NCBI GenBank assembly: GCA_902798645.1
Contig: CADBXV010000023.1
Span: 1-51,368, forward strand
DNA from: an uncultured bacterium
Lineage (GTDB): Bacteria > Cyanobacteriota > Vampirovibrionia > Gastranaerophilales > Gastranaerophilaceae
Direction: 5' to 3'
DNA: 51,368 nt
Positions 1-51,368 of this stretch are shown one piece after another. Position 1 is the first letter of the stretch. The number at the start of each line of letters is the position of its first letter. The translations under genes were made by a program, and so were the position numbers. Under the pieces are notes generated by a model. It had not been told where the DNA came from and made no database searches. It saw nothing but the letters and a program-made list of their open reading frames with translations.

Positions 1-230
1 TGGTGCAAAAAATGAGTAAAAAAGTGCAAAGAAAGTCACTTTTGGCGCAGTTTGATTTTTAGATTCTCAATCGCTTTTCGATTGCTAGAATTTAGTGGTG
101 TTGGGCAAGTATGCCCAACCTACCCTTATTTTCTTCCGAGCAAATGTCCTGAAAAAAGGTAACATACACACACTTATTTGCCAAGAGTACATATATAGTA
201 CATAGATTATCTTAAAAAGGCCAAAAAATA
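1..230. other. Non-coding stretch with hairpins
   Basis: No convincing gene is visible. The stretch holds a small hairpin at about 65-88 (CAATCG, CTTTT, CGATTG) and a REP-like hairpin at 100-123, listed separately. The rest is AT-rich spacer downstream of the tRNA-Phe gene. An open frame on the minus strand here runs through the tRNA and has no coding character. Confidence 0.5.
100..123 (-). repeat. REP-like element (GTAGG head plus hairpin)
   Basis: Read on the minus strand, a GTAGG head is followed by the hairpin TTGGGCA / TGCCCAA with a 4-nt loop. The same design (GTAGG immediately before a 7-8 bp stem with a short loop) occurs at 41639-41661, 41675-41698 and 46005-46025. This is the form of REP elements mobilised by RAYT (TnpA-REP) proteins. 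No RAYT gene is in the window. Confidence 0.7.
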
Positions 231-303
231 TGCCGCAACTCGGAATTGAACCAAGGACACAGGGATTTTCAGTCCCTTGCTCTACCAACTGAGCTATTGC
301 GGC
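231..303 (-). tRNA. tRNA-Phe (anticodon GAA)
   Basis: The minus strand folds into a complete 73-nt cloverleaf. The acceptor stem is GCCGCAA/TTGCGGC with discriminator A. The D-arm stem is GCTC/GAGC, the anticodon stem AGGGA/TCCCT holds the loop CTGAAAA (anticodon GAA), and the T-arm carries TTCAATT. The 3' CCA is not encoded. It lies 89 nt downstream of infC on the same strand and may be co-transcribed with it. Confidence 0.97.
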
Positions 304-392
304 ATATTTTTATTTTTTAGCTTTATTATTTAGTTTTCTAAAGCCATATACTTATTCTACTTGCTGAAAATTTTTAATCAAGAAGATTTTTC

Positions 393-938
393 TTAATTAT
401 TTTGAGGCGCAAACCACGCTGTTACATTTCTACCTTCCAGTATAGGTTTTTTTTCAACTGTTATAGGATCTTCGGCTAAGTCTGCAATAAATCTGTTTGC
501 TAAATCTACTGCCAAGCCGGAATGCTGCATCTCACGTCCTCTTAGCATTACTACTAATTTAACTTTATTTCCTTGTGATATAAACTTTCTTATACTTTTT
601 AATCTTACTTCATAATCGTGTGTATCTATCTTATAACGAACTTTTACTTCTTTTATATCAACTGTATGTTGTTTTTTCTTTGCTTCTTTTGCTTTTTTTT
701 CAAGTTCGTATCTGTATTTACCAAAATTTAATATCTTTGCAACAGGCGGTGCTTGGTTGGCACTTATAACAACCAAATCTAAATCGGCTTCCTCTGCCAT
801 TTGTAACGCTTTCGATGTAGGAACAACACCAACATTGTTACCTTCTGCGTCAATTAATCTTACTTCCTTTGCTCTGATACGTTCATTTATTAACGGTTTA
901 TCCTTGCCTTTTCCGGCATTTCTGTCTTCGTTTGAAAT
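393..938 (-). CDS. infC: Translation initiation factor IF-3, AUU start
   Basis: IF-3 binds the 30S subunit and checks the start codon and initiator tRNA. The 181-residue product has the N-terminal domain (INERIRAKEVRLID, then a VVPTSKAL segment), the linker, and the C-terminal domain ending VTAWFAPQ. An ATG-only reading would start at 800 and lose the first 46 residues, which are clearly IF-3. Upstream in frame, the only candidate with a good ribosome binding site is ATT at 938, with AGGAG 7 nt before it. An AUU start is the hallmark of infC in other bacteria, where IF-3 discriminates against its own mRNA and so represses itself. The gene has its own promoter (977-1004), and rpmI/rplT do not follow it here. 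Confidence 0.95.
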   Translation of the reverse strand: MSNEDRNAGKGKDKPLINERIRAKEVRLIDAEGNNVGVVPTSKALQMAEEADLDLVVISANQAPPVAKILNFGKYRYELEKKAKEAKKKQHTVDIKEVKVRYKIDTHDYEVRLKSIRKFISQGNKVKLVVMLRGREMQHSGLAVDLANRFIADLAEDPITVEKKPILEGRNVTAWFAPQNN

Positions 939-976
939 AGTTATTCTCCTTTTATTTATAATTCGTTACATTTCTT

Positions 977-1004
977 ATAATACCATGCTTTACTCAATTT
1001 TCAA
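977..1004 (-). promoter_or_regulatory. Predicted sigma-70 promoter of infC
   Basis: On the minus strand, TTGAAA (999-1004), a 16-nt spacer, then TATTAT (977-982). The start site would fall near 970, giving a leader of about 30 nt that carries AGGAG before the AUU start of infC. Confidence 0.6.
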
Positions 1005-1044
1005 GAGGGTTAAGCGATATTCTAATTTGCGTGTTATTAAATAT

Positions 1045-2094
1045 TTAGTTTTTTTGTTCAAACTCAGGGCTTAATGCAAGCCATGTATATCCTTGTTTAT
1101 ATACAACCGGAATCTCTATTACAAAAGTTCCGCCGTATCGTCCCCTTACAAAATTTATATATCCATCATTAGCCAAATTATCTAATGCATTTTTTATCGT
1201 TTTAGCACTTACATCAAACACTTCCGCAAAATTTTGTATTGAAGGCAGCTTTGTTCCTACCTTACAATTTTCTGCTATATATTTTTTTATACTTTGCTCA
1301 ACCTGCTCATAATAATACATTTCAGCATTTTCTTCTTTTCTGCTTGCTACAACTGTACCGTAATATCCCCTCCTTGTTTTTACTATACCTGCAAGTGACA
1401 AAATTTTTATCGCATCATGAACAGTCTTTACACTGACGCTGTACATATCTGCCAGAGCATTATTTGAAGGAAGCTTTTCTCCTTGTTTTAAATTCTGCTT
1501 TATGTATTTATTTATATGTTCTGCTATCTTCTCTACAAGAGTCTGCTGTTCTTTATTCTCAACCTCAAAGTTAATTGTTTTTATTACAAAAACTTTTCCT
1601 TGCTTTTCAAGAATCCCGTCTGACATTAAAGAATTAATTGCAATTCTTATTGTTGCAAACGGAATAGCTAATTCTGCCGATAACTTTCTTGTCGAAAGCA
1701 GCACATCTCCGTTTTTATAGTTATTATTTTTTATATATGTTCTTAACGCTCCTATAGCGACTTCTCTTTTTGAGGTTAACTTTTCTGCAGTTTTTTCCTC
1801 AGGATTTTTAATATATGTACCTATTTTTTGGCGAGATTCAATCAAACCTTTGTCTTCAACTGCACGAAAAACATTCTGCATTGTTCCTAAGCTGACACCA
1901 ATATGAAATGCCAAATCTCCTTTCGTAGGCAAATAATCATAAGGTTTAATTTTCTTTTCCGCAAGTGATTTTTCTATCCAGCTAATAAGCCAGTCAGATA
2001 TTTTATTTACCTTATTTTCATTCGGCAAAAAAGAATGAACATGCGGTGCCATCTCTGCGACTGTTATTCTTCTTACTTTATCAATTTGTGACAT
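1045..2094 (-). CDS. Regulator with four tandem GntR-type winged helices
   Basis: The 349-residue protein consists almost entirely of four GntR-like winged helix-turn-helix units, at about residues 31-96, 110-172, 186-250 and 262-328. Each repeats the pattern of an amphipathic helix, a (K)LPS/LPT element, a recognition helix (for example VSVKTVHDAIKILSLAG) and a wing ending in YGT or YGGTF. There is no recognisable FCD, UTRA or aminotransferase effector domain. Ordinary GntR regulators have one such unit and a ligand domain, so this layout is unusual. A DNA-binding or architectural role is inferred; the target is unknown. It starts at an ATG with a weak AAGGGA upstream. A terminator-like hairpin at 2166-2184 separates it from the upstream glycosidase gene. 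Confidence 0.75.
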   Translation of the reverse strand: MSQIDKVRRITVAEMAPHVHSFLPNENKVNKISDWLISWIEKSLAEKKIKPYDYLPTKGDLAFHIGVSLGTMQNVFRAVEDKGLIESRQKIGTYIKNPEEKTAEKLTSKREVAIGALRTYIKNNNYKNGDVLLSTRKLSAELAIPFATIRIAINSLMSDGILEKQGKVFVIKTINFEVENKEQQTLVEKIAEHINKYIKQNLKQGEKLPSNNALADMYSVSVKTVHDAIKILSLAGIVKTRRGYYGTVVASRKEENAEMYYYEQVEQSIKKYIAENCKVGTKLPSIQNFAEVFDVSAKTIKNALDNLANDGYINFVRGRYGGTFVIEIPVVYKQGYTWLALSPEFEQKN

Positions 2095-2149
2095 TAATTA
2101 TCCCTTATAAAAATTAAAACAATCATACTATAAGAAAATATTTAAGTCA

Positions 2150-2184
2150 AAGAAATAAAAATAAAGCCGGATATAAAATCCGGC
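2150..2184 (-). terminator. Intrinsic terminator after the glycosidase gene
   Basis: On the minus strand, stem GCCGGAT / ATCCGGC (2166-2184) with a 5-nt loop, followed by a T-rich tract (TTTATTTTTATTT). It ends the unit of the gene at 2266-4545. Confidence 0.8.
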
Positions 2185-2265
2185 AAATCCCTATATTTAA
2201 TCGTAGTTTACTTAATCGTAAATATACTCCTTTATTGTTCGCTCTTTTTATGAGCAAAACTGATT

Positions 2266-4545
2266 TTACTTTATAACTGTATAAAATTTAAATTCTGACG
2301 GCATTAGTTTTCCAAATGTCAATTTATTAGTATTTTCGACAAATTTTTCCTCTATATAATCAGTTCCGTCGAATCTATACTCTGAAACAATTGAGTAATC
2401 ACAAGACAGTTCTATAGTCTTGTCAAAAACTTCCCTGCCTTCTGCTGTTTCTGTCCAAGAATTTCCATTTCCGTCATCTTTTATAACTTTTTCGGTAGGA
2501 GCTAAATAATTTGCTACAACAAGAATTGAATTTTTTAATCCTTCTTTTTGAATTTGCCAAGCTGTAAATCCGTCATCATCTTGACGTATAATATGAGCTT
2601 CACCGTCGGTTATTACAGGATTGTTTTTTACAAATCTGTCAATTGCATCAAATTTAGCATAGAAATCGTAGTCTTTTTCACGTTTCATTGAAACTTCATT
2701 TCCGATTACAAATTCCATTCCGGTTTTGGTAAAAGATTCATCACCGTCTATATACATAACCGGTCTTTGAGCAAACCTGCCACCCGGAAGGAATTTATAT
2801 TTAAACCATTTAAATAAAGCGCCCTGTTGCTCTAATTGTCCCGGATATCTGTCAATTGCTTCAAACTCTCCGTCTTGATTGTTGTATGACTTTAATATTG
2901 AAAGCGGTGTTATTTTTTTTGTAGATGAATTATAATTAGACAACTCTAAGTTATCATCAGCAATTGTTTGAGGATTTTTATAGCTTTGAGAAACAATATC
3001 ATTTCCCCATAACAAATCAAAATTCATATCTTCGTGATATTCTTTGTAGTATTTATCCCATAACATGTATTCCCCTAAAACTGCAAAATACGGGATTTTA
3101 TCCTTCATAGCGGAATTCAACATACCAAGAACTTTTCTCGGAGCTCTGTAACTAATTGGAATTCCATCTTTTTCAGACACTCCATCAACTATATGGTCAA
3201 TATGGTCAATTCTAAATCCGTCAAAATTGAATTCTTCTTGCAAGTCTTTCATATAATTAATAAAGAAGTTGATTACATCTTTATTATACTTTCCGTTCTC
3301 AAGATTTACAAAATAATAAGGTGTTTGACAATCCAAATTTGCAAATTCAGTAACATCTTCCCCGTTAAACTTGTAATGTTTAAATGTAGGGTAAGAAGCA
3401 CCTTCACTCATCTTTTCGAATACGGGAACACCTGCAGAACACCAAGCACCGCCAGGAGCCGGCCACATTCCTTCACCAATTAATGCACCAATTATTTCAC
3501 CTTGATTTTTTATATCACATTCTTTTAGCTTCTTACCGCCGGAATTCCCTGCAACTTTATTTATAATGTTTCTTGCTTTTTTATGAAGTTTATCTTGAAT
3601 ACTTCTTTCAAGCATTGAGTTTGATAAAAATGATTTTGTTTCTTTTAATGCATTATTAATATCATTAAATATGTTTTGATAATGCTCAGTTAAATCTCCG
3701 TAGCTTTCACCTTTTAAATCTTTTTTATAGATTCCGCTAACTATTGCCAAATCATCTTGAGAATATTTATCCTTCAATTCATTTGCGGTTCTATCTACAT
3801 TTTTGCCTAATTCATCGATAAGTGCATTTATATCAAACCATCTTGCACACTCAGGATTTGTAAGCACAATTTTAGAAAATCTTCCTGTTTGTGGAAGGAT
3901 ATCATATATAACCGGGTGTCCTGCAAGCTGCGTCATTTTAATAAACATTTTTACCTGTTCATCAGCATTTAATCCTGTCTTTTCAAAAATATTTTTGTCC
4001 TCTAAATTCGGGCTTACACAGCTTGCAGTCGGAAGATACGCAACACCGAATTCACGAGGATGAAACGGGATTAAATACATTGTCGTATTAAAAATATTAT
4101 TTTCTATATTTCCTGTTGGTAAAATCAGCAATTGGCGCATCCAATCCATAAATTTACCGCAATCATCAGAATTATTTCCGTTTCCTAATCCTGCAAGATT
4201 GGTAAGCTTGATATCATGACCTTCTTTTTGTAACCAGGAAGAATCTTTTACATTATTCCTCGCAAGAACACTTGATTTTTTAAAATCAAAATTACAGTCT
4301 TTAAAAGTCTCGTTTTGTATCCATTTATATTCAAGAGCGTATAAAACTTCTGCATCAGTAAGCTCCTCTAAAGCCTTTATCTGAGGATAAGGAAGGTATC
4401 CGTATTTCTCCATTTCCGATTTTAAATATTCTTTTCTCTCATCAGAAATTGAATCATAAGAATAAATTTCTTTTAATTTTGAATAAAAAGAATTTATACT
4501 TTCGCATTCATTCTCAACGTTTTTTTTGAATAAAAATGCTAACAT
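2266..4545 (-). CDS. GH13-like (alpha-amylase family) glycosidase
   Basis: The 759-residue protein has signatures of a GH13 TIM barrel: FDGFRIDHIDH at about 441-451, with Asp447 the likely nucleophile, and VLGEYMLWD near 489-497, with Glu492 the likely acid. There is no signal peptide, so action on cytoplasmic alpha-glucans such as glycogen or maltodextrin is likely. The exact specificity (amylase, glucanotransferase or debranching type) cannot be read from sequence alone. The chosen start has AAGGAG seven nt upstream; a longer frame back to 4653 has no ribosome site and adds 36 residues unlike this family. The roughly 350-residue N-terminal region before the catalytic motifs is long and divergent. 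Confidence 0.75.
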   Translation of the reverse strand: MLAFLFKKNVENECESINSFYSKLKEIYSYDSISDERKEYLKSEMEKYGYLPYPQIKALEELTDAEVLYALEYKWIQNETFKDCNFDFKKSSVLARNNVKDSSWLQKEGHDIKLTNLAGLGNGNNSDDCGKFMDWMRQLLILPTGNIENNIFNTTMYLIPFHPREFGVAYLPTASCVSPNLEDKNIFEKTGLNADEQVKMFIKMTQLAGHPVIYDILPQTGRFSKIVLTNPECARWFDINALIDELGKNVDRTANELKDKYSQDDLAIVSGIYKKDLKGESYGDLTEHYQNIFNDINNALKETKSFLSNSMLERSIQDKLHKKARNIINKVAGNSGGKKLKECDIKNQGEIIGALIGEGMWPAPGGAWCSAGVPVFEKMSEGASYPTFKHYKFNGEDVTEFANLDCQTPYYFVNLENGKYNKDVINFFINYMKDLQEEFNFDGFRIDHIDHIVDGVSEKDGIPISYRAPRKVLGMLNSAMKDKIPYFAVLGEYMLWDKYYKEYHEDMNFDLLWGNDIVSQSYKNPQTIADDNLELSNYNSSTKKITPLSILKSYNNQDGEFEAIDRYPGQLEQQGALFKWFKYKFLPGGRFAQRPVMYIDGDESFTKTGMEFVIGNEVSMKREKDYDFYAKFDAIDRFVKNNPVITDGEAHIIRQDDDGFTAWQIQKEGLKNSILVVANYLAPTEKVIKDDGNGNSWTETAEGREVFDKTIELSCDYSIVSEYRFDGTDYIEEKFVENTNKLTFGKLMPSEFKFYTVIK

Positions 4546-4682
4546 GGGGATTCTCCTTATTAAAAAATATTTGTCGTTGGATTTGTATAAGAATAATATC
4601 ATGCATATATATTTTATACAAACAATTGTAAAGGAATGTAAATTATATCGCAAATATTTTTTTTACAAGTGTTTTATTCTAT

Positions 4683-5438
4683 ATGATTAACTTTAGAAGT
4701 AAAAATAGTGCTATAAGACAGGCTGACAGAATAACACGTACTGTTAATTCTGTTTATCCGCATATATCTGAAAGTAAATCAAAATTAAATATTGATAAAT
4801 TTATTAGTAAAAACACTGAAAATGAAAAGAGAAATTATACTCTTTCCAAATTAAAGCTAAAAAATTCAATGAAATTAGACAATTTGCGTAACAGAGGCGG
4901 TTACGGTTTTGAGCAATTTAGGATAATTATAGAAAATTTAAAAAAACACAAAATAGGAAACTGTTATGAAGAATCCGTACTGGCTCAAATTATCGGAAAA
5001 ATTAACGGTATAAAAAATATTTATCCTGCAAGCGTTTATTATACAAAGAGTCCTTTTGAAAAGAGTATTAAATTTTATCATGCAGTAGCAATTATTACAG
5101 ACAAACCCTTTGCAAAAGATTATAAATATCAGTTTAAAAATAAAGATGCAATTATAGTAGATCCATGGTTGGGTATTACAGAATTTGCCCGTGAATATTT
5201 TAATCGTTTAATAACTCAATTTGCAAAAGAATTTCCTAATAAAATATCAGACAATACCAACCTCCTCAAATGTATTTCAAGAGATTCAAAAAGTATTGAA
5301 GAATTTAATACAAAGCGAAGGCAGTGTTTTAAGCCGGAATTTTTCTTAACATTACATGATGATGAAGTTTTATCTGAAGCTGATGCAGAGAAATTAAAAC
5401 AAGAATTCCCGGAATTAATATTTAATAACCAAAAATAA
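4683..5438 (+). CDS. Possible Cys-His-Asp hydrolase or transglutaminase-like protein
   Basis: The 251-residue protein matches no family I can name. Three motifs are spaced like a papain- or transglutaminase-type triad: IGNCYEES (Cys94), FYHAVAII (His133, opening a beta strand) and AIIVDPWLG (Asp160). A hydrophobic strand before VDPW and an aromatic residue beside the His fit that fold. The N-terminal 70 residues are basic and look unstructured, and there is no signal peptide. It is divergent from the glycosidase gene and ends at a bidirectional terminator shared with rpoD. A role in protein modification or host interaction is speculation. No clear ribosome site precedes the ATG, so the start is uncertain. 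Confidence 0.55.
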   Translation: MINFRSKNSAIRQADRITRTVNSVYPHISESKSKLNIDKFISKNTENEKRNYTLSKLKLKNSMKLDNLRNRGGYGFEQFRIIIENLKKHKIGNCYEESVLAQIIGKINGIKNIYPASVYYTKSPFEKSIKFYHAVAIITDKPFAKDYKYQFKNKDAIIVDPWLGITEFAREYFNRLITQFAKEFPNKISDNTNLLKCISRDSKSIEEFNTKRRQCFKPEFFLTLHDDEVLSEADAEKLKQEFPELIFNNQK

Positions 5439-5462
5439 TTAATGCATATTTTATAAAAAAAA

Positions 5463-5487
5463 ACGGACTTTTTAATTTTAAGTCCGT
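5463..5487. terminator. Bidirectional intrinsic terminator
   Basis: Stem ACGGACTT / AAGTCCGT with a 9-nt loop. It is flanked by an A-run on the left and a T-run on the right, so it can serve both the 251-residue gene (plus) and rpoD (minus), whose stop codon is 12 nt away. Confidence 0.85.
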
Positions 5488-5498
5488 TTTTCTTATAT

Positions 5499-6596
5499 CT
5501 ATGATTCTACGTATTCTCTTAAGCGTTTGCTTCTGTTAGGATGTCTTAGTTTTCTGAGAGCCTTTGCTTCTATTTGTCTGATACGTTCACGAGTTACACC
5601 AAACAATTGACCTACTTCTTCCAATGTTCTTTGACGTCCGTCATCCATACCGAAACGTAATCTTAAGACATCTCTTTCTCTTGGAGAAAGTGTACTTAAA
5701 ACTTCCGCCAAGTCTTCTCTCAAGAGTTCGGAAGCAACTGTTTTTATCGGAGCATCAGCTTCTTTATCTTCGATAAAATCACCTAACCTTGAATCTTCTT
5801 CTTTACCGATTGGGGTTTCAAGAGATAATGGTTCTTGAGCAATTTTTACAATTTCTCTTAATTTAGGTATTGATACACCCATCTCTACAGCAAGTTCTTC
5901 TTCAGTTGGTTTCCTCGAAAGTTCTTGAGCAAGTCTTCTTGTTACCTTCTTTAACTTATTTATTGTTTCTACCATGTGAACAGGAATTCTTATTGTTCTT
6001 GCCTGATCAGCGATAGCTCTTGTAATAGCTTGTCTAATCCACCAAGTTGCGTATGTTGAAAATTTAAATCCTCTTTCATGGTCAAATTTTTCAGCTGCAC
6101 GAATAAGACCGAGGTTGCCCTCTTGAATAAGATCTAAGAATAACATTCCTCTGCCGACATATTTTTTCGCAATACTTACAACCAATCTTAAGTTTGCTTG
6201 AACTAATTTTCTTTTTGCAATAGCAGCTGCTTTAGATTCACCTTCTACAATTTTCTTCGCAAGTTCAATTTCTTCACTTGTAGACAAAAGTTTTATTCTG
6301 CCGATTTCACGAAGATAAAGTCTGACGGGATCTTCTACCACACCAACTTTTTGTTGTTCATTTTCACTTGATGAATCTCTTGAAGTATCAGAATCCATCA
6401 TATAAAAATCTTCACTTTTTACACCGCTTAATTTAGATGTGCTGATAATATCCTCTATATTATCTGTTCCTAAATCTGTTTCGATGTAATCTTCTGTTTC
6501 TTCATCAACATCTTTTTCCGAATCAAAATCAAGCATGTCAAGATTTTCATCTTCTACGCTGATTACTGATGAATGTGAGTTTTTTCTTTGGGTCAT
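5499..6596 (-). CDS. rpoD: Primary sigma-70 factor RpoD/SigA
   Basis: The 365-residue protein is the principal sigma factor. After an acidic N-terminal region of about 85 residues it has region 1.2 ([14 protein letters not shown]), region 2 with the -10-binding helix ([21 protein letters not shown]), region 3 and region 4 with the -35 helix-turn-helix ([20 protein letters not shown]). Region 1.1 is short and there is no large non-conserved insertion, as in Gram-positive and cyanobacterial SigA. It follows dnaG by 3 nt, with GGAG lying inside the dnaG end, so the two are translationally close, the usual dnaG-rpoD pairing. Confidence 0.98.
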
Positions 6597-6599
6597 TAT

Positions 6600-8486
6600 T
6601 TAATCTCCAGTCCTTAATTTTAGTTTGTCTCTAAGCTGCATTTGCATTTTAAGGGCCTCTATTTCATCATCATTAACTTGTTTATATTTATCTTGAATTT
6701 GTTTTTTTTCTTGTTCTTGATATAACCTGTTAATTCTTGAAATATTTTCCCTAACTGCACTTTCAAATTCATCTGCATCTAAACCGTTAAATGCTTCCGA
6801 ATAGCCGATTAAATCCGTAAGGATTTTTGTTAGGTCATCATCCTCAATGAATTGCGTGTATAATTCTTTTATCAATTCGCTAACATTATTTACTGTACAC
6901 GACAATTTGTCAATTGTATTTTTTACAATTATTAACTTTTCATCTCGAATGATGTTTTCCGGTAACAATTCATTAAGTCGCATATAACTTAACGGACTGT
7001 CTGTTGATAGAAAAACGCTCAATAAATTTTTTTGCGCTTTTATTTCAAATTGTGAAGAATTTGTTACATTTCTATTGTTGTCTTGTACTCTAAATTGGTA
7101 ATTATCAGCAGTTCCGGCTTTTGCCAATTCTTTTAGCAAAGCTTTTTCATTGACATTTATTATTCCTGCTACCATTTTTACGTATTCTGATTGAATTATT
7201 TTATTATTTACGTCCTTTAATATATCTATTATTTGAGTTACAAGTTCGGCTTTTTCCTGCGGTGTTTTTGCCTCATTTTTGTTTTTTAATGTATTATTTA
7301 ACAAAAAATCAATAAGCAGCGGCGCATTTTTTGCATATTCGAGATATGCATCTCCTCCCATTGTTCTTATAAATTCATCAGGATCCTTACCCTGAGGGGG
7401 TGAAACAACTCTGATTTCGCATGCATATTTATCATTAGAAACAGATGAAATATGGCTTTCATCAAATTGTTTTACACTGCCTATTGCTGACAGAGTTTCT
7501 TTTATAACTGCGCTTCCCCTTTTTGTTGCCGTTATGCCTGCCTTATCTGTATCAAAAGATAAATATATCCTGCGTGATTTTGTATAACGTGATATTAATT
7601 TTACATGCTCCGGTGTTAATGCTGTCCCACATGAGCCTACGGCATTTTTTACACCATGTGCTTGTGCCGATATAACGTCAAAATAGCCTTCCATTATAAT
7701 TACGCCGTCTTGCTCTTTTATATATTCAAGCGCAGTATCCATGCCAAATAATATTTTACTCTTATTATATATAAGTGATTCAGAGGAATTTAAATATTTT
7801 GCAGCCTCTCCATCTTTTACGGCTCTTGCTCCGAAAGCAACCGTTTCACCGTTTTCATTCCGAATCGGAATAATTATACGATTCCGAAATCTGTCTATGT
7901 ATCCGCCATTATTAGACTTTAATATTAAACCGGCTTTTTCCAATACTTCATCAGTAAAATCTTTTTTTAGCACTTTATACAATGCATCATATTTATTCGG
8001 TGCAAATCCTAAGTGATAGCTGTTTATAATATCATCAGTAATATCTCTTTTTTTTAAAAGTTCCATGCCTGTTTTTGCGTCTGCAGACGTTGTATAAATG
8101 TAGTCATGGTAAAAATCGGAAGCTTTCTTACAAGCGTTAAGCATTTCTTTTTTTATACTTTTATTCTTATCTCCGCCGCCGAATTTCTTAGGTAATTCAA
8201 ATCCGAATTTTTCAGCCAGTTCAAATATTACATCCTTATACTCTCTGTTTTGAATTTTTACTAAAAAATTAAGTGCATCTCCGCCCGCACCGCATGAAAA
8301 ACACTTATATATTCCTTTGGATGGACTTACAGACATTGAAGGTTTCTTGTCATTGTGAAAAGGACAAAGTCCCCAGTAATTAGCACCGCTCTTTTTTAGG
8401 GCGACAAATTGGGAAACAACATCCACGATATCCAATCTATCCTTGATAAGTGATATTAATTCTTCAAACGAACTTACCTGAACCAT
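6600..8486 (-). CDS. dnaG: DNA primase
   Basis: The 628-residue primase makes RNA primers at the replication fork. It has the CHC2 zinc-binding domain (CPFHNDKKPSMSVSP then YKCFSCG), the TOPRIM core (VIIMEGYFDVISAQ and IYLSFDTDKAG, with the catalytic Glu and Asp residues) and a helical C-terminal region for helicase contact. I chose ATG 8486; a TTG six codons upstream (8504) is also open. No ribosome binding site precedes either. A TATTAT at 8493-8498 ends 6 nt before the ATG, which suggests a leaderless mRNA. It is divergent from murC across about 110 nt. Confidence 0.96.
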   Translation of the reverse strand: MVQVSSFEELISLIKDRLDIVDVVSQFVALKKSGANYWGLCPFHNDKKPSMSVSPSKGIYKCFSCGAGGDALNFLVKIQNREYKDVIFELAEKFGFELPKKFGGGDKNKSIKKEMLNACKKASDFYHDYIYTTSADAKTGMELLKKRDITDDIINSYHLGFAPNKYDALYKVLKKDFTDEVLEKAGLILKSNNGGYIDRFRNRIIIPIRNENGETVAFGARAVKDGEAAKYLNSSESLIYNKSKILFGMDTALEYIKEQDGVIIMEGYFDVISAQAHGVKNAVGSCGTALTPEHVKLISRYTKSRRIYLSFDTDKAGITATKRGSAVIKETLSAIGSVKQFDESHISSVSNDKYACEIRVVSPPQGKDPDEFIRTMGGDAYLEYAKNAPLLIDFLLNNTLKNKNEAKTPQEKAELVTQIIDILKDVNNKIIQSEYVKMVAGIINVNEKALLKELAKAGTADNYQFRVQDNNRNVTNSSQFEIKAQKNLLSVFLSTDSPLSYMRLNELLPENIIRDEKLIIVKNTIDKLSCTVNNVSELIKELYTQFIEDDDLTKILTDLIGYSEAFNGLDADEFESAVRENISRINRLYQEQEKKQIQDKYKQVNDDEIEALKMQMQLRDKLKLRTGD

Positions 8487-8539
8487 GACAACATAATACA
8501 CCAAATGTACAAATGTGTGTATAGTATTTTATTTTTCTC

Positions 8540-8568
8540 TTTACCGGTTGTTCTGTTTGTAATATAAT
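8540..8568 (+). promoter_or_regulatory. Predicted promoter of the murC operon
   Basis: TTTACC (8540-8545), a 17-nt spacer, and TATAAT (8563-8568). Transcription would begin near 8575 and read into murC, whose GGAG ribosome site follows at about 8584. Confidence 0.6.
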
Positions 8569-8597
8569 TAGGCTGGAATACTTGGAGAGAAACTTAA

Positions 8598-9935
8598 ATG
8601 GGAATATATCATTTTATAGCTATTGGCGGTGTTGGTATGAGCGGATTAGCAAAATATTTGCTTGAGAACGGGCATACAGTTACAGGTTCAGATATCACCG
8701 ACACAAAGTATGTTGAAAAACTTAGAAAATTGGGTGCAAAAATTAATATCGGACACAGTGCTTCCAATGTCCCGAAAGATGCAATTGTCATTGTAAGCTC
8801 TGCTATAAGACAAGACAATCCCGAAGTGGTGCGAGCAATGGAATTGGGGCTAAAAATTTACCATCGTTCGGGGTTATTAAAAGAAGTTGCTGAGCAAGCG
8901 CAAAAAGAAACTAAATGTTTCATCGGTTTTTCGGGAACACACGGTAAAACAACAACAAGCGGATTATGTTCTTATGTCTTGGATAAAGCCGGTTTTGAAC
9001 CGTCTTTTGTTGACGGAGGGATTGTTCCTGAGCTTAACATTAACGCACAATGTAAAAACGGAGAACATTTTATTGCGGAATTAGATGAAAGTGACGGAAC
9101 TATCACTAAATATTCTCCTGATATTCTTGTAATTAACAACATTGAAGAAGACCATCTTGATTATTACAAAAACGGAATGCCTGATTTAATTAGAACTTTT
9201 GAAACAGCAATATCAAAAGCTAAAAAAACAATTGTAAATATTGATAACAAAGGTATTCAGCTATTAGAAGGTAACTTTGTGACTTTCGGACTTGAGAAAG
9301 CAAATTATACAGCTAAAAACATTAACTATACCAGAGAAAGCACTTGTTTTGAGGTGTATCATAACGATGACTTTCTTGCTGATATAAAAATTCAATTATC
9401 AGGAACTCACAATATTTATAATACTCTTGCCGTTATATCAGCTTTGTGTGAATCAGGAATTGATATAAATTCAGTAAAAGACTGCTTTTTCGGTTTTACA
9501 GGAATGGGAAGAAGATTCCAAAAGGTATGTGAGCTGGATGGTATAGAAGTTTATGACGATTATGCACACCACCCTACCGAAATTAAAGCAACTCTTGATG
9601 CTGCGGCTTCTAAGTTCGGAAAAGAAAATATTATAGCTGTGTTCCAACCTCATAGATATACAAGATTAAAAAGCTTATGGAATGATTTTAAAGAAGCATT
9701 CCATAACGCAAAACGAGTTATTGTTACAGATGTATATTCAGCTTCGGAAGATCCTATTGAAGATATTAATTCAGAAATTTTCTCAACAGAACTAAAAGGT
9801 TCGGAATATTATTCCGGAAGTATTGGAGATGTTGCAAGAAAATTATTCCCAACATTAAAAAAAGGTGATGTGGTAATAGGACTTGGAGCAGGAACAATTA
9901 CTACTTTAGGGAAGGAATTAGAAAAACAAATATAA
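8598..9935 (+). CDS. murC: UDP-N-acetylmuramate--L-alanine ligase
   Basis: MurC adds L-alanine to UDP-MurNAc, the first amino-acid step of murein precursor synthesis in the cytoplasm. The 445-residue protein has the N-terminal Rossmann motif (IAIGGVGMSGLA), the Mur-ligase ATP loop FSGTHGKTTTSG near residue 115, the central substrate residues (ELDESDGT) and the C-terminal YDDYAHHPTEI signature. It has GGAG before the ATG and heads a murC-murB-ddl-ftsQ-hemW cluster with gaps of at most 21 nt. Confidence 0.98.
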   Translation: MGIYHFIAIGGVGMSGLAKYLLENGHTVTGSDITDTKYVEKLRKLGAKINIGHSASNVPKDAIVIVSSAIRQDNPEVVRAMELGLKIYHRSGLLKEVAEQAQKETKCFIGFSGTHGKTTTSGLCSYVLDKAGFEPSFVDGGIVPELNINAQCKNGEHFIAELDESDGTITKYSPDILVINNIEEDHLDYYKNGMPDLIRTFETAISKAKKTIVNIDNKGIQLLEGNFVTFGLEKANYTAKNINYTRESTCFEVYHNDDFLADIKIQLSGTHNIYNTLAVISALCESGIDINSVKDCFFGFTGMGRRFQKVCELDGIEVYDDYAHHPTEIKATLDAAASKFGKENIIAVFQPHRYTRLKSLWNDFKEAFHNAKRVIVTDVYSASEDPIEDINSEIFSTELKGSEYYSGSIGDVARKLFPTLKKGDVVIGLGAGTITTLGKELEKQI

Positions 9936-9955
9936 AAAACGGTTGGAGATTTATT

Positions 9956-10852
9956 TTGATTATTAAAGAAGACTTTGAAATAAAGAATTTAACAACATTC
10001 AAAATCGGCGGAAAAGTAAAAAAAATTTATTTCCCTGAAACTCAGAGCGAATTTGTGGAATTAATACGTAAAAACAGTTCGGCTCTTGTTCTTGGGAATT
10101 GCTCAAATGTTTTAATATCATCTAACGGATATAACGGAGAAATAATCCTTACGACTGAATTGAAACAGTTTGAGATAAGAGGTACAAAAGTTTTTGCGTC
10201 ATGCGGTGTTAAAGGTCCGATGTTAGCACAAAAAACAGCTGAAGAAGGACTGAGCGGTCTTGAATTTATGATTGGATTCCCGGGTTCTATAGGCGGAGAA
10301 GTCTATATGAATGCAGGAGCTCACGGTCAATGCATATCTGATTCTTTAACTCAATGCTGTTTATTTGATAAAAATACTAACGAAATAGTTTATAAGAAAA
10401 AGGATGAACTGGAATTTGACTATAGAAAATCGCTTCTTCAATGTGGACAATATATACTTATACATGCAGAATTTGATTTAAAGAAAGCGCCTATAGAAGA
10501 TATAAAATCTCTAATAAGCAGGAATTTGGAATTCAGAAAAAATATTCAACCTTCATTAGCAAATCCAAATGCTGGCAGTGTATTTAAAAATCCTGATAAT
10601 GACTCTGCAGGTAGACTGCTGGATAAAGCTGGCGTAAAAGCGTTTGATCTGCCGAGAGTAAGGGTTTGGGACAGCCACGCAAATTTTATTGTTAACAAAG
10701 GAGATGCTACATCTGAAGATGTACTAACTTTAATGGTTATGATGTATAATGCTGTTAAAAAACAATACACGATAGAACTAAAGCCGGAAATAATATTTCT
10801 GGGAGATAAAACAAAAAAAGAGGAAGAATTATGGAATATAATGTACCATTAG
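9956..10852 (+). CDS. murB: UDP-N-acetylenolpyruvoylglucosamine reductase
   Basis: MurB is the FAD enzyme that reduces UDP-GlcNAc-enolpyruvate to UDP-MurNAc. The 298-residue protein has the FAD-binding segment around VLGNCSNVLIS, the GFPGSIGGEVYMNAGAHG motif, the substrate region NPNAGSVFKNP with the catalytic Ser, and a C-terminal Glu in LKPEIIFLG. It begins with TTG at 9956, preceded by TTGGAGAT at good spacing; no ATG fits the conserved N-terminus. It follows murC by 20 nt and overlaps ddl by 22 nt, implying coupled translation. Confidence 0.97.
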   Translation: MIIKEDFEIKNLTTFKIGGKVKKIYFPETQSEFVELIRKNSSALVLGNCSNVLISSNGYNGEIILTTELKQFEIRGTKVFASCGVKGPMLAQKTAEEGLSGLEFMIGFPGSIGGEVYMNAGAHGQCISDSLTQCCLFDKNTNEIVYKKKDELEFDYRKSLLQCGQYILIHAEFDLKKAPIEDIKSLISRNLEFRKNIQPSLANPNAGSVFKNPDNDSAGRLLDKAGVKAFDLPRVRVWDSHANFIVNKGDATSEDVLTLMVMMYNAVKKQYTIELKPEIIFLGDKTKKEEELWNIMYH

Positions 10853-11769
10853 GAGCAAATATAGCAGTACTTTGCGGGGGGATGTCTTCAGAAAGAGATG
10901 TATCTTTGCGTTCCGGAAAAAATGTTTTGAATGCTTTGAAACGTCTCGGATACGAAAACGCAAGACTTGTAGATGTTTCATCAAACATCATGAACGATTT
11001 GAAGGGGTTTGATTATGCATATAATACAATGCATGGAAAATACGGTGAAGACGGATGCATACAAGGTATTTTAGAACTGTTAAAAATACCTTATACAGGC
11101 TGTGGTGTAATGTCGAGTGCAATATGTATGAATAAAGAATATACGAAAAGAATTCTATCTACTAGTGATGAAATTCCTCTTATTAAATCAGTCTTTGTAA
11201 GAAAAGGAGATGATGTTCATAACGCTGTAAGCAGTCTTAATTATCCCCTGATTACAAAACCGGTTTCGGAAGGTTCAAGCTTTGGGATGACAAAAGTTAA
11301 TAGGCCTCAAGAACTTGAAAGAGCTTATGAAGAAGCTGTTAAATACAATGATGATGTATTAATAGAAGAATTTATTGACGGTTTCTTCGTAACTGTAGGT
11401 GTTTTAGGAAAGCCAGGAGAAGAATTTGCAACTGAAATACTTGAGATAAGAACAAAAACCGAATGGTATAATTTTGATGCAAAATATACAAAAGGTTTGT
11501 CTGAATTTATAGTTCCTGCAACAGGATTAAGCAAAGAAGCGACTCAAAAAGTTAAAGACATTGCGGTTAAAGCACATCAACTTGCCGGCTGTAACGGTGT
11601 ATCAAGAATAGATTTTATGATTAAGAATGACAGACCGTACTTTTTAGAGATAAACACTAACCCAGGAATGACTGACACAAGTGACCTTCCGGCTCAAGCA
11701 AGTGTTATGGGTATAGATTATGACCACCTTGTACTAATGATACTTAACAGTGTAGGGTTGAATAAATAA
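10831..11769 (+). CDS. ddl: D-alanine--D-alanine ligase
   Basis: Ddl joins two D-alanines with ATP to make the dipeptide used by MurF. The 312-residue ATP-grasp protein shows the N-terminal CGGMSSERDVSLRSG motif, ATP-binding strands (PLITKPVSEGSSFGM, VLIEEFIDG) and the metal site YFLEINTNPGMTDTSDLP. The ATG lies inside the end of murB with AGAGGAAG before it, and the stop codon overlaps the start of ftsQ by one base. Both joins indicate a tight operon. Confidence 0.98.
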   Translation: MEYNVPLGANIAVLCGGMSSERDVSLRSGKNVLNALKRLGYENARLVDVSSNIMNDLKGFDYAYNTMHGKYGEDGCIQGILELLKIPYTGCGVMSSAICMNKEYTKRILSTSDEIPLIKSVFVRKGDDVHNAVSSLNYPLITKPVSEGSSFGMTKVNRPQELERAYEEAVKYNDDVLIEEFIDGFFVTVGVLGKPGEEFATEILEIRTKTEWYNFDAKYTKGLSEFIVPATGLSKEATQKVKDIAVKAHQLAGCNGVSRIDFMIKNDRPYFLEINTNPGMTDTSDLPAQASVMGIDYDHLVLMILNSVGLNK

Positions 11770-12626
11770 TGCAAGATGAAGAATATGTAGGATATACAAG
11801 AACAAGCCAGAACAGGCGCAGACAACAACGTAAACTGCAGCGTCAAGTAAAAAAATCCAGACGCAGGCTTAATAAATTGCGTGTATTATGGAAATTATTT
11901 ATTCTTATTACTCTTATTACTCTTTGTTATATGCTTCTTAAGATGCCTCAGTGGAGACTGCATAAAAATTCGTTTGACAGCCTTAATAGTCCTGCGTTAG
12001 AAATTGTAAATAATAAAATTGTGCCTTCGCAAAAAATATTATCTGCGCTAAGGAGAAATCAAGTTTCAACAAGACCTATTTATCTTGTAAAAACTGAGAA
12101 TCTTAAGAACAGTATAAAACAATTAGAGCCTGTGCAGGATGTTTATATAAGGCGTTTTGGATTTCCTGCCAGATTAAAAATAATTATTGTTGAACGAACG
12201 CCGGCTCTTACAATAGCTCCTGATATAGATGTTGAACCGATTGCATTTTTTTCAACAGACGGAAAACTGATAGGCAGAGATTATATGCCGCTTGATGAAC
12301 AAATAAAAACGGTAAGAATTATTACATATGGTGTAGGAGATGACTATAGGAATTGGGATAAAACAAAAGTCTCAAACTTCAGAAAACTGGCTCTTATGAT
12401 AGAAGATGCTTCCGGTGAAACAGTCGAATATATAGATTATCGAAATCCGCAAGATGTTTATGTTAAAATCCCTACAGTAAGTATCAGACTGGGAAGCTTT
12501 AATGCCGGTGTTTACGATAAAATTAACAGATTAAGAACTCTCGTTCCGCAAGTTAAAATGCTTAATAAAAAAATTAAATACCTTGATTTAAGATGGGATT
12601 CTAACTTTATAAAATTGGATGAATAG
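11769..12626 (+). CDS. ftsQ: Cell division protein FtsQ/DivIB
   Basis: The 285-residue protein has the bitopic layout of FtsQ. A very basic cytoplasmic N-terminus (Arg/Lys/Gln-rich, residues 12-38) is followed by one membrane segment at about 38-57, then a POTRA-like domain (residues 83-140, ending RLKIIIVERTPAL) and the beta domain. FtsQ links early and late divisome proteins at the septum. Position after murB-ddl supports the call, since ddl-ftsQ is a common order. ftsA and ftsZ do not follow; hemW does. Confidence 0.88.
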   Translation: MQDEEYVGYTRTSQNRRRQQRKLQRQVKKSRRRLNKLRVLWKLFILITLITLCYMLLKMPQWRLHKNSFDSLNSPALEIVNNKIVPSQKILSALRRNQVSTRPIYLVKTENLKNSIKQLEPVQDVYIRRFGFPARLKIIIVERTPALTIAPDIDVEPIAFFSTDGKLIGRDYMPLDEQIKTVRIITYGVGDDYRNWDKTKVSNFRKLALMIEDASGETVEYIDYRNPQDVYVKIPTVSIRLGSFNAGVYDKINRLRTLVPQVKMLNKKIKYLDLRWDSNFIKLDE

Positions 12627-12647
12627 AGTAAAATGGAGTAATGCAAA

Positions 12648-13733
12648 ATGCCAAGAGCGTGTTATATTCATATTCCGTTTTGCAAAGCAAAATGTAAATA
12701 TTGCTCTTTTATTTCGTTTAATAAACTTGATTTAGTAACAGGTTATATTTACTCTCTATTAAAAGAAATAAACGAGAACTACAACGGTGAGCAATTAAAT
12801 ACACTGTATTTTGGAGGAGGAACGCCATCTTTAATTCCTGTAGATTTATTGTCAAAGGTAGTTAAAAAGTTTGCCCTTGATGATGGTGCAGAGGTTACGA
12901 TTGAAGTTAATCCTGATGACTGCAGTTTGGATTATTTATCTGATCTGAAAAATATAGGTTTCAATCGTTTGAGTATAGGTTCTCAAACATTTAATGACAA
13001 GTTATTGGAACTAATAGGAAGAAGGCATAATTCTCAGCAAATTTTCGAAACTGTAAAAAATGCTAAAGAAGTCGGATTTCAAAATATAAGCCTTGATTTA
13101 ATATATGGTCTTCCTTCTCAAACCGTAGACTGTATAAAAGAAGATTTAGGTAAATTTTTAGAACTTGGAATACAACATATATCGACTTACGGATTAAAAA
13201 TAGAAGGAGGCTCATATTGGGGTGAACACAATCCGGATAATATACCTGATGATGACATTCAAGCAGATATGTATGAGTTGATAAATTATTTGCTTACAGG
13301 TGCAGGCTTTAAGCGATATGAAGTTAGTAATTTTGCAAAAGAAGGTTTTGAATCAAAGCACAATTTAACATATTGGAATAATGATGAATATTATGGATTT
13401 GGAGTCTCAGCTCACGGATACGTTAACGGTGTCCGATATTCAAACTATTGTATATTAGAACAATATATGAACAATCCGACAAAACATGAATATGGAAGAA
13501 TTTTAACAGACAAAGAAAAGCTTGATGAAGAAATATTTTTGGGATTTAGAAAAACAGAAGGTGTTAATATAAAAAAAATAAAACACAAATTTGATGTTAA
13601 TTTTGAAAGTAAATACAAAAAAATTCTTGATAAATATTCAGACTATATTATAAAAACCGAACAAGGTTTTGCTTTTAACTTAAAAGGCACTATGCTGAGT
13701 AATGAAATTTTGCCTGAATTTTTAAGTGATTAA
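12648..13733 (+). CDS. hemW: HemW-like radical SAM heme chaperone
   Basis: The 361-residue protein begins with the radical SAM signature IHIPFCKAKCKYCSF (CxxxCxxC), followed by LYFGGGTPSLIP and a TIEVNPDD segment typical of the HemN/HemW superfamily. The cluster motif is followed by Ser-Phe rather than the extra Cys of true coproporphyrinogen dehydrogenase, and the length matches HemW, a heme-transfer chaperone. It is the last gene of the mur/ftsQ cluster, 21 nt after ftsQ. Its final codons overlap the convergent SDR gene by 4 nt. Confidence 0.9.
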   Translation: MPRACYIHIPFCKAKCKYCSFISFNKLDLVTGYIYSLLKEINENYNGEQLNTLYFGGGTPSLIPVDLLSKVVKKFALDDGAEVTIEVNPDDCSLDYLSDLKNIGFNRLSIGSQTFNDKLLELIGRRHNSQQIFETVKNAKEVGFQNISLDLIYGLPSQTVDCIKEDLGKFLELGIQHISTYGLKIEGGSYWGEHNPDNIPDDDIQADMYELINYLLTGAGFKRYEVSNFAKEGFESKHNLTYWNNDEYYGFGVSAHGYVNGVRYSNYCILEQYMNNPTKHEYGRILTDKEKLDEEIFLGFRKTEGVNIKKIKHKFDVNFESKYKKILDKYSDYIIKTEQGFAFNLKGTMLSNEILPEFLSD

Positions 13734-14677
13734 ATTCTGTTGCACTCACTTTTTTCCAGAGTTCTAATTGCTTTTAGCATTCTTTCTGATGAGAAATCAA
13801 GATTTGAACTCACATGATGCACTGCATAGAAAGTAGGATCAAAAATCGGATCTCTTAGTTTTAGAATATTTGATAATATTGTTGAAATCAAGCCGATAAA
13901 TTTACCAACCCACATAGGCAAGCATAAATTTCGAAAATTTTTATCAGGGAAATTATTTAATGCAACTGACCTGTAATACTCGTCTATCGTTGTTTTTTTA
14001 GGATCAATAATTGTAATGGCATCATTGTCAAACTCATCTGTTTGGCTTACTGCAACAATAGTTTTTGCAACATTTTTTACATTCGCTAAAGGCCAACGGC
14101 ATTTGCCTTTCCACTTTCCAAAGTGAATAATAAACGGTGAAGTTCTTAGAAATTCAATAACACGGTTTTCTAAAGTTAAATCGCCTTCTCCCCAAACGGC
14201 AGCAGGACGTATTATTACGTATTTTGAACAATTTTCTCTTAACCAATTCTCTGACATAATTTTATACCTTGGATAAGGATTTTTTGGAAATTCTATCAAA
14301 GGTGTATTTTCATCAGCATTTTCAAAATCTTTTATTCCGTATACATCACTTGTTGATACATATACAATTTTATCTTTCGGCAGCTCGGATAAAAATTTTA
14401 TAGGCTCAAAATTTAATTTTCTAAAAATTCTATCAGAACCTATATCTTTTGCAAGTCCTGCAACATGAGCTACAACATCTACTTTATCTTTAAACTGCAT
14501 CATAAATTCTTCGTTAGTAACATCACCTTTGATAACTTCAACATTACTGAGATTGTATAACTCATTCGGAATTCTGTTATGCACGAGAGCCAGAACATGC
14601 CAACCATAATTAGAATACATTTTAACGGTATTTAAACCTATAAAACCACCTGCTCCCGTTACCAAAACTGTTTTCAT
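13730..14677 (-). CDS. NAD(P)-dependent extended SDR (epimerase/dehydratase family)
   Basis: The 315-residue protein has the extended-SDR Rossmann motif VLVTGAGGFIG at the N-terminus, a KGDVTN adenine-site Asp, a VYVSTSDVYG strand and the YPRYK catalytic Tyr-x-x-x-Lys. A hydrophobic C-terminal segment (WVGKFIGLISTILSNIL) suggests membrane association, as in SDRs acting on lipid or polyprenyl-linked substrates. It could be a sugar-nucleotide epimerase, a steroid- or ceramide-type reductase, or another oxidoreductase. It has AGGAGA before the ATG and lies downstream of an alpha-oxoamine synthase gene on the same strand, but a terminator-like hairpin lies between them. Confidence 0.8.
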   Translation of the reverse strand: MKTVLVTGAGGFIGLNTVKMYSNYGWHVLALVHNRIPNELYNLSNVEVIKGDVTNEEFMMQFKDKVDVVAHVAGLAKDIGSDRIFRKLNFEPIKFLSELPKDKIVYVSTSDVYGIKDFENADENTPLIEFPKNPYPRYKIMSENWLRENCSKYVIIRPAAVWGEGDLTLENRVIEFLRTSPFIIHFGKWKGKCRWPLANVKNVAKTIVAVSQTDEFDNDAITIIDPKKTTIDEYYRSVALNNFPDKNFRNLCLPMWVGKFIGLISTILSNILKLRDPIFDPTFYAVHHVSSNLDFSSERMLKAIRTLEKSECNRI

Positions 14678-14713
14678 AAAATAATCTCCTAATAATGTAA
14701 TTGTAACATAAAA

Positions 14714-14741
14714 AGAGGGTGACTTTAATGAGTCATCCTCT
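14714..14741. terminator. Terminator-like hairpin between the oxoamine synthase and SDR genes
   Basis: Stem AGAGGGTGACT / AGTCATCCTCT with a 6-nt loop. The minus-strand RNA has one A-C mismatch and then TTTTT, so it could end the oxoamine synthase mRNA. The plus-strand RNA pairs fully with one G-U. Confidence 0.6.
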
Positions 14742-14771
14742 TTCTGTATTTATTTGTATAGATAAATATGT

Positions 14772-16046
14772 TTATTTTATTATACCGTATTCTTTACCAA
14801 GTTCTGTAAGAATCTCAACAGCTTTGTCTATTTGTTCAAAAGACAAATCTTTCATTGTACAAAGTCTTAGTCTGCATTCTTTTCTTCGTACTGCAGGATA
14901 AGTAACAATATTAACGTAAACACCTCTTTCTCTGAGTTTTTGATACATCTCAAATAAAATCGGTTCATTATAAATCATTACAGGAACAATTGCAGATTGA
15001 GAGTGACCTATATCAAAACCTGCATCTACAAGTTTTTGTTTTAAATAATTTGTCTTTTCCCATAATTCTTTTCTTCCTGCGGTATCTGTTTCAAGAAGTT
15101 TGTAAACTTCATTTAATCCTCCTGCAACTGATGCAGGCATTGCAGTAGAGAAGAAATAGCTTCTTGCATACAGTCTTAAATATTGTACGACTTCTCTTGA
15201 CGCAGCACAGTATCCGCCAAGACCGCCTTGACCTTTTGACAACATACTAACATGCAAGTCAATCTTATCCATAACACCATAATGCTCAGCAGTCCCACGT
15301 CCTGTAGGGCCTACAATGCCTACCCCGTGAGCATCATCAACCATTATTCGGCAATGATATTTTTCAGCAAGTTCTACAATCTTATCCAAATAAGCCATAT
15401 CGCCATCCATTGAGAACACGCCGTCTGTAATAATTAATCTTCCTGTTTTTTCTTCAGGTAATCTTGATAAAATTCTTTCTAAACCCTTCATATCTCTATG
15501 CGGAAATACTTTAATTTCAGCACCCGACAAGACATTACCGTCAAATATTGATGCGTGATTAGCAGCATCATTGATAATTACATCGTTTTTGCCGCATAAA
15601 GCTGAAACAATACCTATATTTGCACCGTATCCTGACGGGAAAACTATACAATCTTCCGTGCCATGGAATTTTGCAATTCTGGCTTCAAGTTCTTTATGTA
15701 TTTCAGTTATACCCGCATAGTTCGATACAGCTCCCATTCCATATCCGAATTTTTCTAAAGCTTCTCTCGCTCCCTGCATAACTTGCGGATGTGTAGATAA
15801 ATTAAGATAGGAATTTGAGCCAAGCATAATTACATCATGAATAGAACCGTCTTTTTCTTTTATTTTTGAGTCCGGTTGAACTTTATTCATCGTAACCATT
15901 CCCAAACCTTCATTTCCTGTCATAACACCACTTGATAAAACTTCATCAACTCTTCTGCATTTGCCAAATAAGTCTTCACCCTCAAGTGTATCAATAAAAT
16001 TTTCAAACTTAATATTCATTGATTCTTTTTCTTTTAAATCCAACAC
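14772..16046 (-). CDS. Alpha-oxoamine synthase family PLP enzyme
   Basis: The 424-residue fold-type I PLP enzyme belongs to the family of glycine C-acetyltransferase (Kbl), BioF and serine palmitoyltransferase, which condense an amino acid with an acyl-CoA. Visible motifs are GSNSYLNLSTHP, the FPSGYGANIG region, NHASIFDG, TDGVFSMDGD, VDDAHGVG, the PLP-lysine segment SMLSKGQGGLGGY and ARSYFFSTAMP. An N-terminal extension of about 35 residues and the GQGG sequence after the PLP Lys differ from textbook Kbl and BioF. Alternatives are a serine palmitoyltransferase-like enzyme or a BioF paralogue, since bioD is two genes upstream. GTG at 16046 has GAGGGG before it; ATG 16019 is an alternative start. 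Confidence 0.8.
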   Translation of the reverse strand: MLDLKEKESMNIKFENFIDTLEGEDLFGKCRRVDEVLSSGVMTGNEGLGMVTMNKVQPDSKIKEKDGSIHDVIMLGSNSYLNLSTHPQVMQGAREALEKFGYGMGAVSNYAGITEIHKELEARIAKFHGTEDCIVFPSGYGANIGIVSALCGKNDVIINDAANHASIFDGNVLSGAEIKVFPHRDMKGLERILSRLPEEKTGRLIITDGVFSMDGDMAYLDKIVELAEKYHCRIMVDDAHGVGIVGPTGRGTAEHYGVMDKIDLHVSMLSKGQGGLGGYCAASREVVQYLRLYARSYFFSTAMPASVAGGLNEVYKLLETDTAGRKELWEKTNYLKQKLVDAGFDIGHSQSAIVPVMIYNEPILFEMYQKLRERGVYVNIVTYPAVRRKECRLRLCTMKDLSFEQIDKAVEILTELGKEYGIIK

Positions 16047-16100
16047 CTTTTACCCCTCACAATATATAAATACTTATTATTTGCAGTTCTCTACTGCCCC

Positions 16101-16129
16101 ATATTAGATATTTTAATACAATATTGCAA
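16101..16129 (-). promoter_or_regulatory. Predicted promoter of the oxoamine synthase gene
   Basis: On the minus strand, TTGCAA (16124-16129), a 17-nt spacer, and TAATAT (16101-16106). The leader then holds a small hairpin (GCAGT / ACTGC) before the GAGGGG ribosome site. Confidence 0.5.
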
Positions 16130-16182
16130 AAATGTCCTGATTTCGGACTATAATATTAACTTTTTTTTACAATTTGTCTGTA

Positions 16183-16698
16183 CTAGCTGATTTTAGTGAG
16201 GTATGAGACTATATTAGAACCGTATTTTTTTTGTTTCACTAAGTTAAAATCTTTAAAATTGATATCACAAGCATGCTCTAAGATTATGATTCGACCATTA
16301 ATCTTTGAGAGAATTTTTTCATAAATACCACTTTGATAAGGGGGATCAACGTATACAACATCATAAGCTTTATTTAATTTTTCAATTAAATGTATGCTGT
16401 CTCCCACCGTTAAATCTGCATTTAGCTTTAGAGAACCATAATTTTTTCTGATGATTTCAGCAGACTTTTTATTTATTTCAAAAACTTTTACTTCTGAAAA
16501 CCCCCTTGATAAAGCTTCAAGTCCCATTATTCCTGAACCTCCGAACAAATCCAGAAAAGTTTTACCGCTAAAATCTCCAATTATTGAATATAATGAATTA
16601 AATACACCCATACGAGTTTTGGATAGAGTCGGACGAGTAATTTTCTCATCCGGTGCGGTAATTTTTCGTCCTTTATATTTCCCTGCTGTTATAATCAT
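16183..16698 (-). CDS. rsmD: 16S rRNA (guanine-966-N2)-methyltransferase
   Basis: The 171-residue Rossmann methyltransferase has the RsmD N-terminus (ITAGKYKGRKITAP, RPTLSKTRMGVFN), the SAM motif LDLFGGSGIMGLEALSRG and the catalytic VDPPYQSG. It methylates G966 of 16S rRNA during 30S assembly. The start ATG overlaps the bioD stop by one base (ATGA), so it is probably translated from the bioD message. Confidence 0.93.
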   Translation of the reverse strand: MIITAGKYKGRKITAPDEKITRPTLSKTRMGVFNSLYSIIGDFSGKTFLDLFGGSGIMGLEALSRGFSEVKVFEINKKSAEIIRKNYGSLKLNADLTVGDSIHLIEKLNKAYDVVYVDPPYQSGIYEKILSKINGRIIILEHACDINFKDFNLVKQKKYGSNIVSYLTKIS

Positions 16699-17414
16699 CA
16701 GTTAATATCCAATTTTTCTATTTTTACATTAAATATACTCTCTATATCAATACCGTTTAAAATTGCAGTTATTAAATCTTCGGGTGTATATCCAGAAGGC
16801 AGATGAGGAACAAGTCCCAATACTTTTACATTAGTAAATTCTTCAATTATCCTTGTAATAGAAGTTAAAATCTCTTTGGAGCAATCCGCTGAAATATCAT
16901 TAACAATTACACCTCTGATTTCAATGCCTTTTTCCAACGCAACTGCAATTGTCATCAATGTATTATTGACTGCATTCAAATCAGGCTGAGTAACAATTAG
17001 TATGGGAACACCCAATTTTCTTACCAAATCTGCAGTCAAAGTATTTGGCGCAATAGGACTCAGAATCCCGCTGTCACCGTCAAGCATAGTACAATCAGAT
17101 ACTGAAGATATACGCTTATATTCATTATTAATATAATCAATATCAATAAATTCATTGTCCTTCTCTGAAGCTATCATTGGTTCTGTATTTTCTTTATACA
17201 AATAAGAAAAGTGAGAATTTATATAAGGATCAATTGTTTTTATGAAAGTTAAATCCGGAGATTGGACAAAACCGTTCAGTTCTTTACCTGCTGTTTGTAT
17301 AGGTTTATAAACACTGGTAGAATACCCCAATGACTGCATTGTGGCAGATATTCCGGCAGTTATAAAGGTTTTTCCTTGTCTTCTTTCTGATGACGTAATG
17401 TATAAATTAAGCAT
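16698..17414 (-). CDS. bioD: Dethiobiotin synthetase-like ATPase
   Basis: The 238-residue protein has a BioD layout: a P-loop variant (SSERRQGKTFITAG), YKPIQTAG, a Mg-binding DGDSGILSPIAPN segment, LIVTQPDLNAVNNTL and a VPHLPSG nucleotide-base loop. BioD closes the ureido ring of dethiobiotin using CO2 and ATP. The P-loop lacks the usual GTDTGVGKT form, so a paralogue with another substrate is possible. ATG 17414 has no ribosome site, but TATAAT at 17421-17426 lies 6 nt upstream, pointing to a leaderless mRNA; a TTG at 17429 would overlap that box. It is 30-45 nt downstream of the SNF2 gene. Confidence 0.8.
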   Translation of the reverse strand: MLNLYITSSERRQGKTFITAGISATMQSLGYSTSVYKPIQTAGKELNGFVQSPDLTFIKTIDPYINSHFSYLYKENTEPMIASEKDNEFIDIDYINNEYKRISSVSDCTMLDGDSGILSPIAPNTLTADLVRKLGVPILIVTQPDLNAVNNTLMTIAVALEKGIEIRGVIVNDISADCSKEILTSITRIIEEFTNVKVLGLVPHLPSGYTPEDLITAILNGIDIESIFNVKIEKLDIN

Positions 17415-17459
17415 ACCAGAATTATACAATAAAAAATAAAAGTTAATCTAAACTTATTT

Positions 17460-20400
17460 TTAATCTACAGAGAAAATGTCTTTAATATCTTCCATTGTAA
17501 GAGATTTTGTAATGTTTCTGTCAATAGAAACTACGCTGTCAACAAGGTCACGTTTTCTGCCTTTAATTTTTTGTATTTTTTCTTCCACCGTATTTTTAGT
17601 GATAAGCCTGTAAACAAATACCTTTTTCGTTTGTCCGATACGATAAGCACGGTCTGTTGCCTGATCTTCAACAGCTGGATTCCACCACGGGTCATAGTGA
17701 ATAACATAATCCGCACCTGTTAAGTTCAAACCTGTTCCTCCGGCTTTTAAGCTGATTAAAAATATCGGTATATTCGGATTATTATTAAAGTTTTCTACAG
17801 CACCTTGACGATCCTTTGTTTTACCGGTCAAGTACTCAAACGGAATACCTTCTCTTTGAAGCCAAGCTTTGATTATATCAAGCATATCGACAAACTGGCT
17901 GAATAGAAGTATTCTGTGTTTTTCATCAATGATTTGTTTAATCATGTCTTTTAAGTATTCAAACTTACCTGACTTCATATCACCCTTAACATGTTCTTTA
18001 TCGTATAAGCGAGGGTGACAACATATTTGACGCATTCTGAGAAGTGCGGAGAAGATAGACATTCTGCTCTTTTCAAGACCGTTTTGTTCAATACTCTTGA
18101 ATAGTTCTTCTTTAGTACTGTCAAGAACTTCAAGATAAAAGTCACGCTGTTCATCCGTAAGTTCACAATATGCCATGTTTTCAACTTTATCAGGTAAATC
18201 CTTTGCAACATCTCGCTTCATACGTCTTAAGATGAACGGGAATATTTGAAGTTTTAAGCGTTTTTCAACGGTCTTATCCTGTCTTTCCATAATCGGTGTA
18301 ACGTATCGATAATTGAATTCTGCGACATTAAACAAAAATCCTGGCATAAGAAAGTCAAATACAGACCAAAGTTCTTCCAACTTGTTTTCTATCGGTGTAC
18401 CGGACAGAGCAAGCTTATGATCCGATTGAAGCTCTTTAACCGATTGAGCTGTTTGTGAGATTGCATTCTTGATGTTTTGAGATTCATCTAATATTACGTA
18501 TCTGAATTTGTATTTTTTAAGCTTTGCGATATCACGTCTTACAAGTGCATAACTCGTAATAATAATATCGTAATTAGGAATTTCTTTAAATAAGCCTTTT
18601 CTGTCTGCACCTTGGATTTTTAAGCAAGTTAAGTCAGGTGTAAACTTCTGAATTTCATTTTCCCAGTTAAATACAACGGTTGTAGGTGCAATAACAAGAG
18701 TAGGCATAGGACCGTCAACTTCTTTTGCCTTTTGTAAAAGAGTTAAAGCCTGCAGAGTTTTACCTAAACCCATATCATCAGCCAATATACCGTTTAAACC
18801 GTACTGATATAAAAACCATAGCCAATGGAAACCTTTTGTTTGGTATTCGCGGAATTTTGCATTAACACTTTTCGGGATATCAACACCTTCAGATGTCGTA
18901 GAGAAGGTTGATATCTGCTCCCAGAATTTTTGGAATTTTTCACTCATTACAAGTTCAAAACCTTGGTTCTGTAATTCTGTAATCAAACCTACACGATAAG
19001 TTTTAACCAAGAATTTATTTTCGTTGTTTCTGTATGCATCAAATGAGTTAAATGAACGCATTATTGCATAAATATTTTGAGCCGGATACTCTACAAAACC
19101 TAAACTTCTAACCCTTGCATACTTTTCACCGCTTTGGATTGTTTCATAGATTTCGTCAAAATCAACAACTTCTTCACCAACTTGTCCATATAATTGAATT
19201 TCCATACTATCAATTGATTCTTCGGAAAAATCAATTTTAGCGCACATTTTAAACGGTTCTTTCATAAGTTTGAAGAAATTCATATCATCTTGTTCTTCAA
19301 ACTTCCAACCTTCTCCTGCTTGCTGAATATAGTAATTATAAAAATCAATAGCATTTTCTTTTTCCAGTGCTAAGTTGTTAGTCTGCATCGGAACAAATTT
19401 ACAAGCCAAAAGCATATTATAAGCTAATTGTTCATGCTCATAATCACGCTTTATCCAATAAACTAAATCCTCTTTTTCACTTTTTACTGAAATATATGGG
19501 GATTTATCTTTACTCTTTGAATAAGGAACTTTTACACCTGAATAATCAAATTCTAAAGATGCCTTTAGTGATTGATCATAATCTATGCCCAAAGTTACTA
19601 TATTTAACGGCGGTTTATGATCCATCAAAAGTCCGCTTATATTTTCCGCAATAGTTACAGGCATAATTTCTTGCAGATGAGGAAGTTCTTCATATACAAA
19701 TTTACCGCCGTCTGCATCTTTTAAATCCGTAAATGTAGATTTAATTATACTCTGCGGAAGCTCATTCATTGCAATATTTATCGGAAATATTATATTTTTG
19801 TACCTTCCCCATCTAATCTGACGAGAAAAATACTTAACTTCCTCAAACGGATATGTGTCCTCTTTATCAGGTCTTGTCCAAAACAGTTCAAGAACTATAT
19901 TAGTTCCGCCGTTTACGTTTGTAGTAGATACATCCAGATTAAGTTTCCACTCATTATCGGTAAATTGAATCCTTTCCTTTGTTTTTTCATCTAAAACTTC
20001 TTCCAGTTCTGACATTAAAGGAAATACAGGTGCAAACTTAGTAATCGGAATATCATACCAACCTGCTTTTTTATCTTGTTTTGCAATTTTCAACATTACT
20101 TGAAAAAGAGCAACCTCTTTTTTCTGCGCATCGTTCAATTCAAAATTAGGTGTAGCTTTTTGTATTTCTATTAAAGCTCTCAATATACCTTCCAAAGAAC
20201 GAACAATCTTGTTTGTAGCTCTGTCTCTAACTAAAATAGAAAAGAAGTTTTGTCTTCTCTTAGGGTTGAAATGGAATATATAACTTCCTCTCGGCGGATT
20301 TTTAAGAGCTGTATCAATATCTGAAATATCAGGCTCCACCTTGTATTTGTCGTACATAAAGTTGTCGTAAGCACCGTCTTCTATTGCTTTTAACGCAATT

Positions 20401-20648
20401 GCAACTGAGTGCTTGCACCATTCTTCTTTTAAAGGACAATTACATCTTGCTTCAACCTTATTTTTCTTAAAAATTAAATCCGTAATATAAAAATCCTGAT
20501 AATTACCTTTAACTTTTCCCTTAAAAAAATTCTTTTCGGGATAAGCTTCCATTATCATATCTTTCTGGTAATATTCATAACCGCGGCGCCAACTGCCTGA
20601 CGTTGCACTTTTCTTTAAAAAATCATAATTAAACTTAAATTCGCTCAT
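17460..20648 (-). CDS. SWIM zinc-finger SNF2-family helicase
   Basis: The 1062-residue protein carries an N-terminal SWIM zinc finger (Cys69, Cys71, Cys78, His80), a long middle region and a C-terminal SNF2/RapA-like ATPase. ATPase motifs are DDMGLGKT (Walker A), VILDESQNIKN (DESQ Walker B variant), LSGTPIENKLEELWS, FSQFVDMLD, LKAGGTGLNLTGADYVIHYDPWWNP and DRAYRIGQT. Such proteins translocate on double-stranded DNA and remodel polymerase or protein complexes; the exact role is not known for this type. The ribosome site before the ATG is weak. A terminator and promoter pair lie just upstream (20688-20811). Confidence 0.92.
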   Translation of the reverse strand: MSEFKFNYDFLKKSATSGSWRRGYEYYQKDMIMEAYPEKNFFKGKVKGNYQDFYITDLIFKKNKVEARCNCPLKEEWCKHSVAIALKAIEDGAYDNFMYDKYKVEPDISDIDTALKNPPRGSYIFHFNPKRRQNFFSILVRDRATNKIVRSLEGILRALIEIQKATPNFELNDAQKKEVALFQVMLKIAKQDKKAGWYDIPITKFAPVFPLMSELEEVLDEKTKERIQFTDNEWKLNLDVSTTNVNGGTNIVLELFWTRPDKEDTYPFEEVKYFSRQIRWGRYKNIIFPINIAMNELPQSIIKSTFTDLKDADGGKFVYEELPHLQEIMPVTIAENISGLLMDHKPPLNIVTLGIDYDQSLKASLEFDYSGVKVPYSKSKDKSPYISVKSEKEDLVYWIKRDYEHEQLAYNMLLACKFVPMQTNNLALEKENAIDFYNYYIQQAGEGWKFEEQDDMNFFKLMKEPFKMCAKIDFSEESIDSMEIQLYGQVGEEVVDFDEIYETIQSGEKYARVRSLGFVEYPAQNIYAIMRSFNSFDAYRNNENKFLVKTYRVGLITELQNQGFELVMSEKFQKFWEQISTFSTTSEGVDIPKSVNAKFREYQTKGFHWLWFLYQYGLNGILADDMGLGKTLQALTLLQKAKEVDGPMPTLVIAPTTVVFNWENEIQKFTPDLTCLKIQGADRKGLFKEIPNYDIIITSYALVRRDIAKLKKYKFRYVILDESQNIKNAISQTAQSVKELQSDHKLALSGTPIENKLEELWSVFDFLMPGFLFNVAEFNYRYVTPIMERQDKTVEKRLKLQIFPFILRRMKRDVAKDLPDKVENMAYCELTDEQRDFYLEVLDSTKEELFKSIEQNGLEKSRMSIFSALLRMRQICCHPRLYDKEHVKGDMKSGKFEYLKDMIKQIIDEKHRILLFSQFVDMLDIIKAWLQREGIPFEYLTGKTKDRQGAVENFNNNPNIPIFLISLKAGGTGLNLTGADYVIHYDPWWNPAVEDQATDRAYRIGQTKKVFVYRLITKNTVEEKIQKIKGRKRDLVDSVVSIDRNITKSLTMEDIKDIFSVD

Positions 20649-20687
20649 AACTTTCTGAGGTACTCACATTCTAAAAGTGTAAATCTG

Positions 20688-20776
20688 AAAAAACGGCAAA
20701 ATCCTTTGCCAAAGGTATAAAAGCGTTTTGTCAAAAGCAGATTAATCAACTGCTCTAACTACGACTCCCAACCTTG
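20688..20776 (-). ncRNA. Candidate small RNA or terminated leader upstream of the SNF2 gene
   Basis: A promoter (TTGCAT, 17 nt, GATAAT at 20783-20811, minus strand) is followed about 65 nt later by a GGCAAA / TTTGCC hairpin (20695-20710) and six Ts (20688-20693). The transcript would be about 89 nt, with an internal stem GCAG / CTGC. It may be a free-standing small RNA, or a leader with conditional termination controlling the SNF2 gene whose ATG is 40 nt further on. I do not recognise a known riboswitch class. Confidence 0.45.
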
Positions 20777-20782
20777 ATATGT

Positions 20783-20811
20783 ATTATCTCATATAATAAA
20801 TATTTATGCAA
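20783..20811 (-). promoter_or_regulatory. Predicted sigma-70 promoter upstream of the SNF2 gene
   Basis: On the minus strand, TTGCAT (20806-20811), a 17-nt spacer, and GATAAT (20783-20788). It drives the candidate small RNA and, if the terminator is read through, the SNF2 gene. Confidence 0.6.
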
Positions 20812-20830
20812 TAGGATGAAATTACACCAA

Positions 20831-20854
20831 AGAAAAAGCCTCTTTGGGAGAGGC
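20831..20854 (-). terminator. Intrinsic terminator of the coiled-coil protein gene
   Basis: On the minus strand, GCCTCT / AGAGGC with a 5-nt loop (20838-20854), then TTTTTCTTT. It lies about 85 nt after the stop of the gene at 20940-21388. Confidence 0.8.
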
Positions 20855-20939
20855 GAGGGGAATTTTTAGTTAATAGGTATACACTTCACATTTTCTACAC
20901 ACTAATAGTTTTTAGAGTAAATTTGCTTTTATTCCTTCA

Positions 20940-21388
20940 TTATCCGAGTCCAAACTTAGGAACAAACCTTTTTACCTGATCATTCAATAGATTTTGACAA
21001 GATTCTAACATTGCTTTCTTAGATTTTAACTGCCCTTCTATTGTATTTAATTCTAATTGGATTTCTTCTTCTATTTCTGACATTGCTTCTACCTCTTGTT
21101 GTTTTAAAGCTTTCATTGACTGTTCTTTAAACTGGTAAAATGCGCTCATTTCGTACTGACCTTGTAAAATCGGATTATTTAACCAAGGTACCATACCGCT
21201 TGCTTTCATCATTTGCAACTGCTGCATTGCACTCATTGAACTTGCTTGTTCCGAGTACTGCGCAAACATTGTTGCTCTTGGGCGTACTTTTGATGGTGAT
21301 TCAACTTGGTACGAACGTTCATCGCACGCCTTTCCAAGATGCTTATTTCACGTGTTAATTTCTGGACTATCCAGAATTCCATAAACAT
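20940..21388 (-). pseudogene. Coiled-coil small protein gene with an apparent -1 nt frameshift
   Basis: Two frames look like halves of one protein. The upstream half starts at ATG 21388 with AGGTAGG before it and is charged and helical (LTREISILERRAMNVRTKL), reaching YAQEQQ. The downstream half, open from about 21269, reads MFAQYSEQASSM and continues as a Met/Gln-rich coiled coil ending VPKFGLG. Adding one A in the CAACAATG stretch near 21265-21272 joins them into about 149 residues (QQMFAQYSEQ). The downstream ATG has no ribosome site, so an independent 109-residue gene is less likely. It may be a real mutation, a sequence error or programmed frameshifting. The function is unknown. The upstream block resembles that at 48520-48600. 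Confidence 0.6.
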
Positions 21389-21423
21389 AGTGAACCTACC
21401 TAACTTTTATCTAACCTTTTGTA

Positions 21424-21496
21424 ACCTTACATGTATATAAAGTATTTTCGATTTAAGAAATTGACTTTTTTTATTAAAATGTAAAGTTTTGTTAAG
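21424..21496 (-). promoter_or_regulatory. Conserved upstream block, copy A
   Basis: Read on the minus strand, this stretch shares with 48521-48598 the ordered elements ACAAAACTT, ACATTTTAA, AAAAAGTCAATTT, TCGAA and TACTTTATATA, then AAGG before the gene. The spacing is nearly the same. The core TACTTTATATA also occurs upstream of the 144-residue gene at 48119. No standard -35 box fits at the expected distance, so it may be an activator site or an alternative promoter class. Confidence 0.5.
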
Positions 21497-21536
21497 ATAA
21501 ATTTTTGATATAATATCCTAATAGGAGGAATTACTT

Positions 21537-21983
21537 ATGATTAAAGACAATTTAAGCAGAGCAGAAGTTTACTGTAATATTTCTGAAAACCTGAAAAAAG
21601 GATTTGAATGGATTAAAAATAACGATTTAAAAAACATGTCTGATGGCAGATATCAGATTGATGAAAACAATTATGCGAATGTTCAAACCTATTTAACAAA
21701 AGATGATGCACCGTATGAAGCACACAGAGATTATATTGATATTCAATATATGATATCAGGGGAGGAACTGTCAGGGGTAACAGATTATTCTAATTGTTCT
21801 GTTGAAGAAAAATACAATAAAGAAAAAGACATTGAATTTTTATTCTGTAAGTCACAAGAAGAATTCCATAAAATCAAAGAAGGCGAATTTTTTGTTTTTT
21901 TCCCTCATGATGCTCATAAACCTGCTTTAAAAGTTAATCTAAACAAAACTGTAAAAAAAGTAATAGTAAAAGTTCATGTTTAA
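21537..21983 (+). CDS. YhcH/YjgK/YiaL family protein
   Basis: The 148-residue protein matches the YhcH/YjgK/YiaL (EbgC-like, DUF386) family, which has a cupin fold. It has the typical DGRYQID motif, a PYEAHRDYIDIQYMISGEE metal-site region with conserved His and acidic residues, and FFVFFPHDAHKPAL. Family members handle sugars such as sialic acid derivatives or galactosides, possibly as anomerases. It stands alone here between small lineage-specific genes. A strong AGGAGG precedes the ATG, and TATAAT at 21509-21514 is the likely -10 box. Confidence 0.88.
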   Translation: MIKDNLSRAEVYCNISENLKKGFEWIKNNDLKNMSDGRYQIDENNYANVQTYLTKDDAPYEAHRDYIDIQYMISGEELSGVTDYSNCSVEEKYNKEKDIEFLFCKSQEEFHKIKEGEFFVFFPHDAHKPALKVNLNKTVKKVIVKVHV

Positions 21984-22002
21984 TATATGCAAAAATAGAA
22001 TA

Positions 22003-22030
22003 CGGCAGAGAGCAAACATGCTCTCTGCCG
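22003..22030. terminator. Strong hairpin terminator between convergent genes
   Basis: An 11-bp perfect stem CGGCAGAGAGC / GCTCTCTGCCG with a 6-nt loop lies between the YhcH-family gene (plus) and the 126-residue gene (minus). T-rich sequence follows on both strands, so it can act in both directions. Confidence 0.8.
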
Positions 22031-22060
22031 ATTTTATGAGGAGGATAATATATTATGTTT

Positions 22061-22441
22061 CTATGCTGCAAAAATATTTTGCGTATTGTCATCAATGACA
22101 AAATCCAATAATTCACCTTTGTACTCTTGTCCCTCAATGATTGAACCCGAAAGTTGTTCCCATAATTCACCTAACACATATTTTTTTCTTTTATCATTTG
22201 CATGTGCGTTCAAATACCTTAATGTTTCTTTTAAAGAACTATTCAATGTAACTTGAGTAGATGCTTTTAAAATATTAAGTTCTGTATTTGAAATAAATTC
22301 ATTGTTTGCAGAAATAGCTTTTTGTGCAATTTGTGATGCTTTTTCTGCTTCAACACCATTTTTTTGCAAAATCTCTTTTGCCGTATTTCTTAAAAATTGT
22401 TTATTTTCAAATCCCATTGATGTTGATACATTGATGCCCAT
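22061..22441 (-). CDS. Small helical protein with a sigma-28-type promoter
   Basis: The 126-residue protein is not a family I recognise. It has no signal peptide or membrane segment and is mostly helical and Asn/Gln/Lys-rich. AAGGGAT precedes the ATG. The notable point is its promoter (22530-22556), a near-perfect flagellar-sigma site. Together with a similar site upstream of the 570-residue gene at 34031, this suggests a motility or type III export-linked regulon. Both products begin with MG, a branched residue and Asn. The function is unknown. Confidence 0.65.
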   Translation of the reverse strand: MGINVSTSMGFENKQFLRNTAKEILQKNGVEAEKASQIAQKAISANNEFISNTELNILKASTQVTLNSSLKETLRYLNAHANDKRKKYVLGELWEQLSGSIIEGQEYKGELLDFVIDDNTQNIFAA

Positions 22442-22529
22442 GATTTATCCCTTTTCTCGGCGAATCCCTAAATGCCCTTGACTATTTAACTTTTCTGTAC
22501 TTCTTTTGTTTTTCCCTTTTGTACTATAT

Positions 22530-22556
22530 ATATCGGCATAAATTTTTAAAACTTTA
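22530..22556 (-). promoter_or_regulatory. Sigma-28 (FliA)-type promoter
   Basis: On the minus strand, TAAAGTTT (22549-22556), 11 nt, GCCGATAT (22530-22537). The known FliA consensus is TAAAGTTT-N11-GCCGATAA, so 15 of 16 positions match with exact spacing. It lies about 90 nt before the 126-residue gene. Confidence 0.75.
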
Positions 22557-22666
22557 GCTTTTTATGTAATATTTTTTAAAAATGTTACAAAACTTTACAT
22601 TTTAAAGATTTTTCCTCTTTTTATCAATCATTTATTGTATTATTAGATAAGAATTGGGAGGAAGTA

Positions 22667-23482
22667 ATGTCTGTTGTTTTAGAACAAAAACAAGGTTTGA
22701 TAGCCGGTGACGGTTTATTACCGGTTAAAATGGCGCAATATGCAAAAGAAAACGGATTTGATGTTGTTGCAGTATCTTTATCAAGTGATAATTATAAACA
22801 ATTAAAAAAATATTGTTCAAAGGTATACTCATTTTGTCCCGGAGAAGCTTTAAAAATTGAAAAAGTTTTAAAGGATGAAGGAATAAAACAACTTACATTC
22901 TTGGGAAAAGTAAGCAAAACAATAATACTTAAAAGACCTAAATTTGACTCAAAAGCAATAGAATTTATAAAAAAAGCAGTAAGATTAAATGACGATAAAG
23001 TTATGTTAATGCTTATTGAAGAATTAGAAGCTATTGGTATAACAATACTTGATCAAACACTGTTTATTAAAAATTTAATGATACCGTCAGGTGTTTTAGG
23101 GAAAATTCAACCGACACAAGAACAAGTTGATGATGTGAATTACGGATACTGGCTTGCTAAAGAAACCGGAAAACTGGATATAGGTCAATCTGTTGTTATT
23201 AAAGACAAGATGATTATGGCAGTTGAAGCAATCGAAGGTACAGATAAATGTATTAAAAGAGGGTGCAAGATTGCAAAGAAGAATTCTCGCATTGTAAAAG
23301 TATCAAAACCATCTCAGGACAAAAGATTTGACATACCTGCAATTGGTTTGAAAACATTGAAAACAATGAAAAAATATAAAGCTGACTTAATAGCTGTTGA
23401 AGCAGGAGAGACAATTATTGTTGACAAAGAAGAAGTTATTAAATATGCTGACAGACACGGTATTGTTGTAATGGCAGTGTAA
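22667..23482 (+). CDS. lpxI: UDP-2,3-diacylglucosamine pyrophosphatase LpxI
   Basis: The 271-residue protein matches LpxI (DUF1009), which cleaves UDP-2,3-diacylglucosamine to lipid X in lipid A synthesis and replaces LpxH in many bacteria. It has the N-terminal GLIAGDGLLPVKMAQYAK motif, a central FLGKVSKTIIL segment and the C-terminal domain with DIPAIGLKTLKTMKKYKADLIAVEAG. It implies an outer membrane with lipid A. GGGAGG precedes the ATG. Confidence 0.95.
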   Translation: MSVVLEQKQGLIAGDGLLPVKMAQYAKENGFDVVAVSLSSDNYKQLKKYCSKVYSFCPGEALKIEKVLKDEGIKQLTFLGKVSKTIILKRPKFDSKAIEFIKKAVRLNDDKVMLMLIEELEAIGITILDQTLFIKNLMIPSGVLGKIQPTQEQVDDVNYGYWLAKETGKLDIGQSVVIKDKMIMAVEAIEGTDKCIKRGCKIAKKNSRIVKVSKPSQDKRFDIPAIGLKTLKTMKKYKADLIAVEAGETIIVDKEEVIKYADRHGIVVMAV

Positions 23483-23608
23483 GAGAATTAACCTTCTCCC
23501 GAATATTGTATATTGTTACCAAAAATATTATATACAATTTCAATATTTACATAATTTTCGTCTGTGTTAGAATTAGAAAATAAAGATTTTACACATAAAG
23601 GAACGGTT

Positions 23609-23686
23609 ATGATATATATGTATGCAAAACTTCATCATACTCATCATACTAACCCGAAAGGGCTCAGAGTTTTGCATCTTCTCTAA
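23609..23686 (+). CDS. Short leader ORF with repeated His codons
   Basis: A 25-residue frame starts at ATG 23609 with AAAGGA upstream. Its middle reads AKLHHTHHTNPKG, with four His codons in two pairs (23633-23647), and it stops at TAA 23684-23686. Its end overlaps a stem AGAGTTTT / AAAACTCT followed by TTTT (23666-23697), and this sits inside a longer stem CCCGAAAG / CTTTCGGG (23653-23713). This is the layout of an amino-acid attenuator. The next gene, 68 nt on, is a membrane protein and not a his gene. Confidence 0.55.
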   Translation: MIYMYAKLHHTHHTNPKGLRVLHLL

Positions 23687-23713
23687 AAACTCTTTTTAAT
23701 CGGCTCTTTCGGG
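23653..23713 (+). promoter_or_regulatory. Candidate attenuator with nested hairpins
   Basis: The outer stem pairs 23653-23664 with 23702-23713 (CCCGAAAG... with ...CTTTCGGG, extended by G-U pairs). The inner stem AGAGTTTT (23666-23673) pairs with AAAACTCT (23686-23693) and is followed by TTTT. The inner hairpin resembles an intrinsic terminator overlapping the leader ORF stop. Translation of the leader could change which form appears; the direction of control is not clear. Confidence 0.45.
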
Positions 23714-23754
23714 ATATTAGAGAGGTTGAGTACGATTAAACAGGAGAAATTTAA

Positions 23755-24963
23755 ATGTCATATATAAATATCATATCAGCAGTTGGGAATAACAGGGGCA
23801 TTGCACCTTTGTTTGTTCGTGACTGTTGTATAGAGATTCCGGCAAAACTTGGTTTAACATACAATCAAAATCTTAAAGACTCAAAGCAAATGGCAAATAA
23901 TGCGGTAAGAGAACGCTTTATTGATGAATACGGTACTTCCGCAATATGGATGGGAGGTCCTATTCTGCTGGATAGATTAGGTAATTGGCTTATAAAAAAA
24001 TGCGGGTATAATCCTAATGTTAATATGAGCCTTTTTAAAGAAAGAAAAGACCAAGGAATAAAATATAATATTGAAAAATTTAGAGAAATAGCTCCTGAAG
24101 CGGTTAAAGATATGAAAAAAGCCATGAATAATAAGGGTAAATACCAACGGTTGCAGGCAGGAAAGTTTGCACTGTCGACATTGATTCCGATTACATTGAT
24201 GGGATTTATTCTGCCAAAATTGAATTTTAAATTAACTGAAATTATTAACGAAAAACAAAAGAAACAAAAAAATAACATTCAAAACAGTTCTCTATCATTT
24301 AAAGGTCTGGCTTCAACAATGGCAAATATGTCTAATGTTAATAAGATGGCTGTAACAGATGGCGGTTTAACAATAGGGAGAGTTTGGACCGGCAGAAATA
24401 GATATGAACAGATGGAATTAGGTTTTAAAAATTCCATGATGATGTTTTTAAATTTTGTTTTCCCGATTTATCTTGCAAAGGGATTAGATAGTTTATCCAA
24501 AAAACTTTTTAAAACAAATGTTAATCTAGATCCAAAACTTATGTACAACAAAAACTTTATTGAATCACTGGGAAATATCTCAAAAAATCTTCCCAATAAA
24601 AGAGAAGATGTAATTGAGTTTTTGGACAAAAAACCTAATTCGGAATTTTCAAAATTATGTGAGGAATATTGCGGTGTAAAATATTTAAAAAATCGTGTGA
24701 GAGATCCAAGAGAATTTGTTGATACAAAGAAGATAATAAATTTTGTAAACGAAATTAAGAAATTTTCACGTGGGATAAACGGCAGCAAAGATATAAACAA
24801 ATATGCTAAAAAAGCTATAAAAATTAAGTCGATAAATATTGCGGCAAATGTTGGTATCAGCAGCTTTTTATTAGCTGTTGCACTGCCTGAACTTATTTTC
24901 TTCTTACGAAAAAGGGTAACAGGTTCCGATGCGGAGCCTGGGTTATTAAAGCCGGATAATTAA
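23755..24963 (+). CDS. Unknown membrane protein behind a leader ORF
   Basis: The 402-residue protein is not a family I recognise. It has three likely membrane segments: about 137-156 (ALSTLIPITLMGFILP), 226-244 (SMMMFLNFVFPIYLAKG) and 365-385 (AANVGISSFLLAVALPELIFF). These are separated by basic, Lys/Asn-rich regions, and there is no classical signal peptide. CAGGAGAAA precedes the ATG. Its expression may depend on the His-codon leader and hairpins upstream. Its last 71 nt overlap the convergent radical SAM gene. Confidence 0.7.
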   Translation: MSYINIISAVGNNRGIAPLFVRDCCIEIPAKLGLTYNQNLKDSKQMANNAVRERFIDEYGTSAIWMGGPILLDRLGNWLIKKCGYNPNVNMSLFKERKDQGIKYNIEKFREIAPEAVKDMKKAMNNKGKYQRLQAGKFALSTLIPITLMGFILPKLNFKLTEIINEKQKKQKNNIQNSSLSFKGLASTMANMSNVNKMAVTDGGLTIGRVWTGRNRYEQMELGFKNSMMMFLNFVFPIYLAKGLDSLSKKLFKTNVNLDPKLMYNKNFIESLGNISKNLPNKREDVIEFLDKKPNSEFSKLCEEYCGVKYLKNRVRDPREFVDTKKIINFVNEIKKFSRGINGSKDINKYAKKAIKIKSINIAANVGISSFLLAVALPELIFFLRKRVTGSDAEPGLLKPDN

Positions 24964-26218
24964 ACAGTTTTTTTATTAATGATTTAAATTTTCTTTTAGG
25001 TCTGTTGTAAAATCTTTTTTCAGCCTCGTTTTTAAGCTCAAGAATTTTTTCTTGTGACAGAGAATGACTTCTTGCTAACGGGCGTTTCTCTCCTTCAACA
25101 GTTTCGCTTTGCGGAGAAAAAAGCTTGTTAAGCATCGTATAGACAAAAAACTTAGTTCCTGCAAAGGGAACGGCTATGTTAAAGACCGCATTGTCAGAAT
25201 CAAGTTCTATAGCTAATTTTGTGGTTTCTTCTGCCGTTTCTTCGGTTTCCCAAGGAAGACCAAATAAGTAGTAACAAGTAGTTTTTATCTTATATTTTTT
25301 TAGTAATGTAATCGTTTGTTTTATATTTTCGATTGAGATATCTTTATCAAGTTTTTCTAAAATCTCTTTTGAACCGCTTTCAACACCTATTCTGCAGTGT
25401 CTTAATCCGGAACTGTACATAAGTTTGATAATGTTTTCATCAATATTCTTCGGTAAAATATCACACGACCAATGTATTTTAAGCTCGTTATCCGTAATAT
25501 TTCTGCACAATTCCATTACCCATTTATTATCAAAATTAAAGATGTCTGATTTAAAGCAGAAATTTTTAATATTATATTTTTTTATACAATATTTAATCTC
25601 GTTAACAATGCTTTGCGGAGAACGGACTCTGTGGGCAATCCCGTTATTAACAGATGCCAAACAAAAGAAACAATGGTACGGACATCCTCGTGATACTTCT
25701 ATTGTTATTGTATTATTTTTAATAGGGTGTTTGGACGGTGTCGGTAGATTGTCTAAATTCTCAATAAACGGACGTTTTTCATTTTTGGCGGACTGCATAT
25801 TTTCATCGGTATAACAGATTCCCAGTATATCATTATCAGCTTCACCGTCTAAAATATCACGCAGGGTGTATTCTACTTCACCCGTAATTACATAATCTAT
25901 AAACGGATTTTCATAAGTAACATTTGTGTTGTAGGTTAAAAACGGTTCTCCTGTAACAATAATTTTTATTGACGGTAATAAAGATTTTATTTTTTCAAGA
26001 GAGTGGAGCATTAACCTAAAATTGCAAAATGACACGTTTACAACTAAGTAATCCGGTGATTCTTCTAAAATATCATTTTCTAAATCAACATCACCGGTAT
26101 ATTTTAAAACGGTACTATATCCTAACTCTTTAGCAATTGCCGATGCAAAAAGAGATTCAGTATTATAAAAATATACTTTACCTCTTATTTGCTTTTGTTT
26201 AACTTCGTTATTTGTCAT
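24893..26218 (-). CDS. B12-binding-domain radical SAM protein
   Basis: The 441-residue protein combines an N-terminal cobalamin-binding-like Rossmann domain (about 10-130, with the strand-loop pattern of B12 domains but no clear DxHxxG) and a radical SAM barrel with SRGCPYHCFFC (CxxxCxxC) near 175. A further conserved RHCRIGVESGS and a YLFGLPWETEET segment are typical of this class. Members methylate or rearrange unreactive carbons in cofactors, lipids or natural products; this one's substrate is unknown. It starts 4 nt after the stop of the transporter gene, so it depends on the same mRNA. Confidence 0.85.
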   Translation of the reverse strand: MTNNEVKQKQIRGKVYFYNTESLFASAIAKELGYSTVLKYTGDVDLENDILEESPDYLVVNVSFCNFRLMLHSLEKIKSLLPSIKIIVTGEPFLTYNTNVTYENPFIDYVITGEVEYTLRDILDGEADNDILGICYTDENMQSAKNEKRPFIENLDNLPTPSKHPIKNNTITIEVSRGCPYHCFFCLASVNNGIAHRVRSPQSIVNEIKYCIKKYNIKNFCFKSDIFNFDNKWVMELCRNITDNELKIHWSCDILPKNIDENIIKLMYSSGLRHCRIGVESGSKEILEKLDKDISIENIKQTITLLKKYKIKTTCYYLFGLPWETEETAEETTKLAIELDSDNAVFNIAVPFAGTKFFVYTMLNKLFSPQSETVEGEKRPLARSHSLSQEKILELKNEAEKRFYNRPKRKFKSLIKKLFNYPALITQAPHRNLLPFFVRRK

Positions 26219-26222
26219 AAGT

Positions 26223-27606
26223 TTACACAGCAGTCTTATCTTTAACCATTCCGGCTATAACAGACGCAATAACAAGGCAAATTGCTCCTATTAAAAATGT
26301 GTATTCCCAGTGATAATTTACACCGTCAAATACATTAAATGAACATCTGTTTATAAACCAAGAAACAAGAGTACAAACAAATACTTGCGGACCTGCTATA
26401 AATATATTAAATATTCCCATAACAGAACCTTCTGTGCCCGGTTTTATATATTGAGAAAGCATTGCAAAAGGAAGCGCACAAATACTTGCCCAGCCTAAAC
26501 CTGATAAACCCATTAAAATAGCTACGAACTTAGGATCGTGACAGAATGCCATTCCGATAAAAGCTAATGCCATTGATAACATTGAAATTATGTGAACTTT
26601 TTTATTTCCGAATTTGACTGCTAATACACCAATCGGAATAGCAACTACAAAACAAACAAGATTGAATATTGCAAAACATATTGAATATTGCAAAACATAT
26701 TGAAGAAAAGTTTGTACCAGCAAGGACTGCGTGGTCATAAGAAGATTTAATCGCTTCACTTACTGCTGAAAGATCCGGTACACCAAAAACTGTATGAACT
26801 GCGTACTGTGTAAAATATATCATCATACACATATTACCGATCCAAGTAAAAAATTGCATCCAGCATATCTTACTTACCTCAGGTGATAGAGCAAAGAAAT
26901 CTTTTAGTGATTGTATAAAATTAAATTTCTCAGTTTTTTCATCTTCTTTTGGTTCATACTTGCGTTCTTTAATCATTAAGCAAGTCCAAGTCATACCTAA
27001 TGTGAAAGCAAGCGCAGCCATAATAAACTGGGCATTAATTGACATTTGATAATTGAAAGCCCATTTTAAAAACGGTGCAGTACCTGCTGCTACAACAGAG
27101 CCAAGTCCTATTGCCAAACTTATATAAGAATTAGCAACCGAGTGTTGTTCTTGAGGAATAACATCGGGGACTAAAGCTCTATACGGACCTTGAGCAATGT
27201 TAACACACGCATCTAAAATCCAAATCATTACTGCTGCAAAACAAAGCGCTGCGAGCGGATGTACTAAAATATTTAGTGATGAGCCGATTGTATTGGTAAT
27301 AAGTTCAGAATTAGGTAATGCCCAAAGTGCAAGAGCAGATAATAAAGCTCCGCCAAGAAGATAAGGTCTGCGTCTTCCGAATCGTGAAGTTGTTTTATCC
27401 GATAAAGCCCCGACTATTGGTTGTACCACCATGCCGGTAAAAGGTCCGGCCAGCCATATAAGACCAAATATAAAAGGAGATGCTCCGAGATTTTCTGTTA
27501 CAGGTCCCGATAAAATTATTCTCATTTGCCAAGCAAACTGTAAACCGAAAAATCCGAGTGCAAAACTTAAAAACTTTGCAGTATTAAACTTCTTTAGTTC
27601 TTCCAT
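26223..27606 (-). pseudogene. MFS sugar transporter (GPH/SUC type) broken by a 19-bp tandem duplication
   Basis: The N-terminal part (27606 to about 26700) has the family motif GALSDKTTSRFGRRRPYLLGG of sucrose/maltose-type MFS symporters and a central acidic-basic loop. The C-terminal part (about 26680-26223) continues in another frame with VAIPIGVLAVKFGNKK and further membrane segments. The break is at two back-to-back copies of a 19-nt unit (26661-26698). Removing one copy restores a single frame of about 454 residues, the usual size. As sequenced, translation stops at 26602 after 334 residues. A slippage-type change is reversible, so this may be phase variation. Fructose, sucrose or maltose uptake is possible. 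Confidence 0.85.
26661..26698. repeat. 19-bp perfect tandem duplication in the transporter gene
   Basis: The unit ATTGAATATTGCAAAACAT occurs twice in a row (26661-26679 and 26680-26698) and a third partial copy (ATTGAA) follows. As 19 is not a multiple of 3, it shifts the reading frame. Confidence 0.97.
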
Positions 27607-27707
27607 ATTATTACCCCAAGTCCTCTCTAAAAATTTTTATATATATAAGTTTACCGATAAAACAAGTTATCGTCAATAGATGCAGTGTATGCTTTTGCTA
27701 TCGTAAA

Positions 27708-28997
27708 TTACTCAAATCTGCTAAATACCGTATTAATATTCTTTAAATAATCATCAACATCAAAACAAGAATTTAAATCTTTATCAGATAATTTAGATAT
27801 AACGTCATTATCATTTTTTAGTCCCTGTTTGAAATCACCGCCATTTAATGCATTTAGTGCGTGTTTTTGTACAATTCTATAAGCTTCTTCTCTTGTATAT
27901 CCTTTATCAACCAATTTTAGCATTACCTTTTGAGAATATATCACACCGCCGTATAAATTAGTATTTTTAAGCATATTATCTTCGTGTACTACCAGATTTT
28001 CCATAACATTAGTAAATCTGTGCAGCATAAAATCAACTAAAATAAATGAATCAGGAAAGATTATTCTTTCCGCCGAACTGTGAGAAATATCTCTTTCATG
28101 CCAAAGATTAATGTTTTCGAATGCCGTAATCATGTTTGAACGAACTACACGTGCAAGACCGCAAAGATTTTCGCATAATACCGGATTCTTTTTGTGGGGC
28201 ATTGCGCTTGAACCTTTTTGATTTTTACTGAAACCTTCTTCAACTTCTCTTACTTCAGTTTTTTGAAGATGTCTTATCTCAGTTGCAAATTGTTCTATTA
28301 TTGATGAGATTAATGATAATGAAGATAACAATTTTGCGTGCCTGTCACGGGAGATTATTTGTGTAGAGATTTTGGCAGGTGTAAGTCCAAGAATTTTACA
28401 AGCTTTATTTTCGACTTCCGGTGATACGTTACTATATGTGCCGACCGGTCCTGATATTTGACCGACTGATACTTCTTTAAGAGCGAAAATAAAGCTTTCC
28501 TTTGCTCTTTCAAGTTCATCAAGCCAATTTAGCAACTTAAATCCAAAAGTTGTAACTTCTGCGTGTACACCGTGAGAACGCCCTATGCATACTGTATTCT
28601 TATGCTTAAATGCAAGTTCTTTTATTGTCGATATAAGTTTGTTTAAATCTTCTGTTATTATTTTAGAAGAATCTATTATTTGCAGAGCAAAAGCTGTGTC
28701 AATAACATCAGAGCTTGTAAGCCCCATATGAATATACTTTGCATTTTCTTCACCTACGGTTTCATTGACATTTGTTAAAAATGCAATTACATCATGCTTA
28801 ACTTCTTTTTCAATCTCATCTATTCTGTCAACTGAAAATGCGGCTTTATTTTTAATTTCTTCTAATTTTTCGGCAGGAATTCGACCGAGTTCTTTATATG
28901 CCTCGCACACAGCAAGTTCAACCTTAAGGTAATAATTAAACTTGCTTTCAATATCCCATATTTTAGAAATTTCTTCTCTTGAATATCTGTCTATCAT
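27708..28997 (-). CDS. purB: Adenylosuccinate lyase
   Basis: PurB releases fumarate in two steps of purine synthesis (from SAICAR and from adenylosuccinate). The 429-residue protein has the fumarase/lyase superfamily motifs: GLTSSDVIDTA, RSHGVHAEVTTFG, the mobile loop signature GSSAMPHKKNP and RDISHSSAERI. The start MIDRYSREE is the conserved N-terminus; an in-frame upstream extension to 29045 is unlikely. There is no ribosome site. TATAAT (29005-29010) ends 7 nt before the ATG, which points to a leaderless mRNA. Confidence 0.97.
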   Translation of the reverse strand: MIDRYSREEISKIWDIESKFNYYLKVELAVCEAYKELGRIPAEKLEEIKNKAAFSVDRIDEIEKEVKHDVIAFLTNVNETVGEENAKYIHMGLTSSDVIDTAFALQIIDSSKIITEDLNKLISTIKELAFKHKNTVCIGRSHGVHAEVTTFGFKLLNWLDELERAKESFIFALKEVSVGQISGPVGTYSNVSPEVENKACKILGLTPAKISTQIISRDRHAKLLSSLSLISSIIEQFATEIRHLQKTEVREVEEGFSKNQKGSSAMPHKKNPVLCENLCGLARVVRSNMITAFENINLWHERDISHSSAERIIFPDSFILVDFMLHRFTNVMENLVVHEDNMLKNTNLYGGVIYSQKVMLKLVDKGYTREEAYRIVQKHALNALNGGDFKQGLKNDNDVISKLSDKDLNSCFDVDDYLKNINTVFSRFE

Positions 28998-29028
28998 AAT
29001 ATTAATTATACATGAAAATAAGAAATAC

Positions 29029-29058
29029 AAAAAGGAGAACAACACCCGTTTGTTCTCC
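29029..29058 (-). terminator. Intrinsic terminator of the small secreted protein gene
   Basis: On the minus strand, GGAGAACAA / TTGTTCTCC with a 7-nt loop (29034-29058), followed by TTTTTG. The T-tract runs into the purB promoter, so the two units abut. Confidence 0.85.
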
Positions 29059-29089
29059 CTTAAAGTTATTTATAAAGCTTTTTGCTAAT

Positions 29090-29407
29090 TTACTTCCAGA
29101 ATTTTAAGCTTTTCCAAAATGAAACTTCGTTATCTACAGCTTTTTTTGTATCGTTATAAGCTTTTTTTTGCGCATCTGCTTTAGCTTGTACTTCTGCTTT
29201 TCTTGCAGCAGCTTTCTTTTCAGCTTCTGCTTTTTTTGCAGCTCTGTCAGCTTGCGCTTTGTCTATCTTATTGTTTAAATTCTGTTCAGCTTGAGCTGCT
29301 TTATTTAAACCGCTGTTAATAGAATTTGTAACTTTGCTTAAGCCTGATGCTGCAAATACAGATCCTGACAATGCAATTAATGCTAAAACTGTTAATAATT
29401 TTTTCAT
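29090..29407 (-). CDS. Small secreted Ala/Lys-rich coiled-coil protein
   Basis: The 105-residue protein has a clear signal peptide (MKKLLTVLALIALSGSVFA, cleavage likely after VFA). It is followed by an Ala/Lys/Glu/Gln-rich helix from about residue 35 to 90 and a C-terminal WKSLKFWK. It is probably periplasmic or outer-membrane associated, and the aromatic end might bind the envelope. The family is unknown. AAGGAGA precedes the ATG, and a good sigma-70 promoter (29434-29462) lies upstream. Confidence 0.85.
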   Translation of the reverse strand: MKKLLTVLALIALSGSVFAASGLSKVTNSINSGLNKAAQAEQNLNNKIDKAQADRAAKKAEAEKKAAARKAEVQAKADAQKKAYNDTKKAVDNEVSFWKSLKFWK

Positions 29408-29433
29408 AATAATCTCCTTTCTTATTTACCAAA

Positions 29434-29462
29434 ATTTTAGAATATAATTTTTTTTATTTCAA
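29434..29462 (-). promoter_or_regulatory. Predicted sigma-70 promoter of the small secreted protein
   Basis: On the minus strand, TTGAAA (29457-29462), a 17-nt spacer, and TAAAAT (29434-29439). Confidence 0.6.
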
Positions 29463-29498
29463 GTAAATATTGTAAATAGATATAAATGTAAATTCCAA

Positions 29499-29533
29499 TT
29501 GTATTTTTCAATAACTATATATATAATATACTT
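29499..29533 (+). promoter_or_regulatory. Promoter giving a leaderless WecG-family mRNA
   Basis: TTGTAT (29499-29504), a 17-nt spacer, and TATAAT (29522-29527). The ATG begins 6 nt later at 29534, where transcription would be expected to start. There is no ribosome binding site. Confidence 0.65.
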
Positions 29534-30253
29534 ATGAGTTTAGAATTAATGGGAATAAATATAAACGATTATACTTTTGAAGAGGGGGTAAAACAGGGAA
29601 TGGAACTTATCCGCTCTGAAAGAGTTTCTCAAGTAGTGACTATTAATCCTGAGATGTATGCACAAGCAGAAAAGGATGAAAAATTCAGAACGATATTAGA
29701 TGAATCTGAGATGGTTATACCTGACGGTGTTGGTATAAAAATAGCATTAAAAATTAAAGGCTATAATGTTCAAAGAATACCGGGGATAGATTTTGCAAGA
29801 AGAATGCTTGAAGAATGTGCAAAAAATAATTTATCTGTTGCAATTGTTGGAGCTAAAGAAGATGTTATTACAAAAGCGGTAAATAACCTTACTAATGAAA
29901 TTAACGGATTAAATATAGTATATTATCATAACGGTTATTTTAATGATGATAGTGTTATATATAGTGAATTGAAAAATTATAATCCGAAACTTGTACTCGT
30001 TGCTCTTGGCTCGCCAAAGCAGGAATATTTTATTTATAATGCAAAAAAAATATTATTACCGTGTTTGATGGTCGGTATAGGCGGAAGTCTCGATGTCTGG
30101 TCGGGAGAGGTTAAAAGAGCTCCCCAAATATATCAAAAATTAGGGTTGGAATGGCTCTATCGAACAATATGCCAGCCGGAGAGATTTAAGAGAATATTTC
30201 CTGCATTACCGTTATTTTTATTAAAAGTTGTTACGTATAAATCAAAAGGATAA
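29534..30253 (+). CDS. WecG/TagA/CpsF family glycosyltransferase
   Basis: The 239-residue protein matches the WecG/TagA/CpsF family (GT26), which adds ManNAc or a related N-acetyl sugar to a lipid-linked carrier for surface polysaccharide. Motifs are TINPEMYAQA, the active-site region MVIPDGVGI, VGAKEDV, LVLVALGSPKQEYFI and GIGGSLDVWSGEVKRAPQ, then GLEWLYRTICQPERFKRI. It is followed after 3 nt by the transketolase subunit. It is probably translated from a leaderless message. Confidence 0.94.
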   Translation: MSLELMGININDYTFEEGVKQGMELIRSERVSQVVTINPEMYAQAEKDEKFRTILDESEMVIPDGVGIKIALKIKGYNVQRIPGIDFARRMLEECAKNNLSVAIVGAKEDVITKAVNNLTNEINGLNIVYYHNGYFNDDSVIYSELKNYNPKLVLVALGSPKQEYFIYNAKKILLPCLMVGIGGSLDVWSGEVKRAPQIYQKLGLEWLYRTICQPERFKRIFPALPLFLLKVVTYKSKG

Positions 30254-30256
30254 AAC

Positions 30257-31087
30257 ATGTTAAAAAAAGAAGAATTATGTGAATTAAGATTGTCATCATC
30301 AAAAACAAGACAAAATATCCTTAAAATGGTGCATAATGCAAAGTCAGGACACCCCGGCGGTTCATTATCAGGCGCTGATATTTTAAATGTTTTGTATAAA
30401 AAATGCTTAAACATTCCTCAAATGTGGGATAAATCACCTGATTTTGACAGTCGTGACAGATTTATACTTTCAAAAGGTCATGCTTCACCGCTTTTATACT
30501 CTGTTCTTGCTCAGAATGGTTTATTCCCCGAAGAAGAACTGATGACGTTTCGTAAATTTGGCTCAAGATTACAAGGACATCCGTCAAAAAGTTGTTTACC
30601 GGGTATTGAAACCTCAACAGGTTCATTGGGGCAAGGACTTTCGATAGGATGCGGTATTGCGTTAGGGTTAAAATTGGATAATAATTCTGCGACAGTTGTT
30701 GTTTATACCGGTGACGGTGAACTTCAGGAAGGCTCTTGCTGGGAAGCTTTTATGCAGGCAGGCGCTCGACAGCTTGATAATTTAATTGCAATAATAGACA
30801 GAAATAGATTACAAATTGACGGTAATACGGAAGATGTTATGAAATTAGACAGCTTGAATGACAAAATCAGAGCGTTTGATTGGAATACTATTGAAATTAA
30901 CGGTCATGATTATAATCAAATATATGATGCTTATATGCAGGCAAAAAAATCAACAAAACCTTGTGCTGTTATTGCTAACACAATTAAAGGTAAAGGTGTT
31001 TCATTCATGGAAAATCAAGCAGGATGGCATGGCAAAGCTCCTAATGATGAACAGCTTGCTCAAGCATTAAAAGAATTGGAAATTTAA
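30257..31087 (+). CDS. Transketolase N-terminal subunit
   Basis: The 276-residue protein is the thiamine-diphosphate-binding half of transketolase, which is split into two chains in many bacteria. It has HNAKSGHPGGSLSG, RDRFILSKGHASP, the TPP/Mg motif TGDGELQEGSCWEA and GHDYNQIYDAY. The C-terminal half is not in this window. AAAGGA precedes the ATG, and the gene is tightly linked to the WecG-family gene upstream and to a small Cys protein downstream. Confidence 0.95.
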   Translation: MLKKEELCELRLSSSKTRQNILKMVHNAKSGHPGGSLSGADILNVLYKKCLNIPQMWDKSPDFDSRDRFILSKGHASPLLYSVLAQNGLFPEEELMTFRKFGSRLQGHPSKSCLPGIETSTGSLGQGLSIGCGIALGLKLDNNSATVVVYTGDGELQEGSCWEAFMQAGARQLDNLIAIIDRNRLQIDGNTEDVMKLDSLNDKIRAFDWNTIEINGHDYNQIYDAYMQAKKSTKPCAVIANTIKGKGVSFMENQAGWHGKAPNDEQLAQALKELEI

Positions 31088-31101
31088 TGGGGGAGGTTAA
31101 A

Positions 31102-31302
31102 ATGACTTGTCCGTTCGGATCAAACAGAGAATGTAATAATACTTGTCCGATATTCATTTCACCGGACAGTTTAAACGAATTTGTAGTTGCAAGACTGTCA
31201 AGTATTGGTGTTATGGATAGAGAAAAAGGTGTTTGCTCAATTAAGATGCTTGCATTGAGTCAGGGCAGAGCAATATTTGAAAATACTAATACAAGAGGGT
31301 AA
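31102..31302 (+). CDS. Small four-cysteine protein
   Basis: The 66-residue protein has Cys at 3, 11, 15 and 45 and is otherwise helical. The Cys pattern could bind zinc or an iron-sulfur cluster. ATG 31102 has GGGAGG at ideal distance; an ATG at 31087 overlapping the transketolase stop is less likely. It is the last gene of its unit and ends 2 nt from the convergent DUF3326 gene. No family is recognised. Confidence 0.65.
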   Translation: MTCPFGSNRECNNTCPIFISPDSLNEFVVARLSSIGVMDREKGVCSIKMLALSQGRAIFENTNTRG

Positions 31303-31304
31303 TT

Positions 31305-32267
31305 TTATATAAAATTAAAGATGTCTGAATACGAATTAATAGTTGTGCAGTTAATTCCAAGCATTTTATCTGTTACAGCCAGCACTGTTTGATTTTCTTT
31401 TACAGCAAATATTTGTTTATTGCGTTTAAGCATCTCAAAAACTGGAATGCATCCCAGAGAATTATGCGGTAAAACCAGAAAATCCAAATCATTAATGTTT
31501 ATTCCGTTATTTTGATTGCATAATTTTGGGGCTTGACTTAAGCCTATTAATATGCAAGGTAAAAATGTCGGTGTAATATATTCCGCAGAACATCTTGAAT
31601 CCACAATCTCAGTTGAAATTTCTATATTTTCAAAAGCAGGTGAGTGAGCACATGGAATTTTTAGTTCTTTTGATATGTAATGAGATATTATAGCTTCTAC
31701 CCCGCCAACCGGATCAACACCAGTTCCGTTAGCGTAATCATTTCCTTCATCTTCAGGAAATGAGCAGACAATAGCAATCGCATCAGCACCTTTTTTTAAC
31801 AAATTTTTCGATGCAATTTTTATTGTTTCTAAATTTTTAACATTTCCTGTTGAAACACCTGATTTATCAATAAAAAACTCAATTCCTGCCGGAGAATCCG
31901 TAATCTCGTATCCGATAATATTTATTCCGTAAACAGTTTTTACTGCGTTTATTGTATTTATATGAACATTTAAAACTCTTTGTGATATTGATTTATCAAA
32001 TACAATTCCGATTTTGTTGTTATTTGACGGCAATAAGTTTAACCTGCCTCTAAAAAATTCATCGAGAGAATACCCTTCTACATACAGCATATTTTCATTA
32101 ATTCCTGAAAAACATGCTGCATTAACTACATTCGGGTTAACTAAAAGCTTACATTTTTGGGAGATTTTTCTTGCCCAAACGCTGGCATCTCCTGCAAAAC
32201 CTCCGATTGATGCACCTATGCCTGTAGGAATAATGAATGCTCCAAACTTTTGACCGTCTTTTAGCAT
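31305..32267 (-). CDS. DUF3326 family protein
   Basis: The 320-residue protein resembles the DUF3326 family known mainly from Cyanobacteria and plastid-bearing organisms. It opens with IPTGIGASIGGFAGDAS and has LVNPNVVNAACFSG, a GADAIAIVCSFPED segment, a GTGVDPVGGVEA loop and an ALPHNSLG-type ending (LVLPHNSLGCIPV). The function is unknown. It follows lepB by 10 nt in what looks like a polyprenyl synthase - lepB - DUF3326 operon. Its presence supports the cyanobacterial-side affiliation. Confidence 0.8.
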   Translation of the reverse strand: MLKDGQKFGAFIIPTGIGASIGGFAGDASVWARKISQKCKLLVNPNVVNAACFSGINENMLYVEGYSLDEFFRGRLNLLPSNNNKIGIVFDKSISQRVLNVHINTINAVKTVYGINIIGYEITDSPAGIEFFIDKSGVSTGNVKNLETIKIASKNLLKKGADAIAIVCSFPEDEGNDYANGTGVDPVGGVEAIISHYISKELKIPCAHSPAFENIEISTEIVDSRCSAEYITPTFLPCILIGLSQAPKLCNQNNGININDLDFLVLPHNSLGCIPVFEMLKRNKQIFAVKENQTVLAVTDKMLGINCTTINSYSDIFNFI

Positions 32268-32277
32268 TTATTTTCTC

Positions 32278-32946
32278 CTATTTAGAATTCAAAATTTGAA
32301 TTCTGTTTAAAGGCCAAAATACAAAAACAGCACGTCCGATAAATCTTTCCCTCGGTAAAGTTCCCCAAAAACGGCTGTCCTGAGAGTTACCTCTGTTATC
32401 TCCCATCATAAAATATTGATCTTCAGGGATTATAAACGGTCCGCAGTTCATATCTTGACGGCAAGGTATATAGTCAAATTCACTCATTATGTAGTCTTCT
32501 TGTAAAGGCTTATCATTAATGTAGACGTGATATGCGCCGTTAGATTCTTGTTTTATTTCAAATTTTTCTCCGGGTAAACCAATTACACGTTTTATATAAG
32601 CGATGTCATTACAGAATAATCCTGTTAGCCTGCTGAATACAGCAATCGGATTGGCACTAAGTTTTACAAAAGGAGGATAAAATATCATAATATCTCCTCT
32701 TTTCGGATAGCACTCAAAATTGTGGTGTTTGATTATACTTGGGTATTTTGATATTTTTTCTACTACAATTCTGTCACCATTTCCGAAAAATCCCGGTTTC
32801 CCTATAAGAGTCGGAAGCATTGAACCTGACGGGATATATCTTGGTTCAGCAATAAAAAATCTTATTAATATTAAAGCAACTACTACAAATACAACTGTAT
32901 CAACTATTTCTTTTAAGTCTGCTTTTAATTTTTCTTTATCTATCAT
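32278..32946 (-). CDS. lepB: Signal peptidase I
   Basis: The 222-residue inner-membrane protease removes signal peptides from exported proteins. One N-terminal membrane segment (about 16-33) is followed by the catalytic IPSGSMLPTL (Ser42), the general-base Lys119 in YIKRVIGLPGE, and the MGDNRGNSQDSRFWG box. The start overlaps the end of the polyprenyl synthase gene by 4 nt (ATGA), so the two are coupled. Confidence 0.97.
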   Translation of the reverse strand: MIDKEKLKADLKEIVDTVVFVVVALILIRFFIAEPRYIPSGSMLPTLIGKPGFFGNGDRIVVEKISKYPSIIKHHNFECYPKRGDIMIFYPPFVKLSANPIAVFSRLTGLFCNDIAYIKRVIGLPGEKFEIKQESNGAYHVYINDKPLQEDYIMSEFDYIPCRQDMNCGPFIIPEDQYFMMGDNRGNSQDSRFWGTLPRERFIGRAVFVFWPLNRIQILNSK

Positions 32947-33743
32947 AATTTACCTATTAAATCTATTAACCCTTGTTTATATTTATTATCAGGGAATGTC
33001 TGTATAATTTTTCTCATCTCTTGTTTATAATTATCTTTAAAATCAGAACTTTTTTCAATACCTAAAATATTAACAGCAGTTTTTAATCCGTTTTGTATGT
33101 CATTTTTTATTGAATCCTCAGAAAAATCATTGTTAATTTGAAATATAATTCCAAAATCTCTGCCAAATTTTTTTGCCTGAATTGTATTAATATCAGCAAG
33201 AATTGCCGATGATTCCAATATTGATTCAAACAATGATGCTGTTTTCCCTTCTGCTATGATTAAATAATCTTCAATTGATAAATCTTTGTTCCTTTTTGAA
33301 TATTGAAAAATCTCTGCATTGCTCATTTTTTGTGTCGAACTCAAAAAAGAAGTAAGAATTTTAGTATTTTGAAGTTCTAATAATAGTTTTACCGCTATTG
33401 ATAACAAAAAATCTCCTGTCAAAACTGAGATTCCTGCAGAATAAATATTTGATAAATTCGGTTTTCCTCGTCTGTATTCTGCATTATCTATAACATCATC
33501 GTGTAACAGCGAAGCATTGTGTATAATTTCTCCAGCTGATAATAGCGTTATGATGTTCTCCGTTATTTCGATGTTATTTGATTTTAGATATAAAATAGCT
33601 AAGATAGAGCGAATCTGTTTTGAGCCCTCGCAAATAAAACTGTTAATGTCTATAAATTCTAATTTGTTTGAGCCTGATATTTGGTTTAATTTATTTTTAA
33701 TCTTGTCTAAATCGTCGTTAATTAAAGCTCTGATCTTGTTCAT
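32943..33743 (-). CDS. Polyprenyl synthase family protein with a degenerate second Asp motif
   Basis: The 266-residue protein has the isoprenyl-diphosphate synthase fold. The first Asp-rich motif is intact (LLHDDVIDNAEYRRG, residues 80-92), as is a GDFLLS segment. The second motif, normally DDxxD, reads FQINNDFSED near 201-210, and the GGKR/RP substrate motif is reduced to SKQIRSI. Such changes occur in the regulatory subunits of two-chain synthases and in relatives with altered activity. It is probably involved in quinone tails or lipid carriers, but may be a non-catalytic partner. The start has no good ribosome site. Confidence 0.8.
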   Translation of the reverse strand: MNKIRALINDDLDKIKNKLNQISGSNKLEFIDINSFICEGSKQIRSILAILYLKSNNIEITENIITLLSAGEIIHNASLLHDDVIDNAEYRRGKPNLSNIYSAGISVLTGDFLLSIAVKLLLELQNTKILTSFLSSTQKMSNAEIFQYSKRNKDLSIEDYLIIAEGKTASLFESILESSAILADINTIQAKKFGRDFGIIFQINNDFSEDSIKNDIQNGLKTAVNILGIEKSSDFKDNYKQEMRKIIQTFPDNKYKQGLIDLIGKL

Positions 33744-33938
33744 AAGATAATATTAACATGAATAAATCCATTGATGTAGTACCGTACTGTAGATATATTT
33801 TTTATTCTTATTTTTACTGGAAACCATGGTTTTGTTAATATTCTTTTAAGAGAGAGGGTTTATCCGTTAAACAATAATGCTTATTCTGTTATTTCTGCTC
33901 TTAAATGTAAAGAAATGTAAAAATTTTACCGATTTTAC
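33744..33938. other. Non-coding spacer with a repeat fragment
   Basis: AT-rich spacer between divergent genes. It holds GGTTTATCCGTTA at 33857-33869, which recurs at 36200-36212 in the palindromic region before rpoB (18-nt surrounding match with one mismatch). It is probably a remnant of a dispersed repeat. No gene is seen. Confidence 0.5.
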
Positions 33939-33966
33939 TAAAGTTTTTATCAAAAAATGCCGATAA
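33939..33966 (+). promoter_or_regulatory. Sigma-28 (FliA)-type promoter
   Basis: TAAAGTTT (33939-33946), 12 nt, GCCGATAA (33959-33966). Both half-sites match the known FliA consensus exactly; the spacer is one longer than the usual 11. It lies 64 nt before the 570-residue gene. Confidence 0.75.
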
Positions 33967-34030
33967 AAAAAGTAAATACAGGATAACTGTATAAATTTAT
34001 AGACATTAATAACGGTAAAAGGAGTACAAA

Positions 34031-35743
34031 ATGGGTGTAAATTCTGTCAGTGACGCACAATTTCAAAGAGCGCTTATATACGCATCAGATGCGCAAAAAG
34101 TGCTAAAAATGGATTTAACAGCAGACCAGCGAGGTCAACTTGTTGCAAGATGGGGTGCAGAAAATGTTAAAGCTTGGACTTCAGTTGACGGAAACGATTA
34201 TATTATAGATGATGTCAGTTATGATTCCGCTAAACAAGCCGGTCAAGATGCTGCGGCAGACAGAGTCGGATACGACGGGGGTAAAAGCTACAGCGCATTG
34301 GTTGATGTGGCTGGAAGTGCTGCCACTGTAGTATCAACAGCTTTAATGAGTACAATAGGAGGTAAAGTATTATCAAAAATTACTCAAAAAGCTGTTGAAA
34401 AAGCGGCTGAAAAAGCAGGCGAAAAGTTGTCTTTAGAAGCATCAAAGAAACTTGCAGAAAAGACGTCTCAGAAAATGGGTGCAAGAGTTGCTGCTTGTTT
34501 TGCAGCGGCTGAGGCAACAAGATATTTAGCGGCAAAACCTAATAAGGAACAGTATGATAAACTAATGCAAATACAACAAAGTGAACTTCCGCAAGGTGTT
34601 GAAGCTTTAAATCAAGCACAGTCAGATTTAGCTGATGCAACAGAAACAGTTATTGCTCTTTCTGAAGAAGCTGAAGAAATGAGCGAAGAAACTAATGAAG
34701 AAATAGAAGGCAGAAAAGCTTTGTTTGATTTTTACAGAACTCAATATGATACACTTAAAACAAAAGCTTTATCAGGTGAGCCTTTAACTCAACAGGAAAA
34801 AGATGTATTAAAAGAATTGGTTCCTACAATGGAAGCAATTGGAGAAGATATTGTTACATTAGGTGATGACGCAACTGAAGGTGTTGAAGATTTGTACTCT
34901 CAAATCGGAGATGCTCAAGAAATGTATGATGACAGTGCTGCTTCTATTGCAGAAATAGAAGGTATGACAGAATATGTTGAAGGATTTGACGAAGCAACAA
35001 GAACTATGGCTTATGTTGAAATGGCTGCACAAGGTTTGAATGCTGCAAGTGCTGGCACTGCAACCGGAATTCTTATGGCAACAAATATTTTTGGTTGGAA
35101 TACCCCGTTTATAGCATTAGGATTGTACGCAACCGGTGTAAGCGGTAATGCCGTATTTGAACAAAAAAACATGGCAAGTGCCATTTCAGAAGAAATACAT
35201 TTACGTCGTGATGTTCAATCACTTGGTGAAGAAACAACAGGTGTTTATTTGGAAGAACTGGATAACTATGCAGGTGCGCAAGAAGTAGTTGAAGATCTTG
35301 AACTTGAGATGCCGGAAGATTTAGAAGTTCCTCCTGATGCAGAAACTTTTGCAAACTCTCAACAAGCAGGAGGTGCAAACTCAATTACGATGGCAGCGGC
35401 AAATCAACAAAACGGAGAAAACGGTAATAATCCGCAAAGTCCGCTTACGGCAGGTAATAGCCAAAACAATCAACAGGGTGTAAATCCGATGAATTCTCAA
35501 AACGCAAATAGAGCAGGACAACCGCCTAAATTAAATGCGGTTAAAGGCAATAAACCTAACCAAAATAATCCTGCAAATCCACATAGTCAAACAGTTGATG
35601 CAAGTCCAAATGTATTGAAAGCTGATGCAAGTGCCAATACAAATACAAAATCCGTTGACTCAAAACCAAGTAATAAAGGTGCGAAAGTTGAATCAACAGA
35701 CGCTTCAGGAAAGAAAAAGAAATCAAAGGAAGATGTTAAATAA
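34031..35743 (+). CDS. Large helical protein with hydrophobic patches, sigma-28-type promoter
   Basis: The 570-residue protein has no recognised family and no signal peptide. It has a hydrophobic stretch at about 88-117 (SAATVVSTALMSTIGG), then Lys/Glu/Ala-rich helices, an acidic coiled coil (about 180-330) and a second hydrophobic stretch at about 333-376 (ASAGTATGILMA to ATGVSGNAVF). A 130-residue Asn/Gln/Pro/Ser-rich tail ends in a Lys-rich cluster. The order coiled coil plus hydrophobic pairs recalls type III translocators, but no homology is claimed. A FliA-like promoter suggests expression with flagellar or export genes. AAAGGAG precedes the ATG, and a strong terminator follows. Confidence 0.7.
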   Translation: MGVNSVSDAQFQRALIYASDAQKVLKMDLTADQRGQLVARWGAENVKAWTSVDGNDYIIDDVSYDSAKQAGQDAAADRVGYDGGKSYSALVDVAGSAATVVSTALMSTIGGKVLSKITQKAVEKAAEKAGEKLSLEASKKLAEKTSQKMGARVAACFAAAEATRYLAAKPNKEQYDKLMQIQQSELPQGVEALNQAQSDLADATETVIALSEEAEEMSEETNEEIEGRKALFDFYRTQYDTLKTKALSGEPLTQQEKDVLKELVPTMEAIGEDIVTLGDDATEGVEDLYSQIGDAQEMYDDSAASIAEIEGMTEYVEGFDEATRTMAYVEMAAQGLNAASAGTATGILMATNIFGWNTPFIALGLYATGVSGNAVFEQKNMASAISEEIHLRRDVQSLGEETTGVYLEELDNYAGAQEVVEDLELEMPEDLEVPPDAETFANSQQAGGANSITMAAANQQNGENGNNPQSPLTAGNSQNNQQGVNPMNSQNANRAGQPPKLNAVKGNKPNQNNPANPHSQTVDASPNVLKADASANTNTKSVDSKPSNKGAKVESTDASGKKKKSKEDVK

Positions 35744-35763
35744 ATACTTAAATTGTATTATAC

Positions 35764-35802
35764 AAATATCGTGTCTTAAAATTATAAAAAGACACGATAT
35801 TT
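35764..35802 (+). terminator. Strong intrinsic terminator of the 570-residue gene
   Basis: A 14-bp stem AAATATCGTGTCTT / AAGACACGATATTT with an 11-nt loop lies 20 nt after the stop codon, followed by ATTTTA. Confidence 0.85.
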
Positions 35803-36270
35803 ATTTTATGTAAACCTTTTCCTACATTCTTAGCTTACTAATGCTCAAACGACAGTCACCCATCTTCCAAGAAAGGGACTTATTTGTTATCTAATATGCA
35901 AGCAGTCCTCTCCCCTATGGCACTACTGTCCGAGATAATTTTTGATTAAATAAAAATAATTAATAAAAGGCTGGATTTTTCGGAACACAGTTCCTCAAAA
36001 TGACGCTCTGTCGGTAGTTTTCGCGCCATGTCATTCCGAGGCTGATTAAGCCGAGGAATCCAGCTTATTATAAAATATTTTTTTTTGAATCTTTACTTAG
36101 TAGTAAATGCTCAAAAGATTATTTTTATATTGATTTACCGGATTTTATTTAAATTTATCTCGGACAGTAGTGCTCCCCTATGGGGAGAGTTAGTGAGATG
36201 GTTTATCCGTTATCAAATAAATATTTTCTATTAATAAAAATTGTAAATAATTGTAAAAATTACCCTTATT
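35803..36270. repeat. Nested palindromic repeat region upstream of rpoB
   Basis: Outer inverted arms: CACTACTGTCCGAGATAA at 35921-35938 and its complement at 36155-36172, extended outward by CTCTCCCC-like sequence. Inside lies a second palindrome, GCTGGATT (35970-35977) to AATCCAGC (36057-36064), with AATGAC / GTCATT inner arms (35999-36004, 36030-36035). A further GGTTTATCCGTTA copy is at 36200-36212. The whole looks like a non-autonomous mobile palindrome that took a second insertion. No gene is seen in the stretch. Confidence 0.7.
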
Positions 36271-36272
36271 AG

Positions 36273-36300
36273 TTGACTACTAATCTTGACGGGGTATGAT
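36273..36300 (+). promoter_or_regulatory. Predicted sigma-70 promoter of the rpoB operon
   Basis: TTGACT (36273-36278), a 16-nt spacer, and TATGAT (36295-36300), a strong match to the consensus. Transcription would start near 36307 and give a leader of about 220 nt before rpoB, long enough for regulation. Confidence 0.75.
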
Positions 36301-36526
36301 GGAATAACATGCGGTCATGTATATGGGATACTTATGTCCGTTGGGGTAAATATACCGGAAGGAATTATTCTCCCCTAAAAAACAAGGTTGAAAATATAAA
36401 AATAGCGCAGTACATACTGCAAAATTACAATTGAATATAAACAGGTATGTCGCAGTCTTAGTTACGTTTGACTACCCGATAATATAAATTATAACGTACA
36501 TCACACAAGACAAATGAGGTGAATTA

Positions 36527-39500
36527 ATGTCGACAGAATACGCAAAAAGAGTAACGCCAATGGGTATACCAAATACTCGTTTGGACGATTTACCGGATTT
36601 AATTGACGTGCAAAAAAAATCATTTGAATGGTTTTTAAAAGAAGGACTTAAAGAGGAATTGTTAGCTTTTTCTCCTGTCAAGGACTATACAGGAAGATTA
36701 GAGTTGCACTTCTTGCCTAATTACACGTTTGACAATGCAAAATACACAGTTGAAGAAGCTCGTATCCACGATACAACTTACGCTAAACAACTTCGTGTAA
36801 TGGTTAGATTAGTAAACCGTGACAGCGGTGAAATAAAAGAACAGGAAGTATACATTGGTGATATTCCTACAATGACCGATAAAGGTACATTTATTGTAAA
36901 CGGTGCAGAACGTGTTATCGTTTCTCAAATTGTTCGTTCACCGGGTGTTTACTTCAAAAGAGAAATCTCTCCAACAGGTAAGAGATTATACAATGCAACT
37001 ATGATTCCTAATAGAGGAGCATGGTTAAAAATTGAAACTGACTCTAATGACGTAATTTACGTTAAGATTGATAAAAACAGAAAAATCCTTGCTACAACAT
37101 TACTTAAGGCAATGGGTATAACAGTTACTGAAATGGAATCTTTATTTACTCACTTTGAGTTCTTAAAAAAGACTTTGGATAAAGATACAACAGAAACAAC
37201 TGATGATGCTTTAATTGATTTATATAAAAAATTAAGACCCGGTGATCCGGCTTCTGCTCAAGGCGGACGTCAAATCTTGGAATCAAGATTCTTTGATGAA
37301 AAGAAATATGACATAGGTCGTGTAGGTCGTTATAAATTAAACAAAAAATTAAACTTAAATATTCCTAAAAACCAAAGAACATTGACTGTTCAAGATATCG
37401 TTGCATCAATAGAATACTTAATCAACTTAACTTATGATGAAGGTACTCTTGATGATATCGACCACTTAGGAAACAGAAGAATCCGCTCTGTAGGCGAACT
37501 TCTTCAAAACCAATTCAGAGTAGGTCTTTCAAGAATAGAAAGAATCGTTAAAGAAAGAATGACACTTCAAGACTCTGAAACTTTAACACCGTTGAACTTA
37601 CTTAATACAAAACCTTTAGTTGCATCATTAAAAGAGTTCTTCGGTTCATCACAATTATCACAGTTTATGGATCAAATTAACCCGTTAGCTGAATTAACAC
37701 ACAAAAGACGTGTTTCGGCTTTAGGACCTGGTGGTTTACAAAGAGAAAGAGCAGGGTTTGCAGTTCGTGATATTCACCCTTCTCACTACGGACGTATTTG
37801 TCCTGTTGAAACACCTGAAGGTCCTAATGCAGGTTTGATCGGTTCATTAGCTACTCACGCAAGAGTTAATGACTACGGTTTTGTCGAATCTCCGTTCTTT
37901 GTAGTTAAAGACGGTGTAGTAACAGACGAAGTTGTTTATATGACAGCTGACGAAGATGAAAACTTCCGTTGTGCTCCTGCTGATGTTCAATTAAATAAGG
38001 ATAACACATTTAAGCAAAAACAAGTTCCGGTTCGTTATAAATCAGAATTTATCATGTGTGATTCTTCAAAAGTTGACTTCGTTGGTGTTTGCCCGATTCA
38101 GATTATATCAGTTGCAACATCAATGATTCCGTTTATTGAACACGATGATGCTAACCGCGCTCTGATGGGTTCAAACATGCAACGTCAATCAGTGCCGCTT
38201 CTTATTACAGAAAGACCTGTAGTAGGTACAGGTATGGAAAGACGTGTAGCAAAAGACTCAGGTATGGTAGTTTGTGCTAAAGTTGACGGAACTGTAGAAA
38301 GAGTTGTCGGTGAAGAAATTATAATTACCGATCAAAACGGCAAAAAACACTTACACACTTTAATGAAATATGTTCGTTCAAACCAAGATACATGTATTAA
38401 CCAAAAACCGATTGTTCACGAAGGCGATAAGGTAAAAGCAGGCGATGTAATCGCAGACGGTGCTTCTACAAGCTGCGGAGAACTTTCAATCGGTAAAAAT
38501 ATTTTGGTTGCATATATGCCTTGGGAAGGATATAACTTCGAAGATGCTATCTTACTTTCTGAAAGATGCGTTCACGATGATATATTTACATCAGTTCACA
38601 TTGAAAAATTAGAAATTGATGCAAGACAAACAAAATTAGGACCGGAAGAAATCACAAGAGAAATTCCGAATGTATCAGAAGAAGCTCTAAGACACTTAGA
38701 CGAAAGAGGAATTGTTCGTATAGGTGCAAGAGTATACGCTGATGATATCTTAGTTGGTAAAGTTACACCAAAAGGTGAATCTGAACATCCGCCGGAAGAA
38801 AAACTTTTGAGAGCAATCTTTGCGGAAAAAGCAAGAGATGTAAAAGATAACTCACTAAGAGTTCCTCACGGAGAAGGCGGTCGCGTAGTCGATGTTAAGG
38901 TATTCGATAGAGAAAAGGGCGACGAACTTCCACCGGGAGCAAACACTGTTATCAGAGTCTACATTGCTCAAAAACGTAAAGTTTCTGTAGGTGATAAACT
39001 TTCAGGTCGTCACGGAAACAAGGGTATTGTTTCAAGAATATTACCAAAAGAAGATATGCCGTTCTTACCTGATGGTACTCCTGTTGATATCGTGTTAAAC
39101 CCACTAGGTGTTCCTTCTCGTATGAACGTAGGTCAAACTTATGAATGCTTGCTTGGTTTAGCTGCATACTTAACAAAAGACCACTACGAAGCACCTTCTT
39201 TTGATGAAAGATATGGTGATAACCAATCAGAAATCGCAACAAAGGCTGAACTGTTAAGAGGTATTAAAGAATCAGGCTGTGATTGGGTAAGACCTGACGG
39301 TAAGGTATACTTAATTGACGGTAGAACAGGTGAACCGTTTGATGAACCGATTGCAGTAGGTCTTTCTTATATCTTGAAACTTGTTCACTTGGTAGATGAT
39401 AAGATTCACGCTCGTTCAACAGGTCCTTACTCACTTGTTACACAACAACCTTTAGGCGGTAAGGCTCAGTTCGGCGGACAAAGATTCGGTGAAATGGAAG

Positions 39501-39841
39501 TTTGGGCGTTGGAAGCATACGGCGCTGCTTACACACTTCAAGAAATGTTAACAATCAAATCAGATGATGTTAACGGTAGAAATAGAGCGTATGAGGCAAT
39601 TGTTAAAGGCGATAACATCCCAAGACCGGGTATCCCTGAATCATTTAAGGTACTTGTAAGAGAATTACAAAGTATTGGTTTGGATATTACAGTTGCTAAG
39701 AAGAACGGCATGGAAGTTGATTTGATGTCTGATATGGACGACCTTAGAAAGGCTGCTCCAAAGAGAACTCTGTCTGATATAGATTCAGAACTCTTAAATA
39801 TCAATTTCTTTGAGACTTCTACAACAATGGGTGATTTATAA
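36527..39841 (+). CDS. rpoB: RNA polymerase beta subunit
   Basis: The complete 1104-residue beta subunit has the rifampicin-region block ([27 protein letters not shown]), [27 protein letters not shown], the [19 protein letters not shown] switch region and the C-terminal [24 protein letters not shown]. The length is near that of cyanobacterial RpoB and lacks the large proteobacterial insertions. GAGGTG precedes the ATG. rpoB is first in its operon here and rplJ/rplL are not upstream, as in Cyanobacteria. Confidence 0.99.
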
Positions 39842-39897
39842 GAAGATATGAGGGAACGATTTAGCAATATTCTGAAATCAATCCCTCGATTATCTTC
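39842..39897 (+). other. Hairpin between rpoB and rpoC1
   Basis: An imperfect inverted repeat, GAAGATATGAGGGA (39842-39855) and TCCCTCGATTATCTTC (39882-39897), fills most of the 86-nt gap. No T-tract follows, so it is a processing or stability element more likely than a terminator. Confidence 0.4.
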
Positions 39898-39927
39898 CCT
39901 TCAATAACAAAAAGGAGAAAATTAAAA

Positions 39928-41637
39928 ATGTCAACAAGTATAGATTATTTTGACTATATACGCATAAGTATTGCTTCACCCGAAAGAATCTTGAAGTGGT
40001 CTTATGGCGAGGTTACAAAACCTGAAACAATTAACTATAGAACATTAAAACCGGAAAGAGACGGTTTGTTCTGCGAAAGAATTTTCGGACCTACAAAGGA
40101 CTGGGAATGCTATTGCGGAAAATATAAAAGAGTACGTCACAAAGGTATTATCTGCGAACGCTGCGGTGTAGAAGTTACAGATAGTAAAGTAAGACGTCAC
40201 AGAATGGGACACATAAAACTTGCAGCTCCGGTTTCTCACATTTGGTTTTTAAAAGGTATTCCTTCATATTTAGGTTTACTTCTTGATATGACTCTTAAAG
40301 ATCTTGAACAGGTTATTTACTTTAATAACTATGTTGTAATTGATCCTGCTGATTCACCGTTCAAGAAATTCCAATTACTTAGTGAAGAAGAATATGAAGA
40401 CTTTATATTAGAAAACGAAGAATCAAAACTGGAAGTTGGTATTGGTGCTGAAGCAATTCAAAAACTTTTGTCAGAAATCAATACCAAAGAACTTGCAGAA
40501 CAAATAAGAACAGAATTAGCTGAAGGTGTTACATCTGTTCAAAAGAAAGGCAAGTTAATTAAGAGATTGAGATTATTAGATTCATTAATTTCATCAGAAA
40601 CTGAGCCTACTTGGATGATTATGGATGTACTTCCTGTTACACCGCCGGATTTAAGACCAATGGTACAATTAGACGGCGGAAGATTCGCAACATCTGATTT
40701 GAATGACTTATACAGACGTGTAATTAACAGAAACAACCGTTTACAAAGACTTCTTGAAATGGGCGCTCCTGAAATTATCGTAAGAAACGAAAAGAGAATG
40801 CTTCAAGAAGCAGTAGACGCACTTATAGATAACGGCAGAAGAGGAAGAACAGTTGTTGGCCCGAATAACAGAGCATTAAAATCATTATCTAACATTATTG
40901 AAGGTAAACAAGGTCGTTTCCGTCAAAACTTGTTAGGTAAACGTGTTGACTACTCAGGTCGTTCAGTTATCGTTGTAGGTCCTACATTAAAGCTTAACCA
41001 GTGCGGTTTGCCGAAAGAAATGGCAATTGAATTATTTAAGCCGTTTGTTGTAAATAAACTTATCGAAAGAGGTTACGTTCAAAATATTAAATCTGCTAAG
41101 AAGATGATTGAACGCTCAGATGCAAAAGTTTGGGATATTTTAGAGGAAATAATTGATGGACACCCTGTAATGTTGAACCGTGCTCCAACCCTTCACAGAT
41201 TAGGTATTCAAGCATTTGAGCCTAAGTTGGTAGAAGGTCGTGCAATTCAACTTCACCCGTTAGTTTGTACAGCATTCAATGCTGACTTCGATGGTGACCA
41301 AATGGCTGTTCACGTTCCTCTTTCAATTGAGGCGCAAACTGAAGCAAGAATGTTAATGTTAGCAACAAATAACATATTGGCTCCGGCTAACGGAAAACCG
41401 ATTATTACACACTCACAAGATATGGTACTTGGTTTGTATTACTTAACTATTATGAAAGATCCAAACCAAGAAGTTAAAGGTTACTTCTACAGCTTTGCAG
41501 ATGCAATCGCAGCATTGGAAGCAAAAGTAATTACGTACCATGATAAGATTGTAGTTCGTGATGAAAAAGGTAAGAGAATTGAAACTACTGTAGGCAGAAT
41601 TTTATTCAACGAAGCAGTTCGCAAAGCTCTTGCATAA
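39928..41637 (+). CDS. rpoC1: RNA polymerase gamma subunit (N-terminal part of beta-prime)
   Basis: The 569-residue chain is the N-terminal part of beta-prime: the zinc ribbon ([23 protein letters not shown]), the clamp, the rudder region and the catalytic [12 protein letters not shown] that binds the active-site Mg. It ends at a stop about where cyanobacterial rpoC1 (gamma) ends, and the rest of beta-prime is in rpoC2. The gene split is a shared trait of Cyanobacteria, plastids and their non-photosynthetic sister lineages. AAGGAGA precedes the ATG. Confidence 0.98.
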
Positions 41638-41638
41638 A

Positions 41639-41661
41639 GTAGGGTGCATCACCTGATGCAC
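41639..41661 (+). repeat. REP-like element between rpoC1 and rpoC2
   Basis: A GTAGG head followed by GTGCATCA / TGATGCAC with a 2-nt loop. It begins 2 nt after the rpoC1 stop and faces the copy at 41675-41698, forming a head-to-head pair (REPIN-like). Confidence 0.75.
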
Positions 41662-41674
41662 AGAAAGAATAATA

Positions 41675-41698
41675 GGTGTGGTAAAAACTACACCCTAC
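41675..41698 (-). repeat. REP-like element, opposite orientation
   Basis: On the minus strand, a GTAGG head followed by GTGTAGT-type stem (GGTGTGGT / ACTACACC on the plus strand) with an AAAA loop. It is partner of the element at 41639-41661. Confidence 0.7.
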
Positions 41699-41731
41699 GA
41701 TAACAAAATAGAGAAATTGAGGAAATATAAA

Positions 41732-44700
41732 ATGGAAAATACTTACACACACAAAACTCATATTCCTGAATTCATCAATAAACAGATGGATAAAAAGGGT
41801 TTGAATAAGTTGCTGGCTCAAATCTATTTGGAATACGGCGGAGCTAAAACAGCAGATTTAGCTGATACTCTTAAGAACTTGGGTTATAAAATGGCAACTC
41901 AATCAGGTGTTACAATTTCTATCTCTGATTTGCAAGTTCCTGATACAAAGAAAGAGCTTTTGGAAGAAGCTGAAAAAGAGATTGAAAAATCAACACACAG
42001 ATATTTAAAAGGTGAAATTACAGAAGTTGAAAGATATACAAAGGTTATTGATACTTGGTCAGAAACAACCGCAAAGCTTACTGAACAAGTAGTCGAAAAC
42101 TTTGACAGATTGAATCCGGTATATATGATGGCATTCTCCGGAGCGAGAGGTAACTTATCTCAGGTATCACAATTGGTAGGTATGAGAGGTTTGATGGCTG
42201 ACGCGCAAGGACAAATCATTGACTTGCCGATTACATCAAACTTTAAAGAAGGTTTATCAGTTACGGAATACATCATTTCATCATACGGTGCTAGAAAAGG
42301 TCTTGTAGATACAGCGCTAAAAACAGCTGACTCAGGATACTTAACAAGACGTTTGGTTGACGTAGCACAAGATGTAATCATCCGTGCTGAAGATTGCGGC
42401 GGTGATAAATATATTAATATGAAGCCTATTATGGATGGTGATGTTGTTATTGTTCCGTTGGTAGACAGATTATTAGGCAGAACTGTTGCTCAAGATATAT
42501 TTGATGAAGACGGAAAAACATTGTTAGTAGCAAAAAATACAACAATGGACAGAAAAGATATTAAGAAGATTTCACATTTAAATCTAACAGAACTAAAAGT
42601 ACGTTCAGGTTTAACTTGTTCGCTCGAATACGGTGTTTGCCAAAAATGTTACGGTTGGGCATTAACCTCACAAAAACTTGTAGATGTTGGTGAAGCAATC
42701 GGTATTATTGCAGCTCAGTCAATCGGTGAACCCGGTACACAGTTAACAATGAGAACATTCCACACAGGTGGTGCGGTAGGCGTAAAAGAGGCAACAAAAG
42801 AAATTCACGCAACTGTTGACGGTACTGTAGAATCTAAGATGAAAACAAGAGAACTTAGAACTCGTCACGGTGATGTCGTAAGAGTTTCTATATATGAGGC
42901 AGATATAGAAATAAAATCAGGTAAAAAATCCGAAAAAATTCATATACCTGCAGGTGCGACAGTATTTTTTGAAGATGGTCAAAAAGTTGAAAAAGATTAT
43001 AAACTTGCTGAATTCAAGCCGTCATCAAATGAATCTCGTTTAACAGAAAAAGCTACAAAAGATATTAATGCTGATATCTCAGGTATGGTATTGTTTGAGG
43101 ATTTTGTTGCGGATGAGAAGAAAGACAGACAAGGTAATATCTCAAGAACGGCAAACAAAAACGGTATTGTTTGGGTTATTGGTGGTGATGTTTATAACTT
43201 ACCTGGCGGTTCTAAGATACTTGTTGAAGATGAGCAAAAAGTTAAAGCCGGCGAAAGACTTGCAGAAACTCTAATTATCTCTGAACATGGCGGAGAAGTT
43301 CGTTACGGAGACGATTTAGTTGTAGAAGAAATTAAATCTGGCAAGAACAAAATCAATAAAATTGTATCAGGTAAGGAAATAACAATTGTAATTGCTTCTT
43401 TAGCACCTTCAAATGCAAAATTTGAACAAACAAAGAAAGAACAATTATGGACTGTTAAAAAGTCTGACGAAAAATACATTGTTAAAGCTCCGATTGATAC
43501 AACTGTTGAAAACGGAATGATTATAGCAGAACTTATAGATGATGAATGTTCTGTTACATCAAGTGGTGAAATTAAGTATTTAGATATTGAAGTTGATGAA
43601 AATCAAATAGTTACAAAACCGGGTAATGTTGTTTTTGTTCCTGAAGAAGTTCATCAGCTCAACAAAGATGCAACTCTCAGAATGGTTGAAAACGGTACTT
43701 TTGTTACTGCAGGTACTGAAGTTGTAAAAGATGTATATTGCCATATTGACGGTATTGTTGAATTTAAGGAATTTAACGGTGTAATTCATGAAATTACAAT
43801 TCGTCCCGGTGAAGTTCATACATTACCAAGCATGTCTGAGTTAAAAGTGGAAGAAGGCTCTGTCGTTGAGGCAGGTACTACAATTGCAAAAGGTATCAAG
43901 GTTAAAGAAACTTCTATTGTTTCATTAATGGAAATGGATTTTGATGATCTTGATATCGATGATTTAGACGAAGAAATTGATACAACTTCTTTAGAAGAAG
44001 AAACAATTGAAGACAAACCTGTTCAAATTTTAATAAGACCTGTTCAAACAATTTATATTGAGCCAAAAGAGGTTTCAATTAAGTTTGAATCTACAGATGA
44101 ACTTATAAGCATTGTTCCTGTTACTCAGCTCCAATACAAAGACGGAGCAAGAGTAAGGAATTTAGACGGTGCAACTTTAACCAGAACATCATTAGTTCTT
44201 CAAATGCAAGGTTATTTATCACATCTTAAAGGTTTGGTTGAACTTGATGAAAAAGGCAATTTAAAGATAGTTGTTCTTGAAACGTTAATTGTTCGTCGTG
44301 AATTGGAAGGTAATTCAAAACTAAACAATTCATTACAAACAGAGTTACTTGTTAAAAACGGTGATGTAATTGAAGCTAAGACACCTGTTGCAAAGACTGA
44401 TGTACTCGCTCTTAATGACGGATCAGCATCAGTTAAAGGTGATTTATCTGAATCAAGAAGGTTATTACTAAACTGCACAAACTATGAAACTACAATTTCA
44501 ACAAAGAATAAACCGTCAGTTAAAAAAGGCGAGTTTATAAAACTTGATACAGAGCTTGCAAGTTCAGGTGAAACCGCAACAGTTTCCGGTAAAATAATAG
44601 ATGTCACAGCAAAATCTGTAACAATCAGAAATGGACGTCCTTACTTAATAAGCCCAGGTACAATGTTACAGGTTGAAGAAGGCGCTCTTGTTCAACATGG

Positions 44701-45592
44701 CGATATGTTAGCATCGTTAGTATTTGAAAGAGAAAAAACAGGCGATATCGTTCAAGGTTTGCCGAGAGTAGAAGAATTGCTTGAAGCTCGTAAACCAAAA
44801 GATTGCGCAATCTTGGCTGAATACGATGGTACTGCAAAAATCGTTATAGAAGATGATGTTCCGAGATTATATCTTGAAAATGAAGAAGGTTCTTCTACAG
44901 AAATCAAGTTTGCAATTGATGCAAGTATTGTTGTAACAAACGGTCAAAAGATTAAGAAAGGTCAGCCATTAACAAGCGGTCCTCTTAATCCGCATGATAT
45001 TATAAGACTTTGCGGTCCTGAAGAAGCTCAGCAATACTTGGTAGATGAAGTTCAACGTGTATATCGTTCACAAGGTGTAGAAATTGCTGATAAACACGTA
45101 GAAATCATTGTAAGGCAAATGACTAAGAAAGTTAGAATTGTTGATTCAGGTGATACAAATTTACTACCCGGTGAATTGGTAGAAGTTCAAACTTTTGAAA
45201 ATGAAAATAAAGCGGTAAAAGAACATGACGGTCAAGAAGCGACTTGTGAATACATGTTACTTGGTATTACCAAAGCTTCATTGAACACTGAATCCTTTAT
45301 TTCAGCTGCTTCATTCCAAGAAACTACAAGAATATTGACTGAAGCTGCAGTAGATGGTAAGAAAGATATGTTAAGAGGTTTGAAAGAAAACGTAATCATT
45401 GGTAGATTAATTCCTGCCGGTACCGGTTTCCATCACTTAACATACGCAAGCGAGGAACGTGACAGAGAAGCTCAAAAAAGAGCTGCTCAACGTAACCAAG
45501 CAAGAAAACCTTCTGCAATATTAGAAGAAATTGAAGGTATGTTTGGCGCTCCTGAACTTACAGCTGGTAATGACAGTATCATTGAAGATTAG
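41732..45592 (+). CDS. rpoC2: RNA polymerase beta-prime subunit (C-terminal part) with a large insertion
   Basis: The 1286-residue chain holds the rest of beta-prime: bridge-helix and trigger-loop flanks ([24 protein letters not shown] and [16 protein letters not shown]), then a very long insertion of beta-rich repeats in the trigger loop (from about residue 350 to 1000, like cyanobacterial SI3), then the C-terminal clamp ([32 protein letters not shown]). The insertion contains an acidic stretch near 733-761 ([11 protein letters not shown]). The start is taken at ATG 41732, with GAGGAAA upstream; an in-frame ATG at 41678 lies in the REP hairpins. Confidence 0.98.
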   Translation: [1286 protein letters not shown]

Positions 45593-45610
45593 TATAATCT
45601 AAATAAAAAA

Positions 45611-45638
45611 ACAGAGCAGATTTCTGCTCTGTTTTTTT
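45611..45638 (+). terminator. Intrinsic terminator of the rpoB operon
   Basis: CAGAGCAGA / TCTGCTCTG with a minimal loop, followed by seven Ts, 20 nt after the rpoC2 stop. Confidence 0.9.
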
Positions 45639-45640
45639 AT

Positions 45641-46003
45641 GCAAAAAATTATATATTTGATGTGATAGAGGTATTAATTTTATTTTTGTCTATAATAATA
45701 TTTGTTTTTATATTTTATATGTCCCTTTCTTTGCAGTCAAAGAAAGGGACGAAAGAAATTCTTGGGGCTTCAATTCCGTTCACGAATTTGTACGGTTCGA
45801 CCTTAGTAAGTGAACTCGGAACTTTCGGGGGTAAATGTACTATGGAACGTACTAATTTATTAACCATCATAAAATAGACATTTACCCCTCGAACAGCACT
45901 TGCTTTGTTATTGTCTTACCTACATTGTTTGCTCACTTCATTATGCCCCAATTCCCTTTAAGTTTTAATTTTCGTTATTTAACTATTTTAGTAAATTGAG
46001 CAC
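45641..46003. repeat. Palindrome-rich non-coding region after rpoC2
   Basis: A perfect 13-bp hairpin GTCCCTTTCTTTG / CAAAGAAAGGGAC (45721-45750) is followed by GTTCAC / GTGAAC arms and by GGGGTAAATGT (45828-45838) with its complement ACATTTACCCC (45878-45888). A 71-codon open frame (45662-45877) runs through these hairpins. It is probably fortuitous, a translation of repeat DNA. This looks like one or more palindromic insertions. Confidence 0.6.
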
Positions 46004-46004
46004 T

Positions 46005-46025
46005 GTAGGTCAGGTTTCACCTGAC
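46005..46025 (+). repeat. REP-like element
   Basis: A GTAGG head overlapping the stem GTCAGGT / ACCTGAC with a TTC loop. It lies 80 nt before the CooC-like gene and has the same design as 100-123 and the rpoC1/rpoC2 pair. Confidence 0.65.
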
Positions 46026-46103
46026 AATATTTTTTTTACATCAAAATATATAAATGATGTATAACAATATTTATGATAAAATTATAAAAAAGAGGATATT
46101 ATT

Positions 46104-46856
46104 TTGACAACAAAAATTGCAATTACAGGTAAAAGCGGCAGCGGAAAAACTACAATAACAAAAGCATTTATGAATGTTTTACAAGAAAAATTCCCCGACA
46201 AATCAATTTTACTTTTTGATAATGATTTAACAGGAGAATTAGGACATTCATTCGGACTTGATATCAGAAATACAATATATGGTATAAGAAGCGGAAAACA
46301 TGAGTATAAAACCGGTATTCCGGAAGGAATGTCCAAGCACGAATTTGTAGAGTGGGCAATTGAAGATATTTTAGTTTCAATTAACGATAATGTCGATATA
46401 ATAGTGTCATGGTTTGTTGGAGCTAAAGATTGCAGATGTCCTATTACTGCCCAAATTAATGATGCTTGCCAAAAATTGATTGAAAGATATGATTTTGTAA
46501 TTTTTGACTGCGAGTTTGACTTAAAGTATTTAAATCAGCTTGTTGAAACAAATATCGATTTGGCATTAATAGTCGCAAATCCGACAGACGAATCAGTGAA
46601 ATTAACCAAAAGAATTACTGAATTTTCTGTAAAACACGCTGACGGTGGTCAACTTGGTGTAGTTGTAAACAACGTAAATAATCAGAATTTAGACTTGATA
46701 TATAATAAAATGCGTGAAGCAGATTTGGATATTTTAGGCTCAATCCCCTATGATGAAAAAATTGTAAACGGTACATTAGATTGGAACTCTGATGTTGTTA
46801 AAGATGCTGTAAAGCAGTTATATTTTCGATTAAATCTGCCTCAGGAGAATAATTAA
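46104..46856 (+). CDS. CooC/MinD-like P-loop ATPase
   Basis: The 250-residue protein is a SIMIBI-class ATPase with P-loop GKSGSGKTT (residues 9-17), switch II-like FVIFDCEFDL and a CxC pair (Cys110, Cys112 in KDCRCP). The CxC and length resemble CooC, which loads nickel into carbon monoxide dehydrogenase; a nickel or other metal insertion role is inferred. No CODH gene is in the window. It begins with TTG, with AGAGG 9 nt upstream. Its stop overlaps the folD start by one base. Confidence 0.8.
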   Translation: MTTKIAITGKSGSGKTTITKAFMNVLQEKFPDKSILLFDNDLTGELGHSFGLDIRNTIYGIRSGKHEYKTGIPEGMSKHEFVEWAIEDILVSINDNVDIIVSWFVGAKDCRCPITAQINDACQKLIERYDFVIFDCEFDLKYLNQLVETNIDLALIVANPTDESVKLTKRITEFSVKHADGGQLGVVVNNVNNQNLDLIYNKMREADLDILGSIPYDEKIVNGTLDWNSDVVKDAVKQLYFRLNLPQENN

Positions 46857-47680
46857 TGATATTATTAGACGGTAAAAAAGTATCAGAAAAAATATTAAAT
46901 GACGTTAAAGGGAGAGTTTTGCATCAGGTCAAGATTCCTCATTTGGTAGTAGTCCTTGTAGGGGATGATTCTGCAAGCAGGGTTTACGTAAATAATAAGA
47001 AAAAGGCTGCTGAAAAAGTCGGAATAAAATCATCAGTTATAGAATTTAGTTCCGATATATCCGAGGATACTCTTTTAAAAAAAATAAACGAGTTAAATAA
47101 TGATTCTGAAGTTACCGGAATACTTGTACAGTTGCCGTTACCAAATCATATAGATAAAAATAAAGTTGTAACTGCCATATCGCCTCTAAAAGATGTTGAC
47201 GGTTTTCATCCGGAAAATCAAGGTAAACTTTTAATCGGTATGGAGCCATATTTTTATCCTGCAACACCACAAGGGATTTTGATGTTGTTAGATGAATATA
47301 GTATACCGCTAGAGTGTAAAAACGCAGTTGTAATAGGTCGTTCAAATATTGTTGGGAAACCTATGGCGCAAATGTTGTTAAAAAGAAATGCAACGGTTAC
47401 TATGTGCCATTCATATACACAAAATCTTGATGAAATAATAAAAACCGCAGATGTTGTAATATCTGCGGTGGGTAAAAAAATTGTAAGATGTAAGATGGTT
47501 AAGAAAAATTCTGTTGTTGTTGACGTTGGTATATATAGAGATATCAACGGCAAACTTACAGGTGACGTAGATTTTGATATTGTATCTCCGTCGTGTGGCT
47601 TTATATCTCCTGTTCCGGGAGGTGTAGGACCTATGACAATTGCTTCTTTGATGTATAATGCATCTAAAGTATATATGTAA
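46856..47680 (+). CDS. folD: Methylenetetrahydrofolate dehydrogenase / cyclohydrolase
   Basis: FolD interconverts 5,10-methylene- and 10-formyl-tetrahydrofolate with NADP. The 274-residue protein has YVNNKKKAAEKVGI with the catalytic Lys, ILVQLPLPNHID, DVDGFHPENQGKL, VVIGRSNIVGKPMAQMLL and PVPGGVGPMTIASL. It is coupled to the CooC-like gene by a one-base overlap. It ends 4 nt from a convergent small-protein gene. Confidence 0.97.
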   Translation: MILLDGKKVSEKILNDVKGRVLHQVKIPHLVVVLVGDDSASRVYVNNKKKAAEKVGIKSSVIEFSSDISEDTLLKKINELNNDSEVTGILVQLPLPNHIDKNKVVTAISPLKDVDGFHPENQGKLLIGMEPYFYPATPQGILMLLDEYSIPLECKNAVVIGRSNIVGKPMAQMLLKRNATVTMCHSYTQNLDEIIKTADVVISAVGKKIVRCKMVKKNSVVVDVGIYRDINGKLTGDVDFDIVSPSCGFISPVPGGVGPMTIASLMYNASKVYM

Positions 47681-47684
47681 TTTA

Positions 47685-48119
47685 TTATGATTGTAACAAG
47701 TGGTTGTCTTGGCAGCTTTGTGCTGTAGATTGTGTTAATGAGTCTTTTTCTGTTGTTAATTCTGTAACCAGTGCTTCGTACATTGTTTTTAACTGATCAT
47801 AATCAACATCTAATTCTGCGAGTTGAAGTGAACGTTCTTCATCATATTTTGATATTTTTCGTTGTGCATATGCTTCTGCATCTGCATCACTTAATACTTC
47901 ACCTTTTGCTTTAATTGTAACACCGCCGATTTTGCATTCCTTATCGACATCTTGTGCATCATCAACAGCATCTTCAAATTTTGCTTCTAATTTAACTTGT
48001 GCTTGTAATTTTTTTGCGTTGTTTTCATATTTACCTGAATAAAAGATTTCCAGACCTTGATAAAAATTCAAATCTGCTTTTACGCTTAATAAATGTGATA
48101 ACTTCATTGATGCTGACAT
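47685..48119 (-). CDS. Small coiled-coil protein
   Basis: The 144-residue protein is helical throughout, with long charged stretches (AQVKLEAKFEDAVDDAQD and AYAQRKISKYDEERS) and a Ser/Thr/Gln-rich end. There is no signal peptide and no recognised family. AAGGT precedes the ATG. Its upstream region shares the TACTTTATATA core with the genes at 21388 and 48502, so co-regulation is plausible. Confidence 0.65.
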   Translation of the reverse strand: MSASMKLSHLLSVKADLNFYQGLEIFYSGKYENNAKKLQAQVKLEAKFEDAVDDAQDVDKECKIGGVTIKAKGEVLSDADAEAYAQRKISKYDEERSLQLAELDVDYDQLKTMYEALVTELTTEKDSLTQSTAQSCQDNHLLQS

Positions 48120-48144
48120 TTTCTTATACCTTTTTTTTTATCTT

Positions 48145-48175
48145 ACATATATATAAAGTATTTCTAAAATATCTA
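48145..48175 (-). promoter_or_regulatory. Conserved upstream block, copy C (core only)
   Basis: On the minus strand the sequence carries AAATACTTTATATA followed by ATGTAAG. This matches the core of the blocks at 21424-21496 and 48521-48598; the GTCAATTT part is absent or diverged. Confidence 0.4.
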
Positions 48176-48251
48176 ATTTCATAAGTTGTTTATTTTGTTA
48201 CAAATCTTAATATTTTATGTTACATGCAAAATTAAATACATAATATTACAA

Positions 48252-48278
48252 CAAAAAAGCCCTGATTTATCAGGGCTT
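48252..48278 (-). terminator. Intrinsic terminator of the 67-residue gene
   Basis: On the minus strand, AAGCCCTGA / TCAGGGCTT with a 4-nt loop (48257-48278), then T-rich sequence. It lies about 20 nt after the stop of the 67-residue gene. Confidence 0.85.
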
Positions 48279-48298
48279 AAAACTATATTAAGATTGTA

Positions 48299-48502
48299 TT
48301 AGTTATTACTTAATACTAATCTGAAAGTTGCTAAATTTTTGATAGACAACATTTTATGTTTGTTAGCTTGCTTGTCTGATATCGCAAATATTCTGCAAAT
48401 TCTTTGTATCTCTTCAACAGCTTGTCTTGAATCTAATTTATATACGTTATTAATAGGATCTGCAATTACTGACATTGTAGCATTTAATTCTTCTTCTTTC
48501 AT
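48299..48502 (-). CDS. Small helical protein
   Basis: The 67-residue protein (VEEIQRICRIFAISDKQANKH in part, shortened here to EEIQRICRIFAISDKQ) is helical, with one Cys and no signal peptide. No family is recognised. AAGGAG precedes the ATG, and a terminator follows, so it is a real gene. The upstream block (48521-48598) is shared with the coiled-coil gene at 21388. Confidence 0.7.
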   Translation of the reverse strand: MKEEELNATMSVIADPINNVYKLDSRQAVEEIQRICRIFAISDKQANKHKMLSIKNLATFRLVLSNN

Positions 48503-48520
48503 TTTTACTCCTTATAAAAT

Positions 48521-48598
48521 ACCTTTATGTATATATAAAGTAATTCGAAATCAAAAAATTGACTTTTTTGTTTTAAAATGTTAAGTTTTGTAAACACA
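48521..48598 (-). promoter_or_regulatory. Conserved upstream block, copy B
   Basis: The counterpart of 21424-21496: ACAAAACTT, ACATTTTAA, AAAAAAGTCAATTT, TTCGAA and TACTTTATATA in the same order, ending AAAGG about 20-25 nt before the 67-residue gene. Confidence 0.5.
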
Positions 48599-48651
48599 AA
48601 AGTATATACTTATTATCTAAAACTGTTATTATTGATAAAAGAAGATTTTTA

Positions 48652-49605
48652 TTGTATCTTAATTTTGTGAGTAATACTGCATTAAATTTTACTGAGATAT
48701 TAGGCGAATGTGGGGTTGAAACGGAACCTCCTGCAGAAGTGATAAAAAAAATTACCGAATTGGAAGAATTTTATGATGTATCGGATTTGGTAGAGATATA
48801 TAATTATATATTACTCAATGTTAAAAATTATGATTTGCTCTCAGGTGTAATTAAACTTTCGGATTCGCATAAATCAAGTTCCACACTTTCTATTTTAGTC
48901 AACATGCTTTTATTAAAAATTTTAGAACAGGATAATTCGGAAGAATTAGTAAATATACGTGTATTATGTGCTAAAGCAATTTCAAATTATAAAGACACTT
49001 CTACACTCGGAACATTGTTATATTGTTTAAATAACAAAAATGAAAATTACAAAGTCAGGCTGGCTTGTGCGGATGCATTAGGAAGAATAGGGGATAAATA
49101 TGCTGTTGCATCATTAATTGATGTAGTTAAAGACGAAAATGAAAAATCTGTTTACGTAAAAGAGTCAGCAACATTTGCTTTAGGATTAATAGGGGATACA
49201 AGTGCGATTGATCCTCTTGTAGCTATAATGGAAGCAAAACAAGGTATTTGGGATAAATTTTCATTTTTAAAAGAAAAAATTGTTGAGGTTTTGGGTAAGC
49301 TAAACATAAATAATTCAAAAGTGTTGCGTGTGTTTAAAACTTCATTAATGGATTCATCGCCAATGGTACGTATAAATACAATTGAAGCGTTGATGAACAG
49401 TGAGTATGAAGAAGCTCCTGAGTTAATACGCACAGCTTTAAAAGATGAAGATGAAGAAGTTCAGCGAAATGCTCTGATTGCGTTATATAATATTAACGGG
49501 CGTGATATTTTAGACGAAGTAATTTCGCTTCCCGTTTATTCTAAATTCTTAAAAGAAGAAGCACAAAATTTAATTAATGAGTATGAAGGGGAAGATTATG
49601 AGTAA
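48652..49605 (+). CDS. HEAT-repeat protein
   Basis: The 317-residue protein is built of HEAT/PBS-lyase-type repeats from about residue 100 on (VRLACADALGRIGD, VKESATFALGLIGDTSAIDPLV, VRINTIEALMNSEYEEAP, VQRNALIALYNING). Such repeats form a protein-binding scaffold; PBS-lyase HEAT proteins in Cyanobacteria are better known, but no lyase role is implied. It starts at TTG 48652 (weak AGAAGA upstream); GTG 48667 is an alternative. It overlaps queC by 8 nt. Confidence 0.85.
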   Translation: MYLNFVSNTALNFTEILGECGVETEPPAEVIKKITELEEFYDVSDLVEIYNYILLNVKNYDLLSGVIKLSDSHKSSSTLSILVNMLLLKILEQDNSEELVNIRVLCAKAISNYKDTSTLGTLLYCLNNKNENYKVRLACADALGRIGDKYAVASLIDVVKDENEKSVYVKESATFALGLIGDTSAIDPLVAIMEAKQGIWDKFSFLKEKIVEVLGKLNINNSKVLRVFKTSLMDSSPMVRINTIEALMNSEYEEAPELIRTALKDEDEEVQRNALIALYNINGRDILDEVISLPVYSKFLKEEAQNLINEYEGEDYE

Positions 49606-50263
49606 ATCTGTCATACTTTTGTCCGGCGGTTTGGATTCATTGGTAGCACTTGGAGCCGGCATAAATGAATATGGTATAGAGCTTGCATTAACCTTTGATT
49701 ACGGTCAAAAATCCGTAAATGAGGAAGTATCTGCCTCTAAAAAGATATGTGAGTATTATAAAATAAAACATAAAATAATTAATTTAGATTGGTTAAGAGA
49801 TATTACGAATACCGCTCTTGTTTCTGATAAAGAAATACCAACAGAAAATTTAGGTACAGAAAAAAGTGCCGAAGACGTTTGGGTTCCAAATAGAAATGGT
49901 TTATTTTTAAATATTGCAGCTGCGTATGCAGATTCGTACGGATATGATTATATTATATTTGGTGCAAACAAAGATGAAGGAAAGACCTTTCCGGATAATA
50001 CGGAAAAATTCAGAACGGAAATGACAAAAGTTTTCGAATACTCAACTCTACAGAAACCAAAAGTGATTGCTCCCTTGATAAATTATGGTAAGGATGATAT
50101 AGTAAGATTGGCGATTTATGAGAGTATTCCGCTTGAGTTAGTAAGGAGTTGTTATAATTCAGGTCGTTATCATTGCGGTAAATGCGAATCTTGTAAACAT
50201 TTAAAGCAAGCTTTGGTTAATAATAAAGCATACAACTACATAAATTTATTATTTGGTGAATAG
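49598..50263 (+). CDS. queC: 7-cyano-7-deazaguanine synthase
   Basis: QueC makes preQ0 from 7-carboxy-7-deazaguanine, ammonia and ATP in queuosine tRNA-modification synthesis. The 221-residue protein has the PP-loop ILLSGGLDSLVAL, FDYGQKS, WVPNRNGLFLNIAAAYA, FGANKDEG and the C-terminal zinc site CYNSGRYHCGKCESC. ATG 49598 has AAGGGGAAG before it and overlaps the HEAT gene by 8 nt; an upstream ATG at 49577 is unlikely. The next gene, DUF366, is linked to this pathway in many genomes. Confidence 0.96.
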   Translation: MSKSVILLSGGLDSLVALGAGINEYGIELALTFDYGQKSVNEEVSASKKICEYYKIKHKIINLDWLRDITNTALVSDKEIPTENLGTEKSAEDVWVPNRNGLFLNIAAAYADSYGYDYIIFGANKDEGKTFPDNTEKFRTEMTKVFEYSTLQKPKVIAPLINYGKDDIVRLAIYESIPLELVRSCYNSGRYHCGKCESCKHLKQALVNNKAYNYINLLFGE

Positions 50264-50826
50264 TGAAAATTAAATTTATTGATGATGATATAAAATACAT
50301 AGGTTCACAACTTGCACCGCATTGGATTTATAAAAATCACAAAATTCAAGGTGATGCGATAGTTGCATTTTGTGGTGAATGCAAAGTTGATTTATCTGAG
50401 ATGGTTGATATAGAAGATGTTATTAATAATGAGCCTATTTATAGTAAGTATATGTTGAGTTTTATAACGGAGCAATTCGGAATTAACCTCAGTGAAGGGG
50501 TTTTTAGGCAAAGATTGCTAATGTGCATAATAAAAGAACTTTTAGAAGAAAAAGGAATTTTTGTTGTAAGAAATGGTGATGATTTAATGATTGACAGTAA
50601 AAAGTTATCTGTTTCTATTGCAACAAAGTCAATATCTTCAGTTCTTATTCATACAGGACTTAATATTTTATCGGAAGGAGCGCCTGTTAGGGCCTCCGGA
50701 TTAACGAGTGATTTAGGTATAACTGATATTAAATCATTTGCAATTGATGTAATGACAAGATATTCAGCTGAATTAGATGATATTAGTATGGCTTGTACAA
50801 AAGTCAGAGGTGTAATGGAAAAGTAA
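50263..50826 (+). CDS. DUF366 family protein
   Basis: The 187-residue protein resembles the DUF366 family: GDAIVAFCGECKVDLSEMVDIEDV at the N-terminus, a central helical part and a C-terminal SGLTSDLGI segment. The function is not established; it is often near queuosine genes and here directly follows queC. It begins with GTG at 50263, overlapping the queC stop by one base. Confidence 0.8.
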   Translation: MKIKFIDDDIKYIGSQLAPHWIYKNHKIQGDAIVAFCGECKVDLSEMVDIEDVINNEPIYSKYMLSFITEQFGINLSEGVFRQRLLMCIIKELLEEKGIFVVRNGDDLMIDSKKLSVSIATKSISSVLIHTGLNILSEGAPVRASGLTSDLGITDIKSFAIDVMTRYSAELDDISMACTKVRGVMEK

Positions 50827-50836
50827 AAGGGAAAGT

Positions 50837-51368
50837 ATGACTGGACACGGTTATAAAAAATATATGAAAAAAGATGTAAGGCAAGGTCATCCGCTTGTAA
50901 AAATATTTATAATATCTTTCTTCGGAATGCTTTTAATCTCGACATTTATGATAAATTCATTATCAAAGAAAATGAGTGTGGATACTTCAATCGGTGATTA
51001 TAAAGAGCAGTCAATTGATGATTTAGAAGATAAAAAAATTGTTGATAATAGACTTGAAATTATAAAAAATGAAGATCAAAATCAAAGTTTTACAGATATT
51101 ATGAAAAATGCTGAAGACGTTAAAAAAACAGAAAGCGTAGTGGAGCCTGTTGAAAGTACTGATAATGAAAAGTCTTCTCCTGTAGTTTCTTCGTCTTCAG
51201 ATGAAACTGTATATAAAGTTTTTATTGGTACATACACATCGTCTGAACAGGCAAAGGTTGCAAAAGAAATAATTCAAGAATCCGGAAGCGGACTAAATCC
51301 GATTGTAAAATGCTTGGGTGCAAACAATTATACACTTCAGGTAGGAATTTTTAAAAACAAAAATAGTG
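50837..51368 (+). CDS. SPOR-domain membrane protein (truncated by the window end)
   Basis: The first 177 codons of a membrane protein. A short basic N-terminus is followed by a membrane segment at about 22-40 (VKIFIISFFGMLLISTFMI), a long Asp/Glu/Ser-rich linker, then the start of a SPOR domain (VYKVFIGTYTSSEQAKVAKE, then YTLQVGIFKNK). SPOR domains bind denuded glycan strands at division sites. AGGGAAAG precedes the ATG. It follows DUF366 by 10 nt; its C-terminus lies beyond the window. Confidence 0.8.
   Translation, partial: MTGHGYKKYMKKDVRQGHPLVKIFIISFFGMLLISTFMINSLSKKMSVDTSIGDYKEQSIDDLEDKKIVDNRLEIIKNEDQNQSFTDIMKNAEDVKKTESVVEPVESTDNEKSSPVVSSSSDETVYKVFIGTYTSSEQAKVAKEIIQESGSGLNPIVKCLGANNYTLQVGIFKNKNS

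What the first reader, a model, noticed from the sequence alone, without database searches (positions are those of the whole stretch)
22530..22556. Near-perfect sigma-28 promoter upstream of an unknown small gene
TAAAGTTT-N11-GCCGATAT on the minus strand matches the FliA consensus at 15 of 16 positions with exact spacing. Chance occurrence in AT-rich DNA is unlikely because the GCCG half is GC-rich. A second site of the same type (33939-33966) precedes another unknown protein. No flagellar gene is in the window, so these may be unrecognised members of a motility or export regulon.
Basis: partly seen in the sequence, partly recalled or inferred. Interest (0 to 1): 0.65.

Follow-up and report, generated by a model that had tools for sequence, protein, structure and literature searches.

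The report
FliA promoter of an orphan-gene regulon
The site is very probably a real promoter for the flagellar sigma factor FliA, one of about 25 identical ones in this gut bacterium, and most of them sit in front of unknown proteins rather than flagellar genes, which suggests the flagellar programme also runs a large, uncharacterised set of possibly exported proteins.

Summary
TAAAGTTT-N11-GCCGATAT lies at 22556-22530 (-), and a second site (N12 spacer) at 33939-33966 (+). The 2.07 Mb genome (Candidatus Gastranaerophilales) holds 25 exact TAAAGTTT-N10-12-GCCGATA sites, against 0 for the reversed pattern and about 0.03 expected. A FliA sigma factor, flagellins, FliD, hook/rod genes and FlhA are present. 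All 28 homologues of the 126-aa product in the genus keep the site (26 exact; control windows 2/566), as do 23 of 30 homologues of the 570-aa product (control 2/802). So these are FliA promoters (my inference, about 0.93).

The surprise is regulon content. FliD, one flagellin (1 mismatch) and an HD-GYP protein are targets, but most targets are orphan proteins; none of 34 here has a signal peptide (background 9/69). Seven of eight flagellin-type genes tested lack a site. A relative (G046) with no flagellin, hook or flagellar FlhA detected keeps FliA, 20 exact sites and a second flagellum-like rod/ring/FlhA cluster. I infer that FliA here mainly times leaderless proteins exported by a flagellar-type apparatus. 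Export is untested and the machine unresolved. Functions of the two window proteins remain unknown.

The parts
22530..22556 (-). FliA (sigma-28) promoter: -35 TAAAGTTT at 22556-22549, 11-base spacer, -10 GCCGATAT at 22537-22530
   Evidence: 15/16 match; one of 25 exact sites in the genome; kept upstream of all 28 homologues found
22448..22453 (-). Shine-Dalgarno-like AAGGGA before the ATG
   Evidence: read directly
22061..22441 (-). orphan gene, 126 aa (P0001); predicted mostly helical, no signal peptide, invariant C-terminal NIF.A; function unknown
   Evidence: no Pfam, NCBIfam, PHROGs or PADLOC family; AlphaFold pLDDT 44
33939..33966 (+). second FliA promoter: -35 TAAAGTTT 33939-33946, 12-base spacer, -10 GCCGATAA 33959-33966
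   Evidence: site with at most 2 mismatches upstream of 23 of 30 homologues, 12 exact
34031..35743 (+). orphan gene, 570 aa (P0002); long helical/coiled-coil core, Gly/Ala-rich segments, disordered C-terminus, no signal peptide; function unknown
   Evidence: no family in Pfam, NCBIfam, PHROGs, PADLOC; AlphaFold pLDDT 43.7

Best explanation
The site is a promoter read by RNA polymerase carrying the genome's FliA (sigma-28). It drives a small orphan gene that belongs to a FliA regulon of roughly 25-37 sites. The likely logic is the usual late-gene logic of FliA: when a flagellar-type apparatus is completed, FliA becomes free and switches on late genes. Here these include FliD, one flagellin and a c-di-GMP-type HD-GYP protein, but mostly leaderless orphan proteins, which I infer to be substrates or helpers of a flagellar-type (type III) export apparatus, either the flagellum itself or the second rod/ring/FlhA system that the whole order carries. 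Shown computationally: the sites, their excess over chance, their conservation upstream of homologues, the presence of fliA, the make-up of the targets, and their persistence in a genome without detected flagellar filament genes. Inferred: actual transcription by FliA, release of FliA on completion of an apparatus (no FlgM was sought), export of the products, and the choice of machine.
For: 25 exact sites against 0 reversed and about 0.03 expected. Site kept before 28/28 P0001 homologues and 23/30 P0002 homologues, controls 2/566 and 2/802. FliA present, its regions conserved across the order including G046. FliD (exact) and one flagellin (one mismatch) have the site. About 24 of 25 sites lie in the sense direction shortly upstream of a start codon (with the homologue of one small gene recognised). 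At least 10 target families are shared with their site between G000 and G020. Targets: 0/34 signal-peptide-like by a crude hydrophobicity test against 9/69 background; EF-hand-like loops 5/34 here and 7/22 in G046 against 0/69. In G046 target proteins fall into families sharing an N-terminal 60-90 aa and differing beyond it, the arrangement often seen in secreted effectors. G046: no flagellin, only the second-type FlhA, only second-cluster rod genes, no hook or FlgK detected, yet FliA and 20 exact sites.
Against: No transcription or secretion data. Seven of eight flagellin-type genes tested have no site, unusual for a FliA regulon. Families f2, f3, f5 and f7 have FliA and flagella but 0-3 exact sites, and two of their flagellins lack one. 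G046 is a MAG, 87% complete, so absences could partly be missing sequence. FliPQR/FlhB in G046 were not searched, so that its second apparatus can export is unproven. The signal-peptide test is crude, and lack of a signal peptide also fits ordinary cytoplasmic proteins.
Confidence: 0.6

Rival explanations
1. The promoters are real FliA promoters, but the orphan products are cytoplasmic motility accessories (regulators, chaperones, chemotaxis or c-di-GMP helpers) and are not exported.
For: Campylobacter and E. coli FliA regulons include non-flagellar genes (PMC4183435, PMC9856085). One target is a GAF/HD-GYP protein. Very small conserved targets of 40-52 aa look more like regulators or chaperones than effectors.
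Against: Many targets are large (300-1500 aa), modular, with LysM, EF-hand-like or weak transglycosylase matches, and G046 keeps such targets without detected flagellar filament genes.
Confidence: 0.25
2. FliA and its regulon serve only the flagellum; G046 merely lacks its flagellar genes because the assembly is incomplete.
For: G046 is 87% complete; G049, of the same genus, has flagellin hits.
Against: Flagellins, hook, FlgK, flagellar FlgB/C/F/G and flagellar FlhA lie at several separate loci in relatives; losing all by random incompleteness is unlikely. The second cluster and FliA are intact there.
Confidence: 0.25
3. The two boxes are not a sigma-28 promoter but an operator for an unknown regulator, or a dispersed repeat.
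For: Extra conserved bases around the boxes (A-tract in the spacer, T before GCCG). Relatives with FliA but few sites.
Against: The match is to the FliA consensus in both boxes and spacing; spacers differ between sites; sites are directional and upstream of start codons; FliD and a flagellin carry them; no flanking repeat is conserved.
Confidence: 0.05

Closest known systems
Campylobacter jejuni sigma-28-dependent Fed proteins (flagellar co-expressed determinants) and flagellum-exported proteins such as CiaI and FlaC (PMC9856085, PMC5223770)
   Same: Non-flagellar genes with sigma-28 promoters, co-expressed with flagella, not needed for motility; some C. jejuni proteins are exported through the flagellar export apparatus
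   Different: Four Fed genes there against about 25-37 sites here; protein families unrelated as far as searched; export not shown here; here one relative keeps the regulon without detected flagellar filament genes
Escherichia coli FliA regulon (PMC4183435)
   Same: Same consensus boxes and spacing; late flagellar genes plus non-flagellar targets
   Different: In E. coli fliC and many class 3 flagellar genes are core targets and many ChIP sites are inside genes; here most flagellins lack the site and nearly all exact sites are upstream of orphan genes
Chlamydia trachomatis sigma-28 (PMC10597470)
   Same: Sigma-28 kept in a bacterium without flagella that has type III secretion with flagellum-like parts
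   Different: Regulon of two genes (hctB, tsp) there; here at least 20 exact sites in the filament-less relative G046

Membership tests
FliA (sigma-28) promoter | -35 TAAAGTTT and -10 GCCGATAA with about 11 bases between | tested here: met
   15/16 with N11; second site 16/16 with N12
FliA (sigma-28) promoter | A cognate FliA sigma factor in the genome | tested here: met
   FliA/WhiG family above cut-off
FliA (sigma-28) promoter | Excess over chance and conservation upstream of orthologues | tested here: met
FliA (sigma-28) promoter | FliA-dependent transcription start | not testable with these tools
   needs 5'-end mapping or in vitro transcription
Classical flagellar class 3 regulon | Late flagellar genes (flagellin, FliD) carry the site | tested here: inconclusive
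   FliD yes and one flagellin yes with one mismatch; seven of eight flagellin-type genes no; motA, cheY, flgM not searched
Fed-like flagellum-exported proteins | Sigma-28-dependent promoter on a non-flagellar gene | tested here: met
Fed-like flagellum-exported proteins | Export depends on the flagellar type III apparatus | not testable with these tools
   only indirect: no signal peptides, shared N-termini in G046

The most novel reading that the evidence does not exclude
In Gastranaerophilales, FliA has largely moved from the flagellum to a second, flagellum-derived export apparatus (rod, MS-ring-like FliF, FliH-like, FlhA2), conserved in the whole order, and times a large set of otherwise unknown exported proteins aimed at host or neighbouring cells; the two window genes belong to that set.
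Probability: 0.25. Interest if true: 0.85.

Novelty: new variant of a known kind. Interest (0 to 1): 0.58.

Why it matters
It gives a sequence handle on dozens of orphan proteins in common, uncultured gut and rumen relatives of cyanobacteria: a single motif groups them into one regulon. If the products are exported, it would point to a large undescribed secretome in a non-pathogenic gut lineage, and to a sigma-28 programme kept without a flagellar filament, which makes the question of how a flagellar regulon is repurposed directly testable.

Tried and rejected
Structure prediction of both proteins gave poor models (pLDDT 44 and 43.7), so no fold search was run. Profile searches of PDB sequences gave nothing convincing: the V-ATPase subunit E match to P0001 (E 0.001) is in a coiled-coil-like helix and I take it as chance; P0002 had nothing. 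Pfam, NCBIfam, PHROGs and PADLOC gave no family for P0001 or P0002. A first upstream scan read minus-strand loci on the wrong strand and undercounted; it was replaced. I considered that P0001 might be a FlgM-type anti-sigma factor or a FliS-type chaperone; no family model supports either. Nearness of P0001 homologues to flagellin genes in some relatives was noted but not counted as evidence, because related genomes share gene order. Likeness of P0002 to type III translocators (two hydrophobic stretches, coiled coil) is impression only, not tested. The literature searches found reports of flagella in some Gastranaerophilales (PMC4040986, PMC5877343) but nothing on their FliA regulon; the held library is partial.

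Full report
Observation. The minus-strand site reads TAAAGTTTTAAAAATTTATGCCGATAT at 22556-22530, 15 of 16 consensus positions with N11; the second reads TAAAGTTT-N12-GCCGATAA at 33939-33966. Across the 2.07 Mb genome there are 25 exact TAAAGTTT-N10-12-GCCGATA sites and none for the reversed pattern; base composition predicts about 0.03. With up to 2 mismatches at N11 there are 54 against 12 for the control, so the excess is in the good matches.

Organism and sigma factor. A genome-collection search with the 126-aa protein found two records, both named Candidatus Gastranaerophilales (rumen MAGs), so the window comes from that non-photosynthetic relative of cyanobacteria. A FliA/WhiG-family sigma factor lies at G000:C7:43654-44316 (235.5 bits, cut-off 189.6), confirmed by NCBIfam and by PDB relatives including E. 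coli FliA 6pmi. Flagellins, FlhA and FlhB, and hook/rod genes are present. Literature reports flagellar genes in some members of the order (PMC4040986, PMC5877343).

Conservation. I fetched homologues of both window proteins from same-genus genomes and scanned 260 nt upstream. P0001: 28 of 28 have the site within 2 mismatches, 26 exactly, at 27-97 nt from the start codon with differing spacers; other windows in the same loci 2 of 566. P0002: 23 of 30, 12 exact; controls 2 of 802. The two named records carry it too. This is strong evidence for selection on the site.

Regulon content. Downstream of the 25 exact sites and about 12 near-exact ones are FliD (exact site; Pfam FliD_N and FliD_C), one flagellin (one mismatch, L055), a GAF/HD-GYP protein (L050) and otherwise mainly proteins without a Pfam family, some with LysM, EF-hand-like or weak lytic-transglycosylase matches. 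Of eight flagellin-type genes tested, only the one above has a site within 400 nt. In a second species, G020, 20 sites were examined: FliD again, and at least ten orthologous target families with the site kept, including peptides of 40, 42 and 52 aa. By a crude hydrophobicity test 0 of 34 (G000) and 0 of 22 (G020) targets have a signal peptide, against 9 of 69 background proteins. One family (MGLSASQ..., L030, L037, L038) is shared with G046 and keeps conserved N- and C-terminal helices around a variable middle.

A natural experiment. G046 (another family of the order, 87% complete) has no flagellin match, no flagellar-type FlhA and only two rod-gene matches, both in a second cluster. It keeps FliA (243.7 bits) and 20 exact sites. 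None of the genes I could call downstream of those sites is recognisably flagellar; several share an N-terminal domain with EF-hand-like loops and differ beyond it. The second cluster encodes FlgF/G-like, FlgB, FlgC, FliE, FliF-like, FliH-like and a divergent FlhA that scores closer to FlhA than to SctV; an FHIPEP of this second type is found in nearly all genomes of the order examined. So the regulon seems separable from the flagellar filament.

Interpretation. That both sites are FliA promoters I put at about 0.93. That the orphan products are exported by a flagellar-type apparatus I put at about 0.55-0.6, mostly from absence of signal peptides, modular N-termini in G046 and the parallel with Campylobacter (PMC9856085, PMC5223770). 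Whether the flagellum or the second apparatus exports them is open. P0001 and P0002 are confined to this genus in my searches, so G046 says nothing direct about them. Their functions are unknown: no family, no usable structure.

What does not fit. Families f2, f3, f5 and f7 have FliA and flagella but 0-3 exact sites, two of their flagellins lack one, and most flagellins here lack one too; what transcribes those flagellins is unexplained. Chlamydia trachomatis is a known case of sigma-28 without flagella, but its regulon is two genes (PMC10597470).

Noticed in passing
L047:48-3368 (G000:C38), L159, L160, L161, L162, L163: A second flagellum-like cluster (rod proteins, FliE, FliF-like, FliH-like, divergent FlhA) besides the flagellar FlhA, found across the order; possibly a separate export apparatus
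   Followed up: partly
L048:790-2256 (G000:C99): A 488-aa protein with only the cytoplasmic part of FlhA (no membrane domain), present in most genomes of the order
   Followed up: partly
L032:3100-3225, L041:2130-2285, L004:1338-1457: Very small proteins (42, 52, 40 aa) directly behind exact FliA sites, almost unchanged in another species
   Followed up: partly
39928-41637 and 41678-45592: rpoC is split into two genes, as in cyanobacteria (rpoC1 and rpoC2)
   Followed up: no
L028:537-2978: 814-aa FliA-site target with a weak PHROGs match to an internal virion protein with endolysin domain
   Followed up: no
L069-L076: Most flagellin genes of this genome have no recognisable sigma-28 site within 400 nt
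   Followed up: partly
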